Of a stretch of DNA of 64,000 nucleotides, positions 1 through 64,000 are shown piece after piece. How positions within the stretch are numbered: position 1 is the stretch's first letter; the number at the start of each line of letters is the position of its first letter. Made by a program: the position numbers and the translations under genes. The notes beneath the pieces were generated by a model. That model made no database searches. It was not told the origin of the DNA and worked only from the letters and a program-made list of their open reading frames with translations. The DNA comes from Jiulongibacter sediminis (lineage in GTDB: Bacteria; Bacteroidota; Bacteroidia; Cytophagales; Spirosomataceae): assembly GCF_001306455.1 (NCBI RefSeq), contig NZ_LGTQ01000006.1, positions 620,001 to 684,000 on the forward strand, read 5' to 3'.

Positions 1-1035
1 AATGATAGGGATAGGTTGAGCATTTTTATCCAATCCTATTCTGCGAGAAAAGAAAGGCCTGAAAGGAGGGGCTCCAAACTCCGAAAAAATATCGCTGTTC
101 TCCAGAAAGAAGGTTCGCCTTTCAGGGAAAAAAATGGAGAACCGTGTAAGGTTGGTCACTTGCTGGTCTACTTCTACCTGCGAAAAATCAGGATTAACAG
201 TAAGGTCAAGATTTAGTGAGGGGCTGACCGCGATTTTTGCATCCAAGCCAGCATTAGCTTTAAAACTGTTTGGTGCTCCTTCTTCGGGATTAGCACTTGT
301 ACGAGTGGTTACGTAGGGGATAAGCGAAATATTTCCCTTTTGTTGGGTAAGTTCACCCTCAAACTGTAAAGTTCCAAAGTAGCCTAAATCAATCCCTTGA
401 AACTGAACGGGTACGTTTGTCCAGGTAGAAAATTCGTTTTTCTTTCGGTCACTTCTGATAAAGTTTATTCCCCAAGTCGTGTTGCCGGCATTAAATCTTA
501 GGGTTTTGAATGGAATAGCCATTTCAATAATATATCGATCGCCGTACCTTTTTGTCTCTGAGAACCATTTATTATCCCAAGCGAAAGACAGTTCGGAGTC
601 GGTATTAGCATATTGGTATTCAGATTGCACATTGTTCGGTGTGCAGGCAAAGCCAAAACCATTTGTTTTTTTGTTTACGGGATCTAGGACTACGGCTACC
701 CCGTCCTGCTCAGTAAGACTTTGGTCTCGTTTTAATGAAGGAGCTATATAATTGTTTGTGCTGTCAAAAGCCTCTATGAAAAAGTAGAGGAATTTATCGT
801 CATAAGCCGCTTTAACAGTTGTTTTTGTTGCAGTCTTTTTGTCCGAAGTTGGGAATTTTTGCCAAAAGTCGCCTATGGCCGTGGCTCTTTGCCAAACCGC
901 TTCGGTATCCTCTGCGTCGAGAGTCATTTCTTCTTCCGCCTTGTATGCTTTCAGAAAGTAATCTGAGGGATTATGGCGTATTTGCTGTGCCTTAGCTCCA
1001 AGGCACAGAAAGGTTAATACAAATAGTTTATTCAA
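1..1035 (-). CDS. DUF5916 outer-membrane protein with N-terminal CBM9-like domain (partial, C-terminus beyond window)
   Basis: Reading the minus strand from 1035 gives 345 codons open to the window edge. The start is TTG (complement CAA at 1033-1035): an in-frame TAA lies four codons upstream and no ATG is available before the secretion signal, which begins MNKLFVLTFLCLGAKAQ. After the signal comes a region like the carbohydrate-binding family 9 fold (YDDKFLYFFIEAFDS, then FGFACTPNN), then LDLTVNPDFSQVEVD and FFPERRTFFLENSDIF, which are hallmarks of DUF5916 proteins. These are thought to be outer-membrane beta-barrels; no reaction is established. A -7 promoter element lies 35 bases upstream of the start. 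The barrel part is outside the window. Confidence 0.85.
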   Translation of the reverse strand, partial: MNKLFVLTFLCLGAKAQQIRHNPSDYFLKAYKAEEEMTLDAEDTEAVWQRATAIGDFWQKFPTSDKKTATKTTVKAAYDDKFLYFFIEAFDSTNNYIAPSLKRDQSLTEQDGVAVVLDPVNKKTNGFGFACTPNNVQSEYQYANTDSELSFAWDNKWFSETKRYGDRYIIEMAIPFKTLRFNAGNTTWGINFIRSDRKKNEFSTWTNVPVQFQGIDLGYFGTLQFEGELTQQKGNISLIPYVTTRTSANPEEGAPNSFKANAGLDAKIAVSPSLNLDLTVNPDFSQVEVDQQVTNLTRFSIFFPERRTFFLENSDIFSEFGAPPFRPFFSRRIGLDKNAQPIPII

Positions 1036-1069
1036 GTTAGTTTGTTAGGGGTATAGTGGAATTTAGGTG

Positions 1070-1077
1070 CAAATCTA
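1070..1077 (-). promoter_or_regulatory. -7 promoter element (TAGATTTG) for the DUF5916 gene
   Basis: The minus strand reads TAGATTTG, a full match to the Bacteroidota -7 consensus TAnnTTTG, 35 bases before the TTG start. No TTG is found at the expected -33 distance, so the assignment rests on the -7 element alone. Confidence 0.45.
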
Positions 1078-1218
1078 AGAAAATTGCAGCAGAATGAATT
1101 GCATATTTTTAATAGCGAGCAATTTTCGATGTGTTTAAAGTTCTTCTGCAAACGTTTGTTTTGAGTGACTTACAGGCTTTAGAGGCATTTTATCGATAAT
1201 ACTTTTCAAAGAAGGCAT

Positions 1219-1252
1219 AAAAAAAGCCGGAGCAGGTTTACTGTCTCCGGCT
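1219..1252 (-). terminator. Intrinsic terminator after yebC
   Basis: GCCGGAG at 1226-1232 pairs with CTCCGGC at 1245-1251 around a 12-base loop. The A-run at 1219-1225 becomes a T-run on the minus strand, so the structure terminates the gene that ends at 1274. Confidence 0.85.
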
Positions 1253-1273
1253 TAAGAATTTTATCGAACGGTA

Positions 1274-1999
1274 TTAATCTGCAAGTACCATGTTGTGATA
1301 AACATTCTGCACATCGTCGTCTTCTTCGAGCTTTTCGATCAATTTATCAACATCAGCCGATTCTTCTTCTGAGAGCGTTTTTGTGTCCAATGGAATTCGC
1401 TCAAAACCTGAGCTGTCAATCTCAAAACCATTTTCTTCCAGGTATTTTTGAATATCACCAAAACTCTTGAATTCACCGTAGATATTGATGAGGTCAGTTT
1501 CATCATCTACGAATATATCATCAACCCCGAAGTCAATTAACTCCAACTCCAGATCTTCAAGATCCAGCCCTTCTTTGTTTTGTACCTTAAAGACGCACTT
1601 TCTCTCAAAAATAAAATCCAGCATTCCATTCGTTCCTAAACTTCCGCCGGTTTTAGAAAAATAGCTTCGTACATTGGCTACCGTTCGGTTATTATTATCA
1701 GTTGTACATTCAACTAAAACAGCTACACCATGAAGGCCGTAACCTTCGAGTACAATCTCTTTATAATCCTCCTGGTCTTTAGAAGATGCTCTTTTGATAG
1801 CACTTTCCACATTTGCCTTAGGCATATTTGCAGCCTTTGCGTTTTGAATTACCGCACGTAATTTGGAGTTCGCAGCAGGGTCAGGCCCACCTTCCTTAAC
1901 GGCCATGACGATATCTTTGCCGATTCTGGTAAAGGTTTTAGCCATGGTGCTCCACCGTTTCATTTTTCGTGCTTTTCGGAATTCAAATGCTCTTCCCAT
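1274..1999 (-). CDS. yebC: YebC/PmpR-TACO1 family protein
   Basis: 241 codons, normal length for the family. The N-terminus MGRAFEFRKARKMKRW and the following AKTFTRIGKDIVMAVKEGG, NSKLRAVIQNAKAANMPK and VESAIKRAS are the family signature. The central part (GYGLHGVAVLVECTTDNNNR) and the acidic C-terminal domain are also present. Relatives are cytoplasmic. They were long called transcriptional regulators, and recent work links them to relief of ribosome stalling or to mitochondrial COX1 translation (TACO1). The first Met is supported by the conserved MGR start and by a TAATTTTG promoter element 33 bases upstream. A terminator follows, so the gene is monocistronic. It diverges from the LanB gene and is probably unrelated to it. 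Confidence 0.95.
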   Translation of the reverse strand: MGRAFEFRKARKMKRWSTMAKTFTRIGKDIVMAVKEGGPDPAANSKLRAVIQNAKAANMPKANVESAIKRASSKDQEDYKEIVLEGYGLHGVAVLVECTTDNNNRTVANVRSYFSKTGGSLGTNGMLDFIFERKCVFKVQNKEGLDLEDLELELIDFGVDDIFVDDETDLINIYGEFKSFGDIQKYLEENGFEIDSSGFERIPLDTKTLSEEESADVDKLIEKLEEDDDVQNVYHNMVLAD

Positions 2000-2031
2000 A
2001 GTATTTTTTAAGATTTGGGTTCAAAATTAAT

Positions 2032-2039
2032 TCTTTTGT
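2032..2039 (-). promoter_or_regulatory. -7 promoter element (TAATTTTG) for yebC
   Basis: The minus strand reads TAATTTTG, a full match to TAnnTTTG, 33 bases before the yebC ATG. The -33 TTG is not at the ideal spacing. Confidence 0.45.
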
Positions 2040-2144
2040 AAAAAATGAATCGCAAGAGAAAAGGTTTTTCTTCAAGGTTTTTGATGAAGATTTATTGGTA
2101 TTAACCAGCGAGAATTTGCATTTTTGTTAGGTACCCCAACCCTA

Positions 2145-5126
2145 ATGAATCTGACCCGTTTTTATCCCTCACTTATTCTGAGGACACCGACTTTGCCCGA
2201 AATCCAGAGATTAGAAGAAAAGGATGTCCTTGAAAAGCTGAAAGAACCCGAATTTTTGGAGGCAGTATATATTGCTTCCCCTAACCTCTATTACTCAATA
2301 ACCAATCTCGATGCTCTTTCTGGAAAAGATTACCGAAATACTTTATTTTCGGCAGCTAAATATATTTTGCGGGCAAGCGGACGTTGCACTCCTTTCGGAT
2401 TATTTTCTGGAGTTGGGCTTTGCGATTGGGGAGAAACAACCAATCTAAAAGTTAAGCCCAAAACCAGTAGGGCAACTAGGTTCGATATGAGCTTTCTTTG
2501 TTCGGTTCAGAAAAGACTGGAGGAGGATATTTCGGTAAAAAAAAACCTGAAGTACTTTCCGAATAGCAGTATTTACAGGTTAGGGGGGCAGTTGAGGTAT
2601 GTGGAGTACTCACAAAGTTCAGGTAAAAGGAGTTACCAAGTTTCAGCTATTGAAGAGAATGAGCTAATTGACGAGGTCTTTAGGAAGATTGGCGAAGGCC
2701 TTACATTTGATCAGGCCGTTTTGGTCATTAGGAATTGTGGTTTTGAAAAAGACGAGTCAGAGGAGTTTATAGAAGTATTGATTGGAAATCAAATCCTGGT
2801 CAGCGAATTGGAGCCTTCTGCTACGGGGAATGGGTATTTTGAAAAATTACTTGAATCAGCTTCAGGCACCTCCTATTTCGATCCGCTTCAAAAGTTACAA
2901 GAACTTCTTAGTCAGCTGGATCAAAGAAAGGTCAATGCAGAGCAGAATTTCAAAGAAATTTACGATCAGATTGAAGATCTGGGTTTTCCGTATTCACACA
3001 AAGCTCTCTTTCAGGTAACTTCGTTTCAAGATATAAGAGGGACGGTCAACAAGAGTTATGAAGATGAGTTATTAGAAGTTGTTGACCTTTTAGGGAGATG
3101 TTCATTCCTAAAGACTTCAAACTCACTGGGCAAGTTTGCAGAGGAATTTTATCGCAGATATGAGGAGCAGGAAATACCTCTTTTGGAGGTTTTAGATGAC
3201 GAAATCGGGATCGGATTTGGCAATAATTCTGACTTTGTGGCTCCCTTATTGGAGGGCGTCATTTCTGATAAAGGCTCGTTCAAACCTGATCTCAAAATTG
3301 TTGCTTCTGAATACAAAATGTTTCAAAATCTCTTACGAAACGAGGAGTATGAGATTCCATTGATTGAATTTATTGATTGTGTAGAAAATGAGGTTAGTTT
3401 GGCACCAACTTACTCTTTAATCTTCAGGTTGATTGAGAAAAACAAGTTGCTTTTTGAAATGGCTGGAGGAAGTAGTGCTTTGAATCTTTCTGCCAGATTT
3501 GCTGAGGCTAACGAAGAGCTAAGACAGAAGCTAATCAAAATCGCTGAGGATGAGCAGGAAAGTTCAGAATCAGTTTTAGCCGAAATTGTTCATTTCCCTC
3601 AGGAAGAAGTAGGAAATATTATTTATCGCCCTGCCTTCCGGAAATATGAAATTCCATTTTTAGCACATTCTGATGCGACCAAAGGTAGTCAAATTGCAGC
3701 CCGGGATTTAATGGTCTCAGTGAAAGGAGACAATATTATCCTGCGTGACAAAGTTAGTGGCAGGTCGGTAGTTCCAAGGCTTTCAAATGCTCATAATTTT
3801 GCTTTTCAGAGTCTTCCTTTGTACCAGTTTCTGGGAGAGCTCCAAACTCAGGGATTTCAGAACGGCCTACAATTTGGTTGGCCATCTTGGGCAGAGGAAT
3901 TTCCCTTTCTACCACGGGTTTCACACAAAAATGTTATCGTCAAAAGAGCGGAATGGAATCTAAATGAAGACGATATTTTGGGCATTCAAAAAATAACCTC
4001 AATTGAAAAGTTTGAAGCCTGGAGGTTAAAAAGGAATATTCCAGATAAGGTAATTATCGTGGAAGGAGACAATGAGTTGGTGATATTCTTTCATTCTGAT
4101 TTTGTGCTGGATTTATTCCGAAATGAAATTAAAAACAAAAAGAAAGTTAAGCTTTTGGAATATCTCGGTCATTCGGGTCACATAACTGACTTTGATTCAA
4201 AAAAAATCTTTGCGAACCAAATGGTTGGGTGGGTGAATTCAGGGGGGCAGATCAATGAATCGAAGGTGCCTGAGAAGCCCTCTGGTGAAACTGTTAAGCG
4301 TATTTGGGATCCAGGTTCGGAATGGCTTTATTTTAAACTCTACTGTTCCGAAAAAACTGCTGATAAGATTCTTATAAATACAATCTACCCTCTTGTTCGG
4401 GACTTAAAGTCCAAAGAGCTGGTTAATATCTGGCATTTTGTAAGGTTTAATGATCCTGATTCTCATTTACGTATTCGGTTTCTTATCAAAAGCAGGGAGG
4501 ACTTCTCTGCTGTTATGGGAGTGGTGCAAGAAAGTCTGAAGGGCTTTTTGAATGACAGATTCATTCAAAAAGTTCAGCTAGAATCTTATCACAGGGAATT
4601 GGAAAGGTATGGTGCAAAGAATATAGAGATTGCCGAAGCAATTCATGACCTAGATTCAGGTTTTATATCTTACCTTTTGAGTCAGTTTGAAGGCGATGAG
4701 CGAGAAGAATTCAGATGGAAAGCTGCTATAAAAATGGTGGACCTATATCTATCGGCTTTCAATTACACATCTCAGCAGCAGAAGTATGAACTTGCAGAAA
4801 GAAATCGTAGAGCCTTGTTGAATGAGTTCAGGGTGTCTAAATCAGAAAAGAGGCAACTAGATCAGAAATTTAGGTTAAAAAGACAGTTGATAGAAGATAT
4901 ACTGACATCAGGGGAAAATGAAATTTACGATGATTTCTCCAGACGATTAGGATCTTTGTTAGAAGGCTTGGAAGAAGCAACCGATTTAATAAAAGATAAC
5001 CTCGTTTCAACGTTTATTCATATGAGTATCAACCGATTTATATTAACCGAGCCTCGTAGGCATGAAATGATCATTTATGACATGATCTCACGTTTTTATC
5101 GATCGGCCATAGCCAAAATGAAGTGA
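2145..5126 (+). CDS. lanB: Full-length class I lantibiotic dehydratase (LanB-like)
   Basis: 993 codons from the ATG at 2145; an in-frame TTG at 2124 would add seven residues but is a poorer start. The length matches complete LanB enzymes, which activate Ser/Thr of a precursor peptide with glutamate from Glu-tRNA and then eliminate glutamate to leave dehydroamino acids. The N-terminal domain holds RCTPFGLFSG; the R and T (about 80 and 82) match the glutamylation residues Arg87 and Thr89 of NisB. The C-terminal thiopeptide-type domain (about 730-985) holds DSHLRIRF, YHRELERYG and FIHMSINRF, matching the elimination residues of NisB (Arg784, Arg786, Glu823, Arg826, His961). Both half-reactions therefore look intact. 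No LanC or transporter is adjacent; the gene is followed by convergent LytTR genes, and a possible precursor lies at 7075. The family is firm; the substrate is inferred. Confidence 0.93.
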   Translation: MNLTRFYPSLILRTPTLPEIQRLEEKDVLEKLKEPEFLEAVYIASPNLYYSITNLDALSGKDYRNTLFSAAKYILRASGRCTPFGLFSGVGLCDWGETTNLKVKPKTSRATRFDMSFLCSVQKRLEEDISVKKNLKYFPNSSIYRLGGQLRYVEYSQSSGKRSYQVSAIEENELIDEVFRKIGEGLTFDQAVLVIRNCGFEKDESEEFIEVLIGNQILVSELEPSATGNGYFEKLLESASGTSYFDPLQKLQELLSQLDQRKVNAEQNFKEIYDQIEDLGFPYSHKALFQVTSFQDIRGTVNKSYEDELLEVVDLLGRCSFLKTSNSLGKFAEEFYRRYEEQEIPLLEVLDDEIGIGFGNNSDFVAPLLEGVISDKGSFKPDLKIVASEYKMFQNLLRNEEYEIPLIEFIDCVENEVSLAPTYSLIFRLIEKNKLLFEMAGGSSALNLSARFAEANEELRQKLIKIAEDEQESSESVLAEIVHFPQEEVGNIIYRPAFRKYEIPFLAHSDATKGSQIAARDLMVSVKGDNIILRDKVSGRSVVPRLSNAHNFAFQSLPLYQFLGELQTQGFQNGLQFGWPSWAEEFPFLPRVSHKNVIVKRAEWNLNEDDILGIQKITSIEKFEAWRLKRNIPDKVIIVEGDNELVIFFHSDFVLDLFRNEIKNKKKVKLLEYLGHSGHITDFDSKKIFANQMVGWVNSGGQINESKVPEKPSGETVKRIWDPGSEWLYFKLYCSEKTADKILINTIYPLVRDLKSKELVNIWHFVRFNDPDSHLRIRFLIKSREDFSAVMGVVQESLKGFLNDRFIQKVQLESYHRELERYGAKNIEIAEAIHDLDSGFISYLLSQFEGDEREEFRWKAAIKMVDLYLSAFNYTSQQQKYELAERNRRALLNEFRVSKSEKRQLDQKFRLKRQLIEDILTSGENEIYDDFSRRLGSLLEGLEEATDLIKDNLVSTFIHMSINRFILTEPRRHEMIIYDMISRFYRSAIAKMK

Positions 5127-5132
5127 AAGTAA

Positions 5133-5843
5133 TTACTGCATAATCTTACTTTCCAGAACTTTAAAGAAACGATCACGATAGGTGACTCCAAGTGGTATAC
5201 GAGCATCAGAATCCGTAAGCATAATTTCACCCCCATCTAAATGGTTGATCTGGTCAAGAGAAACAATGAATGATTTGTGAGCTCTGAAAAAATGATCTTC
5301 TGGTAAACGTTCTTCCAGCTCTTTCATCGTGAGCAAAGTAACTATCCTTTCGCCCTGCAAGGTGTATATAGCGACGTAATTTTTTAAAGATTCTATGTAA
5401 AGAATATTTTCAAACTTAATTCTCACATACTTACCCTTTCTGTCTGTTTTAACCATGATGTAGTCATCAATGGTATTACTTGCCGTTTTATTCGCCTTTC
5501 TACGACTGGTTTTTTGAGTTGCTTCGTAAAAGCGTTCAAATGATATCGGTTTGGTCAGGTAATCCACAACATCATGTTTGAAACCTTCAAGGGCATACTC
5601 AGAATAGGCAGTGGTTAATACCACCATAGATTTCCCTTTTAATAATTCCATAAAAGTTAAACCTGTAATGGTCGGCATATTGATATCAAGGAAAATGAGA
5701 TCAACATCATTATTCTGTGCAAAATCCAATGCTTTTACCGAGTCAGAGAAAGACTCAATAAGGTGAAGCGATGGAAGTTTCTCAATATAACCTTCGATGA
5801 TTTCAATGGCAATTTTTTCATCATCGACAACAATGCAATTCAT
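5133..5843 (-). CDS. LytTR-family response regulator
   Basis: 236 residues. The receiver domain (1-120) is intact: the acidic pair in IVVDDEK, the phospho-acceptor Asp53 in LIFLDINMP, the Thr in VVLTTAYS, and the Lys in YLTKPISF. The C-terminal LytTR DNA-binding domain (about 130-232) has the usual IKFENILYIESLKNYVAIY and FFRAHKSFIVSL. It is 48 bases downstream of its histidine kinase on the same strand, so the two form a cytoplasmic regulator/sensor pair. Only six bases separate its stop from the end of the convergent LanB gene. The pair is a plausible regulator of the LanB/peptide locus, by position only. Confidence 0.93.
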   Translation of the reverse strand: MNCIVVDDEKIAIEIIEGYIEKLPSLHLIESFSDSVKALDFAQNNDVDLIFLDINMPTITGLTFMELLKGKSMVVLTTAYSEYALEGFKHDVVDYLTKPISFERFYEATQKTSRRKANKTASNTIDDYIMVKTDRKGKYVRIKFENILYIESLKNYVAIYTLQGERIVTLLTMKELEERLPEDHFFRAHKSFIVSLDQINHLDGGEIMLTDSDARIPLGVTYRDRFFKVLESKIMQ

Positions 5844-5891
5844 GTTGGGGAGTTTTGATGTACGAAATACAATTAAAGGTATACATATTTT

Positions 5892-6980
5892 TTATTTCTG
5901 CCATACTACGGAGAGATTTACCTCATAAATATCTTCCGTGTCATTCACAGCTAAATCAAAGCTTTTCTCATAGAGCATAGAAAGTCTTCTTTTTATGTTG
6001 GCAACACCAACTGCTGTTGTTTCGCGGTCGGCAAAATCTTTTCTTTTCAGATTCCTACATTTGAAAAGCATATCTTCTTGAGTTACCTTTAAGGAGATGT
6101 CTATTGGGTTTGCCGGATCATCAATAACTCCATATTTAAAAGCATTCTCCACGATTGACATTAACACCAATGGTGGCAAAGCAAAGAAAGGGAAAAGGCC
6201 CTCTTTAACAAATTGGACACAAACTCTGTCCTGAAACCGGATTTTCTGAAGCTCTATGTATTCGTCTATCGCATCCACCTCTTTTTTGAGATTTGATTTC
6301 TCATTTTTGGTACTCTCTACAGAGTATCTCATGAGATTGGTGAGCTTTAGAATTGCTTTTCCTGCACGTTCACTTTTAGGTGCTACATCACCATATACGA
6401 AGTTCAATGTATTGAAAAGAAAGTGAGGATTAATCTGGGCTTTTAAAAAGTTTAACTCCGTTTTGAATAGTTGTTTTTCTGTTACAATTCTAAGGTTCTG
6501 CTCCTGGGTCCTTTGTAAATAGATCCAATAAGCAAAGGCGTACAGTCCGGAGGTTGAGAACCGCCAAACCTCGAAGATGAAAAATCGAACGAATGTGTTC
6601 TCTAATGAATTATTTAATGAATCTACAGCTCTTTCATACTCAATAATGTAAATCTGCCATAAACAATTCGCCAAAGCAGAAGTCATGATAATAAACACCG
6701 CAAGAGGCAAGCCAATTATTGGTTTTTGGGGGAGAAACTTGACGTATATAGAAACAACCGAATAAAAAGTTAGGATATATAGAAAAGCTGAGCTGAAGTA
6801 AATTGCATAAAATTCAAATCCTGTCCGGTCTTCGAATCCAAGAACAAAGCCAAAATCAATGAGATAAAAAACACACCATCCTAAGAAATGTTTCTTGATT
6901 TCTATTTTATAGGTGGCAATGAAGCTGCGAATCCTTGAAAAAGTAGCTTGCATACCGAATAAGCCTTTATGGATGGCCAA
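5892..6980 (-). CDS. LytS/YehU-type sensor histidine kinase
   Basis: 362 residues. Four hydrophobic segments (about 31-50, 57-80, 88-112, 133-155) make an inner-membrane sensor with almost no extracytoplasmic domain. The His_kinase domain follows with the phospho-acceptor His186 in QINPHFLFNTLNF and the N-box SIVENAFKYG near 282. There is no classical HisKA dimerisation domain, as expected for kinases that pair with LytTR regulators. The first Met (6980) is used; Met10 (6953) is also possible. It probably forms one transcript with the LytTR gene downstream and diverges from the short peptide gene at 7075. The signal it senses is unknown. Confidence 0.92.
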   Translation of the reverse strand: MAIHKGLFGMQATFSRIRSFIATYKIEIKKHFLGWCVFYLIDFGFVLGFEDRTGFEFYAIYFSSAFLYILTFYSVVSIYVKFLPQKPIIGLPLAVFIIMTSALANCLWQIYIIEYERAVDSLNNSLENTFVRFFIFEVWRFSTSGLYAFAYWIYLQRTQEQNLRIVTEKQLFKTELNFLKAQINPHFLFNTLNFVYGDVAPKSERAGKAILKLTNLMRYSVESTKNEKSNLKKEVDAIDEYIELQKIRFQDRVCVQFVKEGLFPFFALPPLVLMSIVENAFKYGVIDDPANPIDISLKVTQEDMLFKCRNLKRKDFADRETTAVGVANIKRRLSMLYEKSFDLAVNDTEDIYEVNLSVVWQK

Positions 6981-7074
6981 TCAGTTAATTGGTGTAAAAA
7001 ATTATTCTATTCGAATCGCGTATGTGACCTTTGGCATAGTTAAAGTTTACTACAAAAAATAATTAATAATAGCT

Positions 7075-7191
7075 ATGCAAAAGCAAAACCTTTCAATTCG
7101 CAAGACAACAGTAGTTAAAATGTTTAATTCAAACAAGACTGCGGCATCAGGTTGTCATACAATACCTTATTGTCATACAATACCGTATTAA
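7075..7191 (+). CDS. Putative class I lanthipeptide (RiPP) precursor with doubled CHTIPY core
   Basis: 38 codons from ATG to TAA. The N-terminal part begins MQKQNLSIRKTTVVKMF, which follows the leader pattern of Bacteroidota class I lanthipeptide precursors (roughly K-x-LSLKK-T-x-AKLN). After SNKTAASG the C-terminus is two exact copies of CHTIPY. Each copy has one Cys and one Thr, as a lanthionine-forming core needs. The two 18-base units differ at one position, a silent third-codon change (CCT/CCG), so they are in frame and consistent with coding. The gene lies 2 kb from LanB, diverges from the LytTR kinase and precedes an atypical LuxR-type regulator by 94 bases. No strong ribosome-binding site is seen, which is usual here. 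The alternative is that the repeat is a tandem operator (TTGT-N3-ACAA twice). Family assignment is by eye. Confidence 0.55.
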   Translation: MQKQNLSIRKTTVVKMFNSNKTAASGCHTIPYCHTIPY

Positions 7192-7285
7192 TATTTTTTT
7201 ATGAATTTTTAGTCAAAAACATTTCGGTTTTTGGCACGTTTTTGAAGGTTTAATATCCAAAGCGAACAATTAAACCTTTAAAAGT

Positions 7286-7933
7286 ATGAAAATCACAATA
7301 GCTCATAAGAGCACTTTTTTCTGTCAGCTTCTCAGAGAGTCTTTACAAAGTAGAAATTATGAAGTTGATTCATATGCTACTTCAGGAGAGTCGGCAAGAA
7401 AGCAGATAGAAACATCGAAGCCAGACATTGCCATTATAGCTTTTCCCTTACCGGGAATGAATGGCATTGAATTGGTAAAAAAAATAAAGGAATCTGGAAG
7501 TGCGAGCAAGATATTGTTCATGTCTCAGGATTCTATGGAAGCAAAAGAAGTTGTTAACAGTCTTTCTGTTGAAGGTCATGTTATGTCAACCGACAGTATG
7601 AGTCAATTCTTCTTTGCTCTTCATGAAATTACTGCAGGCAGAGCGTATGTTTCACCTAATGTGGAGAAGTTGCTGATGGATTCTGGTTCCATGAAAATTA
7701 GTTCAATGGTAGATGACTCACTTTTAGGTCTTCTTACTCCAAGAGAACTGGAGATAATGAAGGCTTTGTCAGAGTCATGCACCACCCCTGAGATTGCTCA
7801 GAGATTTACAATCAGTAAAGCAACAGTAAACAATCACAGGGCTAATATTATGAACAAGCTGAAATTAAAGGGAAGGAATCAGCTACTTGGTGTGGCGATA
7901 TCTTTAAAGCCCTATTATTCTATATCGGCATAG
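7286..7933 (+). CDS. NarL/LuxR-type regulator with degenerate receiver domain
   Basis: 215 residues. The C-terminus (about 148-208) is a standard LuxR/GerE helix-turn-helix (LTPRELEIMKAL, TPEIAQRFTISKATVNNHR). The N-terminal 120 residues align with a NarL receiver domain (KPDIAIIAFPLPGMNGIELV), but the phospho-acceptor Asp is Ala52, the acidic pair near the start is replaced (ITIAHKS), and the conserved Lys is Ser101. It therefore probably cannot be phosphorylated in the usual way and may respond to a ligand or protein partner, or be constitutive. It follows the short CHTIPY peptide gene on the same strand. Upstream is an A/T-rich stretch without a perfect -7 element. Confidence 0.88.
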   Translation: MKITIAHKSTFFCQLLRESLQSRNYEVDSYATSGESARKQIETSKPDIAIIAFPLPGMNGIELVKKIKESGSASKILFMSQDSMEAKEVVNSLSVEGHVMSTDSMSQFFFALHEITAGRAYVSPNVEKLLMDSGSMKISSMVDDSLLGLLTPRELEIMKALSESCTTPEIAQRFTISKATVNNHRANIMNKLKLKGRNQLLGVAISLKPYYSISA

Positions 7934-7950
7934 AAAACTGATATAGACAA

Positions 7951-7966
7951 TACACGAATTCGTGTA
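7951..7966. promoter_or_regulatory. 16-bp perfect palindrome, likely operator
   Basis: TACACGAATTCGTGTA is a perfect inverted repeat. It ends one base before a TATATTTG -7 element (7968-7975), so it covers where a -10 to -30 regulator site would be. The bound protein is unknown; the upstream LuxR-type regulator is an obvious candidate. Confidence 0.5.
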
Positions 7967-7967
7967 A

Positions 7968-7975
7968 TATATTTG
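7968..7975 (+). promoter_or_regulatory. -7 promoter element (TATATTTG) with no annotated gene downstream
   Basis: A full match to TAnnTTTG, 35 bases after the stop of the LuxR-type gene. Transcription would start near 7981. The only structures downstream before the next gene are a small hairpin (TCCCA/TGGGA) and a strong terminator at 8062-8090. Confidence 0.45.
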
Positions 7976-7980
7976 TCCCA

Positions 7981-8090
7981 AGAAGCTGGGAATGTTTCTT
8001 TTGGGAACTATTGAAAAGATTCACAACCTGCTAAATACACATCTATAACTTTTAAGTCTCTACTCTACGAAAGCGATTTCGTAGAGTTTT
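7981..8090 (+). ncRNA. Candidate small RNA of about 110 nt
   Basis: The region is bounded by a -7 element with an adjacent perfect palindrome and by an intrinsic terminator. It holds a hairpin (TCCCA at 7977-7981 with TGGGA at 7987-7991) and an 18-codon ORF at 7992-8048 (MFLLGTIEKIHNLLNTHL), so a micropeptide is also possible. It does not match an RNA family that I recognise. It may instead be just the 3' end of the LuxR-type gene's transcript. Confidence 0.3.
8062..8090 (+). terminator. Strong intrinsic terminator
   Basis: ACTCTACGAAA (8062-8072) pairs perfectly with TTTCGTAGAGT (8077-8087) around a GCGA loop, followed by TTT and T-rich sequence. It ends the transcript of the 7286 gene or of the candidate small RNA. 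Confidence 0.85.
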
Positions 8091-8198
8091 GTACTTTATA
8101 GGGCTTCAACTTTTCAAAAGACGAAGTAAATAGTTAAAAATTCTTCTTGCCCGCTTCAATAAAATCTACAATTCTTTTCATTAAGTGAGAGAAGGGCG

Positions 8199-8206
8199 TA
8201 ATTTTG
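8199..8206 (+). promoter_or_regulatory. -7 promoter element (TAATTTTG) for the aminotransferase gene
   Basis: A full match to TAnnTTTG, with TTC rather than TTG at the -33 distance. Transcription would start near 8212, leaving an 84-base leader that contains the hairpin at 8223-8250. Confidence 0.45.
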
Positions 8207-8222
8207 CCACCGATTTTTTAAG

Positions 8223-8254
8223 GCCTGTTGAAATCAATTGATTTTCAGGCTTTT
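8223..8254 (+). promoter_or_regulatory. Leader hairpin with T-run (possible attenuator) before the aminotransferase
   Basis: GCCTG...GAAATCAA pairs with TTGATTTTCAGGC (two-base bulge) and is followed by TTTTAAAT. The shape is that of an intrinsic terminator, but it lies about 40 bases before the ATG at 8296 and just after the predicted transcription start. It could be an attenuator, a stabilising 5' hairpin, or the end of an upstream read-through transcript. Confidence 0.45.
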
Positions 8255-8295
8255 AAATAGGATTTCTAATTATTAACAAAACCAATTTTTTTATC

Positions 8296-9498
8296 ATGTC
8301 TGCAGTACATCAAGTAGCCGACCGTATCCTGAACCTTGAGGCTTCAGCTACACTTGCGATGTCCCAAAAATCACGTGAGTTACGTGAGCAAGGGATTGAT
8401 GTTATCAACCTATCAATCGGTGAGCCCGATTTCAAAACTCCTGAGCACATTTGTGAGGAAGCCAAAAAGGCAATTGATGCCGGTTTTCACTCATATACTC
8501 CGGTCCCTGGTATTCCTGAGTTGCGAAAAGCTATTGCAGACAAGTTTAAACGCGACAATAATATCGACTGGAAACCTGAGAATATCGTGGTTTCAACAGG
8601 TGCTAAACATTCATTGGCAAATGCTCTGGCTGTGATGGTAAACCCAGGTGACGAGGTGATCATTTTTGCTCCATACTGGGTGAGCTACTCTGAAATGGTT
8701 AAACTGGCAGAAGGAAAGTCGGTTATTCTTAACGGTTCTTTTGAAAATGGTTTTAAGGTAACACCTGAGCAGCTAGAAGCAGCTATTACTGATAAAACGA
8801 AGGTGATCATGTTCTCTTCACCGTCAAACCCAACGGGTGCTGTTTTCAGCAAAGATGAATTGACGGCTATAGCGAAAGTGATTGAAAAACACGAGAATAT
8901 ATATGTATTGGCTGATGAAATTTATGAATACATCAACTTTATGGAAGAAGGTCATTTCTCAATTGGCTCAATCTCTTCCATTAAAGACCGTGTTATTACA
9001 GTAAACGGAATGGCAAAAGGATTTGCTATGACTGGCTGGAGGATTGGTTATATCGGTGCCGCTGAGTGGATCGTCAAAGGAATTACAAAACTGCAGGGTC
9101 AGGTGACCTCAGGAACTAATCATATTGCTCAGAGAGCCTCCGTAGTGGCTTGGGACGATATGACTGCCGCCGAAACTATGAAGAGAGCCTACCTTGTTAG
9201 GAGAGCACTTGTAGTTGACGGTCTTAGATCAATTCCTGGCTTTAAGGTTAATGTACCGGATGGTGCTTTCTATGCCTTCCCTGATATTAGTGATTTCTTC
9301 GGTAAGTCTGATGGTGAGATTACGATCAAGAACAGCGACGACTTCAGTCTTTATCTACTGGAAAAAGCTCACGTAGCCACTGTAGCAGGCGAAAGTTTCG
9401 GAGCTCCGGACTGTATTCGTATTTCTACTGCAGCCTCTGACGAGTCTCTTGAAGAAGCGATTGAAAGAATCAGAAAGGCTAGTGCTAATTTGAAGTAA
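8296..9498 (+). CDS. PLP-dependent class I aminotransferase (aspartate aminotransferase type)
   Basis: 400 residues, fold type I. Visible marks: VINLSIGEPDFKTPEHI near the N-terminus, SSPSNPTGAVFS, LADEIYEYINF, the PLP-binding Lys near 240 in NGMAKGFAMTGWRIGYIGA, and the C-terminal CIRISTAASDESLEEAIERI. This is the Ib group of aspartate/aromatic aminotransferases, which moves amino groups between aspartate or aromatic acids and 2-oxoglutarate in the cytoplasm. The exact substrate cannot be read from sequence. It stands alone, with its own promoter element, leader hairpin and downstream terminator. Confidence 0.93.
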   Translation: MSAVHQVADRILNLEASATLAMSQKSRELREQGIDVINLSIGEPDFKTPEHICEEAKKAIDAGFHSYTPVPGIPELRKAIADKFKRDNNIDWKPENIVVSTGAKHSLANALAVMVNPGDEVIIFAPYWVSYSEMVKLAEGKSVILNGSFENGFKVTPEQLEAAITDKTKVIMFSSPSNPTGAVFSKDELTAIAKVIEKHENIYVLADEIYEYINFMEEGHFSIGSISSIKDRVITVNGMAKGFAMTGWRIGYIGAAEWIVKGITKLQGQVTSGTNHIAQRASVVAWDDMTAAETMKRAYLVRRALVVDGLRSIPGFKVNVPDGAFYAFPDISDFFGKSDGEITIKNSDDFSLYLLEKAHVATVAGESFGAPDCIRISTAASDESLEEAIERIRKASANLK

Positions 9499-9520
9499 TT
9501 TCTATCAATAATAGATTTTA

Positions 9521-9551
9521 AAGCCCGGTTGATCTTGTCAATCGGGCTTTT
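9521..9551. terminator. Bidirectional intrinsic terminator between convergent genes
   Basis: AAGCCCGGTTGA (9521-9532) pairs with TCAATCGGGCTT (9538-9549) with one G-T pair, then a T-rich tract. It serves the aminotransferase gene; the right arm contains the stop codon of the minus-strand oxidoreductase gene. Confidence 0.8.
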
Positions 9552-11109
9552 CTTTTTCAAGAACCATCCTTGCCGCCAGATACCCTGGTATTCCACTAAC
9601 TGCTCCGCCTCTTTTGGCTCCGGAGCCGCAGAGTATCAGATTTTCCAAATCCGTTTCTACGCCGAACTGATCAGCCTCTTCTTCGGATTCCGCAAAGAAC
9701 CAACTGAGGTCATTATGAAAAATGTTGCCCATAGGCAGGCCAAGGTCTTTCTCCAGATCTAAAGCACTTTTGCATTCGATACAAAGGCTTCCATCACTGT
9801 TTCTGGCAATACAATTTTGTATAGGTTCTTCCAGAAACTGGTTAATGCCATCATAAAAGGAGTATAGTATTTTTTCTTTCTGGGCTTCATTATTCTCTGT
9901 GAAACGGCGGTATGGCATATCCAATCCAAAAACGGTTATTGTGTGAAAACCTTTTTCATTCAATTCATCAGAAAGAATCGAATTGTCGGTCAATGTATGA
10001 CAATACATTTCACATGGAAAGTATTTCGGTAAATAGCCATTCATTATCTCTTCAAAAGCTTTCTGTTGTTGCCTAAATGACTGATTAATATGAAATGTAC
10101 CCGAAAAAGCTTCTTCAGGCTTTACATTTTTATCTTTCAATTGTGGAAGCTTCTCCAGCAAAATATTGATTTTGAAGGCTGTTCCTTCATCTTTTTGAGT
10201 ATGAATTGAATGATAGTTTGCCAAGGTTTTTTCAAGGATAGCTGGTGCTGCGTTCCATAAAACTTTAGATGCTCTGAAAACCTCTTTTTCGGTTCTAACT
10301 TCCATACCCTCAGTTATTTCTTGGAGCTTTTTGACCTCTGTGGAGGTTTTGAAATCTACGCCCAATTCAGTAGCTTTTTGAATAAGTTGCTTCACCAGAT
10401 TGCCCATCCCTCCTTTGGGTACCCGCCATTCGCCCGTTTTGTTTCCGATAATGTGATAAATAAATGTGCGATTTTGAAGAAGAGAGGGGTCATAGGCATG
10501 AGAAAGTACGCCTATTCGGGCATCCGTGAGCAAAACCCCTCTCAAAATGTCAGACTGGACATATTTCTCAATAAACATTCCTATTGGTTTTTCTACAATA
10601 TCTTCCCAAAGTTCGGACTCGCCTGCATTTTCAAATTTTTGTTTCCAGTAACTTTTAGAAGCCAATGGCTGAAGAATAGAATCCCAAATGAGCGAAGCAA
10701 ACGTTTGACATCGTTCCTGAAACTTTTGATAGCCCTCCCATTCTTTTTCACCAAGTCTAAGGCTCAGAACTGAGGCTTTTGACAGTTTAGAATTGATATT
10801 GCTCAGCAATAAGCCCTCAATTTTACCTTCATTTTCATATGGAGTATAACTAGCTGTTTTTCTTTGAAGTAAAGGTAGGTCCAGCTGAAGGTCTTCGATT
10901 ATTTGCTGGGGTAAAAGACTAATCAAATAGCTGTATCGAGAAAGGTAAGCTTCAAATTCGGGGAAAGTTTTTTGAGACGTAGTGGCACCGCCCAGATAAT
11001 CGTTTTTCTCCAAAACGAGAACAGTTTTTCCTGCTTTAGCCAAATAGCAAGCCGCTACCAAAGCATTATGTCCACTACCAGTAATTATGATATCAAAACT
11101 ATTATTCAT
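9538..11109 (-). CDS. FAD/NAD(P)-dependent oxidoreductase, PYROXD2/phytoene desaturase-like
   Basis: 523 residues. The N-terminal dinucleotide-binding motif is ITGSGHNALVAACYLAKAGK followed by VLVLEKNDYLGGATT. The GHN form (in place of GxGxxG) with GGATTS is typical of the PYROXD2-like branch of the phytoene-desaturase superfamily. The C-terminus has the FAD-contact pattern LILCGSGAKRGGAVSGIPGYLAARMVL. The substrate is not known for this branch. No carotenoid gene is adjacent, so a role in carotenoid synthesis is not supported. The gene is convergent with the aminotransferase and diverges from the DsbA-like gene (47 bases between starts). Confidence 0.85.
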   Translation of the reverse strand: MNNSFDIIITGSGHNALVAACYLAKAGKTVLVLEKNDYLGGATTSQKTFPEFEAYLSRYSYLISLLPQQIIEDLQLDLPLLQRKTASYTPYENEGKIEGLLLSNINSKLSKASVLSLRLGEKEWEGYQKFQERCQTFASLIWDSILQPLASKSYWKQKFENAGESELWEDIVEKPIGMFIEKYVQSDILRGVLLTDARIGVLSHAYDPSLLQNRTFIYHIIGNKTGEWRVPKGGMGNLVKQLIQKATELGVDFKTSTEVKKLQEITEGMEVRTEKEVFRASKVLWNAAPAILEKTLANYHSIHTQKDEGTAFKINILLEKLPQLKDKNVKPEEAFSGTFHINQSFRQQQKAFEEIMNGYLPKYFPCEMYCHTLTDNSILSDELNEKGFHTITVFGLDMPYRRFTENNEAQKEKILYSFYDGINQFLEEPIQNCIARNSDGSLCIECKSALDLEKDLGLPMGNIFHNDLSWFFAESEEEADQFGVETDLENLILCGSGAKRGGAVSGIPGYLAARMVLEKEKPD

Positions 11110-11156
11110 CTCCCAAAAATAAAGGAACTTTCATAGCCCGAAAATGTTCTCAGGGT

Positions 11157-11843
11157 ATGAAGAAGAAAATCACAGTTGACGTCGTTTCTGATGTCGTTTG
11201 CCCTTGGTGCTATATTGGTAAAAGACATTTGGAAAAAGCCCTGGAGGAATTACCGGAACTGGAGGTTGAGGTCAATTGGCATCCATTTCAACTTGATCCC
11301 ACAGTGCCCGAAGAAGGGGTCAATAAGGTAGAACATTATACCAATAAATTCGGAAGCATGGATCGCTTTGAGATGCTTTCGCAGCGGGTTTTACAGGCTG
11401 GTGAAAATGCCGGAATTGCATTTGATTTTGACCAAATTGAACGTGTTCCAAACACATTGAAGCTTCACAATTTGCTACACGAAGCCCAAAAGGAAGGAAG
11501 AGCTACTGAGCTTAAAGGTTTTCTGCTCTCTTCATATTTTGAGAAAGGAAAAGACTTGAGCTCGGTTGATGTGATTGTAGAGCTCATGGAAGAATTTGGC
11601 TGGAGCTCATTACGAACCCTTGAAACCTTAGAAAATCAGGAAGCCAGTTATTGGGTTAAGCAGGAAATCAGGCACTATCAGAATCTGGGTATAAGCGGTG
11701 TTCCATTTTTTATTATTAATCAAAAGTATGGGCTGAGCGGAGCTCAACCGTCTGAGGTTTTTGTAGAGGCTTTGGCCGAGGTCTCAAATAAAATCAAAGA
11801 AGAAGAGGCTGATGCCTGCTCAATTGATGATCCGAATTGCTAA
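11157..11843 (+). CDS. DsbA-family oxidoreductase, FrnE-like
   Basis: 228 residues, no signal peptide, so probably cytoplasmic. The thioredoxin-fold motif is VSDVVCPWCYIGKRHLEKAL, with Cys15 and Cys18 in a CPWC active site. The helical insert is followed by the cis-Pro loop SGVPFFIINQKYGLSGAQ. This is the FrnE/2-hydroxychromene-2-carboxylate isomerase-like group, which forms or exchanges disulfides. It sits 26 bases upstream of the PBP4 gene and may share its transcript, though no functional link is evident. Confidence 0.9.
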   Translation: MKKKITVDVVSDVVCPWCYIGKRHLEKALEELPELEVEVNWHPFQLDPTVPEEGVNKVEHYTNKFGSMDRFEMLSQRVLQAGENAGIAFDFDQIERVPNTLKLHNLLHEAQKEGRATELKGFLLSSYFEKGKDLSSVDVIVELMEEFGWSSLRTLETLENQEASYWVKQEIRHYQNLGISGVPFFIINQKYGLSGAQPSEVFVEALAEVSNKIKEEEADACSIDDPNC

Positions 11844-11869
11844 ATTCGGATTCATTAATTGTATAAAGT

Positions 11870-13108
11870 TTGAAAAAGCTATTTGCGGGTTTTGCGATTC
11901 TAATTTTGCTGAATAGCTGTTCAGTTCAAAAGCGTTTCTCAAAGATTTTACCACAGAATCAGGGTTTTCACCAAGGTTTCATTTTCATTGATTTTGAGAC
12001 GGGAGATACGCTCTTTCAAAAAAATGCAGATAAGTATTTTGTGCCAGCTAGTACCACAAAGCTTTTTACGCTTTATTCAGCCACCCATTTTCTTCTGGAT
12101 AGCCTTTTGGCTTTTCAATATCTTGAAACACCGGATACTCTTTATGTAAGAGGAGCTTTTGACCCTTCTTATCAACATCCTGATTTTAAAAGAGAATACC
12201 CGGTTTTAACAGGAAACAAGCCCATTGTTCTTGATAACAGCCTTTACATCGGACCGGCATACGGGCAGGGCTGGATGTGGGACGATGCAGCAGATAATTA
12301 CCAGGTAGCTCTTTCGGCTTTTCCTGTTTATGGGCAGTTGCTGAAAGCCGAAAAATCTGAGGAAGGGCTACATTTTGAACCAGATTTTTTTGAGAAAACC
12401 GACCAAGATCTTGAAAAAATTATTCCATTAGGCAAAGGTTTTGAAATTGAGACTTTGGCCATTGGCGAAAAGGTTTCCTTTCCAATGATCATGAATGATC
12501 AATTGCTTTCAGGTATTCTTAGTAAAGACTTGGGAACAAATGTTTCAATAGGCGAAGCACTGAACGTAGACTCTTATAAAAATCAATATTCTGTATCTCT
12601 CGATTCGGCGTTGATCTATATGATGCACCGAAGTGATAACTTCTTTGCGGAACAATTACTTCTTCAATCGGGTCTGAAAATGTTTTCGGATTCCATCAAT
12701 ACCGGAAAAATTATTGAGCGACTTCTTCAGAACGAATTAATGCATCTTCCTCAAAAACCACGTTGGGTTGATGGTTCGGGACTTTCAAGGTATAATTTGT
12801 TTACTCCAAAAGACCTCACAACAATTGTCAGCCTAATAGAAAATGAGTTGGGTTTTGAACGTCTGAAAACTTTTTTACCGACCAACGGCTTAAATGGAAC
12901 CATGAAGACATTTGCCGAAGAAGAAGCCCCGTTTATTTATGCTAAGTCGGGTTCTATGAGTGGAGTTTATAATTTGGCCGGGTTTATGAAAACCGACAAA
13001 GGCAGGCTGTTGCTTTTTGGGGTAATGAATAATAATTTCACTCAGTCCGTGAGCAAAACCCGTTCTGAAACAGCGGATTTCCTGATTGAGGTAAAATCAA
13101 GATTTTAG
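11870..13108 (+). CDS. dacB: D-alanyl-D-alanine carboxypeptidase/endopeptidase (PBP4 family, peptidase S13), lipoprotein
   Basis: 412 residues. The start is TTG at 11870; it opens a lipoprotein signal (MKKLFAGFAILILLNSCSV, lipobox LNSC) that a later start would destroy. The three penicillin-binding motifs are present: Ser61-x-x-Lys64 in PASTTKLF, Ser-Asp-Asn near 254 in HRSDNFFAEQLL, and Lys-Ser-Gly near 359 in YAKSGSMSG. The enzyme trims or cuts peptide cross-links of peptidoglycan. Its 3' end overlaps the convergent gene at 13105 by four bases. Confidence 0.92.
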   Translation: MKKLFAGFAILILLNSCSVQKRFSKILPQNQGFHQGFIFIDFETGDTLFQKNADKYFVPASTTKLFTLYSATHFLLDSLLAFQYLETPDTLYVRGAFDPSYQHPDFKREYPVLTGNKPIVLDNSLYIGPAYGQGWMWDDAADNYQVALSAFPVYGQLLKAEKSEEGLHFEPDFFEKTDQDLEKIIPLGKGFEIETLAIGEKVSFPMIMNDQLLSGILSKDLGTNVSIGEALNVDSYKNQYSVSLDSALIYMMHRSDNFFAEQLLLQSGLKMFSDSINTGKIIERLLQNELMHLPQKPRWVDGSGLSRYNLFTPKDLTTIVSLIENELGFERLKTFLPTNGLNGTMKTFAEEEAPFIYAKSGSMSGVYNLAGFMKTDKGRLLLFGVMNNNFTQSVSKTRSETADFLIEVKSRF

Positions 13109-13866
13109 TTTCTCCTCACTCCTGGAAAACTAGCCGTATTATTATACTCACGGAGGCACATCAAAATCTGGTAGGTGAGATCATAATCAGAAGCCTCCAG
13201 AATAAATCCATCGTCGAGTTTACAGTAGTTCATAAACTCTGTTAAGTCGGGTTCGGTCAGTTTTGTAATGGTGGCCACCTTCCCTTTGTTATAGCGAAGG
13301 GTTATGTAAAAACGCTTCAGATCCTGGTATTCAAGCTCGGCGGCTTTACGGCGGTTTTTGCCTTCTTTGCTCCAGAGATCATACAAAGCATCAATGGAAA
13401 TTCCGGCTCCTCCACCTAATCCTCCGCTGCCACTGAGCTGAACCAAGTTTCCCATGATATCACGTTTCATAGTGGCGGAATTATGTGGGTTTTCCAGAAA
13501 CTCTTTGATTTCACGCTCAATAGTCTCCGTTCTTTTGTCTTTGACAACCACCTCAGCCAGCCCAATGGCGGTTTGCTCAATTCCCACAACCAAGTCCTCA
13601 ATGGATTTGTCCCAGTAGACGGCCTGCCTACCATATCCAATTCCGGTAATTATTAATGAATCGCCCTCAGCGGCTCTTATGTAAAAATCGCCTTCTGCAT
13701 TCGTGACCACCACATGGCTTGTTCGTTGATTTGTCACGGTTAATGAAGAGATGGGTTTGCCGTTCTCTTGATTAACTACTTTACCAAAAACCGACCATTG
13801 CTTTTGGGCCACAGCCCAATTGCAGAGCAGTAAAAGTGTAATCAGAAGTACATTTCTCTTAGACAA
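13105..13866 (-). CDS. Secreted protein with carboxypeptidase-regulatory-like (CarboxypepD_reg) domain
   Basis: 253 residues with a cleavable signal (LLITLLLLCNWAVAQ). Residues about 25-110 form a beta-sandwich of the CarboxypepD_reg type (VFGKVVNQENGKPISSLTV, VTNAEGDFYIRA, DSLIITGIGYGRQ). The rest is helical with no recognised fold and carries a Gly-rich spot (GSGGLGGGAG). Many Bacteroidota encode such periplasmic or surface proteins, and no function is assigned. It begins five bases after the stop of the M14 peptidase gene, so the two are cotranscribed. Confidence 0.75.
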   Translation of the reverse strand: MSKRNVLLITLLLLCNWAVAQKQWSVFGKVVNQENGKPISSLTVTNQRTSHVVVTNAEGDFYIRAAEGDSLIITGIGYGRQAVYWDKSIEDLVVGIEQTAIGLAEVVVKDKRTETIEREIKEFLENPHNSATMKRDIMGNLVQLSGSGGLGGGAGISIDALYDLWSKEGKNRRKAAELEYQDLKRFYITLRYNKGKVATITKLTEPDLTEFMNYCKLDDGFILEASDYDLTYQILMCLREYNNTASFPGVRRN

Positions 13867-13871
13867 GTGAT

Positions 13872-15086
13872 TTATGAGGTATGAATGATTCCATTGATGA
13901 CGAAATAGCGGAGGTTACCGTTTTCGGTCAATGCGAAGTTAGCCTTTTTTTCAAAGGCTAAACGATCTGTATCGCCTACTTGTTCTTGATACTTTGTTAA
14001 TATTTCTGAAAAGTCGGAGAGGGGCTGAACCGTGAGGCCGGTTCCGTCAAAAGTTTCGATTCCGAAAAAAGTGCTCAGGTCGCCAAGGTCTTCCACCGAG
14101 CTTTCAAGAGTATATGAACTGGCATCTTCGTTATTTTTTTCATTGAGGTAAATACCAATATCGATGGCTTGCCCTTGGTATTCAACATTTTTTATCAGCA
14201 GGTCAAAAAGACATTTGGTGTTGAGCGGAATCGCTTCGTATTCTTCCAGCTTTCTATCTGTATAATTCTGTTTTGCAATGGCTTCCAATGCTATTAGGAT
14301 CACCAGAAAATTGAGTTTTCTCAACTCCATTTTCTCCCTGTTTTGGCCGTTTCCACCACTTTCGATCAAAATCAGGCTGCTACCCCATTTTTGTATATTA
14401 TCACCGAAGGCTCTGGGTTCAAATTCATCAGAAAAGCGACCCACTTTTCCTGGAATCAATGATTGAAGAACATCATTCATTTCACAAATTACCTGCATGG
14501 CCCGTGTACGGTTTGGGTTCCACTCACAGGTGGTGTTATAGGCAGTGGCCAAAAATGCGATGGAAGCCTGGTTTTCAGTTTGGCCGGCTGCCCAACGGAC
14601 GTCCTGATCATGGAGATTGAAAGAAAAGGCAGGTTTTAGTTCATCCTGCATTTTTTTGAGAAGGCGACTTTCAGGGCAGGCCAAAGCAAGAGCATCGCGG
14701 TTCATGTCAATCTGCTGAGCGGTTCGCCGTATAAACCGCTCGGCCCCGTCGGGGTTGAGCATCGGGATAAAATGCAGTTCCAGCGAATTGAGAAGAAGTT
14801 CTGTAAACTCGTTTTTGATTTTTGCGAAAAAATGAAACAGATCAAACAAGGCCATCGTGGCCGTGGCCTCATTGCCGTGCATTTGTGACCACAGCAAAAT
14901 CTTGACAGGTCCATTTCCCCAACGGAACTTATAGATGTCCTGATCTTCAAAGGACTGACCGATCACTTCCTTTTTCAGAGAAGAGGCCTCGATCAATGGC
15001 AAAAGATCGCGGTGTTTAAACCGGCGGTGCGTAAAAAAGGGCTCTTTGACTTCTTCGTAAATATTCAGGATTTCCGCAGGGCTCAC
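13872..15086 (-). CDS. M14-family zinc carboxypeptidase
   Basis: 404 residues from a GTG start. Zinc ligands His70 and Glu73 are in WSQMHGNEATATMALFDLF and the third His is in FSFNLHDQD. The substrate-binding motif MLNPDGAERF...MNRDA and the catalytic Glu in LILIESGGNG are also visible, so the peptidase looks active. It lacks a signal peptide, unlike many M14 members, and so probably acts in the cytoplasm on peptides. A C-terminal domain of about 130 residues has no clear match. It is the first gene of a two-gene transcript with the CarboxypepD_reg protein. Confidence 0.88.
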   Translation of the reverse strand: MSPAEILNIYEEVKEPFFTHRRFKHRDLLPLIEASSLKKEVIGQSFEDQDIYKFRWGNGPVKILLWSQMHGNEATATMALFDLFHFFAKIKNEFTELLLNSLELHFIPMLNPDGAERFIRRTAQQIDMNRDALALACPESRLLKKMQDELKPAFSFNLHDQDVRWAAGQTENQASIAFLATAYNTTCEWNPNRTRAMQVICEMNDVLQSLIPGKVGRFSDEFEPRAFGDNIQKWGSSLILIESGGNGQNREKMELRKLNFLVILIALEAIAKQNYTDRKLEEYEAIPLNTKCLFDLLIKNVEYQGQAIDIGIYLNEKNNEDASSYTLESSVEDLGDLSTFFGIETFDGTGLTVQPLSDFSEILTKYQEQVGDTDRLAFEKKANFALTENGNLRYFVINGIIHTS

Positions 15087-15172
15087 GTTCTGTTCTTATA
15101 TTTATTCTTCAAATTAAAGGATGATTTTTGGCTTTTGGCAGAATCTCCGGCACACCTTTCAAATTTATCATC

Positions 15173-15739
15173 ATGATTGAGAATTATCTGGAAAGTATCC
15201 GCAAACAGTTTGAGTATTACAAACAATTGGGTGAGCGAACTTTTGATCAACTAACTGAAGAAGAGCTTTTCTGGCAATTTAATGAGGCCAGTAATTCTAT
15301 CGGCATAACTGTAAATCATCTGTGGGGCAATATGCTCTCCCGCTGGACAGACTTTCTGACATCAGATGGAGAAAAGGATTGGCGAAACCGAGATGCTGAA
15401 TTTGAGGATGAAATCAAATCAAAAGACGAATTACTCAAAAAATGGGAAGAAGGCTGGGCCTGCTTGTTTGAGGCGTTGGATTCTGTAAATACGGAGAATT
15501 TCAATCAACTCGTTTATATCCGAAATCAAGGCCATACCATTACGGAAGCTATAAATCGACAACTGGCTCATTACTCTTATCATGTTGGTCAAATCGTTTA
15601 TATCGGTCGCATGATCAGAGGTGATCAATGGCAAAGTCTATCGATCCCAAGAGGCGACTCAAAAGCCTATAATGCCGAAAAGTTTGCTACAGAAAAGAAA
15701 CGCGGACATTTTACGGATGAGTATTTAGGGAAGAAATAA
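15173..15739 (+). CDS. DUF1572 (DinB-superfamily) protein
   Basis: 188 residues from the ATG at 15173; an upstream in-frame TTG at 15128 would add 15 unlikely residues. The four-helix DinB-like fold is indicated by IGITVNHLWGNMLSRW and by AHYSYHVGQIVYIGRM, which carry His residues in the positions used for metal binding. Relatives include bacillithiol and mycothiol transferases, but DUF1572 itself has no defined reaction. It is a single gene, convergent with ftsI. Confidence 0.8.
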   Translation: MIENYLESIRKQFEYYKQLGERTFDQLTEEELFWQFNEASNSIGITVNHLWGNMLSRWTDFLTSDGEKDWRNRDAEFEDEIKSKDELLKKWEEGWACLFEALDSVNTENFNQLVYIRNQGHTITEAINRQLAHYSYHVGQIVYIGRMIRGDQWQSLSIPRGDSKAYNAEKFATEKKRGHFTDEYLGKK

Positions 15740-15774
15740 TTAAGGTTTGGAGAAAAGGCTGATTTCTACGACTC

Positions 15775-17865
15775 TTAATTCAAAACCAAACTCACTGTGC
15801 TTCCTGAAAGGGCATATTCTTTCACCTTCCCAAGGCCACGGTGTTTGACCGTATAGCCTTTATTCTCCAGAACTGGCAGGGCATCTCGCAGGGTCATTCC
15901 AGTGACATTCGGCAGGCCATTATCTTCATCCAGTTTTTGCCAAACCAGACTGTCATTTTTTACTATAGCGGCTTTGAGTAGTCCGTCTGCTTCTGGCTCT
16001 ACTGGCAGATTGAGTTCTTCAGCGATTTCCTGCAAATCGGTTGAGATTCCGGCTTTTTGCTGCAGAGCTAACAACCTTCTTTCCTGCTGTTTTTGTTGAG
16101 CCGGGTGAATTTTCACATCATAGGCAAAGACCTTATCGGCGATTTCCCGGAAAACCGGAGCACATACTTTGGAAGCGTACATCCCAAAACCTTGAGGAGC
16201 ATCTATCACCACCACGCAGGTGTATTTCGGATTGTCGGCTGGGAAAAAGCCCATGAATGAAGTGTAATAACGACCTTGCTTGCTGTAGCCTTCGCTGCTG
16301 AGCTTTTGAGCGGTTCCGGTTTTACCGGCCACTTTGCAGAAACCATTTTTAATGCCTGATCCGGTGCCGTTTTCCACCACACCTTTCATCATGGCCTTGG
16401 CAGCTTCAATGGCATCTTTTGAGGCAATTCTACTGCTGCTTTTTCGAGGCTCATATCGCTCTATGATCTGATTCCCTTCTCTGATTTCTTTGACCAGATA
16501 TGGCTCTACCCAGTAGCCATCATTGGCCACGGCATTATAGAAGGCCATCATTTGAAGCGGAGCGATTGAAGACTCGTAGCCAATGCTCATCCAAGGTAGC
16601 GTAGATCGGCTGTAGGATTTGTCCTGCGAGTTTTTGAAGTACGGTTTTTTCTCGCCTTTGAGCTGAAAGCCAACGGGTTTGTCAAGGTTGTATTGGCTGA
16701 TATAATTGACATAATTATCAATGCCTTTCATCCCGAAAACCTTCTCAATGAGCTTATATACGCCAATATTGCATGATTTCTCAAAAACTTGTCCAACCGT
16801 AATATCACCGTGAACATGATCGCAGGTGAATGGCAGGCCGTGATGCATAATTTTCCCGTTACAGTTGGCGGCGTAATCATCCAGCGAAAGGTTTCCCTCC
16901 TCAATTACTGCCATCATGGAAGCCAGTTTGAATGTTGAACCCGGATCGGTGGAGCTCAGAACGGCATGATTCATATCCTCAAGAAAATGAACCTCCCCGT
17001 TGCGTTCCCGACGACTTAGGTTGGTGATGGCTTTTATTTCTCCGGTTTCAATTTCCATCAAAATTGCCGAGCCATATTTGGCATTAGTGCTTTCTACTTT
17101 CTTGCGAAGTGCACTCTCCACAATATCCTGAAAATTGACATCAATTGTAGTCACCACATCCATGCCAGGTTTGGCTTCGGAATTACTGTTTGATTCAAGA
17201 GGAAGCTTTACGCCACCGGCCAGTCGCTTCACCAAAGCTTTCCCGTTTTTACCTGCCAAATAGGCATTATAAGAGTATTCTATTCCGAAAAGCCCCTTAG
17301 TTTTCGTCTCGCGATCCAGGCTGCCGATGGTTCGCATGGCCATGCTGTTAAAAGGCAATGAGCGGGTAGGAACGGGTTCAAAAATTCCACCACCCTTAAA
17401 CTTACCCTCCCTAAAAAGCGGCAGTTTTTGTAATTCTTCTTTTTCCTGGTGAGAGATCCGGCGGTTTACCACACGCAGGTATCTTCTTTTGGGGTCTTTT
17501 CTACGTTGGCTGATCAGCGACTTATATTCCTGCCTGCTTTTGTCTTTGAAAAAACGGGACAGCATCATACTCAGTGAGTCAATACTATTGTCAAAAAGCT
17601 CATCACTGGCCTGATCGGTGTCAAGGCCCATATAATAATGGGGAACTGAGGTGGCCAGCAAGCTTTTGCCATCGGAACCATAAATGTTGCCACGCATGGC
17701 AGGGATTTCCTCCTCAAAAATCAGGCTACGTTCTACAGATTTATTGACCAGCTCCTCATTGCTTTGAATTCTCCAAATACCCCAAACGATAATAACACCG
17801 AAGAGGCTAATACCTATAAATACCCGAAGGGAGTGGCTTTGAATTTGACTCTTGATACTGCTCAT
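15775..17865 (-). CDS. ftsI: Division-specific transpeptidase FtsI (PBP3) with C-terminal PASTA domain
   Basis: 696 residues. One transmembrane helix (about 14-32), a PBP dimerisation domain (DQASDELFDNS onward), then the transpeptidase domain with Ser-Thr-Phe-Lys near 310 (DPGSTFKLAS), Ser-Cys-Asn (EKSCNIGVYK) and Lys-Thr-Gly near 514 (AGKTGTAQK). A single PASTA domain ends the protein (LPNVTGMTLRDALPVLENKGY). It cross-links septal peptidoglycan in the divisome. It begins four bases after the ftsL stop. In most Bacteroidota murE follows directly; here the next gene is an unrelated convergent gene. Confidence 0.95.
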   Translation of the reverse strand: MSSIKSQIQSHSLRVFIGISLFGVIIVWGIWRIQSNEELVNKSVERSLIFEEEIPAMRGNIYGSDGKSLLATSVPHYYMGLDTDQASDELFDNSIDSLSMMLSRFFKDKSRQEYKSLISQRRKDPKRRYLRVVNRRISHQEKEELQKLPLFREGKFKGGGIFEPVPTRSLPFNSMAMRTIGSLDRETKTKGLFGIEYSYNAYLAGKNGKALVKRLAGGVKLPLESNSNSEAKPGMDVVTTIDVNFQDIVESALRKKVESTNAKYGSAILMEIETGEIKAITNLSRRERNGEVHFLEDMNHAVLSSTDPGSTFKLASMMAVIEEGNLSLDDYAANCNGKIMHHGLPFTCDHVHGDITVGQVFEKSCNIGVYKLIEKVFGMKGIDNYVNYISQYNLDKPVGFQLKGEKKPYFKNSQDKSYSRSTLPWMSIGYESSIAPLQMMAFYNAVANDGYWVEPYLVKEIREGNQIIERYEPRKSSSRIASKDAIEAAKAMMKGVVENGTGSGIKNGFCKVAGKTGTAQKLSSEGYSKQGRYYTSFMGFFPADNPKYTCVVVIDAPQGFGMYASKVCAPVFREIADKVFAYDVKIHPAQQKQQERRLLALQQKAGISTDLQEIAEELNLPVEPEADGLLKAAIVKNDSLVWQKLDEDNGLPNVTGMTLRDALPVLENKGYTVKHRGLGKVKEYALSGSTVSLVLN

Positions 17866-17869
17866 GACC

Positions 17870-18241
17870 CTAGTTTTTAGCGATGATTTTTACAGGTGGT
17901 TCCACATTGCGATGCAGTCCACGGCCCTCTAAAGATTCAGAAACCTGAGAGTGCTTACTTTTTACCATCACAGCAGATTTGTGTGAAATATAAGACGCTC
18001 GTTTTTCCTTAATCTGCGTCTCGGCTTTAGTCAAATCCCTGAAAAGGGTTTCAATATTATGTTGAAAAAAGATATAAATAAAGACTAAAAGGAAGGCAAA
18101 AAGAGCCTTTTTGAGCATTTCCGTAGGAAAATCCTCTGTCATTTCCAGCTTTTCAGCCAGCCATTCAAAAAAATTGAGACGATTTGTAAGATGGGTAAAC
18201 GGCGATTCTTTCCGTTGACCCCGGGGAGTATTTACAGCCAT
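17870..18241 (-). CDS. ftsL: FtsL-like division protein
   Basis: 123 residues: a cytoplasmic stretch, one transmembrane helix (about 44-60, ALFAFLLVFIYIFF) and a short coiled-coil (about 63-85) outside. Size, topology and position between rsmH and ftsI identify it as the FtsL-type protein of the divisome; the sequence itself is poorly conserved. A TACATTTG -7 element 42 bases upstream suggests that ftsL-ftsI can be transcribed apart from rsmH, from which it is separated by 139 bases. Confidence 0.82.
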   Translation of the reverse strand: MAVNTPRGQRKESPFTHLTNRLNFFEWLAEKLEMTEDFPTEMLKKALFAFLLVFIYIFFQHNIETLFRDLTKAETQIKEKRASYISHKSAVMVKSKHSQVSESLEGRGLHRNVEPPVKIIAKN

Positions 18242-18282
18242 GATTATTAGGAACGTTTAATTAAAAACGATTAAGCAATAAT

Positions 18283-18314
18283 CAAATGTAATCAAACCCA
18301 GTAGAAAAACCCAA
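18283..18314 (-). promoter_or_regulatory. Promoter for ftsL-ftsI (TTG-N21-TACATTTG)
   Basis: On the minus strand TTG (18314-18312) is followed 21 bases later by TACATTTG (18290-18283), close to the Bacteroidota consensus TTG-N19-TAnnTTTG. Transcription would start about 35 bases before the ftsL ATG. Confidence 0.5.
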
Positions 18315-18380
18315 GCTACCTGAGAGTATCCTCAACAACAGATTTTTGACGGTCTAGGAAAGTAGGTGAAAAGGTTCCGG

Positions 18381-19295
18381 TTATTCTGGCTTTTCTGCTA
18401 TGCGTAATTTGGCACTACGTGATCGTGGATTGCGTTGCAATTCTTCATCACTGGCTGTCTTCGGTTTTCGGGTAACTGCTTCTAGCGGCTTCATGATATT
18501 GCCATAAAAATCTTTCTCAATTTTGCCGTCAATATGCCCACCGCGGATAAAGTTTTTAACCATGCGGTCTTCCAGCGAATGGTAAGACATAATCACCAGT
18601 CGACCTCCGGGGTTGAGAAGCTCGGGTGTTTGTTGAAGAAATTCTTCTAATACTTTCATTTCTTCATTGACCTCAATACGAAGGGCCTGAAAAACCTGTG
18701 CGAAATATTTGAATTCCCGATGTTTTGGAGCTACAGATTCCAAGATGTTTTTCAATTGGGCAATGGTTTCAATCGGGTGGCTCGCCCTCCCCATTTCTAT
18801 AGCCTGAGCCGCCGTGCGGGCATTTTTGATTTCGCCATACATGCCCAAGATTTTATGCAATTGCTCTGCAGAATATTCATTGACCACCTCTTTCGCTGAT
18901 AGCCCTTCTTTGTTATTCATCCGCATATCCAGCTCGCCATCAAAACGAGTAGAGAAACCTCGTGTAGGTTCATCAATTTGGTGAGATGAAATGCCGAGAT
19001 CGGCCAATATGCCATCTACTTTTTTGACCCCGTAAACGCGAAGAAACTTTTTGATATGCCTGAAATTCGCCTTTACAAAAACCAGATTTTTATCCTCAAT
19101 TTTATCGGCATTTGCCTTGGCATCATCATCCTGATCAAAGGCATAGAGCTTACCCGTGGTTAGTTTTTCCAGAATGGCTTTTGAGTGTCCGCCACCGCCA
19201 AAAGTAACGTCTACGTATAGGCCATCAGGTTTAATCTGGAGGCCGTCAAGACATTCCTGCAGCATTACGGGTACATGGTATTCCGTATTCTCCAT
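18381..19295 (-). CDS. rsmH: 16S rRNA (cytosine1402-N4)-methyltransferase RsmH
   Basis: 304 residues from the ATG at 19295 (MENTEYHVPVM), the usual start context; an ATG at 19325 is also possible. A longer reading frame from 19367 is excluded if the promoter element at 19334-19341 is real. Motifs: YVDVTFGGGGHSKAIL for S-adenosylmethionine, DGILADLGISSHQID, ADQLHKI-like AEQLHKILGMYGE, and the C-terminal VIMSYHSLEDRMVKNF. It methylates the ribosomal P-site cytosine. It normally follows mraZ, which is absent here. Confidence 0.95.
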   Translation of the reverse strand: MENTEYHVPVMLQECLDGLQIKPDGLYVDVTFGGGGHSKAILEKLTTGKLYAFDQDDDAKANADKIEDKNLVFVKANFRHIKKFLRVYGVKKVDGILADLGISSHQIDEPTRGFSTRFDGELDMRMNNKEGLSAKEVVNEYSAEQLHKILGMYGEIKNARTAAQAIEMGRASHPIETIAQLKNILESVAPKHREFKYFAQVFQALRIEVNEEMKVLEEFLQQTPELLNPGGRLVIMSYHSLEDRMVKNFIRGGHIDGKIEKDFYGNIMKPLEAVTRKPKTASDEELQRNPRSRSAKLRIAEKPE

Positions 19296-19333
19296 CGGGT
19301 TTGTAGAACTTTCTCTCTCGTTCATTATGTTTG

Positions 19334-19341
19334 CAAAAGTA
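19334..19341 (-). promoter_or_regulatory. -7 promoter element (TACTTTTG) for rsmH
   Basis: The minus strand reads TACTTTTG, a full match to TAnnTTTG. Transcription would start near 19327, which leaves 19295 as the start codon with a normal leader. No TTG is seen at -33. Confidence 0.45.
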
Positions 19342-19363
19342 GTCAAAATGCCTTTAGACCATC

Positions 19364-19441
19364 TCACATGAAACCGACATGATTGAAATAGGCATTAAAA
19401 ATAATGAAATGATTATTTCAATCATCAAAGGTCGCATGTGA
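19364..19441. repeat. Nested inverted repeats between rsmH and the TlpA-like gene
   Basis: ATGATTGAAATA (19379-19390) pairs perfectly with TATTTCAATCAT (19414-19425), and TCACATG (19364-19370) with CATGTGA (19435-19441). A further near-palindrome GGTCGCATGTGACC lies at 19430-19443. The structure sits upstream of the rsmH promoter and just before the divergent gene, so it is a candidate regulator site. Confidence 0.55.
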
Positions 19442-19467
19442 CCAAAGAAATTAATAGTAATGAACAC

Positions 19468-20688
19468 ATGAAAAAATTGATTCTCCTTTTCCCGTTCCTG
19501 GGTTTATTGTTCTCCTGTTCTGAACCAACCATCGATCTTGATGGGTTATGGCGTGCCAGTGTGCCAACGGTTATTGGGGAAGTACCTTTTCATCTGAAAT
19601 TTGAAAAGGCGGGGGATGGAATTCATGTTTATGCTGTCAACGGAAAAGAGGTTCTGGAACTGGATGAGCTATCTTACCGGAATGACTCGCTGGTAATTTC
19701 AATGGAGGTTTTTGATGCTGAAATTATTGCAAAGCAAGATGGGGATGAACTCAAAGGCATCTACAGCAAAAAACTCGGGAATCTTGATACCAGATCAGGG
19801 GCTTTTTATGCCAAAAAAGGAATAGAACAGCGTTTTGATGGCGAACCTGGTACCGCAAATGTCTCTGGAAAATGGGCGACCACCTTTTATGAAGAAGAAG
19901 GAGACTCCTATGCGGCAATAGGTTTGTTTGAGCAAAATGGAGCTGAGGTCAATGGAACATTTTTAACCACCACTGGTGATTATCGTTTTTTGGCCGGGAA
20001 TGTAATTGGCGATAGTCTCAAAATGAGTTGCTTTGACGGCACTCACATTTTCCTGTTCAAAGCCAAAATAGAGGGTGATAGTCTTAAAGGCGGTCGTTTC
20101 TCCAGCAGTTTGCTTTATCAAGAAACCTGGCTGGCGGCGAAAGACGAAAACGCTGAACTTCCCGATGCTGAGACCTTGACTTATCTGAAGGACGGGTATG
20201 ATTCCATTGAGTTTGCATTTCCGAATGAGAAGGGTGAAATGGTTTCATTAAAGGATGAAAAATATCAGGGTAAAGTGGTGCTGGTGCAAATTTTAGGAAG
20301 TTGGTGCCCAAACTGCATGGATGAAAGTAAATTCTATGTCAAATGGCTCAATGAGCACCCCGATGCTCCGGTGGAGATAGTTGGTTTGGCTTTTGAGAAA
20401 AAGACCGATCCTGAATTTGCTTTTCCGAAAATTCAGAAAATGAAAGAACGTTTCGGAATGGATTACGAGGTGTTGCTAGCTGGCCTCAATTCAGGGAAAG
20501 AAGCGGCCAAAGCTTTGCCGATGTTAAATCATGTCATGAGTTTCCCGACCACTATTTATGTTGACAAGCAAGGGAAGGTACGGAAAATACACACTGGTTT
20601 TTCCGGGCCGGGTACTGGTGAATATTATGAGAAGTTCACCGAGGATTTTGATCGATTTATGGAGAAGCTTATCGCTGAAGAGGTTTAA
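19468..20688 (+). CDS. TlpA-like thioredoxin-fold lipoprotein
   Basis: 406 residues from the ATG at 19468, which opens a lipoprotein signal (MKKLILLFPFLGLLFSCSE, lipobox LFSC). A GTG ten codons upstream lies inside the inverted repeat and is unlikely. The first 230 residues are beta-rich with no named family (two DUF-like sandwiches). The last 160 are a TlpA/ResA-type thioredoxin domain with the redox pair in LGSWCPNCMDESKFY (Cys near 279 and 282) and the cis-Pro loop SFPTTIYVDKQGK. Such proteins reduce disulfides, often for cytochrome maturation, in the periplasm. Its stop overlaps the convergent AraC gene by four bases. Confidence 0.87.
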   Translation: MKKLILLFPFLGLLFSCSEPTIDLDGLWRASVPTVIGEVPFHLKFEKAGDGIHVYAVNGKEVLELDELSYRNDSLVISMEVFDAEIIAKQDGDELKGIYSKKLGNLDTRSGAFYAKKGIEQRFDGEPGTANVSGKWATTFYEEEGDSYAAIGLFEQNGAEVNGTFLTTTGDYRFLAGNVIGDSLKMSCFDGTHIFLFKAKIEGDSLKGGRFSSSLLYQETWLAAKDENAELPDAETLTYLKDGYDSIEFAFPNEKGEMVSLKDEKYQGKVVLVQILGSWCPNCMDESKFYVKWLNEHPDAPVEIVGLAFEKKTDPEFAFPKIQKMKERFGMDYEVLLAGLNSGKEAAKALPMLNHVMSFPTTIYVDKQGKVRKIHTGFSGPGTGEYYEKFTEDFDRFMEKLIAEEV

Positions 20689-21548
20689 CCCAAAAACCGA
20701 GCCCTGTAATTCAGGGGCGTTGTATTTTTCAAACTCTTAAACTGACGGTTGAAGTTGGATAGATTGTTAAATCCACTTTCATAAGAGACCTCCGAAACGC
20801 TATGATGATCTTTTTGTAATAGTTTACAGGCGTGTTCTATTCTGATCTCGGTCAAAAAAGTGCTAAAGGTCTTACGTGTTCTCTTTTTAAAATAACGGCT
20901 GAAGGCCGATTCACTCATATTGGCCAGCGAGGCCACGTCACTTAATTTGATATCTTCGTTGAAATTCTGCATAACGTGCTCAAAAACCTTTTTTATGCGG
21001 TTTGAATCCTGATGATTAGTGAGCTGCATCGGGTCGGTAGTCAGAAAAGTCATGTCCTCGGCTTTGCTGAGCTCATTTAAAATTGAAAGGAATAATAACA
21101 AACGGTCGAGGCCTTCCGTTTTTGAGAGTTTTGCAAAATCCTTTTTGAGGCTCTGGGCTACATTTTCGTGAAAGAGTATTCCGCGTTTAGCATTAATAAT
21201 CAGATCCTGAATTTTCTTGTTTTCCGGTGCATCAAGAAAATTGTCACCCAAAAAATCTTCGTTAAAGTGTAACACTGTTGATCGGGCCATTTTCTTAGGA
21301 TTACCTTCATAATAGTCACCGTAATTTTTATAGTAGTGTGGCACATATGAACCGATCATTGTGAGGTCGCCCGGTGAAAATTCCGTGATACTGCTCCCGA
21401 TATATTTTTCTCCTTCGCTTTCCTGAACTAATACAATTTCAACCTCCGGATGGTAGTGCCAAGGCGTACCAAAATAGGGGCACTCCTGCTCAAAGAGATT
21501 GAACGAATAGTCTAAAGGATTGGATATTTTTAATAACTGAGGTTTCAC
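20685..21548 (-). CDS. AraC-family transcriptional regulator with cupin sensor domain
   Basis: 287 residues. The N-terminal cupin-like part (about 20-110: WHYHPEVEIVLVQESEGEKYIG, FSPGDLTMIGSYVPHYY) would bind a small molecule, probably a sugar. The C-terminal 100 residues hold two helix-turn-helix units (IKLSDVASLANMSESAFSRYFKKR and VSEVSYESGFNNLSNFNRQF). It diverges from the DUF1080/Gfo-Idh operon at 21674, so control of that operon is the simplest inference. Confidence 0.92.
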   Translation of the reverse strand: MKPQLLKISNPLDYSFNLFEQECPYFGTPWHYHPEVEIVLVQESEGEKYIGSSITEFSPGDLTMIGSYVPHYYKNYGDYYEGNPKKMARSTVLHFNEDFLGDNFLDAPENKKIQDLIINAKRGILFHENVAQSLKKDFAKLSKTEGLDRLLLFLSILNELSKAEDMTFLTTDPMQLTNHQDSNRIKKVFEHVMQNFNEDIKLSDVASLANMSESAFSRYFKKRTRKTFSTFLTEIRIEHACKLLQKDHHSVSEVSYESGFNNLSNFNRQFKSLKNTTPLNYRARFLG

Positions 21549-21642
21549 GATCTGAGTTTTTTTTGACCAAAAGTATAAAACTGTTGCTAAAATAGTATTA
21601 GATCGATCTCGAAAATTTCTATTTTTTTAACCTTTGCTTTCG

Positions 21643-21650
21643 TAGATTTG
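21643..21650 (+). promoter_or_regulatory. -7 promoter element (TAGATTTG) for the DUF1080 operon
   Basis: A full match to TAnnTTTG, 24 bases before the ATG at 21674. A T-rich stretch, but no TTG, lies at the -33 distance. Confidence 0.45.
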
Positions 21651-21673
21651 TCAAAAAAGAACCAAACCTATTG

Positions 21674-23050
21674 ATGAAAAAACTAAATTATCTACCCCTT
21701 TTGGGCTTACTTTTTTGCATTGCAATGCCCTCAAAAGCTCAATTAACAGCTCAAGAGAAGGCCGATGGCTGGAAAATGCTCTTCAACGGAAAGAACCTGA
21801 TCGGCTGGAATCAGAAAAATGGAGAAGCTAAATACGAAGTGAAAGATGGAATGGTGATCGGCACCACTGTGGCCAACACTCCTAACTCTTTCATGTGTAC
21901 CAACGAAACTTATGGTGATTTCATCCTTGAGCTAGAGCTCAAAGTGGATGAAGGAATGAACTCCGGTATACAGTTCAGAAGCTTGTCAACTCCTGAATTT
22001 AATAATGGTCGGGTTCATGGGTATCAGATGGAAATTGACCCTTCTGACAGGGCCTGGTCGGGTGGAATTTATGATGAGGCCCGCCGCGGTTGGTTATGTA
22101 TGCCGGAAGGACGACCTGAAGCTAAGAATGCTTTCAAACACAATGACTGGAACTTGTACAGAATTGAAGCCATCGGCAATACCATCAGAACCTGGGTGAA
22201 TGGTGTTCCAATCTCACACCTTGTGGACGATATGACTCCGGAGGGCCTTATAGCTCTTCAGGTTCATGGAATCTATGGCGATATGCACGAGGGTATGCAG
22301 ATCCGATGGAGAAACATCAAAATTAAAACTGAGAATCTGAGGCCTGCTCCTTACGATAATGTTCCTGTAGTTAATATGTTGAAAAACGACCTATCTGCTC
22401 AGGAGAAAGCTCAGGGTTTTGAGATGCTTTTTAATGGTAAAGATTTTACGGGTTGGAGAGCCGTGAACAGTCAGGAAATGAGTGGAAAAAGATGGAGTGT
22501 GGAAGATGGCGACATTGTGATACACAAATCTGATGGCTCTGAAACCGGAAATGACATCGTGACCAAAGAGCAGTTCAGTGCTTTTGAACTGAAGTTTGAA
22601 TTTATGCTTTCTGAAGGAGCAAATTCAGGTATAAAATACTTTGTGAATGAAGATTTTGATAGCGGTGGAAAGAGTGGCATTGGACTAGAGTATCAGGTTC
22701 TCGACGATGAAAAGCACCCGGATGCAAAGATGGGGGCTGTTGGAAACCGTACGCTGGCTTCTTTGTATGATTTGATTCCGTCAGGTGATCAGAATCCGCG
22801 TTTCAAAAAGAAAATCGGCGAGTGGAATCAGGGCCGTTTGGTGGTGATGCCTGATAATACCGTACAGCACTGGCTAAATGGCTTTAAAGTAGTGGAGTAC
22901 GTGCGTAAAAGTAACATTTATGATGCTTTGGTAGCTCGTAGCAAATACCAGAAGTTCGAAGGTTTCGGTGCGGCAGATCAGGGCCCAATTCTTCTTCAGG
23001 ATCACGGCGATGAGGTACATTTTCGTAGCCTGAAAGTGAGAAAACTTTAA
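21674..23050 (+). CDS. Tandem DUF1080 (3-keto-disaccharide hydrolase-type) secreted protein
   Basis: 458 residues from ATG 21674 (a TTG immediately before it is ignored). A signal peptide (LLGLLFCIAMPSKAQ) precedes two copies of the DUF1080 domain: about 24-222 (GWKMLFNGKNLIGW, MNSGIQFRS, WNLYRIEAIGNTIRTWVNG) and about 243-457 (GFEMLFNGKDFTGW, ANSGIKYFVNEDF, GRLVVMPDNTVQHWLNG). DUF1080 has a concanavalin-like fold; some members hydrolyse 3-keto-glycosides. Two domains in one chain are less common than one. It is followed 21 bases later by a Gfo/Idh oxidoreductase, which fits the 3-keto sugar pathway (oxidation then hydrolysis). Confidence 0.9.
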   Translation: MKKLNYLPLLGLLFCIAMPSKAQLTAQEKADGWKMLFNGKNLIGWNQKNGEAKYEVKDGMVIGTTVANTPNSFMCTNETYGDFILELELKVDEGMNSGIQFRSLSTPEFNNGRVHGYQMEIDPSDRAWSGGIYDEARRGWLCMPEGRPEAKNAFKHNDWNLYRIEAIGNTIRTWVNGVPISHLVDDMTPEGLIALQVHGIYGDMHEGMQIRWRNIKIKTENLRPAPYDNVPVVNMLKNDLSAQEKAQGFEMLFNGKDFTGWRAVNSQEMSGKRWSVEDGDIVIHKSDGSETGNDIVTKEQFSAFELKFEFMLSEGANSGIKYFVNEDFDSGGKSGIGLEYQVLDDEKHPDAKMGAVGNRTLASLYDLIPSGDQNPRFKKKIGEWNQGRLVVMPDNTVQHWLNGFKVVEYVRKSNIYDALVARSKYQKFEGFGAADQGPILLQDHGDEVHFRSLKVRKL

Positions 23051-23071
23051 GAATTAATACCTATTGAAATA

Positions 23072-24409
23072 ATGGATAATACAAGAAGAGAATTTATTAA
23101 AAAGTCGCTGATGGCCGGTGTCGCCACCGGAATTTCGGCGTCAAGTTATGCCCGGATTATCGGGTCAAATGATAGGGTAAGAGTGGGTTGTGTTGGTTTT
23201 TCAGACCGTCACCGCTCGTCTCATGTATCCAGCTTCAAAGCCCTTCAAAAAGAAATGAATTTCGAGATGGTGGCTGTTTCAGATATCTGGAACAAACGCC
23301 GTGATGAAGGTCAGGCTTATCTTCAGAAAGAGCTAGGCAGCAAGGTGACCAAATTCATGAATAACGAGGAGCTGTATGCTTCCAATTCTGTGGATGCCGT
23401 AATGATTAGTACGGCTGACTTTCAGCATGCCTTACATACTATTGAGGCGGTGCAGGCCGGCTGTGACGTATACGCAGAAAAGCCTCTGGCTGAAACCATG
23501 GAAGACAACCGTGCGGTGTTAAAAGCAGTCAAAGACAGCGGTAAGATCGTGCAAATAGGTTCTCAAAGACGAAGCGGTGCGAACTATCATGCGGCGGCAA
23601 ATTACATCCAGTCGGGTAAATTTGGTGATATCGTGATGGTGGAGTTGATGTGGAATGTCAACCAGCCCGGCCGCTGGAGAAGACCAGAATTGGTTGCGAA
23701 TCTCAAAGAAAGCGACGTGGACTGGAAGCGATATCTGATGAACCGTCCATACGAAGATTTTGACCCAAGAAAATATCTGGAGTATCGTCTTTTCTGGCCG
23801 TATTCATCAGGAATACCGGGTCAGTGGATGAGTCACCAGATTGATACCGTACACTGGTTTAGCGGTTTGCCTCACCCAAGAAGTGTGGTGGCCAATGGTG
23901 GAATTTACCAATGGAAAGATGGTCGTAGCAATGCGGATACCTTAACGGTGGTGTTTGATTACGGTCCTTTAGATGACCTATCAAAAGGCTTCCAGGTGCA
24001 GTTTACAAGTAGATTCTCAAACTCAGCGGGAGGGACAAAAGAGCTGTATTATTCCAACGGTGGAATGATCAATCTGGATACCAACGAGATTTCTGACAAT
24101 GGTGGCCTTACACAGAGGATGGCTTCTCAAATGGGCATGAAAGAAAACCGTTTGACACCAATGACATTAGAAGGAGAGAAAGTAGAAACTGGTGCCAATA
24201 CTGGGGGCGACTCACTCACCCTGAATCATGTTAGAAACTGGATGGAATGTGTGCGTTCGCGTAAAAAGAACAATGCACCAATTGAGGCTGGATATCAGCA
24301 CTCTATAGCCACAATCATGTCAAACGCTGCTTACCGAACTGGTCAGCGGGTAACGTTTGACCAAGTTAATCAGGAAGTTTTAGCGGGAGGCGTTCCGTTT
24401 AAATATTGA
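23072..24409 (+). CDS. Gfo/Idh/MocA-family oxidoreductase with Tat-like signal
   Basis: 445 residues. The N-terminus (NTRREFIKKSLMAGVATG) is a twin-arginine signal, so the protein is exported folded with its nucleotide. The Rossmann part follows (VRVGCVGFSDRHRS, VDAVMISTADFQHALHTIEAVQAGCDVYAEKPLAETMEDN), with the family's EKP motif. The C-terminal half is the substrate-binding domain (ESDVDWKRYLM, LEYRLFWPYSSGIPGQWMSHQ). Such enzymes oxidise or reduce sugars and glycosides with NAD(P). It is second in a two-gene operon with the DUF1080 protein. Confidence 0.93.
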   Translation: MDNTRREFIKKSLMAGVATGISASSYARIIGSNDRVRVGCVGFSDRHRSSHVSSFKALQKEMNFEMVAVSDIWNKRRDEGQAYLQKELGSKVTKFMNNEELYASNSVDAVMISTADFQHALHTIEAVQAGCDVYAEKPLAETMEDNRAVLKAVKDSGKIVQIGSQRRSGANYHAAANYIQSGKFGDIVMVELMWNVNQPGRWRRPELVANLKESDVDWKRYLMNRPYEDFDPRKYLEYRLFWPYSSGIPGQWMSHQIDTVHWFSGLPHPRSVVANGGIYQWKDGRSNADTLTVVFDYGPLDDLSKGFQVQFTSRFSNSAGGTKELYYSNGGMINLDTNEISDNGGLTQRMASQMGMKENRLTPMTLEGEKVETGANTGGDSLTLNHVRNWMECVRSRKKNNAPIEAGYQHSIATIMSNAAYRTGQRVTFDQVNQEVLAGGVPFKY

Positions 24410-24434
24410 TGAATAAGTTTAGGTTAATAGCAAA

Positions 24435-24463
24435 GACCCGTCTCAGCAGAGGCGGGTTTTTTG
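24435..24463 (+). terminator. Intrinsic terminator after the DUF1080/Gfo-Idh operon
   Basis: ACCCGTCTC (24436-24444) pairs with GAGGCGGGT (24449-24457) with one G-T pair and a short loop, followed by TTTTTT. Confidence 0.85.
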
Positions 24464-24505
24464 TTTGGAGAAAGTTTGTACTTTCGGCATTGAAAATACT
24501 TTAAC

Positions 24506-26233
24506 ATGAACAAATACCTTCTTAGCCTTCTTACAGGCTTCCTTGCATTTTCATGCCAACCGAAGGCAGAAAACGAATCAACCACCGAAAAGCTAGACTG
24601 GTGGAAAGAGCTGGTCATCTATCAGATTTACCCGCGAAGCTTTAATGATACCAACGGCGATGGAATCGGTGACCTGAACGGGATCTACGAAAAGCTGGAT
24701 TATTTGAAAGACCTCGGCATCGATGCCATCTGGATGTGCCCGTTTAACAGTTCACCTAATGCCGATAATGGCTACGATGTTAGCGATTACCGCAATATTC
24801 AGCCGGAGTTCGGGACTATGGAAGACTTTGATAAACTGCTCAAAGGCATGCATGACAGGGGGATTAAACTGGTGATGGACGTGGTAGTGAACCACAGCAG
24901 CAATGAGCACGAATGGTTTAAACAATCGCGTAGCTCAAGGGATAACCCTTACCGCGATTATTATCACTGGTGGCCGGCCGAAAAAGGAAAGCCGAATTAC
25001 CGCTATAGTCTGTTTGACCCGAAGGGTGATGCCTGGAAATATGACTCCACCACAAACGCTTATTACCTCCATTATTTTTCGGAACAGCAGCCGGACTTGA
25101 ATTGGGAGAACCCAAAAGTGCGTCAGGAAGTGTATGACATCATGAAATTCTGGGCAGAGAAAGGCGTGGATGGTTTTCGCTTGGATGCCTTCCAGTTTGC
25201 CGCCAAAGACACCACTTTCCCGAAATTACCCGATGGGTATGAGAAGAATTTCTTTGAGTACTATGCGGTGCAGGATGGTCTGCATGATTACCTCAAAGAA
25301 ATGAACGAGCAGGTATTCAGCAAATACCCTGTGATGAGCGTTGCCGAAGGAGCCGGTCGTAATTTTCAGGATGCCCATGATTTGGTGGATGCCAGCCGAA
25401 ACGAGCTCAATATGGCATATGCTTTTGATGGCGTGGATGTTGCTCAATACGGTGGCTATGAATTGAGCAAAATGAAGCAAGTGTTCTCTAAATGGGATAG
25501 TGCCTTTGCTGATCAGGGCTGGCTTTCCGTTTTCCTTTCTAACCACGATCAGGCCCGGATGGTAAGTCGCTGGGGTGATGATTCTCCGGAGTTTAGAGCA
25601 CCGTCCACAAAAATGCTGAATACCTTTATTTTAAGTATGCGGGGTACGCCGTATTGTTATTATGGAGACGAAATAGGTATGACCAATATTGATTTCCAGA
25701 CCATAGATCAATACCAGGATATCGCCGCCAAAAACAGCTATCAAAAAGCGATGATGGAGGGTGAGTACATGGAGCTTTTCATGAGAAAGCTCAATTTCTC
25801 GTCCCGCGATAATGGCCGTACGCCTATGCAATGGAACACTTTTCAAAATGCAGGTTTCAGCACTGGAAAACCATGGTTGCCTGTGAATGAAAATTATAAA
25901 ACCATCAATGTGGAGGCTTCGCAGAATGACCCAAATTCCATTCTGAATCACTTCAAAAAGATGGTGAAATTGAGAAAAGAAAACCTGGTTTTGATTCATG
26001 GTACTTACGAATTGTTCGCTAAGGAGCATCCACAGATTTATGCCTACACCCGTACACTGGGACAAGAAAAAATGTTGATACTCCTCAATTTTTCGAAACA
26101 AGTAACTTCACTGAAACTTGATGAGAACCTTGCCCTCGAAGAGGTTTTGGTCAATAATTATGAGAATGTTGATCTAGCAAATGGTACTGTGAGCCTGAAA
26201 CCTTATCAGGGTATGGTTTTCAGGTTAAAATAG
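24506..26233 (+). CDS. GH13 alpha-glucosidase/oligo-1,6-glucosidase-like lipoprotein
   Basis: 575 residues with a lipoprotein signal (LLSLLTGFLAFSCQP). The catalytic barrel begins WWKELVIYQIYPRSFNDTNGDGIGDLNGI, split here only by description. Catalytic residues: nucleophile Asp227 in GFRLDAFQF, acid/base Glu281 in SVAEGAGRN, and Asp348 in LSNHDQARM. Region I DVVVNHSS is present. The pattern matches GH13 subfamilies that cleave short alpha-glucosides. As a lipoprotein it likely acts in the periplasm or at the outer membrane. It follows the DUF1080 operon but is separated from it by a terminator. Confidence 0.93.
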   Translation: MNKYLLSLLTGFLAFSCQPKAENESTTEKLDWWKELVIYQIYPRSFNDTNGDGIGDLNGIYEKLDYLKDLGIDAIWMCPFNSSPNADNGYDVSDYRNIQPEFGTMEDFDKLLKGMHDRGIKLVMDVVVNHSSNEHEWFKQSRSSRDNPYRDYYHWWPAEKGKPNYRYSLFDPKGDAWKYDSTTNAYYLHYFSEQQPDLNWENPKVRQEVYDIMKFWAEKGVDGFRLDAFQFAAKDTTFPKLPDGYEKNFFEYYAVQDGLHDYLKEMNEQVFSKYPVMSVAEGAGRNFQDAHDLVDASRNELNMAYAFDGVDVAQYGGYELSKMKQVFSKWDSAFADQGWLSVFLSNHDQARMVSRWGDDSPEFRAPSTKMLNTFILSMRGTPYCYYGDEIGMTNIDFQTIDQYQDIAAKNSYQKAMMEGEYMELFMRKLNFSSRDNGRTPMQWNTFQNAGFSTGKPWLPVNENYKTINVEASQNDPNSILNHFKKMVKLRKENLVLIHGTYELFAKEHPQIYAYTRTLGQEKMLILLNFSKQVTSLKLDENLALEEVLVNNYENVDLANGTVSLKPYQGMVFRLK

Positions 26234-26249
26234 ACGTCATCTCCGAATA

Positions 26250-26317
26250 GCCACCAAGACTTCATGTATCACTAAGAATAATCTTTGTGCTACTTTGAGT
26301 CTTGGTGACTTAGTGGC
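26250..26317. repeat. Palindromic dispersed-type repeat element
   Basis: GCCAC (26250-26254) matches GTGGC (26313-26317); CACCAAGACT (26252-26261) matches AGTCTTGGTG (26298-26307); CACTAAG (26270-26276) matches CTTAGTG (26309-26315). The right half is built of near-repeated 9-base units (CTTTGTGCT, ACTTTGAGT, CTTGGTGAC). It resembles the CTTAGTG/CTTGGTG repeats found between genes in many Bacteroidota genomes. Only this copy is visible. Confidence 0.55.
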
Positions 26318-26349
26318 GAAAAATAAGAGGGTTCATTTTTATTCGAAAT

Positions 26350-27423
26350 TCAAAAATCCAACGTCAGCTGCCGTCCCTCTATCTCATCCGCAAATTCAAG
26401 ATTGGAGAGTGTGACTCCCATGAGACGAACGCCTTTGTTCAGAGGTAAAAGAGCATTGAGTAGCTCGTAGGCCATATGGCCAATTGTGTTTTGATCCATG
26501 ATTAGCAGTTGTGAAGTTCGGCTTCGGGTGATTTGCTCAAAGTCCTGGTATTTGATTTTCAAGGTCACCGTTTTGCCATAGGCTTTGCTTCGCTGAAGCC
26601 GTTTTTGAAGCTCTTCCAAGATAATGTCCAATTCACGGTAGAGGTCGTCAGGCTCGTTGTAATCTGTTTTGAAGGTATTCTCCACGCCTACTGATTTTCG
26701 GATTCGCTCGGGGTTGACCTGACGGTGATCTTCTCCCCGGCATATTTCATAATAATATTGTCCGGCCTTTCCGAAATGGTTGACCAAATACTCCAAGCTC
26801 TTCTCTCGTAACTCTTTGCCGGTAAAAATGCCCAGTTTTACCATTTTCTCAGCCGTCACTTTCCCGATCCCAAAAAAGCGTCGAACCTCCAGTTTCTCTA
26901 CAAAAGCCTGAGCCTGATGCGGTTTGATCACAAACATTCCATCTGGCTTATTGACATCAGAAGCCGTTTTAGCCAGAAATTTATTGAAAGAAACTCCAGC
27001 AGAGGCTGTAAGTTGAGTTTGTTCTTTAACCTTCTGACGAATTTGACGGGCGATTTCTGTAGCTGTTTCAATGCCTTTCAGATTCTCTGTAACATCCAGA
27101 TAGGCTTCGTCGAGCGAAAGCGGTTCAATGAGCGGAGTGTATTCCGCAAAAATCTCCCTGATTTGGTTGGAAACCCTCTTATACTGATCAAAACGAGGCT
27201 TAACAAAAATAAGGTTAGGGCAATGTCGCTTCGCTGTAACAGATGGAAGGGCTGATTTTACCCCGAATTTGCGGGCTTCATAACTTGCTGCCGCCACCAC
27301 GCCTCGCTGTGCACTGCCGCCCACGGCCACTGGTTTACCACGCAGTTCCGGGTTATCCCTTTGCTCTACTGAAGCAAAGAAGGCGTCCATGTCGATATGT
27401 ATGATTTTACGGAGGCGTTCCAC
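26350..27423 (-). CDS. dinB: DNA polymerase IV (Y family)
   Basis: 357 residues from a GTG start at 27423, directly after the stop of the upstream gene. Palm-domain motifs: IIHIDMDAFFASVEQR (first catalytic Asp pair), AASYEARKFGVKSA, and PLSLDEAYLDVT (second acidic pair). The helix-hairpin-helix and little-finger domains follow (VRRFFGIGKVTAEKM; VTLKIKYQDFEQITRS). It carries out error-prone bypass of damaged DNA. It is translationally adjacent to a DinB-superfamily protein; the shared name dinB is a coincidence of nomenclature. Confidence 0.96.
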   Translation of the reverse strand: MERLRKIIHIDMDAFFASVEQRDNPELRGKPVAVGGSAQRGVVAAASYEARKFGVKSALPSVTAKRHCPNLIFVKPRFDQYKRVSNQIREIFAEYTPLIEPLSLDEAYLDVTENLKGIETATEIARQIRQKVKEQTQLTASAGVSFNKFLAKTASDVNKPDGMFVIKPHQAQAFVEKLEVRRFFGIGKVTAEKMVKLGIFTGKELREKSLEYLVNHFGKAGQYYYEICRGEDHRQVNPERIRKSVGVENTFKTDYNEPDDLYRELDIILEELQKRLQRSKAYGKTVTLKIKYQDFEQITRSRTSQLLIMDQNTIGHMAYELLNALLPLNKGVRLMGVTLSNLEFADEIEGRQLTLDF

Positions 27424-27900
27424 CTAGTAAACCATTTTAAAAGTAGAGGTCAGGCCAGCATCGGGCAATATTTGCAGAAGGTGGTGTTTCGTATGTTCAA
27501 TATAGTCCTTCATGATAAACTCCAGTGTAAAAGGTCCGGCATTTTCAATGGTCAAAGTGTTCTGTAAAGTGCTCTCGGGAGTATTTTCTATGAGATGAGC
27601 AAGGTGTAGATTGATGGCCCGCCAGAGGTCAATTAATTGTAACCAGTTTGCTTTTTGGTAGGCTTGGAGCTCCACCCACTCGTCCTGATGATATCCAGGT
27701 AAATCCTGTCCGCCAGTTTCCATGGTTTTAACAAACTTGGTTTGGTTATTGGTAGCGGAGTCTATCAGATGACCTAATATTTCCTTTTTACTCCATTTCT
27801 GAGGACTTGGTTTGACCGAAGCTTCGGCCTCGGAAACCAGCTTTAATGTCCCTATTTGGCTGTTAATCAGCTGTCTTAATCTTTCTGCGGTTTCTTGCAT
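27424..27900 (-). CDS. DinB-superfamily (DinB_2-like) protein
   Basis: 158 residues from the ATG at 27900 (MQETAERLRQL). A longer frame to 28095 lies inside the coding sequence of the divergent acyltransferase and is rejected. The four-helix fold has metal-binding His residues in KKEILGHLIDSATNNQ and in YIEHTKHHLLQILP. These proteins are probable thiol-transferases or metal-dependent enzymes of unknown substrate. The stop codon is followed immediately by the GTG of DNA polymerase IV, so the two are translationally coupled. Confidence 0.85.
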   Translation of the reverse strand: MQETAERLRQLINSQIGTLKLVSEAEASVKPSPQKWSKKEILGHLIDSATNNQTKFVKTMETGGQDLPGYHQDEWVELQAYQKANWLQLIDLWRAINLHLAHLIENTPESTLQNTLTIENAGPFTLEFIMKDYIEHTKHHLLQILPDAGLTSTFKMVY

Positions 27901-27909
27901 CGCAATGCT

Positions 27910-27917
27910 TATTTTTG
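27910..27917 (+). promoter_or_regulatory. -7 promoter element (TATTTTTG) before the acyltransferase
   Basis: A full match to TAnnTTTG in the 27-base gap between divergent genes. The start codon follows at 27928, so the leader would be very short. No TTG at -33. Confidence 0.35.
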
Positions 27918-27927
27918 TCGGAATTTT

Positions 27928-28809
27928 ATGAGCAGTTACAGTTACCCCCAAATGCACCCAAAGGTAAAGCCGATCGTATTCTGGTTTATGCGGCTTTATG
28001 CAAGAATAGTCAATTTTTTCTTTGTAAAACGGCTGGATGCCGAGGGCATGGAGAACATTTCTGATACCAAGCCTATCATTTTTGCCGCTACCCATGCTAA
28101 CTCATTTTACGACGCTATCTTATTGCATATAGAGACCAAAAGGTATGTTCATGCCTTAGCCCGTGGCGATGCTTTTAATAATAAAGCTGTAGCCTTTATT
28201 CTTGATCTGGTTCATATTTTACCCATTTGGAGAATTACCGAGGGAAAGCAGAACATGGCGAAGAATAATCAGACTTTTGATAGGTGCCATGAGCTCCTTA
28301 GAAATAATAAACAGGTCTTAATTTACCCTGAGGGCAGATGTAAAAATCAAACTACTCTTCTGCCATTGAAAAGGATGGGTACCTCTGCCATGGCTTTAAG
28401 AGCCTGGAAAGATGGAATAGATGCAGAGGTGGTACCGGTGGTTAGTACCTACGATAGCTTCAAAAACTTCGGGAAAAGGATTAATCTGAGAGTCGCCAAG
28501 CCTTTGAGAAAAGAGGACTTTGATCTCACTCAGGACCCGGCTGAATTTGCAAAAGTCTTCACCGCAAAACTTACTGAAGAGATGGAGGCGATGATAGATC
28601 ATAATTTCAAGCCGGTTGGTTTTTTGAGGAATCTGGTGCACTATCTAGGCTGGCTCATTCATTTACCACTTTTTCTTTTCATTCATTGGTTTACCAAAAG
28701 GAAGTTCGGCCGTACCATCTTTTTTGACTCGGTTTGGTATGGCATTTATTATGTTACCGCCGGGACTTACTGGCTACTTCTGGGTATTTTTATTTCTCAA
28801 TTTCTGTAA
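27928..28809 (+). CDS. Lysophospholipid acyltransferase (PlsC family), membrane protein
   Basis: 293 residues from the ATG at 27928. The catalytic motif is in ATHANSFYDAILL: His and Asp are five residues apart (HX5D) instead of the more usual four, as in several Bacteroidota acyltransferases. The second motif is LIYPEGRCKN (FPEG type). One or two C-terminal transmembrane segments (LIHLPLFLFIHW; YVTAGTYWLLLGIFI) anchor it in the inner membrane. It would transfer an acyl chain to lysophosphatidic acid or a related lipid. aroB follows 26 bases downstream. Confidence 0.85.
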   Translation: MSSYSYPQMHPKVKPIVFWFMRLYARIVNFFFVKRLDAEGMENISDTKPIIFAATHANSFYDAILLHIETKRYVHALARGDAFNNKAVAFILDLVHILPIWRITEGKQNMAKNNQTFDRCHELLRNNKQVLIYPEGRCKNQTTLLPLKRMGTSAMALRAWKDGIDAEVVPVVSTYDSFKNFGKRINLRVAKPLRKEDFDLTQDPAEFAKVFTAKLTEEMEAMIDHNFKPVGFLRNLVHYLGWLIHLPLFLFIHWFTKRKFGRTIFFDSVWYGIYYVTAGTYWLLLGIFISQFL

Positions 28810-28835
28810 TTCATTGACGCAAAACCTTTAAAAAT

Positions 28836-29867
28836 ATGTCTGTAAAAATTGGCTCTATCACTACGCTGTTACCTGAGTTTCTTAAGGCTGGTGATTACTC
28901 AAAAATCACGGTTTTGGTTGATGAAAATACCGGTCAGCATTGCTATCCACTCATCAAAGAGCTTTTGCCGGAGCATATTTTAATTGAGATCAAAAGTGGC
29001 GAAGAACAGAAAAATCTGGGCACTTGTCAGCACATCTGGCAGGTGATGACGGATAACGAGCTTGACCGTCATTCGCTAATGATTGATTTAGGTGGTGGAG
29101 TTATCGGAGATATGGGCGGTTTCTGTGCGGCTACCTATAAAAGAGGCATTGATTTTATTCAGATTCCGACGACACTTCTTGCTCAGGTTGACGCCAGTGT
29201 TGGTGGTAAATTGGGTATTGATTTCAATGGCTACAAAAATCATATCGGGGTTTTTCAATTGCCGAAAACGGTGTTGATTGATGCCGATTTTCTGAAGTCG
29301 TTGCCATGGGCGGAATTGAGATCCGGTTTTGCTGAGGTTGCAAAGCATTGCCTGATTGCTGATGGAGCAAAATGGGATGAAATCAGAAGAATTGATTTTG
29401 ATGATCAAGATTTTGCAGACCTGATTGCCCACTCAGTAGAAATCAAAAAAGAGGTTGTCGCCAGTGATCCTACTGAAAAAGGTCGTCGTAAAATTTTGAA
29501 TTTTGGACATACGCTAGGTCATGCTATTGAGACCTATTTTCTGGAGAGCCCGGAAAAAGAAAGATTATTGCATGGTGAGGCTATTGCTGCGGGCATGATT
29601 TGCGAGGCTTCTATCTCCCTTGAGCGAGGGCTAATCGACGAATCTCTATTTCTTGAAATTGAGGAATTTCTATTCTCAATTTATGGAAAGGTGGAAATTT
29701 TAGAAGGTGACCTGGAGGCTATTCTGCAACATACTTTACAGGATAAGAAGAACAAGGGAGGTCAGGTGAGATTCTCACTTCTTGATGGGAAAGGTTCTTG
29801 TGGCTTTGATGTTATCTGCAATAAAGAGGAAATGGAAAAAGCCCTGCGTCAATACATCGGCGAGTAA
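28836..29867 (+). CDS. aroB: 3-dehydroquinate synthase
   Basis: 343 residues. Conserved blocks: IDLGGGVIGDMGGFCAATYKRG (NAD site; shortened here), IPTTLLAQVDASVGGKLGIDF, the Lys/Asn around YKNHIGVF, AEVAKHCLI, KILNFGHTLGHAIE (metal ligands His) and LLHGEAIAAGM. It makes 3-dehydroquinate, the second step of the shikimate pathway that feeds tryptophan synthesis. The first 40 residues are somewhat shorter than in enteric AroB, as is usual in Bacteroidota. Confidence 0.95.
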   Translation: MSVKIGSITTLLPEFLKAGDYSKITVLVDENTGQHCYPLIKELLPEHILIEIKSGEEQKNLGTCQHIWQVMTDNELDRHSLMIDLGGGVIGDMGGFCAATYKRGIDFIQIPTTLLAQVDASVGGKLGIDFNGYKNHIGVFQLPKTVLIDADFLKSLPWAELRSGFAEVAKHCLIADGAKWDEIRRIDFDDQDFADLIAHSVEIKKEVVASDPTEKGRRKILNFGHTLGHAIETYFLESPEKERLLHGEAIAAGMICEASISLERGLIDESLFLEIEEFLFSIYGKVEILEGDLEAILQHTLQDKKNKGGQVRFSLLDGKGSCGFDVICNKEEMEKALRQYIGE

Positions 29868-29986
29868 TTTTGGGTTAAGTCCTTTGTTTTTAATGGTTTT
29901 CGAAGTTATTTTTAGAATTCGGGTGCAACTTTTTGGAGCCCTGAATCGTATACTTCATATCTAAGAACCTGAAAACACTGATATTT

Positions 29987-30541
29987 ATGAAAAGACTTCT
30001 TCCTCTTTTGGCCCTTTTAGTTTTGGGATTAGCCTCCTGCAACTCCCTCAAACTTATGGTAGACAATGATTACAGTTACGCTACCGATTTTACAACTTAC
30101 AAGAATTATAATTTTCTGGCGTGTGAAGTAGATACTTCATTTATATGTACAGAAATTCAGGATGCTATCAGAAGACAAATGAGAGCTCGTGGTTATAAAT
30201 TGACAGATGACGCACCGGGTCTTTTGGTAAGCTATAGTATCATTCGCGATCGTGTAGAATACAAAGGTTACTTTCAGCCATCGCTTGATCGCTGGGTGAA
30301 TAAATACGAATTTGACGATACCTATAAAACCCAAAATTTCAACTTTGGTGGCGGTATGATTCTGGTGTCTTTACTTGATGCTGAGAGCAGTCAGCTTATT
30401 TGGAGAGGTTACGCCAGCGGAGTTTTCAATAAGAAGGTGAAGAAACCTATTAATTATTACCGAAACGTCGTCCGAACGATATTTGATCAGTATCCGCTCT
30501 TTGCGGCGGGTGAACAGCCCCGAAAACTGACAGGCATTTAA
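29987..30541 (+). CDS. DUF4136 lipoprotein
   Basis: 184 residues with a lipoprotein signal (LLALLVLGLASCNSL, lipobox LASC). The start of the mature part (DYSYATDFTTYKNYNFL) and the C-terminal block (GGGMILVSLLDAESSQLIWRG, AVVRTIFDQYP-like NVVRTIFDQYP) are typical of DUF4136, a family of small outer-membrane lipoproteins with no known role. It has its own spacing of 119 bases from aroB and is followed by a terminator. Confidence 0.88.
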   Translation: MKRLLPLLALLVLGLASCNSLKLMVDNDYSYATDFTTYKNYNFLACEVDTSFICTEIQDAIRRQMRARGYKLTDDAPGLLVSYSIIRDRVEYKGYFQPSLDRWVNKYEFDDTYKTQNFNFGGGMILVSLLDAESSQLIWRGYASGVFNKKVKKPINYYRNVVRTIFDQYPLFAAGEQPRKLTGI

Positions 30542-30560
30542 TTTAAACTAGCACGTAAAT

Positions 30561-30597
30561 AAAATCCCCCGATCTGTCTGGACCGGGGGATTTTTTA
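30561..30597. terminator. Bidirectional intrinsic terminator
   Basis: AATCCCCCG (30563-30571) pairs with CGGGGGATT (30584-30592) around a 12-base loop, with A-run before and T-run after. It separates the convergent DUF4136 and ABC-F genes. Confidence 0.9.
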
Positions 30598-30617
30598 TGC
30601 TTTGAAAATAATTTCAA

Positions 30618-32240
30618 TTACTCACCTCTCAATTCCTTACGCTGAGATTTCACCGTTTCATCTCTTACGTAATCATCAAAAGTCATCAGCTTATCCAAAG
30701 TGCCGTTCGGTGTCAACTCAATGATTCTATTGGCTACCGTATTGGTCAATTGCTGGTCATGACAAGTGAACAAAATCACGCTATCGTATTCTTCCATCCC
30801 TTTGTTCAAGGCCTGAATAGATTCCAGGTCAAGGTGGTTTGTTGGTTCGTCAAAAACAAGAGCGTTTGCGTTAGAGAGCATCATTTTTGAGAACATACAA
30901 CGCTGTTTTTCACCTCCCGAAAGGACTGTACATTTTTTCAACGCCTCTTCACCAGAGAAGAGCATACGACCCAGGAAGCTGCGAACGAAAGTTTCATCCT
31001 TATCCTCAGAGTATTGACGAAGCCAATCGACCAAATTCAGCGAGCTGTCATTAAAGTACTCACTGCTGTCGTTTGGCATATAATCTTTAGTGATGGTAAC
31101 ACCCCATTGAAAAGTACCTGACTCTGCTTTTTTCTTACCCATGATGATGTCAAAGAATGCGGTTACAGCAAGTCCATCCTGGCTCAGGAACGCGATTTTT
31201 TCATCTTTGGCCACTCTGAAAGTCAGGTTTTTAAAAAGGTATTTTCCTTCCTCGTTTTTGTAGCTGAGATTCTCAACATTCAAAATCTGGTCACCTACTT
31301 CACGCTCAGGTTTAAAACCAATGTATGGGTAACGACGAGATGAAGGCTGAATAGCCGAAACATCAAGTTTGTCGAGCATTTTCTGTCGTGCTGTAGCCTG
31401 CTTTGATTTCGCCACGTTGGCAGAGAATCTGCGGATAAACTCCTCCAGTTCTTTCTTTTTCTCCTCGGCTTTCTTATTCTGATCAGCCTTCTGACGGGCG
31501 GCTAACTGGCTAGATTCATACCAGAAGCTATAGTTACCACCGTAAAGGGTGATTTTCTTGAAGTCAAGGTCGGCGATATATGTACAAACGTTATCCAGGA
31601 AGTGTCTATCGTGAGAAACAACGATCACCGTATTTTTGAAATTCAAAAGGAAGTTCTCTAACCAGATGATTGATTCAATGTCCAGGTTGTTGGTAGGCTC
31701 ATCCAGAAGAAGTACATCAGGCTCACCGAAAAGGGCCTGGGCCAGCAAAACCTTCACTTTCTCAGCCGGGTTCATCTCTGACATCAGGGTATGGTGATAT
31801 TCCTCCTTTACCCCAAGGCCTGAAAGTAATGCAGCAGCATCAGACTCAGCCTCCCAGCCATTCATTTCAGCAAATTCAGCTTCCAGCTCAGCGGCACGGT
31901 TACCATCTTCTTCCGTGAAATCTTCCTTCATGTAGATGGCGTCTTTCTCTTGCATAATTTCTACCAAACGCTCATTGCCTCGCATCACCGTCTCCAATAC
32001 AGAGAAATCATCAAAGGCATTTTGATTCTGGTTCAGCACCGACATTCTTTCGCCCGGGTCAAGGCTAACTTTTCCCGTAGTAGGCTCCAGCTCGCCTGAC
32101 AATATCTTCACAAAAGTGGATTTTCCGGCACCGTTGGCCCCGATCAGACCATACACGTTACCTGGAGCAAATTTCAGGTTTACTTCTTCGAAAAGGGTTC
32201 TTTTACCAAAAACCTGAGATATATTATTGACTGTTAGCAT
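30618..32240 (-). CDS. ABC-F family ATP-binding protein (YbiT-like)
   Basis: 540 residues, two nucleotide-binding domains without membrane segments, so a cytoplasmic ribosome-associated translation factor. Domain 1 has Walker A GANGAGKST and Walker B VLLLDEPTNNLD; its signature is altered (MNPAEKVKV where LSGGE is expected). Domain 2 has a normal signature (LSGGEKQRC) and Walker B (ALVFDEPTNHLD), but its P-loop region (AFLSQDGLAVTAFFD) lacks the GxxxxGK[ST] pattern. I believe this degeneration is shared by Bacteroidota relatives, but could not check. The inter-domain linker is about 240-330. A TATCTTTG promoter element lies upstream. Confidence 0.92.
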   Translation of the reverse strand: MLTVNNISQVFGKRTLFEEVNLKFAPGNVYGLIGANGAGKSTFVKILSGELEPTTGKVSLDPGERMSVLNQNQNAFDDFSVLETVMRGNERLVEIMQEKDAIYMKEDFTEEDGNRAAELEAEFAEMNGWEAESDAAALLSGLGVKEEYHHTLMSEMNPAEKVKVLLAQALFGEPDVLLLDEPTNNLDIESIIWLENFLLNFKNTVIVVSHDRHFLDNVCTYIADLDFKKITLYGGNYSFWYESSQLAARQKADQNKKAEEKKKELEEFIRRFSANVAKSKQATARQKMLDKLDVSAIQPSSRRYPYIGFKPEREVGDQILNVENLSYKNEEGKYLFKNLTFRVAKDEKIAFLSQDGLAVTAFFDIIMGKKKAESGTFQWGVTITKDYMPNDSSEYFNDSSLNLVDWLRQYSEDKDETFVRSFLGRMLFSGEEALKKCTVLSGGEKQRCMFSKMMLSNANALVFDEPTNHLDLESIQALNKGMEEYDSVILFTCHDQQLTNTVANRIIELTPNGTLDKLMTFDDYVRDETVKSQRKELRGE

Positions 32241-32273
32241 AATGAATGTTTAATCTGCCTCTAAAAATGGGTG

Positions 32274-32281
32274 CAAAGATA
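32274..32281 (-). promoter_or_regulatory. -7 promoter element (TATCTTTG) for the ABC-F gene
   Basis: The minus strand reads TATCTTTG, a full match to TAnnTTTG, 34 bases before the ATG. No TTG at the ideal -33 spacing. Confidence 0.45.
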
Positions 32282-32409
32282 CGTTTTTTGCAATGCAATA
32301 TGAAAAGAGTGAATTTGTTCAACTTTTAAGGGCTGCAAATAGTTCTATTTTATCCGTGCAAAGCCCAATGATCTGCCTTAAATTCGTCAGCTCAAACTCT
32401 TCCTAAAAT

Positions 32410-33417
32410 ATGCGTTTAGTTCAATTGCTCAGTCCGTCTAAAGAGCGGAAAGTAGCTCTGGTTTCAGGAGAAAAGCTGCATTTGCTCAATATTTTCACCT
32501 CTGTTTACGATCTGGTAAATCAGGCGATGGATACTAAGAAATCCATGAAAGAGCTCGTGGAGCTCAGTCTTTCTGGTCAAAAACTGAATTATGAGGAGGT
32601 ATGGGCAGGCAAAACTGATTGGCAATGGCTTCCTTGTTTTGACCACCCGACGGATGTCAATAAATGTATGGTGGCCGGCACAGGTTTAACCCATAAAGCC
32701 AGTGCCGAGAATCGGGATAAAATGAATGCCGCCGCCGATGCAGGCACCCAAACTGACTCTATGAAAATGTATTTCATGGGAGAGGAAGGTGGGAAACCCG
32801 GAGCGGGCAAAGTTGGAACGCAACCCGAGTGGTTTTACAAAGGAAACGGAACGGTTCTCAAAGGGCACCTTGAGCCGCTTGACATCCCAAATTATGCCTT
32901 GGATGGGGGAGAGGAGCCTGAAATCGCTGGTATCTACGTGATCAACAAAAATGGGGAACCGGTAAGAATAGGTTTTGCCACGGGCAATGAATACTCAGAT
33001 CACGTTATGGAAAAAATTAATTATTTGTATTTGGCTCCTTCAAAAATAAGAACTTGTAGCATTGGGCCTGAGCTGGTGATTGATGAAAATATTTTCAATA
33101 ACTTGAGAGGAATGGTGACTGTCAAAAAGGGCGGCAAGGTGCTCTGGGAAAAAGAAGTCAAAACTGGCGAAGCAAACATGGCCCACAGTCTTGAAAATCT
33201 GGAATATCACCATTTCAAATACGACAATCATCGTGTACCTGGTCAGGTTCATATTCATTTTTTTGGCACAGGTGCCTTTAGTTATGGAGCCGGAATAAAA
33301 CTTGAGCAGGATGATTCAATGGTCATCGACTGGCCTCAGATGGGTAAGGCTTTGATCAACCCGATTAAGCATGACGAATCAACTGAAAAACAGATCAAAG
33401 TTCTTTCGCTGAAGTAA
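32410..33417 (+). CDS. AraD1/GguC family protein (fumarylacetoacetase-like fold)
   Basis: 335 residues, cytoplasmic. The fumarylacetoacetate-hydrolase-type core is seen in KCMVAGTGLTHKASAENRD, PEWFYKGNGTVLKGH, EPEIAGIYVINKNGEPVRIGFATGNE (read in parts) and the metal-site pattern EPEIAGIY. C-terminal block VHIHFFGTGAFSYGAGIKL. AraD1/GguC proteins are linked to pentose acid breakdown, where they dehydrate or cleave 2-keto-3-deoxy acids. No pathway partner is adjacent. Its last 23 bases overlap the convergent cytochrome/LRR gene. Confidence 0.88.
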   Translation: MRLVQLLSPSKERKVALVSGEKLHLLNIFTSVYDLVNQAMDTKKSMKELVELSLSGQKLNYEEVWAGKTDWQWLPCFDHPTDVNKCMVAGTGLTHKASAENRDKMNAAADAGTQTDSMKMYFMGEEGGKPGAGKVGTQPEWFYKGNGTVLKGHLEPLDIPNYALDGGEEPEIAGIYVINKNGEPVRIGFATGNEYSDHVMEKINYLYLAPSKIRTCSIGPELVIDENIFNNLRGMVTVKKGGKVLWEKEVKTGEANMAHSLENLEYHHFKYDNHRVPGQVHIHFFGTGAFSYGAGIKLEQDDSMVIDWPQMGKALINPIKHDESTEKQIKVLSLK

Positions 33418-34777
33418 GCATCTCCATTGTAAATTCAGTAGTATCTCCCTCTAGTGTTGGTACTTCATAGTTGCCGAATTCTATGGTAGTTTTTGGCAGC
33501 ATGGTTTTGAACTTTTCTTTTTGTTCTTTTGACAATGACGTTCCAAAAAGAAAAAGTTTGTCGAGATTCTCCAATTCTGCTAATGTTTGTAAAGCTTCAA
33601 AGGAAATATTGCTATTAGCGAGGTTGAGCTTTTGAAGGTAAGTGAATTGAGAAAAATCAGGTCGGGAAGAGTTTTCAAATGTATTTTGACTCAAATCCAG
33701 AGTCGTCAGATATTCAAACCCAGAGATCGCTTTGAGTTTCTCGGCCGTCAATTCCTGATTGTTAATTCTCAACCATATGATGTTTTTAGAAAGTGGCTCA
33801 AAGCTTTTCCAAACCGATTGATCAGGCTGGCCTGAGATAATTGACAAACTGAGAAACGGGGACTCATCGGCTACTTTTTGAAGAGAAACACCATTTACAT
33901 TTAGGCTCTGTATTAACGATTCCTCAACTGGTTTTTGTTCAACAGGAGGTATCGGAGCCGGCGTCGCTTCGGCTTTGACAAGACTTTTCAAAGCCAATTG
34001 TACTGCCGGGGACTGCTCCAAATCTCCCGCCTTTTGATCAAATGAAAGCCCTGTTGCAATCCACCATTCGATTAACTGAATTTCATCTTTCGTCAGCTGA
34101 GGTTTACCATCAGGAGGCATGCGGTCATCGTCTTCTTTTTCTAATAATAATCGCTTGTACAATTCTGATTGTTTAGGCTGATGAGCAGTCAAAATTTCGC
34201 CATTTTCACCACCTTGAAGTATGGCTTCCGGGGAGTCGAGTCGTAGGTCTCCTTTTTGCTTTTTTGAGGAATGACAGCTCCAGCACTTTTCCGCAAAAAT
34301 GGGTTCAATGATTTCCTGATAAACCAAGGCCTGTTGAGGGTCTGTGATTTCAGGTTTTGTATATTCCGTGGACCCAAAACTGAGAAAGTCTTCGCCATGG
34401 GTCAGGCTTCCACCCCAGTGACCAGTCAAGAATAGAGAGATGCTGCTAACTGCCCATAGAATGTTGATGATCAGTCCTTTTTGCTCTTTGAGGTTAAGAA
34501 TATAAAGAAGACCAGTAAGGAGAATTAAGGAAATTCCGCCATTGCGATGTTTATTAACTAGCTCGCTATCATATCCTCCGCCATCGGCCAGCAGATAGCC
34601 AGATATTGAAGAGAATAGGGAGGCCAAAAACGAGAAAAGCAAAATCCACCGAATCGTTTTATCTGAGATACCTTCTACGCCTTTTTTGTGTAACAAAAAA
34701 AAGACAAGCCCGATCAGCAAAAAACCGATAGGCAAATGAACTAACAAAGGGTGAAACTGGGCTATGAATTCTTTCAT
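33395..34777 (-). CDS. Membrane protein fusing DUF2231-like helices, a planctomycete-type cytochrome c domain and leucine-rich repeats
   Basis: 460 residues. Four or five hydrophobic segments occupy 1-120 (HPLLVHLPIGFLLIGLVFF first), as in DUF2231. A PSCyt1-type heme domain follows, with Cys165-x-x-Cys168-His169 in EKCWSCHSSKKQKGDLRL and a distal RMPPDGKPQL Met. The C-terminal part (about 300-440) has leucine-rich repeats (YLTTLDLSQN, YLQKLNLANSNIS, NLDKLFLFGTSLS). It is an inner-membrane protein with the heme outside; its electron partner is unknown. It overlaps the stop of the upstream TIM-barrel gene by four bases (translational coupling), and its 3' end overlaps the convergent AraD1 gene by 23 bases. 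Confidence 0.85.
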   Translation of the reverse strand: MKEFIAQFHPLLVHLPIGFLLIGLVFFLLHKKGVEGISDKTIRWILLFSFLASLFSSISGYLLADGGGYDSELVNKHRNGGISLILLTGLLYILNLKEQKGLIINILWAVSSISLFLTGHWGGSLTHGEDFLSFGSTEYTKPEITDPQQALVYQEIIEPIFAEKCWSCHSSKKQKGDLRLDSPEAILQGGENGEILTAHQPKQSELYKRLLLEKEDDDRMPPDGKPQLTKDEIQLIEWWIATGLSFDQKAGDLEQSPAVQLALKSLVKAEATPAPIPPVEQKPVEESLIQSLNVNGVSLQKVADESPFLSLSIISGQPDQSVWKSFEPLSKNIIWLRINNQELTAEKLKAISGFEYLTTLDLSQNTFENSSRPDFSQFTYLQKLNLANSNISFEALQTLAELENLDKLFLFGTSLSKEQKEKFKTMLPKTTIEFGNYEVPTLEGDTTEFTMEMLTSAKEL

Positions 34778-35673
34778 GCGTAGCGTTCTCTGATCAGTTT
34801 CATCATATGCACATTAATCTCCCATTGATCTGCAACAGGTTGCTGTGTGTAAGGCAATGTCGGAAGATAATGAGGCGGGCCAAACTCGGTCAAAAATGTC
34901 ATAAAAGTTGCTCCACTTTGTAGTCTGTTTGCTACTACCTCATCCCACCATGTCAAATGATGTTTCAGAGCATCTGCCCATTCCGGAGCACGGGGATCAT
35001 TGACTTGCGGTCCTTCCGGGTGCCCGACTCTTAAATGAATATGACGGGCCCTTTCCAGAGCCAGTTTAACAGTTTCCGGTTGGTCATCCAGCAGTGATTC
35101 GTGTACGTTACACCAGTGTGAAATGTCCAGCGTAAGTGTCATCTGAGGATACTTCAACAAAAACTCGCGTGTAATAGGTGCCGAATAACACATTCTTCCC
35201 CGATGCGTTTCATGGGTTACCTCAATCCCGGATTTAGCCGCGGTTTCAATGGTATATTCGATAAGGCGTTGATTTTGCTCAGCAGGGAAATAGTCTTTAC
35301 CAGAATGGCAATTGATATATAACGGCTTCTGATAGCCCTGTTCTAAAGCCCCATTAAGATTTGCTTTAAAACGATTAAAATGTGTTTCAAAATCAGGACT
35401 GCCATCACCAACCAAAAAGCCGACTTTTAGTTCGTTCTCCTTTAAAGCATTAAATAACTCCAAAGGTCTTTTTTCATGTGAAGACCACCAGACTTCTATG
35501 CCGTCATAACCCTCTTTTTTTGCCAGCTTACAAAATTCAGAAATGCCACCTGAATAGCCCCAATCCGTGGCCATGATGATTGGTTTAATTTTAAGATTAG
35601 GTTTAGTTTCCATGTTTATGTTCAATAGAGCCGAAGTGGCCATGCTGTTTTTGATAAAATTTCTGCGGTTCAT
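34774..35673 (-). CDS. Sugar phosphate isomerase/epimerase-type TIM-barrel protein with twin-arginine signal
   Basis: 299 residues from the ATG at 35673 (MNRRNFIKNSMATS). An ATG eight codons upstream (35697) is less likely because it lies in a palindrome (CCAGAC-ATA-GTCTGG, 35690-35704). The xylose-isomerase-like barrel is marked by GISEFCKLAKKEGYDGIEVWW, LYINCHSGKDYF, EVTHETHRGR, MTLTLDISHWCNV and HIHLRVGHPEGPQ, with metal ligands Glu, Asp and His. The RRNFIK start suggests Tat export, common in this lineage's sugar enzymes. It is coupled to the cytochrome/LRR gene. Its first codons are repeated as a remnant at 38775-38806. Confidence 0.88.
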   Translation of the reverse strand: MNRRNFIKNSMATSALLNINMETKPNLKIKPIIMATDWGYSGGISEFCKLAKKEGYDGIEVWWSSHEKRPLELFNALKENELKVGFLVGDGSPDFETHFNRFKANLNGALEQGYQKPLYINCHSGKDYFPAEQNQRLIEYTIETAAKSGIEVTHETHRGRMCYSAPITREFLLKYPQMTLTLDISHWCNVHESLLDDQPETVKLALERARHIHLRVGHPEGPQVNDPRAPEWADALKHHLTWWDEVVANRLQSGATFMTFLTEFGPPHYLPTLPYTQQPVADQWEINVHMMKLIRERYA

Positions 35674-35697
35674 AGGGTTTAGTAATTGTCCAGACAT

Positions 35698-36165
35698 AGT
35701 CTGGATTTTCTTATATCGACCAACTCTTTTATTCCTGGCAGGCCCAAACCTTAAAATTTAATGAATTAAGAAGATGGGTGAAATTAATGATTAAATGTAA
35801 GCCACCAAACACGGAGCAATGGGTAAAACTTATTAAGTATCGCTCTCTAAACAGGTGTGTTTGAGTATATATAAATTTTCTCCTTTAAAGCATATGTTTA
35901 ACGGCATCAGGCCATTCTTTTTACTTGACAACTTTTAGGTTAAATTTCGTATGAAATCTAAATTATATTAGAAAATTGAAGTTCAGTTGAGTATTGAAAT
36001 ATAAGAAGCCGGATATCCTTTCGGATAGACTCAGGTCACAATTGCTACGGGTTTATTCTAAAGTTTGGAATGACGGTTTTCTTCAAATATCGACCTGACA
36101 CTACATTTACTAAAACGAAGGGAGAAGCATCACCAAGCATTGAAATGTTAAATAGGCAGAACTAA
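35698..36165. other. 468-base intergenic region, no gene seen
   Basis: A/T-rich, with no ORF of note on either strand. It holds a palindrome at the left edge (35690-35704) and a weak hairpin on the minus strand (TATCC-GAAA-GGATA, near 36014-36027) without a T-run. It should contain the promoter of the TIM-barrel operon and the end of the repeat-protein transcript, but I could not place either with confidence. Confidence 0.6.
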
Positions 36166-36972
36166 CTATAAATTCACGGGCACAGTATTACAAGGACCAA
36201 TGAAAGCATGAAAAACAGTATTGTTTTCGGAACTGAATCCTGGCTGAAGGATAATCTCTCGGTTAGATGTAAACTCCACATTGCTCCCTGAATTTATTTT
36301 GCCCTCTGATGATATAGTGCCTTGATTTTCATAAATACCTGAGTTAATTGGATTGTCATTAATAGTAAGTAAGGTTCCTTGAACACAAGGTCCATTCGGC
36401 GATAAATATGCACTTCTAGCTCCAAAATCAAAACCATCTCCATTGCCCCCGCTGAATAAATTTGGTTCTACTCCATCCAAATAACCCAGGAAATTTGATT
36501 GATCAAAACCATCTCCATTTCCACCACCAAACAACACTGGTTCAAGGCCATCTAAGTATCCGGTGAATAATATCAGATCAAACCCATCTCCATTTCCACC
36601 CCCAAATAGAACGGGTTCAGTTCCGTTTAAGTAACCCGAAAACAATGATTGATCAAAACCATCTCCATTTCCACCAGTATACAAAGCTAGTTCATAACCA
36701 TCCAGGAAACCCATAAATTGGAGCCGATCAAACCCATCTCCATTACCACCTCCAAACAATACTGGTTCAGTACCGTCTAAATAACCATTGAAAAGCTTTA
36801 GATCAAAACCATCCCCATTTCCACCGCCAAATAATAAAGGCTCAACACCATCCAGGTAGCCTGAAAAAGTGGTCTTGTCGAAGCCATCACCATTTGAACC
36901 ATTAAACTGGGCTTTGGAATTGAGACTTATGAGCCACGCAAATAAGAATAAAAGCCTAAAATTTACTTTCAT
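36166..36972 (-). CDS. Secreted protein with seven 25-residue NGDGFD repeats and a 3-coathanger-stack C-terminus
   Basis: 268 residues with a signal peptide (LLFLFAWLISLNSKAQ). Residues about 22-195 are seven tandem units of about 25 residues, each starting GGNGDGFD and continuing like LFxGYLDGTEPVLF. The C-terminal 75 residues (GIYENQGTISSEGKINSG, NREIILQPGFSSENNTVF) match the 3-coathanger stack found at the end of Bacteroidota surface proteins. The Asp/Asn/Gly runs could bind calcium, but no ligand is proven. It begins nine bases after the SUMF1-like gene ends, so the two are probably one transcript and may act together at the cell surface. Confidence 0.8.
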   Translation of the reverse strand: MKVNFRLLFLFAWLISLNSKAQFNGSNGDGFDKTTFSGYLDGVEPLLFGGGNGDGFDLKLFNGYLDGTEPVLFGGGNGDGFDRLQFMGFLDGYELALYTGGNGDGFDQSLFSGYLNGTEPVLFGGGNGDGFDLILFTGYLDGLEPVLFGGGNGDGFDQSNFLGYLDGVEPNLFSGGNGDGFDFGARSAYLSPNGPCVQGTLLTINDNPINSGIYENQGTISSEGKINSGSNVEFTSNREIILQPGFSSENNTVFHAFIGPCNTVPVNL

Positions 36973-36981
36973 TTCTATGAC

Positions 36982-38445
36982 TTAAGGTGCAGTTCTGGCA
37001 CAGCGAAAACCGAGACGATTATTTCCTGTTCCAATAATTGAAGCTCCATCAAAACGATCTGAAACTCTTATAAAATCAGAGCCATTGAGCCAGGACCCAC
37101 CACGATAGCTATATCCATCTCCAGTTGAGTTATTAGGCCAATTAACAGCAGTGCCGTTTCCGGTAGAAGAAATTATACCATTACCGTGGATTCCTGAAAA
37201 GCTTCTCCCTTGAGCCGTGCCTACCGTAACTACTCTTTCATATAGGTTACCACTCATTTCCATGATTCCATAGAAAGAACCACCAGTTTCTTCTCGATTT
37301 TTGGTCACGGCAGATCTGGCAAAAATACCCGCACGTAAAGGTCCACTAATAGTCCCATTAGTATCAGAATAAATTGCGTTCCCTGTCGATGTGGCAGGGT
37401 TACTTATTCGTTCAGTTGACAAACCTGAACTAACAAGTGTATATGCACTATTGGCAATATTAGCACTACCCCAGGCGAACTCTCCTGGTTTTGGAAGCAC
37501 AGGGCCTCTGCAAGCCTTTTCATATTCAAGCTCTGTAAGTGGTCTCAACCCAGACCAATCCATGTAAGCATTTATATCTCCAGGGCTAGCATAACTTAGA
37601 GCTCTGTCGGGTGCACTACTTGTTGCTTCAGCACTTCCTCCGGTCCAGGCTATTGTATTTCTACTTACAACACCATCACTGTTTTTGCGAGTCGCATCGG
37701 TTAAATCTCTATTGGTCTTTTGTGTTTCGGTTAAAGAGTTAAAGAAAGCCAACCATTGGCCTTCGGTTACTTCATACTTCATACAATAGAATGCATTATA
37801 CCCTTTTGGGAAACTAGCACCCAGAGTGCCTGTTTGATCGCCTCCTGAAGCGTTATCTCCCGTATAATAAAGATTACCACTTGTGTTTGCAATGGTTATT
37901 GCATTTTCTGAAGTCACGTAAAAGGAGGAAGATGTACTAAAACCTCCTGCGTAAAACTTATTAGACTCATCTCCAGTGGTTCCACCAAGATAGAAGCTAC
38001 CTTGTGGTACATAAACCATTTCTATCGCTTGTACCTGAACATCGATTTGATCATTAATAGAGGTTGACCCAAAATTCCACCTTAATTTTATCCCATCGAA
38101 ATCTACATTTCCGTTACCATCAGCATCTCTGTAAATGAATGCCCCCATACCATCAGACATGACGTCTATGGTTGCCCCAGCCGGAGCCGAAGAGTTAGCT
38201 TGACTAACGATACCATGAGTCCATGCACCACCATTGACCCGATATTTAATAAATACCCAGGTAGCATCATAATTAGCAGGCCCGGAGCTCAACCTCCAGG
38301 AGTTTTCCCAACTTAGGTCAAACTGAACTTTTACATAGTTAGAAACATCATTGTATTCTACAAGTGCGACATTACTAACGACCAAATTATTTGCCCAGAC
38401 TTGAATACTTAAACAGGTTAAGCATAGTAGTATTATTCTTTTCAT
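36982..38445 (-). CDS. Secreted SUMF1/EgtB/PvdO-type (formylglycine-generating enzyme-like) protein
   Basis: 487 residues from the ATG at 38445, which opens a signal peptide (MKRIILLCLTCLSIQVWA); a longer frame to 38502 adds 19 unlikely residues. The N-terminal 130 residues are a beta-domain (VQFDLSWENSWR). The FGE-sulfatase domain follows (about 155-485): YCMKYEVTEGQWLAFFN, WSGLRPLTELEYEKACRG, YRGGSWLNGSD, RLGFRCARTAP. The Cys pair for copper in true formylglycine enzymes is not evident, so catalytic activity is doubtful. It is likely a surface or sugar-binding protein. Genes for a matching sulfatase are not present. Confidence 0.85.
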   Translation of the reverse strand: MKRIILLCLTCLSIQVWANNLVVSNVALVEYNDVSNYVKVQFDLSWENSWRLSSGPANYDATWVFIKYRVNGGAWTHGIVSQANSSAPAGATIDVMSDGMGAFIYRDADGNGNVDFDGIKLRWNFGSTSINDQIDVQVQAIEMVYVPQGSFYLGGTTGDESNKFYAGGFSTSSSFYVTSENAITIANTSGNLYYTGDNASGGDQTGTLGASFPKGYNAFYCMKYEVTEGQWLAFFNSLTETQKTNRDLTDATRKNSDGVVSRNTIAWTGGSAEATSSAPDRALSYASPGDINAYMDWSGLRPLTELEYEKACRGPVLPKPGEFAWGSANIANSAYTLVSSGLSTERISNPATSTGNAIYSDTNGTISGPLRAGIFARSAVTKNREETGGSFYGIMEMSGNLYERVVTVGTAQGRSFSGIHGNGIISSTGNGTAVNWPNNSTGDGYSYRGGSWLNGSDFIRVSDRFDGASIIGTGNNRLGFRCARTAP

Positions 38446-38744
38446 AAGCTTGTAAGGAGTTTCTTTTGCTTCAAAACAAATGAAAATAACTCCCGACCAC
38501 AAAAACTTTTATTTTATGGTAATTGCCTCGAAAAGAACCTTTTAGTCGAGCTAATTCCAATAGTCAAACTCTTAATAAGCCGGCACTCCTTAGCTGAAAG
38601 TTAGTTGTGGTGATATCAAAATTCTGGTTTTAGTAAGATACTATTGCCAATCTTATATACATCAGATTTAAAGATCAGGAATAGTGTTGTATTTTTTGCA
38701 AATAGCGGATAGAGGCCGCATTTCACCTCAACAAAGACAGAGCC
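38446..38744. other. Intergenic stretch with no recognised gene
   Basis: About 300 bases upstream of the SUMF1-like gene that should hold its promoter. No TAnnTTTG element in the right orientation was found close to the start, and no ORF of note is present. At its right edge begins the gene remnant at 38745-38804. Confidence 0.5.
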
Positions 38745-38804
38745 CTAGGTAGTGAAAATTGCTGAGCATGAAACGCTGCTTTTGATAAAATTCCTGCGGT
38801 TCAT
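38745..38804 (-). pseudogene. Remnant of an RRNFIK-type exported protein gene
   Basis: On the minus strand an ATG at 38804 opens MNRRNFIKSSVSCSAIFTT then stops. The first 11 codons are nearly the same, at DNA level, as the start of the TIM-barrel gene at 35673: 38775-38806 and 35644-35675 match at 30 of 32 bases. The rest of the coding sequence is missing, so this is a degraded duplicate or a footprint of a rearrangement. Confidence 0.6.
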
Positions 38805-38842
38805 AGCATTAACAATCTAACTGGCTTATTCAAGAGATTTTC

Positions 38843-39124
38843 CTAGGTTTTGAAGAATCTTTTGGTGTGTAAAACCCTTAAAACATAAATCATTTCATTT
38901 TCAATAAAATAGTGAACACCAAAGGGGAAATTCTCTGTAAAAACGATTCGTATATTTCTGTATCGCTTTTGGTAATGGAGCGGATTGCTTTTTATTTTAT
39001 CAATAGTGTCCCAGAAATCTGCATGAAACCGTTCAGCAAGTTCATTGGAAATCGAGTCATAATACTTCATTCCTTCCTGGAAATCTAATAAAGAGCCTTG
39101 TTCAAACCTGATTTGAAAACTCAT
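38843..39124 (-). CDS. RelE/ParE-type toxin
   Basis: 93 residues. The fold is indicated by FEQGSLLDFQEGMKYYDSIS, LAERFHADFWDTIDKIKSNPLHYQKRYRNIR (in parts) and the C-terminal YFIENEMIYVLRVLHTKR, as in ParE/RelE toxins that cut mRNA or inhibit gyrase. Which activity applies cannot be told. It overlaps the upstream antitoxin gene by four bases (ATGA), typical of a toxin-antitoxin operon. Confidence 0.85.
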   Translation of the reverse strand: MSFQIRFEQGSLLDFQEGMKYYDSISNELAERFHADFWDTIDKIKSNPLHYQKRYRNIRIVFTENFPFGVHYFIENEMIYVLRVLHTKRFFKT

Positions 39125-39372
39125 TTTCGAGCAGTTTGAGCTTTGAATTCTTCCTCACTCAGAAAATTTAATTCTCCAGACTGATGCTTATCAAGTAGTC
39201 CATCCATCATGGTTTTGTACTCATCAGACAAAGCAAAATCATTGGCAGTTTCAGTCAAAACCCGTTCCATATAGTTCTTAAGCTTTCGACCTTCTATATC
39301 AGCTTTCATTTGCAAAAGCGAAACCGTTTGATCATCCAGTGTAATCTCTTTTCTGTTTTTTGTCTTAAGCAT
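39121..39372 (-). CDS. Antitoxin of the RelE-type pair
   Basis: 83 residues. The N-terminus (ITLDDQTVSLLQMKADIEGRK) suggests a short ribbon or helical DNA-binding region; the acidic C-terminus (LLDKHQSGELNFLSEEEFKA) would wrap the toxin. It is the first gene of the pair, with a clear promoter upstream (TTG-N19-TACGTTTG) overlapped at its start site by a 12-base palindrome, consistent with autoregulation. Confidence 0.8.
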   Translation of the reverse strand: MLKTKNRKEITLDDQTVSLLQMKADIEGRKLKNYMERVLTETANDFALSDEYKTMMDGLLDKHQSGELNFLSEEEFKAQTARK

Positions 39373-39392
39373 ATCCGTTTAATTTACGTTAA

Positions 39393-39404
39393 ATATACGT
39401 ATAT
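39393..39404. promoter_or_regulatory. Palindromic operator of the toxin-antitoxin operon
   Basis: ATATACGTATAT is a perfect palindrome lying directly downstream of the -7 element, at the predicted start of transcription. Two further ACGT cores flank it (near 39386 and 39409), as in multi-site autorepressor operators. Confidence 0.55.
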
Positions 39405-39434
39405 CAAACGTATTAATTGAGGCAATTCTGTCAA
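39405..39434 (-). promoter_or_regulatory. Promoter of the toxin-antitoxin operon (TTG-N19-TACGTTTG)
   Basis: On the minus strand TTG (39434-39432) is followed exactly 19 bases later by TACGTTTG (39412-39405), the full Bacteroidota sigma-70 consensus. The antitoxin ATG is 33 bases downstream. Confidence 0.75.
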
Positions 39435-39476
39435 AACCTAAGATTTAGTGAATTCAGTTTGCCTATATCTATTCTA

Positions 39477-39899
39477 TCAGGGTAGATTCTTGATCTCATA
39501 TTTTCGTGACCAAGCCAAAGAATCTGGATAATTTAGTTCTAGCTCCTTGAATTGATCCTCTATTAACAAAGGGATACTAATTTCAGGATCAGTTTCGCAA
39601 AATGCACAAGGTACAGTTTCGCCTAAAATAACTATTTCAAATTCATCAGTAAAGGACAATCCAAAATTGTAATAACCATCGTAATCATCACCATCCACCG
39701 AATAGGAGTAACCTAGGTTAAGACCAGATGTTTTTAATTTGTGATAATTAGCTTTTGTAATATAACAAGGTGTAAACTGCTTTCTACAGCTTTCAAATTT
39801 AGATTTGAATCTTTCTTTTGATAAACTTTGCCAAATGGCAAATAAGACAATCAAGACTAGGGAAGAAAGTCCAACTTTTTCTTTATTCGTTAATGTCAT
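39477..39899 (-). CDS. Hypothetical single-pass membrane protein
   Basis: 140 residues, not recognised. One transmembrane helix near the N-terminus (about 10-26, GLSSLVLIVLFAIWQSL) is followed by an extracytoplasmic domain of about 110 residues with five Cys (CRKQFTPC, VPCAFCETD). It lies between the toxin-antitoxin pair and the DUF1501 gene, 22 bases after the latter's stop region. No function is proposed. Confidence 0.6.
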   Translation of the reverse strand: MTLTNKEKVGLSSLVLIVLFAIWQSLSKERFKSKFESCRKQFTPCYITKANYHKLKTSGLNLGYSYSVDGDDYDGYYNFGLSFTDEFEIVILGETVPCAFCETDPEISIPLLIEDQFKELELNYPDSLAWSRKYEIKNLP

Positions 39900-39921
39900 A
39901 AATCTAATTCAAAAGAACCAC

Positions 39922-41415
39922 TCACCCCAAAATCTCCTTAATCACATTCCCCTCCACGTCTGTCAATCTAAAAGGGCGACCCTGGAATTCATAAGTTAGT
40001 TTTTCGTGGTCAAAACCCAATTGGTTCAGGATAGTGGCCTGAATATCATGTGGGGTTATTTTACCGCTAATAGCCGAGTAGCCAATTTCATCTGTTTCTC
40101 CATAGGTATAACCTTTTTTGATGCCTCCGCCGGCCATCCACATGGTAAAGGCTTCGGCGTGGTGATCACGGCCTTTGAAGGCATTTGGCTTACCTTCGCG
40201 GTTCTCAGCCATTGGTGTACGGCCAAATTCTCCACCCCAAACGACCAGGGTTTCATCTAGTAATCCTCTTTGTTTGAGATCGAGTAAAAGAGCGGTAACA
40301 GCCTTATCGCTTTGGCGGCATTTATTGATGAGACCCACGTCAATGGAGCCATCCAGACTGGTACCGTGGGTATCCCAGCCCCAGTCGAAAAGCTGTACAA
40401 AACGCACCCCTTTTTCTACCAATTTCCGGGCGAGAAGGGCATTATTCGCAAAGGCCGCTTTACCTGGCTGAGTGCCGTACATCTCATGAATGTACTCGGG
40501 CTCATCATTGATATTCATGACTTCAGGCACCGAAATTTGCATTCGGTACGCCATCTCGTATTGAGAAATACGGCTTAGTGTTTCCGGGTCTCCATACTCT
40601 TCAAATTGCTGCTGATTGACCTTATTAATGGCATCAATGGAGGCACGTCGTAGGTCTCGATTGACACCTTCCGGGTCATTGAGAAACAAAATAGGATCAC
40701 CCGCTGAGCGGCACTGCACCCCCTGATACACCGAAGGCAAAAATCCACTCCCCCAAACACTCTTTCCTGCGTCTGGATTGGCCCCACCACTCGTCAAAAC
40801 CACAAAACCGGGTAAATCGGCATTTTCGGTGCCAAGTCCATAGGTGACCCAGGAACCCATACTTGGCCGACCAAGCCTTGCAGAGCCTGTTTGCATCAGC
40901 AGCTGTGCCGGAGCATGGTTAAACTGATCAGTGGTTACCGATTTCAGGAAGGTGATTTCATCAGCCACCGACTGCAAATGTGGCAAATAATTACTGATCC
41001 AGGCTCGGCTTTCACCATGCTGACTGAACTTGGCCTGTGGGCCCAGCATTTTTGGAACGCCTCTGATAAAGGCAAACTTTTTCCCTTCAAGCAAAGATTG
41101 GGGGCAGTCAAGCCCATTGAGTTTCTGAAGTTCGGGTTTATAGTCAAAAAGCTCCAGTTGAGATGGGGCTCCAGCCATATGAATGTAGATGACTGAGCGG
41201 GCTTTAGGAGCAAAATGCGGAGCCTTGACCATCAAAGGATTGCCAGTGTCAAAGAGTGATGAGCTGCCTTTAGAACCCGTTTCACAAGAACCAAGAAGAC
41301 CACCAAGAGCCAGTCCTCCAAGCCCCATAAAACTCTCTTTGAGAAAGTTCCTGCGAGTTTGCTCCTGAAATTTGGCTTCCAGAGCTTCGGTGAATATGTT
41401 TTTTCGTTTACTCAT
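39922..41415 (-). CDS. DUF1501 family protein (sulfatase/phosphatase-like fold)
   Basis: 497 residues. Near the N-terminus is a twin-arginine-like signal ([22 protein letters not shown]). The DUF1501 core has [64 protein letters not shown] and [13 protein letters not shown], ending in [31 protein letters not shown] (in parts). The fold is like alkaline phosphatase/sulfatase; no substrate is known. It is the second gene of an operon with the DUF1549/DUF1553 protein, as in Planctomycetes and many Cytophagales, where the pair is linked to polysaccharide use. Confidence 0.92.
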
Positions 41416-41428
41416 TTTTCCAGTGTTT

Positions 41429-41463
41429 GGGCCTGTCCGCAGGACTCGGTGAGTCGAAGGCCC
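41429..41463. promoter_or_regulatory. Intercistronic hairpin between the DUF1553 and DUF1501 genes
   Basis: GGGCCT (41429-41434) pairs with AGGCCC (41458-41463). The loop contains a second hairpin (GACTC-GGT-GAGTC, 41443-41455) that competes with a third (GTCC-GCA-GGAC, 41435-41445). No T-run follows, so it is more likely a processing or stability element than a terminator. Confidence 0.45.
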
Positions 41464-41469
41464 GGCAGT

Positions 41470-44130
41470 TTAATTTTTCATGATCACTTCATCAATATTA
41501 AATAAAGCATTGGTGACCATGGCAAAGGCCAATGTTTCGGCTTCTTCCTCTTTTTGATAGCTTTTCAATGCCTCATCGTAAAGATTTTTCAATGCTTCCT
41601 TCCGTTTAGGATCAATGGCTTTGCCAGTGGCCTGATGATATGCCTTAACTATGCTTTGATCAATATCTCTCAGCTCAATTTGCTGAGCAAAATGAATGGC
41701 CAGATCCACATAAACAGAATCATTTAGTGTGGTCAAAGCCTGTAATGGTGTATTGGTATTGATTCGGCGGGCCGAGCAAACCTCACGCCCAACCCCGTCA
41801 AAATTAATCATAGATGGGTAAGGGCTGGTACGTTTCCAGAAGGTATAAAGGGCTCTTCGGTATTGCTGACCACCGTCGCTTTCTTTCCATTTTTTGCCGT
41901 TATAAGGTGATAACCAAACGCCATCAGGCTGATAAGGCATCACCGGTTTTCCGTACATTTCGGGGTTCAATTTGCCCGAAATAGCCAGAGCCTGATCCCT
42001 GATTTGTTCGGCCGATAACCGGACTCTTGGTCCACGGGCAAGGTACATATTGAACTGGTCCTTCTCCAGTTGTTTTTTACTGATTCGGGAATCCTGACGG
42101 TAAGTGGCACTCATCACAATTTTCTTCATGAGCCTTTTCAAGTGCCATTCGTCTTCATACATGAATTGATAACTCAGATAATCCAACAATTGCTGATGAG
42201 TGGGTTCTGCTCCTTGAGTGCCCAAATCCTCAAGCGTTTCTACCAATCCACGACCAAAAAACTGCTCCCAGACCCTGTTAACCATAGTTCTTGAGGTAAG
42301 CGGATGTTTTTTATCCGTCATCCATTGAGCCAGACCAAGGCGGTTTTGAGGGTATTCTTCCGGGAATTCATTGAGTGAAACCGGAACACCAGCCACCACT
42401 TTTTCACCTTTTGAAAGCCAGCTTCCCCGCTCAAAAACATGCGTTTCGCGACTCCATTCTTCCACATTGTCAAGCATGATGGGGGTTTCTTCAGTGTTGG
42501 TTTTAACCAGACTCCAAAAGGTGTTTTGCTGAGGCTTCGGCAGGTTTTCGTAGGGTGCATCCGTGAAATGAAACCAGTCGAATCGAATACCCGTTTGTAG
42601 AGGATCTTTTAATTGGGAGCTGCTGAATGTGAAAAAGATATCGTGTTTGTCACCAACGGATTGCAGTGGAATCTCAGCAATTTGCCAGCCACCTTTATTT
42701 GGTTTGAGGCGAAACTGTCCTATCACGGGCCCTTTTGGGCTTCCAGTATGGAGAAAAAGACTACCTGAACGCAGACCGGAAGCATAACGAAAGATGAGTT
42801 TTTTGTCATTTGTCAAGTCAACATTAGATAAACGGGCGGAGGAATTATTACGCATGGCCAGCCATTTGGTATCGCTGAGCTCGCTATTTACAAACTCGTC
42901 GGTTTCCAGAGAATTGATGGCAGGTTGAAAAGTTTTGATAAAGTGTTTGATTTCGCTGGCCTGATCTTCGTTCAAATGATCTGTCGCCCAACTTGTCAAT
43001 TGACCAAGCTGTTCCTTTTGTTCCAGATCAAAATGCCTCAAAACCGGGTACTCGGCATAGGCATCGTTATCCCGGGTATTATTGAAAAAGGCCATGAACC
43101 GGTAATAATCTTCATGTCGGAAGGGGTCATAGGGGTGGCTGTGGCACTGCACACAGGCAAAAGTGGTGCTCATCAGGGTTTCCCAGGTGGTGTTTACCCG
43201 ATCAATCACCGCCGCAACCCTGAATTCCTCATTATCCGTACCGCCTTCGTCATTGGTCATGGTGTTACGGTGGAAGGCGGTGGCTATGAGTTGGTCATCA
43301 GTGGGGTTTTCGAGTAAGTCGCCGGCTAATTGCTCGGTAATGAACTGGTCATAGGGCATATCCGTATTAAAGGATCGGATAAGCCAGTCGCGATAACGCC
43401 AGATATTTCTTTCATCATCCCTTTCATAGCCTTTGGTATCTGCATAGCGGGCGAGATCAAGCCACATGGAGGTCCATTTTTCTCCGTAATGCGGAGAGGC
43501 CAGCAGCTGGTCAACGTATGCTTCATAGTTCTCATCTGTTGGGTTTGCGAGATAAGCCGCTTTGAGAGAATCTGGTGCTGGGAAACCAATCAGATCAAGT
43601 GCAACCCTGCGGGCGAGTACTTCAGGTTCTGCTTCTTTTGATACTTCAAGCCCTTTTTCCTCCGCTTTCACAGCGATAAAATGATCGATTTCATTTTTGG
43701 CCCAATCCTGGTCTTTATCAGGAACTTCGGGTTTTTCAACTTTTTGGTAAGCCCAATGTTCACCCCATTTTGCTCCCTGTTCTATCCATCGAGTGAGCAG
43801 TTCAATTTCTTCCTCAGGAAGAGGGTCGGCCTCAAAGGGCATTCGTTCGTCAGGATCACTAAGTGTTAGCCTGCGAATCATTTCTGAGGCATGGGCATCA
43901 CCTTCTACGATAATCATTTTGCCAGATTTACCTTTTGATTTTGCTTCTTCCTCAAAAAGGAATGAAACCCCGCCTTGTTTTTTAACACCACCATGGCAGG
44001 CGATGCAACGCTTATTGAGAATAGGTTTTATTTGTCTACTGAAGTCAACTTCATCTCCTGAAGTGCAGGATTGCAGAAGGCTGAAGCCAAAAAGAAGGCT
44101 TAGAAACAGAGAAAATTTGAATCGCATCAA
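41470..44130 (-). CDS. Planctomycete-type cytochrome c / DUF1549 / DUF1553 lipoprotein
   Basis: 886 residues with a lipoprotein signal (SLLFGFSLLQSCTSG, Cys22). Domains in order: PSCyt1 heme domain with Cys42-x-x-Cys45-His46 (LNKRCIACHGGVKKQGG) and RMPFEADPLPEEEI; DUF1549 (about 145-350: HYGEKWTSMWLDLARYADTKGYERD, in parts; TFACVQCHSHPYDPF, a second CxxCH); a beta-rich insert; DUF1553 (about 600-860: HPLTSRTMVNRVWEQFFGRGLVETLEDLG, in parts; RRINTNTPLQALTTLND). Its partner is the DUF1501 protein 54 bases downstream. The pair is thought to act on polysaccharides at the cell surface, with electron transfer through the hemes; direct evidence is lacking. Confidence 0.92.
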   Translation of the reverse strand: MMRFKFSLFLSLLFGFSLLQSCTSGDEVDFSRQIKPILNKRCIACHGGVKKQGGVSFLFEEEAKSKGKSGKMIIVEGDAHASEMIRRLTLSDPDERMPFEADPLPEEEIELLTRWIEQGAKWGEHWAYQKVEKPEVPDKDQDWAKNEIDHFIAVKAEEKGLEVSKEAEPEVLARRVALDLIGFPAPDSLKAAYLANPTDENYEAYVDQLLASPHYGEKWTSMWLDLARYADTKGYERDDERNIWRYRDWLIRSFNTDMPYDQFITEQLAGDLLENPTDDQLIATAFHRNTMTNDEGGTDNEEFRVAAVIDRVNTTWETLMSTTFACVQCHSHPYDPFRHEDYYRFMAFFNNTRDNDAYAEYPVLRHFDLEQKEQLGQLTSWATDHLNEDQASEIKHFIKTFQPAINSLETDEFVNSELSDTKWLAMRNNSSARLSNVDLTNDKKLIFRYASGLRSGSLFLHTGSPKGPVIGQFRLKPNKGGWQIAEIPLQSVGDKHDIFFTFSSSQLKDPLQTGIRFDWFHFTDAPYENLPKPQQNTFWSLVKTNTEETPIMLDNVEEWSRETHVFERGSWLSKGEKVVAGVPVSLNEFPEEYPQNRLGLAQWMTDKKHPLTSRTMVNRVWEQFFGRGLVETLEDLGTQGAEPTHQQLLDYLSYQFMYEDEWHLKRLMKKIVMSATYRQDSRISKKQLEKDQFNMYLARGPRVRLSAEQIRDQALAISGKLNPEMYGKPVMPYQPDGVWLSPYNGKKWKESDGGQQYRRALYTFWKRTSPYPSMINFDGVGREVCSARRINTNTPLQALTTLNDSVYVDLAIHFAQQIELRDIDQSIVKAYHQATGKAIDPKRKEALKNLYDEALKSYQKEEEAETLAFAMVTNALFNIDEVIMKN

Positions 44131-44216
44131 AGGTTAGGTTGAATCAGGAAATTGAAGTTAACAGGATTTGTAAACTATTTCAACCTTAACTGTCGGCAAA
44201 GATTTTGAAGAGAACC

Positions 44217-44441
44217 TCAGTCGTTGATTTCTTCTTCCTCAAAGCTCACTTCCAGCAAATCGCCTGGAGTACAATCTAAAGCTCTACAGATTTTAGCAAG
44301 GGTTTCAAAACGCACGCCTTTGGCTTTTTGATTCTTCAGAATCGAGAGGTTGACCGTTGTGACCCCAACTTTTTCAGAGAGCTCATTGAGCGACATACGC
44401 TTTTTGGCCATTTCTATGTCCAGATTGACAATGATATTCAT
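44217..44441 (-). CDS. XRE-family (Cro/C1-type) helix-turn-helix regulator
   Basis: 74 residues, almost only the DNA-binding domain (AKKRMSLNELSEKVGVTTVNLSILKNQKAKG, in parts; LAKICRALDCTPGDLLEV) plus an acidic tail. It overlaps the DUF2975 gene by four bases. Such XRE/DUF2975 pairs are common in Firmicutes and Bacteroidota; the regulator probably represses its own operon. Confidence 0.92.
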   Translation of the reverse strand: MNIIVNLDIEMAKKRMSLNELSEKVGVTTVNLSILKNQKAKGVRFETLAKICRALDCTPGDLLEVSFEEEEIND

Positions 44442-44911
44442 ATGATTTCTCCGAGATCAGCTCGGTTTTTTTCGGCCACTGGTAGGTATTCTATCAGTAT
44501 AAAAATGATAAGGGCAGCAAATAAAAACGATGGGGACTTAAAGAACGAGTAACTTAAAAAGTTTAGGAAAACCTTGCCTGGAGAAGGGTTGCCAGTGTAG
44601 AAGTCTCTCAATACCTCAATAAGTCCATTGATGGGAATGAGAAATAACAAAAGCACACCAATCTGCTTAAAACGCCTTATTTCAACAGGACTGAAATATG
44701 ACTGCCGATGATACGATTTTCTCACTTTTCCCAGCTGAAAAGCAATGATTCCATAAACGGTTAAAACGATAGCGTTCAAAGCAAATAGACTAAACGGCAC
44801 AAACGGGAATTCGTAATAGTAGCCCAATCGGGAGCTCATCACGTGGAGAATTGCGGAGATAATAATTAGGCCAACAAGTAGCCGGAAAAGAGTGTCTGAT
44901 TTTGAGTTCAT
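44438..44911 (-). CDS. DUF2975 membrane protein
   Basis: 157 residues with four predicted transmembrane helices (about 9-27, 40-62, 88-108, 125-147). The fold and the coupling to a small XRE regulator identify DUF2975. Its function is unknown; it could act as a membrane sensor that holds or releases the regulator. A TACATTTG promoter element lies 19 bases upstream of the start. Confidence 0.85.
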   Translation of the reverse strand: MNSKSDTLFRLLVGLIIISAILHVMSSRLGYYYEFPFVPFSLFALNAIVLTVYGIIAFQLGKVRKSYHRQSYFSPVEIRRFKQIGVLLLFLIPINGLIEVLRDFYTGNPSPGKVFLNFLSYSFFKSPSFLFAALIIFILIEYLPVAEKNRADLGEII

Positions 44912-44929
44912 ATCTTAAGATTTAGAACT

Positions 44930-44937
44930 CAAATGTA
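44930..44937 (-). promoter_or_regulatory. -7 promoter element (TACATTTG) for the DUF2975/XRE operon
   Basis: Full match to TAnnTTTG on the minus strand, 19 bases before the ATG; T-rich but without TTG at -33. Confidence 0.45.
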
Positions 44938-45110
44938 AATTATGTTTTAAATATTTAAAATAAAACGTTAAATATATTTCAAGGTTCTTAAATCTTTGTT
45001 TCACCTTTTATATGATAAATAGGAGTTTCTCAGAGGTCAGAGACCACTTTTTTTCGCATCAAAGTCAAACACATGCAGAAAAAAATACAGAAAGTAGAAT
45101 GCCGAAAGTT

Positions 45111-46424
45111 TTAAGAAACTTTCACAATATGATTCTTCTTCCCTTTCCCGATCAACAGATACTTGTCATTCAACAAAGTCAGGTCTGAAACAGGAGTTCT
45201 CTCGTCCTGAATTTTGGTTTTGTTGACACTTACAGCGTTTCCTTTGAAGGCTCTTCTGGCTTCTCCCTTTGAGGCGTAGATCTCGCCGTTCGTGGTTACC
45301 GAAACTAAATCTAAAAGACTCTCGCAGGCACCATAGTCCGCCTTTGAAATTTCAGTCGTTGGTACGCCATCAAAAACAGAGTTGAACGTCTTTTCATCCA
45401 GACTTTGTAGGGTTTCAAGCGTAGCTTTTCCAAACAAAACTTCTGAGGCTTTTACGGCCAAATTGTACTGCTCTTCACCATGAACCCGAATGGTCACATC
45501 TTTGGCGATAGCTTGTTGTACAATTCTTAGGTGTGGAGCCTCTTTATGCTCAGTTTCCAGTTTTTCGATTTCCTCTTTGCTCAGCAGGGTGAATACACGA
45601 ATTAGTCGCTCACAAACTTCGTCAGATTGGTTAATCCAAAACTGGTAAAACTGATATGGACTGGTCATCTCTGGATCAAGCCAAACATTACCGCTTTCTG
45701 ACTTTCCGAATTTGGTGCCATCTGGTTTAGTTACCAATGGAGTCGTTAAGGCATAAGCAGAGTATTCTACTTCGCCGTCGGCATCGGAGCCATCGTTGGC
45801 TTCTTTTCTACGGATAAGCTCGGTACCTGTGGTGATGTTACCCCACTGGTCAGAGCCACCCATTTGCAGGCGAACTCCGTGATTTTTATACAAATGATAG
45901 AAATCGTAACCCTGAAGCAGTTGATAGGTAAACTCGGTATAAGAAATACCTGTGGTAATTCTGTTTTTTACAGAATCCTTTGAGCTCATATAGTTGATGG
46001 TCAAATACTTACCCACTTCTCTCAGAAATTGCAAAAAGCCCATCTCTTTGAACCAGTCGTAATTATTGACTATTTCAGCGGCATTGTTCCCGCTTTCAAA
46101 ATCAAGGAATCGGGCCAGCTGGGCCTTGATACCTTCCTGGTTTTCTCTCAATACGTTTTCATCTAAAAACTGGCGTTCGGCTGATTTGCCGGAAGGGTCG
46201 CCCACCATACCAGTGGCTCCTCCTACAAGTGCATAAGGCTTGTGGCCGGCCCGCTGAAAGTGTACCAGCAACATGATTGTTGCAAGGTTTCCAATATGAA
46301 GAGACTTGGCCGTAGGATCAAATCCGATATAAGCTGAAGTCATTTCTTTTTCCAGTTGCTCTGCAGTGCCGGGCATCATCTGATGCAGCATGCCTCTCCA
46401 TTCCAGTTCTTCTATGAAGTTCAT
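45111..46424 (-). CDS. tyrS: Tyrosine-tRNA ligase
   Basis: 437 residues. Class I signatures: [14 protein letters not shown] (HIGH) and [11 protein letters not shown] (KMSKS type). Tyrosine-binding motifs [27 protein letters not shown] and [14 protein letters not shown] are present, and the C-terminal S4-like RNA-binding domain ends the protein ([17 protein letters not shown]). It charges tRNA-Tyr in the cytoplasm. A 16-base palindrome lies just upstream of the start. No T-box is seen, as expected outside Firmicutes. Confidence 0.97.
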
Positions 46425-46432
46425 TGTATATA

Positions 46433-46448
46433 GCTATGGGCCCATAGC
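46433..46448. promoter_or_regulatory. 16-bp perfect palindrome upstream of tyrS
   Basis: GCTATGGGCCCATAGC, a perfect inverted repeat nine bases before the tyrS ATG. It is flanked by similar short words (GAGCTTTGGGC), so it could be a regulator site or part of a dispersed GC-rich repeat. Confidence 0.4.
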
Positions 46449-46477
46449 AATGAGCTTTGGGCGAATATTTTAGTGAT

Positions 46478-47122
46478 TTATTTCTTTGATTTTTTGATGC
46501 CGTACTTCTTCCACCACTTGTAATATTCAGAGAAGTTGTAGGTTATGCCAAGTTGGAAAGTCCTGTTTCTCAAATCTAGCGGAGTGCCATCGTTTTGAAT
46601 GCGGGTGTTGAAGCTATTAAGGCCATGAGCATATCGCAGGTTTAAACTGAACATGGAGAACATGTCCAGCATATCAATTCGGGCTCCAACGATAAAAGCA
46701 TTATCTTTCTTTAGGTCAGGTCCGTATTGTTCTACTCCTTCTTTTTTCCAGCCCTGATTCAGCGACCAGTTAAACTCAGGCCCGGCTTCAAGGTGAAATC
46801 CTTCGAAAGGAGAAATACCCAAAAGAATAGGCGTGCTAAGATAACGGAAAGTGAGTTTTTGGTTGGGGTCAACAAGGTTACCACCTTTAACCTGAAAAAC
46901 GGCTTCTGGTTGCAGGCTTAGTTTTCCCAGATTCAGACGTGTAAAAACACCTGCCTGATACTGCATGCTGAGCTTAGAGGAGGTTTCTCCGGGATTGTCA
47001 ACAATCGCTATGTGGTTAGCTTGAAGGCCTATTTTTGGTCCAAAAACAAAGGTGCTTTGCTTCATTTGAGCGAAGCCCACAGAGCTGATCAACAGAAAAC
47101 CAAGGATGAATTTATTCTTCAT
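46478..47122 (-). CDS. Outer-membrane beta-barrel protein (PorT-like)
   Basis: 214 residues from the ATG at 47122, which opens a signal peptide (MKNKFILGFLLISSVGFAQ). A longer frame to 47176 is excluded by the promoter element at 47174-47181. The rest is a small beta-barrel typical of PorT/OMP_b-brl_2: VFGPKIGLQANHIAI, QYQAGVFTRLNLGKLSLQPE, TPILLGISPFEGFHLEAGPE, NLRYAHGLN, TFQLGITYNFSEYYKW. It would sit in the outer membrane; the role is unknown. It has its own promoter (TTG-N19-TATTTTTG). Confidence 0.85.
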   Translation of the reverse strand: MKNKFILGFLLISSVGFAQMKQSTFVFGPKIGLQANHIAIVDNPGETSSKLSMQYQAGVFTRLNLGKLSLQPEAVFQVKGGNLVDPNQKLTFRYLSTPILLGISPFEGFHLEAGPEFNWSLNQGWKKEGVEQYGPDLKKDNAFIVGARIDMLDMFSMFSLNLRYAHGLNSFNTRIQNDGTPLDLRNRTFQLGITYNFSEYYKWWKKYGIKKSKK

Positions 47123-47173
47123 TTTGTTTTTGACCTGATAACGAAATCCCGGCCCGTTTTTTATTTTGAGGGG

Positions 47174-47203
47174 CAAAAATACAGAAAGGGTCTCTCAGGA
47201 CAA
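47174..47203 (-). promoter_or_regulatory. Promoter of the barrel gene (TTG-N19-TATTTTTG)
   Basis: On the minus strand TTG (47203-47201) is followed exactly 19 bases later by TATTTTTG (47181-47174). The start codon lies 52 bases downstream. Confidence 0.75.
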
Positions 47204-47248
47204 AAATTCAATGAAATTGTCTCGGTTAAATTTCTTTAAAATCGTTTT

Positions 47249-48688
47249 CTACTTCCCGAATTGAAACTTTAATGAACCATTTATACCCACATTTCGAGGA
47301 GGTGTAAAGTAATCTGGGTTACGGAAGGCAAACTCAAAATACGGAGCCAGCTGGGCTACAACCCCCCGGTACTGGTACTGCACACCCATTCCATAGAAAA
47401 GGTTATTAAACACTTTAGGTTTAGGCCGGGCCTCAAAACGCCTGCTAATCTGACTACCAAGAACGCCGCTTGAGAAATTAACATCCTGATAAACAGAAAG
47501 GTCAAGTTTGGTACCAGCAGAAACCATAAAATTGAACCTGCTCCATGTATTGATATAATAATTGAAATTTACAGGCATCTTAATTAAGGAAGTTTTGATG
47601 CTGATATCCTTAATCTGAGGATTTTCTTTTGGGATATACCGACCGTACTCTTCTTCAAAACGCTTTCCTGTTTTGCGATTGAAATCCATCTCAAGGGGAT
47701 GTTTAGTTTCTATTTGACGAGAGAACAAAACACCTGTATTCAGACTCAGTTTGTCCATCAAAAATACCTCAACGGTAGGTCCTGTAAGCAGAGAATTAAA
47801 GCCAATATAATCAGAAGAAATTCCAGCTCTCATTTTTGGCCAGTTGACAGGCTTTTTCGCTTTTTCTTTTGGGTCTGTTCGTTTTGGCTCAGTGTCTTCC
47901 TCTTCGGCCAGCTCTTCAAGTTGGACAGAAGGTTTTGCGAGTTCCGTTACTTCGCCGGCGTCATTCATCTTTTCCTCAAAAACCGTAACATCTTCCGGCT
48001 CATTAAAAGACTTGTTTTTAACCTCAGTTTGATCACTAACATCACTTTGAGGAATTTTACCGTCGTAAACAGTGCGTTCTTCTTTTATCGACGATTCTTC
48101 ATTTTGCCGGATATCATCAACTCTTTGACTCTTGGCCATTCCTGGTTCTTGTGAGTTTTTCGTGACCAGATTCGGCGATTTTTTTGAAGGTACTTTTTCA
48201 CTTGTTGTATTACCCTGATTTTGAGGTGAAGCAACAACCTTATCGGTGTTTTCCGTGGTGATAGGGCTATTCTCCTCCAATTCCAATCTTGTGGAATTTT
48301 CTATAGCTTTTGCCTCCGCACTTTTATCTACATAAACTATTCGATCTACAGGCACATATTGGGTGACTGTTTCTTTGACCAGAACAGTGTCTACAGAGTG
48401 GGTATTAACAAAGACGGTATCTACTTCTGAGCTTTGATTTAATTTTTCTGTTAGTGTAAAAATCTCTTCATTCAGTCTGTTTGTTTTTTGCGATTGATAA
48501 ATAGTAGTAAGCACCAGGGCCGTAGTTGCCATGCCTCCGAAAAGCCAGGCTCCGTAATCACGGAATGCCCTGATATACCATGGAGCGGGTAGCATTTTTT
48601 TGAAGGAGTCCCATGCTCCTGTCTCATATTTCGGAGAATGCTTTGACAGCTTTTCCCGAATTTTCTTATCAAAATTTTCCTCAGACAT
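47249..48688 (-). CDS. Putative anti-sigma/outer-membrane-barrel fusion protein
   Basis: 479 residues from the ATG at 48688, which overlaps the sigma-factor stop by eight bases; a longer frame to 48715 is less likely. Residues 1-45 are a short charged cytoplasmic region like those of anti-sigma proteins (DKKIREKLSKHSPKYETGAW). A transmembrane helix follows (about 46-65, GAWLFGGMATTALVLTTIY), then a long coiled and acidic stretch (66-280, rich in E, K, T, S). The last 200 residues look like an outer-membrane beta-barrel (LSLNTGVLFSRQIETKH, MPVNFNYYINTWSRFNFMVSAGTKLDL in parts, GSLKFQFGK at the end). A chain spanning both membranes and coupled to an ECF sigma factor would be a direct signal relay; the architecture is inferred from hydropathy and pattern by eye. 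Confidence 0.7.
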   Translation of the reverse strand: MSEENFDKKIREKLSKHSPKYETGAWDSFKKMLPAPWYIRAFRDYGAWLFGGMATTALVLTTIYQSQKTNRLNEEIFTLTEKLNQSSEVDTVFVNTHSVDTVLVKETVTQYVPVDRIVYVDKSAEAKAIENSTRLELEENSPITTENTDKVVASPQNQGNTTSEKVPSKKSPNLVTKNSQEPGMAKSQRVDDIRQNEESSIKEERTVYDGKIPQSDVSDQTEVKNKSFNEPEDVTVFEEKMNDAGEVTELAKPSVQLEELAEEEDTEPKRTDPKEKAKKPVNWPKMRAGISSDYIGFNSLLTGPTVEVFLMDKLSLNTGVLFSRQIETKHPLEMDFNRKTGKRFEEEYGRYIPKENPQIKDISIKTSLIKMPVNFNYYINTWSRFNFMVSAGTKLDLSVYQDVNFSSGVLGSQISRRFEARPKPKVFNNLFYGMGVQYQYRGVVAQLAPYFEFAFRNPDYFTPPRNVGINGSLKFQFGK

Positions 48689-49262
48689 TTCTATAGTCGT
48701 TTTGGTCTGAAACATAAATTTTTACCATCTCCTGCATTTTCATTCGGGCCTTGGCCAAATTAGAGCGAGATGTCCCCTCGTTAATACCCAGCATTTTGCC
48801 TATCTCAGCATGACTGTAGCCTTCCACTACATAAAGTGAAAAAACAGTTCGGTAGGCAGGCGGAAGGTTTTGAATAAGTTCAATGATTTCTTCAGCACTG
48901 ATTCGCTCCAGCAATTGGTCGTCATATGCCAGGTAGTGCAGCTCGTCAACATCCACAAAAGCCACTTTTTTATGGTTTTTGCGGTAGTAATCAATGCAGC
49001 TTCTCACCATTACGGTTTTAAACCAGGCATCAAAGGACTGATTCGGGTCATACATTGAGATTTTGGTAAAAATCTTCATGAAGCCGTCATTAACCATTTC
49101 TACAGCCTCATCATGACCTGAGGCGTATCTTAGGCTGATATTTTTAGCAAAACCATAGTATTTCTCATAGAGCGTCTTCTGAGCAGACTGCCTGTTTTTC
49201 AGGCAGCCACTCAGGACTTCTTCAAGATCAAAAGGCCGTTTTTTTGCTCGAAACAGTGACAA
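48681..49262 (-). CDS. ECF-type RNA polymerase sigma factor
   Basis: 193 residues. Region 2 (about 25-95: YEKYYGFAKNISLRYASGHDEA, in parts; SFDAWFKTVMVRSCIDYYRKN) and region 4 (about 128-180: LPPAYRTVFSLYVVEGYSHAEIGKMLGINEGTSRSNLAKARMKM, in parts) are both present; there is no region 3, which defines an extracytoplasmic-function factor. It is coupled to the fusion protein downstream, its probable anti-sigma. It diverges from the PepSY lipoprotein/TonB receptor operon, a likely target. Confidence 0.93.
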   Translation of the reverse strand: MSLFRAKKRPFDLEEVLSGCLKNRQSAQKTLYEKYYGFAKNISLRYASGHDEAVEMVNDGFMKIFTKISMYDPNQSFDAWFKTVMVRSCIDYYRKNHKKVAFVDVDELHYLAYDDQLLERISAEEIIELIQNLPPAYRTVFSLYVVEGYSHAEIGKMLGINEGTSRSNLAKARMKMQEMVKIYVSDQNDYRNV

Positions 49263-49481
49263 AAAAGAAGGGTTTTAGATCAAAACTTACTTTACCTGAT
49301 TATTAATACGCAAGGTGGGTTTCTTTTCGTTGCCTTAAAAATTTTTTTCTCTCGGGGCAACGCCGCCTCTGGAGAGCTGCGTATTGAAAGGCAAGAAACA
49401 CGAAACAAAGGATTGGATATGATTTAAACTTTACCTGTAAGCTAACCTTACGTTTATTTTCAAAATCTTAAATCTTTAAAA

Positions 49482-50126
49482 ATGAGACATTTAAAATTTG
49501 TTTGGGCCTTTTTACTGGCCGCCCCCCTTGCTTTTACAAGTTGTGAAAGCCTTAATCTTGGCCCAGATGCGGCTGCCGGAGATTCGGCTATGTTAGACAT
49601 GCTATTTTTTGCTACTACTGATGACTCTACCGGTGTCGTCAGAGGTCATCGTGGGCATTGTAATATTACGGAAGTAGCCGTAGAGGATCTATCTGCTACC
49701 ATTACGGATTACATTTCGGCGAATTACGCTGATGCTACCATTGACAGAGCCGGCACAAATGATGAGACTGGGTACACTATGGTTAAAATTACGCTGGCTG
49801 ACGGCACACATGCCGGATTGATTTTTGATGCTGATGGTAATTTTCTTGAAGAAAAAACTCATAAAGGCAAAGGAACGGCGGTAGATGTCGCGGATTTGCC
49901 AACGGCAATAACCGACTATATCTCAGCAAACTATGCTGATGCTACCATCGAGAAAGCCAGACTACATGATGACGGAAGTTATGGTGTGCTTATTCTTCAA
50001 TCTGACGACACTTATCTGGGCGTAGGTTTTGATGCGGATGGCAATTTTGTGAGTGAGTTCAACATGAAAGATAAAGGCGGCAAAAAGCACGGAAAAGGTG
50101 GCCCAAATAAAGGGGGAAGAAACTAG
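49482..50126 (+). CDS. PepSY-like lipoprotein with two internal repeats
   Basis: 214 residues with a lipoprotein signal (FLLAAPLAFTSCESL, Cys21). Two PepSY-like units (about 65-125 and 130-185) share DYISANYADATI and FDADGNF. The C-terminal tail is Gly/Lys/His-rich (GGKKHGKGGPNKGGRN). PepSY-like domains are thought to modulate proteases or bind ligands at the cell surface. It is followed by a terminator at 50150-50182 and then the TonB receptor, so it may be expressed more than the downstream genes. It diverges from the ECF sigma gene. Confidence 0.8.
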   Translation: MRHLKFVWAFLLAAPLAFTSCESLNLGPDAAAGDSAMLDMLFFATTDDSTGVVRGHRGHCNITEVAVEDLSATITDYISANYADATIDRAGTNDETGYTMVKITLADGTHAGLIFDADGNFLEEKTHKGKGTAVDVADLPTAITDYISANYADATIEKARLHDDGSYGVLILQSDDTYLGVGFDADGNFVSEFNMKDKGGKKHGKGGPNKGGRN

Positions 50127-50149
50127 ATAGTTTAGAGTTGAGAAATGCG

Positions 50150-50182
50150 AATGGGGTTAATTTTTATTGACCCCATTTTTTT
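50150..50182 (+). terminator. Intrinsic terminator or attenuator between the PepSY lipoprotein and TonB receptor genes
   Basis: AATGGGGTTAA (50150-50160) pairs with TTGACCCCATT (50167-50177) with one G-T pair, followed by a run of seven T. It ends 11 bases before the receptor ATG, so it either uncouples the genes or attenuates the receptor. Confidence 0.75.
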
Positions 50183-50192
50183 GAATAATACT

Positions 50193-52967
50193 ATGAAAAA
50201 AATTTTATTCTTCGTCTTGTTAGGGCTTTTAGGGCAAAGTAAAGTGATGGCTCAAAGCCGCTCCATAAAAATAAAGTCAGAACACTTTTCTGATACCAGT
50301 ATCAAAAAAATCCTGGAAGAAATCCAGTGGAAATATGGTGTTAAAGTTGAGTATGACCCTGAATTAATTCCAGACAAAAAAACTACCGTATGGATTGATA
50401 ATCTTGACTTGAAAGGAATTCTTGATTTAATAATTGAAAAAAATGATTTAGATGTAATTGCTGAGTTTGTAAATCCAAACGTTGCAAAGCTTATTTCGAA
50501 AGCAGATTATATAAATCGTAAAGAAGAAAATAATACTTCCTTGCATGATCCTACCAGATATAACTTCAGTCTGTCCGGTGTAATAAAGGATGAATTATCA
50601 GGCGAGACCCTCCCTTTCGCAACGATATCCGTTTATAATAAGTCAGGCATAGGAAGCCAAACTAATGTTGATGGCTACTTCACTATCTTGAATGTGCCTT
50701 CAGATACTGTTTTGCTACAGGTGAGTTATGTGGGTTATTTGAAAAAGGTAATTCGTCTAACTCCACAAAGTAATATCGAGGATTTCCTAATTGAGCTAAA
50801 AGAAGACTCGCATGATCTTGAGGAGATTACTGTCACGGCGAATAAAACCGAAATGGTACAGGCAAATCAGGTGGTGGGTATGATTAAAATGACACCAAGG
50901 AATATTGCCAAATTACCAAACGTGGGTGAGAAGGATCCTTTCAGGGCTTTTCAATTGATGCCGGGAGTAAGTGCCTCTAACGAATCTTCTTCGGGCTTGT
51001 ATGTTCGTGGAGGTACTCCAGATCAGACATTGGTCTTATATGATGGCTTTACGGTTTATAATGTCGACCACCTATTCGGGTTCTTTTCAGCTTTCAACTA
51101 TAATGCAATCAAGGATATACAACTTTACAAGGGAGGTTTTGATGCACGTTTTGGCGGAAGAATCTCAGCGGTAGCCGAGATTACCGGAAAAGATGGAAAT
51201 AGCAAGGAGTTTAACGCAGGTGCAGATTTAAGCCTTCTAAGTGCAAGCGGGTTTGTCGAAACGCCAATTGGAGATAAAGTGACATTCCTGGCCGCGGCCA
51301 GAAGATCTTACAGGGGGGCTCTTTACACTAAAATCTTTGACAAATTTACAGCTGAAGAAGAAGAGACCCAAACAGGCGGTTTTGGTGGAGGACCGGCCGG
51401 AGGTTTCGGAGGTGGACGTTTCGGCGGTAACAACCTTCAGACCTCAGAGAAAGCTTCCACGTATTTTTATGACTTGAATGCCAAGCTAACCTTCAGGCCT
51501 ACCCGCAAGGACGTGTTCTCCCTGAGCTTTTTTAATGGCACAGATAACATGGATAACTCTACCCAAACAAGCTTTTCCGGCTTTGGTCCATTTCAGAATG
51601 CCGGGCTTGATCTTGGCTCTTCTACCAATGATTTGTCAAACTGGGGCAACACAGGAGCTAGCTTAAAGTGGTCAAGGCAATGGAGTAATAAGTTGTACTC
51701 TAATACCTTAGTTAGTTTTTCAGATTTTTTTAGTCATCGGGATAACTCAAGAAACATAAGTATTGTAAGGGGAGACTCTACGATAAACAATAAGCTTGGC
51801 CGGTTCGAAACCAACGGTTTGTCTGATATCTCATTTAAATCGGATTGGGAATGGAAAGTAGGTGCAAATAATCAGTTTGAGTTTGGAACGATGATTACTC
51901 AAAATGCCATTCAATTTAATTACACTCAAAACGACACTGTTACCATTCTTGATAGAGATGACCAGGGAATACTTTCTTCTTTTTATCTGCAGGACAGGCT
52001 CAAAGTAATTAACGGAAAACTTGAGCTTATCCCGGGCATACGTTTAAATCATTTTGATGTAACTAGTAAAGTCTACCTGGAGCCCCGTTTGACCTTCAAT
52101 TATATGCTAAACGATAAACTTAAGTTAAAAGGTGGTGGCGGCGTTTATAATCAATTTATTAAACAAATTAACCGTGAGGACATTTCTCAGGGTAACCGAA
52201 ATTTTTGGATCCTTGCAAACGGAGAAAGCCTTCCTGTGACACAGTCAAAACACCTGATCATTGGAGCGGCTTATGAGCTTAAAGACTATTTGGTTGATGT
52301 AGAGTTTTATCAAAAGAAAAATACAGGGATTACCGAATATTCTCTTCGTTTCGTGCCCGATGTGAATGCTGGAGGCCCTCCTGGCCCAGATGGTCCCAGA
52401 GGCGGAGGTTTATCAGTGGAGGAAACCTTTTTTAACGGAAATGAAACCATTAAAGGAATGGATTTATTGCTTCAAAAAAAGTTTGGCAAATATACCGGCT
52501 GGCTTGGTTATACGCTTTCAGAAGCTGTGAGAGAAATTGATGCATTTTCTGATAGACCTTATTACTCTGATCAGGATGTAAGACATCAGTTTAAAGCAGT
52601 GGGCTCTTATTCTGTTAAAAAATGGGATTTGGCCGCCACATTTATTTACTCCACTGGTAGGCCTTATACTTCTATAATTGGAGCTTATGACCTGACACTT
52701 TTGGATGGAACCTCCAAAACATTCACAAACCCTTCCGACAAAAACGCGAACCGGTTTGACGATTACCATAGAATGGATGTATCAGCTACATATAATTTTA
52801 AACATGGAAGTATAGGGTTGTCTGTATTCAATTTGTACAACCGTACCAATGTCTGGTATAAACGTTTTGAAATTATAGAAGAATCAGATGTATCTGTTCT
52901 TCAAACCACAGATGTTACTTATCTGGGTATTACACCTAATTTAAGTTTAAGCTTTAGACTAAAATAG
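50193..52967 (+). CDS. TonB-dependent outer-membrane receptor with STN and CarboxypepD_reg domains
   Basis: 924 residues from the ATG at 50193 (signal MKKILFFVLLGLLGQSKVMAQ, read in two parts). Domains: STN (about 25-95: KILEEIQWKYGVKVEYDPELI, in parts), a CarboxypepD_reg sandwich (about 125-210: LSGVIKDELSGETLPFATISV, in parts), the plug (about 225-330: MTPRNIAKLPNVGEKDPFRAFQLMPG, in parts; SSGLYVRGGTPDQTLVLYDG), then a 22-strand barrel ending LGITPNLSLSFRLK. Two Gly-rich inserts are visible (GGFGGGPAGGFGGGRFGG and GGPPGPDGPRGGG). The STN domain implies signalling to a sigma/anti-sigma pair, and one lies next door. It is two bases upstream of a DUF4249 lipoprotein. The ligand is unknown. Confidence 0.94.
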   Translation: MKKILFFVLLGLLGQSKVMAQSRSIKIKSEHFSDTSIKKILEEIQWKYGVKVEYDPELIPDKKTTVWIDNLDLKGILDLIIEKNDLDVIAEFVNPNVAKLISKADYINRKEENNTSLHDPTRYNFSLSGVIKDELSGETLPFATISVYNKSGIGSQTNVDGYFTILNVPSDTVLLQVSYVGYLKKVIRLTPQSNIEDFLIELKEDSHDLEEITVTANKTEMVQANQVVGMIKMTPRNIAKLPNVGEKDPFRAFQLMPGVSASNESSSGLYVRGGTPDQTLVLYDGFTVYNVDHLFGFFSAFNYNAIKDIQLYKGGFDARFGGRISAVAEITGKDGNSKEFNAGADLSLLSASGFVETPIGDKVTFLAAARRSYRGALYTKIFDKFTAEEEETQTGGFGGGPAGGFGGGRFGGNNLQTSEKASTYFYDLNAKLTFRPTRKDVFSLSFFNGTDNMDNSTQTSFSGFGPFQNAGLDLGSSTNDLSNWGNTGASLKWSRQWSNKLYSNTLVSFSDFFSHRDNSRNISIVRGDSTINNKLGRFETNGLSDISFKSDWEWKVGANNQFEFGTMITQNAIQFNYTQNDTVTILDRDDQGILSSFYLQDRLKVINGKLELIPGIRLNHFDVTSKVYLEPRLTFNYMLNDKLKLKGGGGVYNQFIKQINREDISQGNRNFWILANGESLPVTQSKHLIIGAAYELKDYLVDVEFYQKKNTGITEYSLRFVPDVNAGGPPGPDGPRGGGLSVEETFFNGNETIKGMDLLLQKKFGKYTGWLGYTLSEAVREIDAFSDRPYYSDQDVRHQFKAVGSYSVKKWDLAATFIYSTGRPYTSIIGAYDLTLLDGTSKTFTNPSDKNANRFDDYHRMDVSATYNFKHGSIGLSVFNLYNRTNVWYKRFEIIEESDVSVLQTTDVTYLGITPNLSLSFRLK

Positions 52968-52969
52968 AA

Positions 52970-53836
52970 ATGAAAAATATAGCTTTTTCTTTACTCATTT
53001 TATTATTGATAGTTTTCTCTTGTACAGAAATCAATGATGTGATTTTACCAGGAGACAAGCCGGTGATAGAGGCCTTTTTGGCTCCGGGTCAAAAAGTATC
53101 CATGACTGTTTTTACAGAGATTCCGTATTCTTTCAATGAAGAAGAAAATGTATCAACAAGCATATCCGGATTAGAAATTATTATTACCGGTGATGATGGC
53201 AAGAATTTAACACTTAATGAGATTGCTTCAGGCCATTATGAATCAAGCGAGGTTCTGGGAATTGAAGGAACTACCTACAACATGAGTTTTCAATATAATG
53301 GAAGAACAGTTTCAGCAAGCACCATTCTCCCTGTAAAACCTCAAGGTTTTCAACTGAGCTTATCAGAAATAGAGCGAATTGAAAGAGATTTTTCGGGTGG
53401 GTTTGTGCCTGGCCAAGGTGGCTTTGGAGGACCAGGCGGAGGTTTTCAGCAAGAAGACCGAACTCCTATTGAAGTCACCTGGAATAACCCGGATGAAGTT
53501 TACCATTTTGTAGCGGCCATGTACGCAGAAGAGAGCCTTGATCCAGTAACTCAATTCCCGGAGGATGAAAATGGTTTTACAAGACCAGCTCGTAGATTTA
53601 ATAATCAACCTGTGTTAACGAATGCAACAAATCTGCAGCCACAGTCTTTTGAGTATTTTGGGAACTACAATATCATTCTCTACCGTCTTAACCCAGATTA
53701 TGCCGCTCTTTATGAGAATAATAATACCAGTACACAAAACATTTCTACTCCAATTAGCACAATCTCCAATGGATTGGGAATTTTTACTGGTGTAAATGCC
53801 GATACTTTAAGATTAACCGTAAAAAGAGCAGAGTAA
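52970..53836 (+). CDS. DUF4249 lipoprotein (SusD-like partner of the TonB receptor)
   Basis: 288 residues with a lipoprotein signal (LLILLLIVFSCTEI). The core (ILPGDKPVIEAFLAPGQKVSM, in parts; LEIIITGDDGKNLTL; YNMSFQYNGRTVSAS) is typical of DUF4249, which partners TonB receptors in Bacteroidota as SusD does. A Gly-rich loop (PGQGGFGGPGGGFQQ) mirrors the inserts of the receptor. It sits two bases after the receptor stop, so one transcript. Confidence 0.88.
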   Translation: MKNIAFSLLILLLIVFSCTEINDVILPGDKPVIEAFLAPGQKVSMTVFTEIPYSFNEEENVSTSISGLEIIITGDDGKNLTLNEIASGHYESSEVLGIEGTTYNMSFQYNGRTVSASTILPVKPQGFQLSLSEIERIERDFSGGFVPGQGGFGGPGGGFQQEDRTPIEVTWNNPDEVYHFVAAMYAEESLDPVTQFPEDENGFTRPARRFNNQPVLTNATNLQPQSFEYFGNYNIILYRLNPDYAALYENNNTSTQNISTPISTISNGLGIFTGVNADTLRLTVKRAE

Positions 53837-53841
53837 TTATT

Positions 53842-53878
53842 AAAAAGGCAGGTGAGGAGAAACCTCACCTGCCTTTTA
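53842..53878. terminator. Bidirectional intrinsic terminator (perfect 15-bp stem)
   Basis: AAAAGGCAGGTGAGG (53843-53857) pairs perfectly with CCTCACCTGCCTTTT (53863-53877) around AGAAA. It separates the receptor operon from the convergent oxidoreductase operon. Confidence 0.93.
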
Positions 53879-53879
53879 G

Positions 53880-55589
53880 TTACAAATTTCCTTTATTTCT
53901 CTCACTTATGGCATAATCTACAGCCCTCGCTGTAAACGCCATATAGGTAAGCGAAGGGTTTTGCGTAGAAGTGGAAGTCATCATGGCTCCGTCAGTCACA
54001 AAAACGTTTTTGCACTCATGCAGCTGATTGTATTTGTTCAATAAAGACGTTTTGGGGTCTTTCCCCATTCTTACACCGCCCATTTCGTGAATGTCAAGTC
54101 CCGGAGCTTGTTTTGAGTCAGAGGCTCTTACATCTGTAAAGCCTGCTTTTTCGAACATTTCAACGGTGTTATCGATATAGTCTTTGACCATTTTTTCATC
54201 GTTATCATCGTAATCCAAATTGAAATGAATCAGTGGAATGCCCCATTCGTCAGTTTTTGAGGAGTCAAGGGTCAGTTGACTTTTCTCTTTTGGTATGGTT
54301 TCTCCCATCATATGTGAGCCCACATACCACGAGCCTAATTCTCGATTGAAAAGGTTATTTTTCAATTCCTCACCCACTCCATCGGTACTAAAACTTTCTC
54401 CACGACCTGTTGAGAAACCCGCTGCATATCCACGTATAAAATCGGTCTCTTGCTCATAAAGGTTACGCCATCTCGGCATATAACTGCCTCCAACTCGGCG
54501 ACCATCGGTAGTTTTATCCAAAAAGCCTTCATAACGCCCGCTCACACGGGCACGGTAGTTATGGAAAGCAATGTATTTGCCCATCAGTTCATTATCGTTT
54601 CCAATTCCGTTGGGGAAGCGGCTCGATTTACTATTTAAAAGCAAGGCCGTGGTGTTCATGGCTGCAGCATTCACAAAGATGATATCGGCGAAGAAGTCAA
54701 TTTCCTCCTTGCTGATTCTGTCAATTACTTTTACGCCCGTAGCCTTCCCTTTTTTCTCATCGTAAATGATAGAATGAACTACAGAATCAGGTCTAAGTAT
54801 ACAGTTTCCGGTATTTAACGCCCACGGAATTGTAGATGAGTTACTGCTAAAATACCCGCCAAAAGGGCAGCCCCTTTGACAAAGGTTTCGGTGCATGCAT
54901 TTTCCACGACCTTGTTGAAGGTGAATGTCCTGTGGTTCGGTTATATGAGCCTTGCGGGCAATGATCGCCCTGCGGTTTTGATAGTTTTTCTGAAGGAAAC
55001 CATCAAAATATTCTTCAACGCAACTCTGCTCAAAAGGAGGCAAGAATTCACCATCAGGAAGCTGGGGCAAACCATCGCGGTTTCCGGTAATACCCGCAAA
55101 CTTCTCAACATAGCTATACCATGGAGCAATCTCGTCATAGGTTACCGGCCATTCCACCGCAAAACCATCACGTGCTGGTCCATCAAAATCAAGCTGACTC
55201 CAGCGTTGGGTTTCACGAGCCCATAGTAATGACTTTCCACCAACCTGATAGCCTCTGATCCAGTCGAAAGGCTTATCCTGAACGTAAGGGTGCTCTTTGT
55301 CCTTAACTACAAAATGCTTGGCATCTTCATTAAAAATATAGCATTTCGAGGCTATCGGATTTTCTTCCCTTTCTTTGAGCGGTAGTCGAAGTCCGTGTTC
55401 AAACTCCCAGGGCATCATCGCCGTAGTGGGGTAATCAATATTGTGTTTGACATCTGGTCCTCGCTCAAGTATCAGTGTTTTTAAGCCTTTTTCAGAAAGC
55501 TCTTTGGCCGCCCAACCACCACTGATGCCCGATCCGATAACAATGGCGTCAAACTTCCTTTTTTTTGTTGATTTATCTTTATTGGTCAT
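53880..55589 (-). CDS. GMC-family oxidoreductase (gluconate 2-dehydrogenase-like flavoprotein)
   Basis: 569 residues. FAD motif AIVIGSGISGGWAAKELSEKG (in parts); KSLLWARETQRW; the central GRGKCMHRNLCQRGCPFGG block with its Cys pairs; C-terminal MGGVRMGKDPKTSLLNKY and NPSLTYMAFTARAVDYA. It oxidises a sugar or sugar acid, passing electrons through a small partner protein. The partner gene is directly upstream (20-base gap), an arrangement typical of gluconate dehydrogenases without a separate cytochrome. Confidence 0.92.
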   Translation of the reverse strand: MTNKDKSTKKRKFDAIVIGSGISGGWAAKELSEKGLKTLILERGPDVKHNIDYPTTAMMPWEFEHGLRLPLKEREENPIASKCYIFNEDAKHFVVKDKEHPYVQDKPFDWIRGYQVGGKSLLWARETQRWSQLDFDGPARDGFAVEWPVTYDEIAPWYSYVEKFAGITGNRDGLPQLPDGEFLPPFEQSCVEEYFDGFLQKNYQNRRAIIARKAHITEPQDIHLQQGRGKCMHRNLCQRGCPFGGYFSSNSSTIPWALNTGNCILRPDSVVHSIIYDEKKGKATGVKVIDRISKEEIDFFADIIFVNAAAMNTTALLLNSKSSRFPNGIGNDNELMGKYIAFHNYRARVSGRYEGFLDKTTDGRRVGGSYMPRWRNLYEQETDFIRGYAAGFSTGRGESFSTDGVGEELKNNLFNRELGSWYVGSHMMGETIPKEKSQLTLDSSKTDEWGIPLIHFNLDYDDNDEKMVKDYIDNTVEMFEKAGFTDVRASDSKQAPGLDIHEMGGVRMGKDPKTSLLNKYNQLHECKNVFVTDGAMMTSTSTQNPSLTYMAFTARAVDYAISERNKGNL

Positions 55590-55609
55590 TGGTTCAATAA
55601 GGTTTTAGG

Positions 55610-56113
55610 TTAAGCATCTATGCAGCCGTGCCCGTAGCCAGGAGCGTACTGATAACCGGCTTTTTCTATCATATACCATTCAGATCCGGTATAACCCTGT
55701 ACAGTGTATCTTTTTATGATGTTGAAGAACTTTTGAACTTCAGTATCCTCTAGTTCCTTCAAGCATTCTGCTCGTCCTTTTGGAGAAAGTTCATCAAAAT
55801 TGTATTGATACTTTTTTTCAACATAGGTGTCAAAACCAGCAAGTTGATTATAGAAGAATTTCTGTTCTTCTTCGGTATGCATGGTATTGATCATTGCCTT
55901 TACGAAATTCTCAATACCCAATTCAAGGGCACCTGGAGTATCTGTTTTAGGAATGAGTATGTCAATAATTTGCCTCAACATCGCTTCATCAGCTTTTTTC
56001 AAAGCGGGAGATGCAGGCAATGATTTTTCGGTCCAGCTAACGGCCCAAGCAGGCAAAGCAACAGTTGCTGCGGCACCAAGACCAAGATTTTTTAACAAAC
56101 TTCTTCTATTCAT
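55610..56113 (-). CDS. Gluconate 2-dehydrogenase subunit 3-like protein
   Basis: 167 residues with a twin-arginine signal (NRRSLLKNLGLGAAATVALPAWA, in parts). The helical fold (MLRQIIDILIPKTDTPGALELG, in parts) is that of the small subunit of periplasmic gluconate-type dehydrogenases. It is likely exported with the flavoprotein bound, since only this subunit carries the signal. Confidence 0.88.
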   Translation of the reverse strand: MNRRSLLKNLGLGAAATVALPAWAVSWTEKSLPASPALKKADEAMLRQIIDILIPKTDTPGALELGIENFVKAMINTMHTEEEQKFFYNQLAGFDTYVEKKYQYNFDELSPKGRAECLKELEDTEVQKFFNIIKRYTVQGYTGSEWYMIEKAGYQYAPGYGHGCIDA

Positions 56114-56287
56114 TTTTCAATAGGTTTAATGAAGTGGGTGGTAAATTTAGAAAGAAATGAGTCGAAAAATAGTGGCAAGAGAGATTATAGCCCAATTTAC
56201 CAGATAGGTAGATCAAATAAGTGGATGTAGAATTGCAGGTATGTCCGGTTTTCTTTTCCTAATTTCAGGCAAATTTTAAACGAAAGC

Positions 56288-57046
56288 ATGAAGCCAAACC
56301 TGATTAAAAAGCTCTGGAAAGAAGATTTAACCGCCGGCAATGCCTGGATTTCAAATTCAGATAGCTGGACGGCCGAGCTGATAGCCCATCAGGGTTTTGA
56401 TGCCATGACTATTGACGCTCAGCACGGTCATGCCAAAGATTTTGAAACCGTTCTTCGTATTTTTCAGGCTATGTCAGCCACTGAAACGATGCCATTTGTG
56501 CGAGTGCCTTGGAATGATCCAGCTTATATCATGAGCATGCTGGATGCGGGAGCAATGGGCATCATTTGCCCGATGATCAATGACCGTGCGGATACTGAAA
56601 AGTTTGTAGGTGCCTGCCGATATCCGCAAGAAGGTTACCGGAGTTATGGACCGCTGAGAGCCCGAGCTATTCATGAAGGTTATTTTGAGCAGGCCAACGA
56701 GCAAATCGTGACCATGGCAATGATAGAAACACCGGATGCATTTAAAAACATTGAGGATATAGCCCAAACGCCTACACTTGACGGCCTTTTTCTCGGCCCA
56801 TGGGATTTGAGCATTTCAATGGGTCACCCCAAAGTGGCTGATTTCGAAAGCAACGAAATGAAGAATGTTTTTGACACCATTCTCAATACCTGTGCAAAGA
56901 ATAGCCTGAAAGCCGGAGTCCATTGCGGCAGTGCTGAAGACGCTAAAATGTTCTCTGAAATGGGTTTCAGGCTGGTGACGGTCTATAACGATGCCAAGGC
57001 AATTATTTCAGGGGCGAAAGAGAGTTTAAAAACTTTTAGGGGATGA
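56288..57046 (+). CDS. HpcH/HpaI-family aldolase
   Basis: 252 residues. Marks: AMTIDAQHGHAKDFE (metal site), PFVRVPWNDPAYIMSMLDAGAMGIICPMI (in parts), AMIETPDAFKNIEDIA (catalytic Glu) and LFLGPWDLSISMG. This is the class II pyruvate aldolase fold that cleaves 2-keto-3-deoxy acids to pyruvate and an aldehyde. It fits the sugar-acid theme of its neighbours. It is a single gene. Confidence 0.93.
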   Translation: MKPNLIKKLWKEDLTAGNAWISNSDSWTAELIAHQGFDAMTIDAQHGHAKDFETVLRIFQAMSATETMPFVRVPWNDPAYIMSMLDAGAMGIICPMINDRADTEKFVGACRYPQEGYRSYGPLRARAIHEGYFEQANEQIVTMAMIETPDAFKNIEDIAQTPTLDGLFLGPWDLSISMGHPKVADFESNEMKNVFDTILNTCAKNSLKAGVHCGSAEDAKMFSEMGFRLVTVYNDAKAIISGAKESLKTFRG

Positions 57047-57113
57047 TGTTTTCAAAAACCAAAACCCCTCAATGCATTCACAAAAAGGGATTTTGATCAA
57101 TTTGATGTAAATT

Positions 57114-58226
57114 TTACAGCATCATTTTCTTCCCACCAGCCTTGGCTGACTCATAAATCGCCATCATGATTTTTATATCTTTTAATCCTTCCAAACCTGA
57201 AATATGATCTGGTAAAGGGTCTTTACTCAAAAACATCGGACCCATTCCATTCATTTGGTAGGTTTGATGGTGTACAACGGGTAAATCCATCGGGCCTTTT
57301 GAGGTTTTGCCTTTTAAGGGACCATAACTAAAGGCCGGGCCCATCTCAAACCAACCTTGGTCTCCGTAGCATTCCAACTTCTCTACATTGGTATTGTAGC
57401 TGGTAAAGCCTGTGAAAACGGTGCCATCCGGGAACTCCATATGCCAGCTGACAGACTCTTCAACCTCGTCAAAATAATCAGGCCGGGTAATCGGACCAAA
57501 ATGAGCAATGACTGAGGTTGGTTCCATCGCTTTTACATACCGGGCAGCATTAATGCTATAAATGCCAACGTCCATCAGCGGTCCTCCACCAGCCAATTTT
57601 CCATCAAGACGCCACATGTTTGGATTACCGGCACGCCAGCCAAACATGCTGTTGATATAGTTGATTTCACCAAAGGTTTTTTCCCTGCCAAAACGCATGG
57701 CCTCTTTATTGAAAGGCTCAAAATGACAGCGATAGCCCACTGCTAGTTTGACATTACTGTCTTTACAGGCTTTGATCATGGCTTCACATTCTGCCACCGA
57801 GTTAGCCATAGGCTTTTCGGTGATCACATGCTTGCCGGCTTTGGCTGCTTTGATGGCGTATTCGGCGTGCATGCCATTGGGCAAACAGACATAAACCACG
57901 TCTATATCAGAGCAGTTTTTGAGCTTGTCGTAATTCTCATAATTGAGAATGTTTTCATCCTTCAGATTGTACTTTTCTTTGAACTCCGGGATTTTAGAGG
58001 GCGTACCGGTTACAATTCCGGTTAGCTGCCAGTAAGGAGAAGCGTCAATGGCGGGCAGGATTTGTTTTGTGGCATAATAGCCGAGCCCAACAAGGGCTAT
58101 TCCGATTTTTTTGCCTTCATATTTCGGTGGCTTTTCTGAAAAAGGGATAGAGGAAAAAACGGGGAGAGCAAGACTGCCAAGGCCCATTTTTTTGATAAAT
58201 TCTCTTCTGTTTTCTGAGCTTTTCAT
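57114..58226 (-). CDS. Gfo/Idh/MocA-family oxidoreductase with Tat-like signal
   Basis: 370 residues. Signal SENRREFIKKMGLGSLALP; Rossmann part GIALVGLGYYATKQILPAI; the EKP motif in KAGKHVITEKPMANSV; substrate-domain blocks GYRCHFEPFNKEAM and GGGPLMDVGIYSINAARYV. It resembles glucose-fructose oxidoreductases, which carry tightly bound NADP in the periplasm. It diverges from the LOG-family gene. Confidence 0.93.
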   Translation of the reverse strand: MKSSENRREFIKKMGLGSLALPVFSSIPFSEKPPKYEGKKIGIALVGLGYYATKQILPAIDASPYWQLTGIVTGTPSKIPEFKEKYNLKDENILNYENYDKLKNCSDIDVVYVCLPNGMHAEYAIKAAKAGKHVITEKPMANSVAECEAMIKACKDSNVKLAVGYRCHFEPFNKEAMRFGREKTFGEINYINSMFGWRAGNPNMWRLDGKLAGGGPLMDVGIYSINAARYVKAMEPTSVIAHFGPITRPDYFDEVEESVSWHMEFPDGTVFTGFTSYNTNVEKLECYGDQGWFEMGPAFSYGPLKGKTSKGPMDLPVVHHQTYQMNGMGPMFLSKDPLPDHISGLEGLKDIKIMMAIYESAKAGGKKMML

Positions 58227-58284
58227 TGCAGGTTAAGCTTGTATTAAGGTTGAACGTTGACCCAAATTAGTGAAATTATTCTCC

Positions 58285-58292
58285 TATTTTTG
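58285..58292 (+). promoter_or_regulatory. -7 promoter element (TATTTTTG) for the LOG-family gene
   Basis: Full match to TAnnTTTG, 38 bases before the ATG. The nearest TTG is 25 bases upstream, longer than the ideal spacing. Confidence 0.45.
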
Positions 58293-58330
58293 ACCATCAT
58301 TCTTTTAATAGACCAAATCTCGAATTTTAT

Positions 58331-58912
58331 ATGAAATCACTTTTAGTTTATTGCGGAGCTAATCCCGGCCACGATCCACTGTATAATGAAACGGCCGTTA
58401 AACTAGGAGAGGAAATGGTAAAACGTGGCATGCGTCTGATTTATGGTGGTGGCAGCCTGGGTCTAATGGGTACGATAGCCGATACGGTATTAAAAAATGG
58501 GGGAGAGGTAGTAGGCATTATTCCCTCCTTTCTCGACAAAATGGAAGTTGGTCATCCAAACCTGACTGAAATTCATGTGGTAGAAACCATGCATGAACGA
58601 AAGGCTCTGATGGAAAAAATGTGTGATGGAATAGTCACAATGCCTGGTGGTTTTGGAAGTATGGACGAGCTTTTTGAAATTCTGAGCTGGTCGCAATTAG
58701 GTTTGCACAAAAAACCAGTAGGCCTTCTAAATGTTAAAGGCTTTTATGACCTTATGATCAAACAGCTTGATCACATGGTGACGGAAGGCTTTTTGAAACA
58801 ACCGAACCGTGACATCCTTCAAGTCTCCGGTTCGATTGATCATTTATTTCAGCTAATGGACGAATACGTACCTCAGCCTGCTTTCAAATGGCTTGAGCGA
58901 GATCAGATTTAG
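58331..58912 (+). CDS. LOG-family (TIGR00730) nucleotide phosphoribohydrolase
   Basis: 193 residues. The Rossmann fold starts LLVYCGANPGHDPLY; the signature is in LIYGGGSLGLMGTIAD and the catalytic MPGGFGSMDELFEILSW (PGGxGxxxE). Plant LOG proteins release cytokinin bases; bacterial members remove ribose-5-phosphate from nucleotides such as AMP. Its last four bases overlap the small lipoprotein gene on the other strand. Confidence 0.92.
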   Translation: MKSLLVYCGANPGHDPLYNETAVKLGEEMVKRGMRLIYGGGSLGLMGTIADTVLKNGGEVVGIIPSFLDKMEVGHPNLTEIHVVETMHERKALMEKMCDGIVTMPGGFGSMDELFEILSWSQLGLHKKPVGLLNVKGFYDLMIKQLDHMVTEGFLKQPNRDILQVSGSIDHLFQLMDEYVPQPAFKWLERDQI

Positions 58913-59175
58913 TAATCGCTGCAATCAAAACTATTTTCAAATTCTTCATATGACTCTCTGTCAGCGGTAGCCAGTGTAGTACAGCTTTGATAGAGATCCT
59001 GAATTGATTTTTTGACAGCTTCACAATTGCCTCTTGTTTCATTATTAAAAAAGTCACTAAAGCTCTCTGAATATCTAACAGAGGCAGCAGCACAGTTTAA
59101 CGGGCCGGCTTTTTTTCTACATGAGGCAAAAACAAGAACAATAGCGGCTACGGAAAGGAGTAATTTTAGTTTCAT
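58909..59175 (-). CDS. Small Cys-containing lipoprotein, unknown function
   Basis: 88 residues from the ATG at 59175; the upstream extension to 59205 is unlikely. It has a lipoprotein signal (LLLSVAAIVLVFASCRKK) and then a helical domain of about 65 residues with four Cys (LNCAAASVRYSES, GNCEAVKKS, YQSCTTLAT, SFDCSDY), probably two disulfides. Not recognised. It is convergent with the LOG gene. Confidence 0.65.
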   Translation of the reverse strand: MKLKLLLSVAAIVLVFASCRKKAGPLNCAAASVRYSESFSDFFNNETRGNCEAVKKSIQDLYQSCTTLATADRESYEEFENSFDCSDY

Positions 59176-59249
59176 TTGATTTACACAGATATGATTATAA
59201 ATCAAATTTAAAAGGCATCATTTCCGAAAGCCAAAATATGCAAAAGGTT

Positions 59250-60101
59250 TTATTTTACGGCTTTAAGACTTAAATCAAGGCTTTTTACCGAGTGAGTGAG
59301 GTAGCCCATAGAGACGTAATCAACTCCACAATCAGCATATGAACGAACTGTCTCGGGAGTAATGCCGCCGGAAGACTCCACTGGGAAACGACCATCAATA
59401 ATTTGAAGAGCTTCACGAGTAAGATCATAATCAAAATTGTCAAGCATAATTCTAACTACTCCTCCGACTTCTAAGACCTGATTGAGCTCGTCAAGGTTTC
59501 TGACTTCAATTTCTATAGGTAATTCCCGCCCGGTTTCAATGAGATATTTTTGAGCAGCATTGAGAGCATTTTTGATGCCACCGGCATAGTCGACATGGTT
59601 GTCTTTGATCAGAATCATGTCATATAAACCTGTGCGGTGATTAACCCCGCCTCCGATTTTTACAGCCCATTTTTCTGGTAATCGAAAGTTTGGGGTTGTT
59701 TTTCGGGTGTCCAGCACCTTGCATTTGGTTCCTTCCAATTTATTGACAATTTCGCGGGTGGTGGTGGCAATTCCACTCATACGTTGCATGCAATTCAAGA
59801 CCAATCGCTCTGCTGTTAAAATCGACTGATCTTTCCCGCTGACATAGAAGGCGATATCACCATATTTTATATCGTCACCATCATTCATAAGCACTTCCAT
59901 TTCCAGCGTTGGATCAACTTCCCGGAAAATGGCTTTTGCCAACTCGACACCGGCTAAAACTCCATCATCTTTAACAATTAAACGGGCTTTACCTTTAGCT
60001 TCTGCAGGGATAGTGGAAAGCGAAGTATGATCACCATCGCCTACATCTTCTTTCAGTGCGGCCTGAATAAATGCTCTAACATCTGCTTCTTTGATTTCCA
60101 T
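59250..60101 (-). CDS. nadC: Nicotinate-nucleotide pyrophosphorylase (carboxylating)
   Basis: 283 residues. Conserved: AALKEDVGDGDHTSLSTIP, LTAERLVLNCMQRMSGIATTTR (in parts), VLDTRKTTPNFRLPEKWAVKIGGGVNHRTGLYDMILIKDNH (in parts), and the C-terminal SSGGITPETVRSYADCGVDYVSMG (in parts). It makes nicotinate mononucleotide from quinolinate in NAD synthesis. It diverges from tadA with an 88-base gap. Confidence 0.96.
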   Translation of the reverse strand: MEIKEADVRAFIQAALKEDVGDGDHTSLSTIPAEAKGKARLIVKDDGVLAGVELAKAIFREVDPTLEMEVLMNDGDDIKYGDIAFYVSGKDQSILTAERLVLNCMQRMSGIATTTREIVNKLEGTKCKVLDTRKTTPNFRLPEKWAVKIGGGVNHRTGLYDMILIKDNHVDYAGGIKNALNAAQKYLIETGRELPIEIEVRNLDELNQVLEVGGVVRIMLDNFDYDLTREALQIIDGRFPVESSGGITPETVRSYADCGVDYVSMGYLTHSVKSLDLSLKAVK

Positions 60102-60177
60102 TTTTGTGGGTTTATGAATTGCATTGCAAATAGGCTAAAAAACCTTTGCATGGCAATCATTTTAAAGGGCTATTCGA

Positions 60178-60185
60178 TAGTTTTG
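60178..60185 (+). promoter_or_regulatory. -7 promoter element (TAGTTTTG) for tadA
   Basis: Full match to TAnnTTTG, only four bases before the ATG at 60190, so the mRNA would be nearly leaderless or start at this ATG. Confidence 0.35.
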
Positions 60186-60189
60186 TTTT

Positions 60190-60648
60190 ATGAAGAATAG
60201 TTATCCGCTTTACTCGCATGAATATTTTATGGCCAAAGCTCTGGACCTGGCACAACAGGCCATGGAAGAGGGGGAAGTGCCTGTGGGAGCCATCGTTGTT
60301 ACCGATAATAATCAGATCATAGGTAAAGGGTATAACCAGACTGAGCGACTCAATGATGTAACTGCTCATGCAGAAATGCTGGCGATAACGGCCGCGGCGA
60401 ATCACCTGGATGCGAAATATTTAAGAGATTGCAGGCTTTACATTACACTCGAGCCTTGTGTGATGTGTGCAGGGGCTATCGCCTGGAGTCAGGTAGATCA
60501 GATCATCTTTGGTGCGGCTGATCAGAAACGCGGGTATCAGAGGTTTTCTGATCAGATCATTCATCATCAAAAAGAGGTGATTTCAGGTGTGCTGGCTTCG
60601 GAAAGCGAGGTCTTGCTCAAAGAATTTTTCGGGAAATTGCGAACATAA
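60190..60648 (+). CDS. tadA: tRNA-specific adenosine deaminase (nucleoside deaminase)
   Basis: 152 residues. Zinc site: His and catalytic Glu in TAHAEMLAI, Cys pair in EPCVMCAGAIAWSQ. N-terminal FMAKALDLAQQAMEEGEVPVGAIVV (in parts) is typical of TadA, which converts adenosine-34 of tRNA-Arg to inosine. Confidence 0.93.
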   Translation: MKNSYPLYSHEYFMAKALDLAQQAMEEGEVPVGAIVVTDNNQIIGKGYNQTERLNDVTAHAEMLAITAAANHLDAKYLRDCRLYITLEPCVMCAGAIAWSQVDQIIFGAADQKRGYQRFSDQIIHHQKEVISGVLASESEVLLKEFFGKLRT

Positions 60649-60708
60649 ATGCGAAAGAGCCTGTTTATTAGGCACAACAGATTTTTGAACACTTAAACTC
60701 TTTTAAAT

Positions 60709-61323
60709 ATGGCTTTTGAATTACCGGCACTACCCTTTGCCAATGACGCACTAGAACCTCATTTTGATGCAATGACCATGGAAATTCACCATGATCGTCA
60801 CCATAATGGTTATGTTACAAACCTGAACAACGCGATTGCAGGTACTGATCTGGAGGGCAAATCAATTGAGGAAATCATGAAGGTAGCTGGTAAAAGCGGA
60901 GCTGCTGTAAGAAATAACGGAGGTGGTCATTATAACCACTCTCTCTTCTGGTCGATTCTGGCTCCGCAAGGTGTCGGCGGAAATCTTTCAGGGCCGTTAA
61001 AAGAAGCAATCATTTCTACTTTTGGTTCTGTAGACGAGTTCAAAGCAGAATTCAAGAAAGCTGCTGCCACGCGTTTCGGATCAGGCTGGGCATGGTTAGG
61101 TGTTAAAGCTGACGGCTCACTTTGTGTGTGCTCTTCTCCAAACCAGGATAATCCACTTATGGATGTAGCTGAGTGCCCATGTACCCCGATTTTAGGATTG
61201 GACGTATGGGAGCATGCATACTACCTGAAATACCAAAACAAGCGTCCTGATTATATCGATGCTTTCTGGAGCGTTGTAAACTGGAACGCCGTAGAAGAGC
61301 GTTACGCTGCTGCAAAAGGATAA
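60709..61323 (+). CDS. Superoxide dismutase (Fe/Mn family)
   Basis: 204 residues. Metal ligands: His in [16 protein letters not shown], His in [11 protein letters not shown], and Asp/His in [14 protein letters not shown]. Whether iron or manganese is used cannot be fixed from sequence. It is cytoplasmic. It is followed by a terminator, which separates it from the trp leader. Confidence 0.96.
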
Positions 61324-61350
61324 TTTTCGATGATGATTATATTTGAAAGG

Positions 61351-61375
61351 CCCGGTTGAGAGACCGGGTTTTTTT
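61351..61375 (+). terminator. Intrinsic terminator after superoxide dismutase
   Basis: CCCGGT (61351-61356) pairs with ACCGGG (61363-61368) around a six-base loop, followed by seven T. Confidence 0.88.
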
Positions 61376-61419
61376 GTGCCCTTCGTTGCATTTTAAAATT
61401 TCCTTTCTACTTTTACGCC

Positions 61420-61476
61420 ATGATTTTAACAAGCAGAGCAAACAATTGGTGGTGGAGTTCTTCTCAGGGGAGTTGA
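61420..61476 (+). CDS. trpL: trp operon leader peptide
   Basis: 18 codons: MILTSRANNWWWSSSQGS. Three consecutive Trp codons (61447-61455) make this a classical attenuator sensor: a ribosome stalls there when charged tRNA-Trp is scarce. It lies 125 bases before trpE and just before the competing hairpins. Confidence 0.9.
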   Translation: MILTSRANNWWWSSSQGS

Positions 61477-61541
61477 ACAGACCATGCTTTGCTTTAACAA
61501 TATTGCGGCTTGCTGTTCAACACAGCAGGCCGTTTTTTTTT
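61457..61541 (+). promoter_or_regulatory. trp attenuator: pause, antiterminator and terminator hairpins
   Basis: Hairpin 1:2 (GTTC-TT-CTC with GAG-TT-GAAC, 61457-61478) overlaps the end of the leader peptide. Segment 2 GTTGAACAG (61472-61480) is perfectly complementary to segment 3 CTGTTCAAC (61513-61521): the antiterminator. Segment 3:4 CGGCTTGCTGT (61506-61516) with ACAGCAGGCCG (61522-61532), one G-T pair, followed by nine T, is the terminator. Stalling on the Trp codons frees segment 2 and allows trpE transcription. Confidence 0.92.
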
Positions 61542-61600
61542 GACCCTCTCCGTACGACCTGCCTGAATGACATCGGAGAGACAAAAACAAAAGATAAGAA

Positions 61601-63019
61601 ATGTACAAGATTAAGACAAGATCAAAACGCCTGCTGGCTGATACGCTGACTCCGGTGAGTATTTTCCTCCGACTGAGGGATCAATACAAATACTCGGTGA
61701 TTCTGGAAAGTGCTGATTACCATGCGATGCAAAACAGCTTCAGCTATATCGCCTGCGACCCCATAGCCAGTATTGTGATTGATAACGGCGAGGTAAAAAC
61801 AGAATACCCCGACGGTACATCAGAAGAATTCAGGCTGGAGAATCGTAAAGACGCTGTAAAAACCTTACGTGATTTTGCAGCGAAATTTGAGCCGGAGGCC
61901 ACTGAGCATGGTTTTATTACCAACGGACTTTTCGGGCATATGACCTATGATTCTGTTGAGTATTTTGAAGATATTGAAATTCAGGAGAAATCAGAGGAAA
62001 CGGCTATTCCATCCTTGATCTACCGGGTTTACCGTTATGTGGTGGCCGTCAATCATTTCAAAGATGAACTGCATATACTGGAGCATTCTTATTTCAAAAA
62101 AGGTCAGGAGGTAAAACCTGTGGAGAATGGATTAGAGACTATCGAGCTCTTTGTGAACACACCAAAACTAAGTCACCGGCAGTTTAAGGCGACTAGTGAA
62201 GAGCAGAGCAACCTGAATGATGAAGAAATGCGGGAGATTATAGAAACCTGCAAAAAGCACTGTCATCGAGGAGACGTTTTTCAAATTGTGCCTTCAAGAA
62301 GATTCTCAAAGACTTTTGAGGGAGATGACTTCAATGTTTACCGTGCTTTGCGAAGTATCAATCCTTCTCCATATCTGTTTTATTTTGATGGTGGTGACTA
62401 CCACATTTTCGGTTCTTCACCAGAGAAACAGATTCATATTCAGGATGATATGGCGGAGATTCATCCAATCGCAGGTACCTTCAGAAGAAGTGGAGATGAC
62501 GAACGAGATGCCGAACTGGCCAAACAATTGGATGCTGACCCGAAAGAATCTGCCGAGCATGTGATGCTGGTAGATCTGGCCCGAAATGACCTGAGCAGAA
62601 GTTCTGACAAAGTAAAAGTGGAGGTTTTTAAGGAAGTCCAGTTTTATAGTCATGTGATACACTTAGTTTCTAAAGTAACCGGAAGAATGACTCCGGGTAC
62701 AAACCCTCTGCAGCTGGTAGCTGATACTTTCCCGGCCGGTACGCTCTCGGGTGCTCCAAAACATATGGCCATGAGCATTATTAACAGGTTAGAACCGACC
62801 AACAGAAGCATTTATGGAGGTGCCATCGGGTTTATGGATTTCAAGGGAAACTTTAACCATGCGATTGCCATTCGAACGTTTTTGAGCAAAAATAATACGC
62901 TGTTTTATCAGGCCGGGATGGGTGTGGTTGACAAGTCAAATACTGAAAGCGAGATGGCTGAAGTAGGTAATAAGCTGGGAGCTTTAAGAGACGCCATGAA
63001 ACGGGCGGAGGAGTTATAA
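61601..63019 (+). CDS. trpE: Anthranilate synthase component I
   Basis: 472 residues. The Trp feedback site is visible (SVILESADYHAMQNSFSYI, in the LLES position). The chorismate-binding domain follows: GDVFQIVPSRRFSKTF, NPSPYLFYFDGGDYHIFGSSPE (in parts), PIAGTFRRSGDDERDAELA, LVDLARNDLSR, TFPAGTLSGAPKHMAM, YGGAIGFMDFKGNFNHAIAIRTF (in parts). It makes anthranilate from chorismate with ammonia from TrpG. It is controlled by the attenuator upstream. A DUF3052-like gene and trpG follow. Confidence 0.96.
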   Translation: MYKIKTRSKRLLADTLTPVSIFLRLRDQYKYSVILESADYHAMQNSFSYIACDPIASIVIDNGEVKTEYPDGTSEEFRLENRKDAVKTLRDFAAKFEPEATEHGFITNGLFGHMTYDSVEYFEDIEIQEKSEETAIPSLIYRVYRYVVAVNHFKDELHILEHSYFKKGQEVKPVENGLETIELFVNTPKLSHRQFKATSEEQSNLNDEEMREIIETCKKHCHRGDVFQIVPSRRFSKTFEGDDFNVYRALRSINPSPYLFYFDGGDYHIFGSSPEKQIHIQDDMAEIHPIAGTFRRSGDDERDAELAKQLDADPKESAEHVMLVDLARNDLSRSSDKVKVEVFKEVQFYSHVIHLVSKVTGRMTPGTNPLQLVADTFPAGTLSGAPKHMAMSIINRLEPTNRSIYGGAIGFMDFKGNFNHAIAIRTFLSKNNTLFYQAGMGVVDKSNTESEMAEVGNKLGALRDAMKRAEEL

Positions 63020-63054
63020 AAAGTTTAGATTTATACCCTAAAAAGAAACTCATT

Positions 63055-63513
63055 ATGACACCCTTACTCAAAAAGCTCAATTTTAAAAACCAGAAGTCGA
63101 TTTTGATCCTTAATGCTCCGGAAGAATATCCGGAAACAATGGCTGACTTTAAGGCTTTTATCGAGGAGAAGTTTGAGATGGGGACTGAGCCAATTGAATT
63201 TGTTCTTGCATTTTGTACAAAACTGGAGGAGATTGAAAAGTTTGCTCCTGCCATTGAAAAACAATTGGTAGAGGACGGACTTTTTTGGTTTGCATACCCA
63301 AAAGGAAGCTCGAAAAAATATAAGTGTGAGTTTAACCGGGATAATGGCTGGGCTGCTTTAGGTAAAATGGGTTATGAGCCGGTGAGAATGGTAGCGGTGG
63401 ATGAAGATTGGTCAGCTCTACGGTTCAGGAAAGTCAAAAACATTAAAACCATGACCAGAAATGAGGGAATGGTCCTTTCAAAAGAAGGAAAAGAAAGATT
63501 GAAAAAGAAATAG
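63055..63513 (+). CDS. DUF3052-like small protein between trpE and trpG
   Basis: 152 residues, cytoplasmic. It resembles DUF3052-type proteins (LLKKLNFKNQKSILILNAPEEY, in parts; GLFWFAYPKGSSKKYK; NRDNGWAALGKMGYEPVRMVAVDEDWSALRF, in parts). The function is unknown. It is 35 bases after trpE and 27 bases before trpG on the same strand, so it is almost surely in the trp transcript. Confidence 0.75.
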   Translation: MTPLLKKLNFKNQKSILILNAPEEYPETMADFKAFIEEKFEMGTEPIEFVLAFCTKLEEIEKFAPAIEKQLVEDGLFWFAYPKGSSKKYKCEFNRDNGWAALGKMGYEPVRMVAVDEDWSALRFRKVKNIKTMTRNEGMVLSKEGKERLKKK

Positions 63514-63540
63514 AAGCCTGTGGGCTTAAAATAGATTGAA

Positions 63541-64000
63541 ATGAAAATACTCGTCTTAGATAATTACGACTCCTTTGTTTACAACCTGGTTTACATCCTC
63601 AAAGATTTGGGCGGAAACGTGGATGTTTTCAGAAATGATAAGATAGCTGTGGAAGATGTCAAAAAGTATGACAAAATTCTTCTTTCACCGGGTCCGGGAA
63701 TTCCTGAAGAGGCCGGTATCATGATGGATTTGCTAGCCGAATACAAAACCTCAAAGTCTATTTTTGGAGTGTGTCTGGGCCACCAGGCGATAGGAGAGGC
63801 TTTTGGCAGTAAATTAGATAATATGGGCGAGGTATTGCATGGAGTAACCACCCCTTGTGAAGTGCTTGATGAAAATGAAGTCCTCTTTAAAGGCCTCCCA
63901 AAACGTTTTGAGGTATGTCGTTATCACAGCTGGACAGTTCTGCCGGAAACCATGCCTTCTGACTTAAAAGTGACGGCTAAAGATGAAAACGACTTTGTAC
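63541..64000 (+). CDS. trpG: Anthranilate synthase component II (glutamine amidotransferase), partial
   Basis: 153 codons to the window edge. Marks: ILVLDNYDSFVYNLVYILKD, ILLSPGPGIPEEAG, the nucleophile Cys in GVCLGHQAIGEAFG, and VCRYHSWTVLP. It supplies ammonia to TrpE; in some bacteria the same protein serves PabB. The C-terminal His-Glu part is outside the window. Confidence 0.95.
   Translation, partial: MKILVLDNYDSFVYNLVYILKDLGGNVDVFRNDKIAVEDVKKYDKILLSPGPGIPEEAGIMMDLLAEYKTSKSIFGVCLGHQAIGEAFGSKLDNMGEVLHGVTTPCEVLDENEVLFKGLPKRFEVCRYHSWTVLPETMPSDLKVTAKDENDFV

What the first reader, a model, noticed from the sequence alone, without database searches (positions are those of the whole stretch)
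2145..7933. Compact LanB locus with a candidate CHTIPY-doublet precursor peptide
Seen: a complete LanB (both catalytic halves) and, 2 kb away on the same strand, a 38-codon gene whose leader follows the Bacteroidota class I lanthipeptide pattern (KQNLSIRKTTVVKMF) and whose C-terminus is CHTIPYCHTIPY. Each unit has one Cys and one dehydratable Thr. A LytTR sensor/regulator pair lies between them. Known: such leaders are used by LanB enzymes in Chitinophaga (pinensins) and relatives. Inference: this is a minimal RiPP system making a tiny two-ring or dehydrated peptide. I do not recall this core as described.
Basis: partly seen in the sequence, partly recalled or inferred. Interest (0 to 1): 0.85.

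Follow-up and report, generated by a model that had tools for sequence, protein, structure and literature searches.

The report
Dehydrated peptide paired with a sensor
A small gene in this bacterium probably makes a short chemically dehydrated peptide, and because a matching sensor sits beside the same kind of enzyme again and again in distant bacteria, the peptide may be a signal between cells rather than the ring-shaped antibiotic that the enzyme family is known for.

Summary
An intact full-length LanB (2145-5126) and a real 38-codon gene (7075-7191) ending in CHTIPYCHTIPY flank a LytTR regulator and a histidine kinase on the other strand. The short frame is conserved beside LanB in relatives: four HTIPF units in G002, two STIPIP units in G049, the same leader with another core in G146; repeat copies differ almost only by silent changes.

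The lanthipeptide reading does not hold well: Cys is missing from two of these four precursors, and PF05147 found no LanC in the four genomes.

Wider, LanB beside an HK/LytTR pair recurs in Bacteroidota and Holophagaceae: 24 of 53 assessable loci, 21 of them without LanC within 3 kb, against 7 of 29 others. Candidate precursors lie at 28 of 29 such LanBs; 25 are Cys-free, three candidates are weak. Most Bacteroidota LanB-linked kinases form a clade without the window genome's 12 other kinases. Promoters carry LytTR-like repeats, clear in Holophagaceae, only statistical in Bacteroidota.

Best explanation: a LanB-made, Dhb-containing, largely ring-free peptide sensed by its own two-component system (0.5). 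Chemistry, export and sensing are inferred.

The parts
2145..5126 (+). Full-length LanB (glutamylation plus elimination domains); in-frame TTG at 2124 possible start
   Evidence: PF04738, PF14028, TIGR03891; only PF04738 match in the genome; profile matches NisB structures, E 8e-67
5133..5843 (-). LytTR response regulator
   Evidence: PF00072 plus PF04397; kept beside LanB in G002, G049, G146
5892..6980 (-). PF06580 (LytS-type) membrane histidine kinase; the G002 homologue suggests the true start is the ATG at about 6953
   Evidence: PF06580; model with N-terminal helices and no separate periplasmic domain, mean pLDDT 82; LanB-linked clade
6989..6997 (+). TTGGTGTAA, candidate LytTR half-site between kinase and precursor
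   Evidence: Same 9-mer upstream of precursors in Hymenobacter and Mucilaginibacter; 1 of 300 shuffles as good. No 21-bp partner here, and two TTSGTGTAA in the window are no more than chance
7075..7191 (+). Precursor peptide gene, 38 aa
7075..7152 (+). Leader, LSIRKTTVVKM (LxLxKx5L type); cleavage point unknown
   Evidence: L6, R9, K10, T11, T12, K15 invariant in five aligned precursors
7153..7170 (+). Core unit 1, CHTIPY
7171..7188 (+). Core unit 2, CHTIPY (one silent change from unit 1)
7286..7933 (+). LuxR-type regulator with a degenerate receiver domain (phospho-acceptor Asp replaced)
   Evidence: PF00196, PF00072; A/N/S at the Asp position in three homologues, HTH kept

Best explanation
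The locus is a compact peptide-signal cassette. LanB binds the leader of the 38-residue precursor, glutamylates the Thr of each HTIPY unit with Glu-tRNA and eliminates glutamate, giving Dhb-Ile-Pro units. With no LanC found in the genome and no conserved Cys, lanthionine rings are not the purpose; a protease frees one or more short Dhb-containing peptides. The membrane kinase at the locus senses them, the LytTR regulator then acts on the promoter region between kinase and precursor, and the LuxR-type pseudo-receiver may be an output. Shown: anatomy, conservation of the frame and repeats, recurrent pairing of LanB with this kinase/regulator type, Cys-free candidate precursors, no LanC found, LytTR-like repeats. 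Inferred: dehydration, cleavage, export, sensing, the loop.
For: Frame and repeats conserved with mostly silent substitutions. Of 19 family LanB loci fetched, three have an adjacent HK/LytTR pair (G002, G049, G146) and these three have this peptide type; two others (L071, L080) have other leader-like frames. No LanC found in G000, G002, G049, G146. HK plus LytTR within 1.8 kb of LanB in 24 of 53 loci with at least 3 kb of flank; 21 of 24 lack LanC within 3 kb against 7 of 29 (Fisher p 5e-6, relatedness not corrected). Kinases expected that near by chance: 0.02-0.04 per LanB in four genomes. At least 7 changes of the kinase-linked state on the LanB tree. Linked kinases of the window, G002, G049, Leadbetterella, Hymenobacter, Chitinophaga and Mucilaginibacter share a supported group holding none of 12 paralogues. 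Candidate precursor in 28 of 29 such loci, 25 Cys-free. Holophagaceae: direct repeat (about -128 and -106) plus inverted copy (-83) before 12 of 12 precursors. Bacteroidota: 21-bp repeat spacing upstream of 17 precursors, 0 of 200 shuffles; LytTR sites are 9-11 nt repeats 11-13 nt apart (PMC4847170 passage).
Against: No transporter or peptidase gene lies between YebC and AspAT. Of the next five genes none is a transporter; two are carboxypeptidase-type (PF02113 at 11870, PF00246 at 13872), not obviously related. The window's own precursor carries two Cys, G049's one. Spacing 35 bp also beats the shuffles. The window has one candidate half-site without a 21-bp partner, and two TTSGTGTAA in 64 kb are no more than chance. 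Hymenobacter L087, L093, L108 and Chitinophaga L110, L111 have LanC within 3 kb and yet a Cys-free precursor. The strict motif scan found only 7 frames in the 26 TCS-only loci, two of them likely spurious (L142 15249, L150 12887). The L114, L128 and L142 candidates were picked by eye. Kinases of this type are common, 13 in this genome. The structure search matched kinase domains only among the rows shown. Both trees are quick ones with long-branch warnings. Synteny from YebC to AspAT in G000, G002, G049 may partly be plain shared ancestry.
Confidence: 0.5

Rival explanations
1. The product is a secreted dehydrated peptide that acts on other microbes or the envelope; the kinase/regulator pair controls its production but does not sense it.
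For: LanB products are often antimicrobial (recalled); regulators are among the common genes of lanthipeptide clusters (PMC7268733, passages). Repeats would raise yield.
Against: No transporter or immunity-like gene seen from YebC to AspAT; the pairing favours one kinase group that holds none of 12 paralogues.
Confidence: 0.2
2. One reading: each Thr is dehydrated and captured by the Cys of a unit, without or with an unrecognised cyclase, giving two small methyllanthionine rings.
For: The window's two units each have one Cys and one Thr; G049 has one Cys. Ring closure can be non-enzymatic (recalled).
Against: 0 Cys in G002 and G146 precursors beside homologous LanB and kinase; PF05147 finds no LanC in G000, G002, G049, G146 but does in G041, G152, G164.
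Confidence: 0.12
3. The peptide acts inside the cell: the modified peptide is the ligand of the neighbouring LuxR-type pseudo-receiver, and the kinase/regulator pair only sets supply.
For: The pseudo-receiver lies 94 bp downstream on the same strand in the window and lacks the phosphorylation Asp in all three homologues.
Against: No LuxR match in the G146 locus, which keeps LanB, LytTR, kinase and peptide.
Confidence: 0.1
4. The kinase/regulator pair is unrelated to LanB and the peptide; the three only stayed together by slow rearrangement.
For: YebC, the cassette and AspAT keep their order in G000, G002, G049.
Against: The pair adjoins LanB in G146 between other genes and in Mucilaginibacter, Chitinophaga, Hymenobacter, Chryseobacterium, Parapedobacter, Spirosoma and Holophagaceae, with several changes forced on the tree; G001 has no match to any cassette part within the 16.5 kb fetched around its AspAT.
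Confidence: 0.08

Closest known systems
Class I lanthipeptides of Bacteroidota (pinensins; Runella RuiA, Chryseobacterium ChmA)
   Same: LanB with both reactions; LxLxKx5L leader (PMC7268733, passages). Runella and Chryseobacterium peptides were fully dehydrated in E. coli when a Bacteroidota tRNA-Glu/synthetase pair was supplied (PMC9993889, abstract and passages).
   Different: No LanC found, no conserved Cys, no GG site, LytTR pair at the locus, short tandem core units. Pinensins use a split LanB (PMC7268733 passage).
Peptide pheromone two-component systems of Gram-positive bacteria (Agr, Com; recalled)
   Same: Works like: small precursor, one modifying enzyme, membrane kinase and LytTR regulator in one locus; in Holophagaceae the precursor lies directly upstream of kinase and regulator on the same strand.
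   Different: The modifying enzyme is LanB, not AgrB or a transporter; the kinase is PF06580; phyla are Bacteroidota and Acidobacteriota.
Nisin-type autoinduction (NisRK; recalled)
   Same: A LanB product sensed by a kinase pair.
   Different: Nisin is Cys-bridged and needs LanC; regulator types differ.

Membership tests
Class I lanthipeptide | LanB with glutamylation and elimination domains | tested here: met
   PF04738 and PF14028 over nearly full length; R76, R80, D114, R776, R778, E818, R821, H959 invariant in 12 LanBs; their catalytic role is recalled from NisB work
Class I lanthipeptide | Leader motif LxLxKx5L of Bacteroidota precursors | tested here: met
   LSIRKTTVVKM in the window, L or F at the last place in the four relatives aligned
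Class I lanthipeptide | LanC cyclase | tested here: not met
   PF05147 absent in G000, G001, G002, G049, G146; present in 3 of 8 genomes searched
Class I lanthipeptide | Cys in the core for thioether rings | tested here: inconclusive
   2 in the window, 1 in G049, 0 in G002 and G146
Class I lanthipeptide | (Methyl)lanthionine rings in the product | not testable with these tools
   Needs mass spectrometry
PEARL pathway (LanB that adds amino acids) | Small LanB without elimination domain (recalled) | tested here: not met
   Elimination domain present
Peptide-pheromone two-component system | Precursor, modifying enzyme, membrane kinase and regulator encoded together | tested here: met
Peptide-pheromone two-component system | Regulator sites at the precursor promoter | tested here: inconclusive
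   Clear in Holophagaceae, 12 of 12; statistical only in Bacteroidota; one half-site in the window
Peptide-pheromone two-component system | Secreted peptide activates the kinase | not testable with these tools
   Needs reporter assays

The most novel reading that the evidence does not exclude
LanB dehydratases have been recruited repeatedly, in Bacteroidota and in Acidobacteriota, to make a class of Cys-free, Dhb-bearing peptide pheromones that are read by dedicated LytS/LytTR pairs: a ring-free branch of LanB chemistry and a modified-peptide quorum-sensing family for these Gram-negative phyla. The window holds a compact multi-unit version.
Probability: 0.42. Interest if true: 0.9.

Novelty: new variant of a known kind. 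Interest (0 to 1): 0.74.

Why it matters
At least two surveys of class I lanthipeptides started from LanC (PMC7268733; PMC3091789, a NisC-led screen; passages of both), and the first did not count as lanthipeptides some precursors that lack Cys (said there of LanM-linked ones). LanC-less, Cys-free loci like these would fall outside such searches. If the reading is right, LanB has a second job, making dehydrated signals, and Bacteroidota and Holophagaceae would have a testable peptide signalling family with its receptor named in advance. Ten searches of the held open-access library (at most 20 papers listed each) listed no title or abstract opening that describes such a system; subscription papers, such as Caetano 2020, were not available.

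Tried and rejected
Leader or core models: no NCBIfam match to the peptide at E up to 10; the only Pfam match, DUF5049 at E 0.098, is far below its cut-off.

Finding more TIP-type peptides: profile A3 over 390 genomes of the order gave 16 genomes at E up to 0.05. Only G000, G049 and G479 are strong; G479 carries the same peptide as Hymenobacter L087, which is in the profile. The second G049 hit overlaps an epimerase-like long frame. The TIP type was seen in three genomes only.

Empty site: G001 has AspAT with different upstream genes, so no clean empty site.

Geothrix: my first conserved-frame choice was not the precursor; the precursor frame came from six-frame reading. 12 of 16 Holophagaceae-type loci scanned gave a precursor; L117, L123, L124, L156 did not.

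Structure: the rows shown of the kinase model's PDB search are kinase domains, giving no clue to the ligand. The second prediction job was not used.

Repeat spacing: 25 spacings were tried; 21 and 35 bp both beat all 200 shuffles; only 21 was expected beforehand.

Considered and dropped: plain coincidence of a short frame; PEARL pathway.

Dropped rows: one search kept the best 80 of 125 relatives; 27 of those 80 lacked 3 kb of flank on both sides and were left out of the LanC test; 9 duplicate loci and LanBs shorter than 2.7 kb were left out of the trees; L111 was left out of the promoter set, L150 and L160 of the 9-mer test, L152 of the Holophagaceae pN/pS.
Full report
WHAT IS THERE. The window reads YebC (-), LanB (+, 2145-5126), LytTR regulator (-, 5133-5843), histidine kinase (-, 5892 to about 6953), precursor (+, 7075-7191), LuxR-type regulator (+, 7286-7933), aspartate aminotransferase (+, 8296-9498). 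LanB has both Pfam domains over nearly its full length, is the only PF04738 match in its 4.47-Mb genome, and its profile matches NisB structures at E 8e-67 and 9g04 at E 6e-91. Residues that by recall are needed for glutamylation and elimination in NisB have counterparts invariant across 12 LanBs: R76, R80, D114, R776, R778, E818, R821, H959 (the printed NisB alignment is cut before the last). The peptide is 38 residues and ends CHTIPYCHTIPY; it is the only frame of the window ending in a perfect tandem repeat.

IS THE SHORT GENE REAL. Among 222 genomes of the family, 117 have a LanB match but only G002 (E 3.4e-6) and G049 (E 8.1e-5) have a clear peptide match besides the window (next hit E 0.076). 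Both lie 2 kb downstream of LanB with the same seven genes. G002 reads MNNSTLVIRKTTVAKLNNSSKSNQRNSNHTIPFDHTIPFNHTIPFNHTIPF and G049 MRKINLQIRKTTVAKFNNSAKNSTKSWSTIPIPCSTIPIP. A fourth, in G146 (a Leadbetterella assembly by its match), sits beside LanB, LytTR and kinase between other genes: MKTQKLSIRKTTVSKFSTRINQQGRTSLNPPTGLPNS. Repeat copies differ mostly by silent changes: 5 of 5 in G049, 4 of 4 between copies 3 and 4 of G002, 1 of 1 in the window; copy 2 of G002 has N to D. Simulated chance of all-silent change is about 0.0004 for the first two.

WHY NOT A PLAIN LANTHIPEPTIDE. Cys is absent in G002 and G146, and G049 has one for two units. PF05147 finds no LanC in G000, G001, G002, G049 or G146, though the same search finds it in G041, G152 and G164. 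The leader fits the Bacteroidota class I motif LxLxKx5L (PMC7268733, passages) but has no GG site. That survey started from LanC domains.

THE WIDER PATTERN. A scan of named genomes with the LanB alignment confirmed 125 relatives and kept the best 80. I built LanB, LanC, kinase and LytTR profiles and measured distances. In the 53 loci with at least 3 kb of flank on both sides, 24 have kinase and LytTR within 1.8 kb of LanB. LanC lies within 3 kb in 3 of these 24 and in 22 of the 29 others (Fisher p 5e-6; three other threshold pairs gave 4e-9, 5e-6 and 9e-5). The loci are not independent: 10 of the 21 LanC-less ones are Holophagaceae and 6 Mucilaginibacter. On a tree of 76 LanBs, supported branches force at least 7 changes of the kinase-linked state, so the pairing was formed or lost several times; the tree is a quick one and warns of long branches, among them L079. 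Kinases expected that near by chance are 0.02-0.04 per LanB in four genomes.

THE PARTNER PEPTIDES. For the 29 kinase-linked LanB rows I found a candidate short precursor in 28 (none in L124). 25 have no Cys; the window has 2, G049 1, and the weak Spirosoma candidate L142 1. Examples: Mucilaginibacter ...DPTNTTITVLTTVSG..., Chryseobacterium ...NPTSISISSSFF, Geothrix LSFRKESIQRSS...KPFSFTTVLTTQG; also Hymenobacter L087 ...PAYFTTVSSLAF, where LanC is present and the kinase is 2.3 kb off. The L114, L128 and L142 candidates rest on my eye alone. In Holophagaceae-type loci, 12 of 16 scanned gave a homologous Cys-free precursor directly upstream of the kinase gene. Precursor pN/pS is 0.54 (11 Holophagaceae), 0.13 and 0.49 (two Mucilaginibacter groups). 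By contrast, of 42 motif-matched frames near LanC-linked LanBs 38 carry Cys, many with GG leaders; of the four without, L087 and L108 (Hymenobacter) look real and two look spurious. The same strict scan shows only 7 frames in the 26 TCS-only loci, two of them likely spurious; the Mucilaginibacter and Holophagaceae precursors do not pass it, so those rest on conservation within their groups.

A DEDICATED SENSOR. In a tree of 51 kinases, those linked to LanB in the window, G002, G049, Leadbetterella, Hymenobacter, Chitinophaga and Mucilaginibacter fall in one supported group of 18 (13 linked, 1 at 2.3 kb, 4 farther off in LanB loci: L071, L122, L154, a second kinase of L128). None of the window genome's 12 other PF06580 kinases is inside. 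Other linked kinases (Parapedobacter, L114, Chryseobacterium, Spirosoma; Holophagaceae; L092) fall elsewhere, so recruitment seems repeated. The tree is a quick one with long-branch warnings. The window kinase is modelled (mean pLDDT 82) with four helices before a long helix and no separate periplasmic domain; the PDB matches shown are kinase domains.

PROMOTERS. LytTR regulators bind two 9-11 nt repeats 11-13 nt apart (PMC4847170, passage). All 12 Holophagaceae precursors have a GAANGG-type repeat at about -128, AACGGTT at -106 or -105 and an inverted copy at -83. In 17 Bacteroidota upstream regions (three of them of weak candidates), direct repeats at 21-bp spacing exceed all 200 shuffles (118 against 103.2, sd 3.7), though so does 35 bp (115 against 101.5, sd 3.7), which I cannot explain. 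TTGGTGTAA is shared by 4 of 15 upstream regions, the window's at 6989-6997 among them (1 of 300 shuffles). In the window alone the motif is no commoner than chance, and it has no 21-bp partner there.

THE PSEUDO-RECEIVER. The LuxR-type regulator after the precursor lacks the phosphorylation Asp (A, N, S in the three homologues), while its DNA-binding half is highly conserved; which residues matter is recalled. The G146 locus has no match to it.

MECHANISM AND LIMITS. I infer Thr dehydration by LanB, release of short Dhb peptides, sensing by the local kinase and feedback through LytTR. No chemistry, export, cleavage or sensing is shown. No transporter or peptidase lies between YebC and AspAT; two carboxypeptidase-type genes follow at 11870 and 13872, with nothing to tie them to the cassette. 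Runella and Chryseobacterium precursors were fully dehydrated in E. coli with a Bacteroidota tRNA-Glu/synthetase pair (PMC9993889, abstract and passages), so the first test is feasible.

PRIOR WORK SEEN. PMC7268733, PMC10352776, PMC9993889, PMC8895600, PMC4847170, PMC3091789: passages only. A 2010 survey noted a two-component regulator near a Chitinophaga lantibiotic operon (PMC3091789 passage). Ten searches of the open-access library, at most 20 papers listed each, listed no title or abstract opening on Cys-free LanB precursors paired with LytTR systems.

Noticed in passing
L063, L065, L066, L069, L070, L072, L075, L083, L085, L086, L088, L107 (Arcicella-like LanBs): A group of LanBs with neither LanC nor a kinase pair nearby (12 of the 14 'none' rows); their precursors were not found.
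   Followed up: no
L154 5549-6574 and 14274-14468; L080 11540-12025 and 1826-2029: RiPP loci that seem to hold both Cys-containing precursors near LanB and a separate low-Cys or Cys-free precursor near a kinase pair, as if one LanB served a product and a signal.
   Followed up: no
L087 12478-12624, L093 13336-13470, L108 6448-6582 (Hymenobacter): Cys-free precursors beside LanB although LanC is present within 3 kb; what LanC does there is unclear.
   Followed up: partly
window 7286-7933; L062 10156-10812; L079 12973-13638: LuxR-type regulator with a degenerate receiver, seen next to the three TIP-type precursors and not at the G146 locus.
   Followed up: partly
window 7959-7967: Second TTSGTGTAA, just downstream of the LuxR-type gene.
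   Followed up: no
17 Bacteroidota precursor upstream regions: Direct repeats at 35-bp spacing also exceed all shuffles.
   Followed up: no
window 11870-13108 and 13872-15086: Two carboxypeptidase-type genes (PF02113, PF00246) a few kb past the precursor; a link to peptide maturation is untested.
   Followed up: no
L106, L114, L153: Contigs labelled Limnohabitans, Neobacillus and Beijerinckiaceae carry LanBs that group with those of Bacteroidota; probably misbinned contigs or transfers.
   Followed up: no
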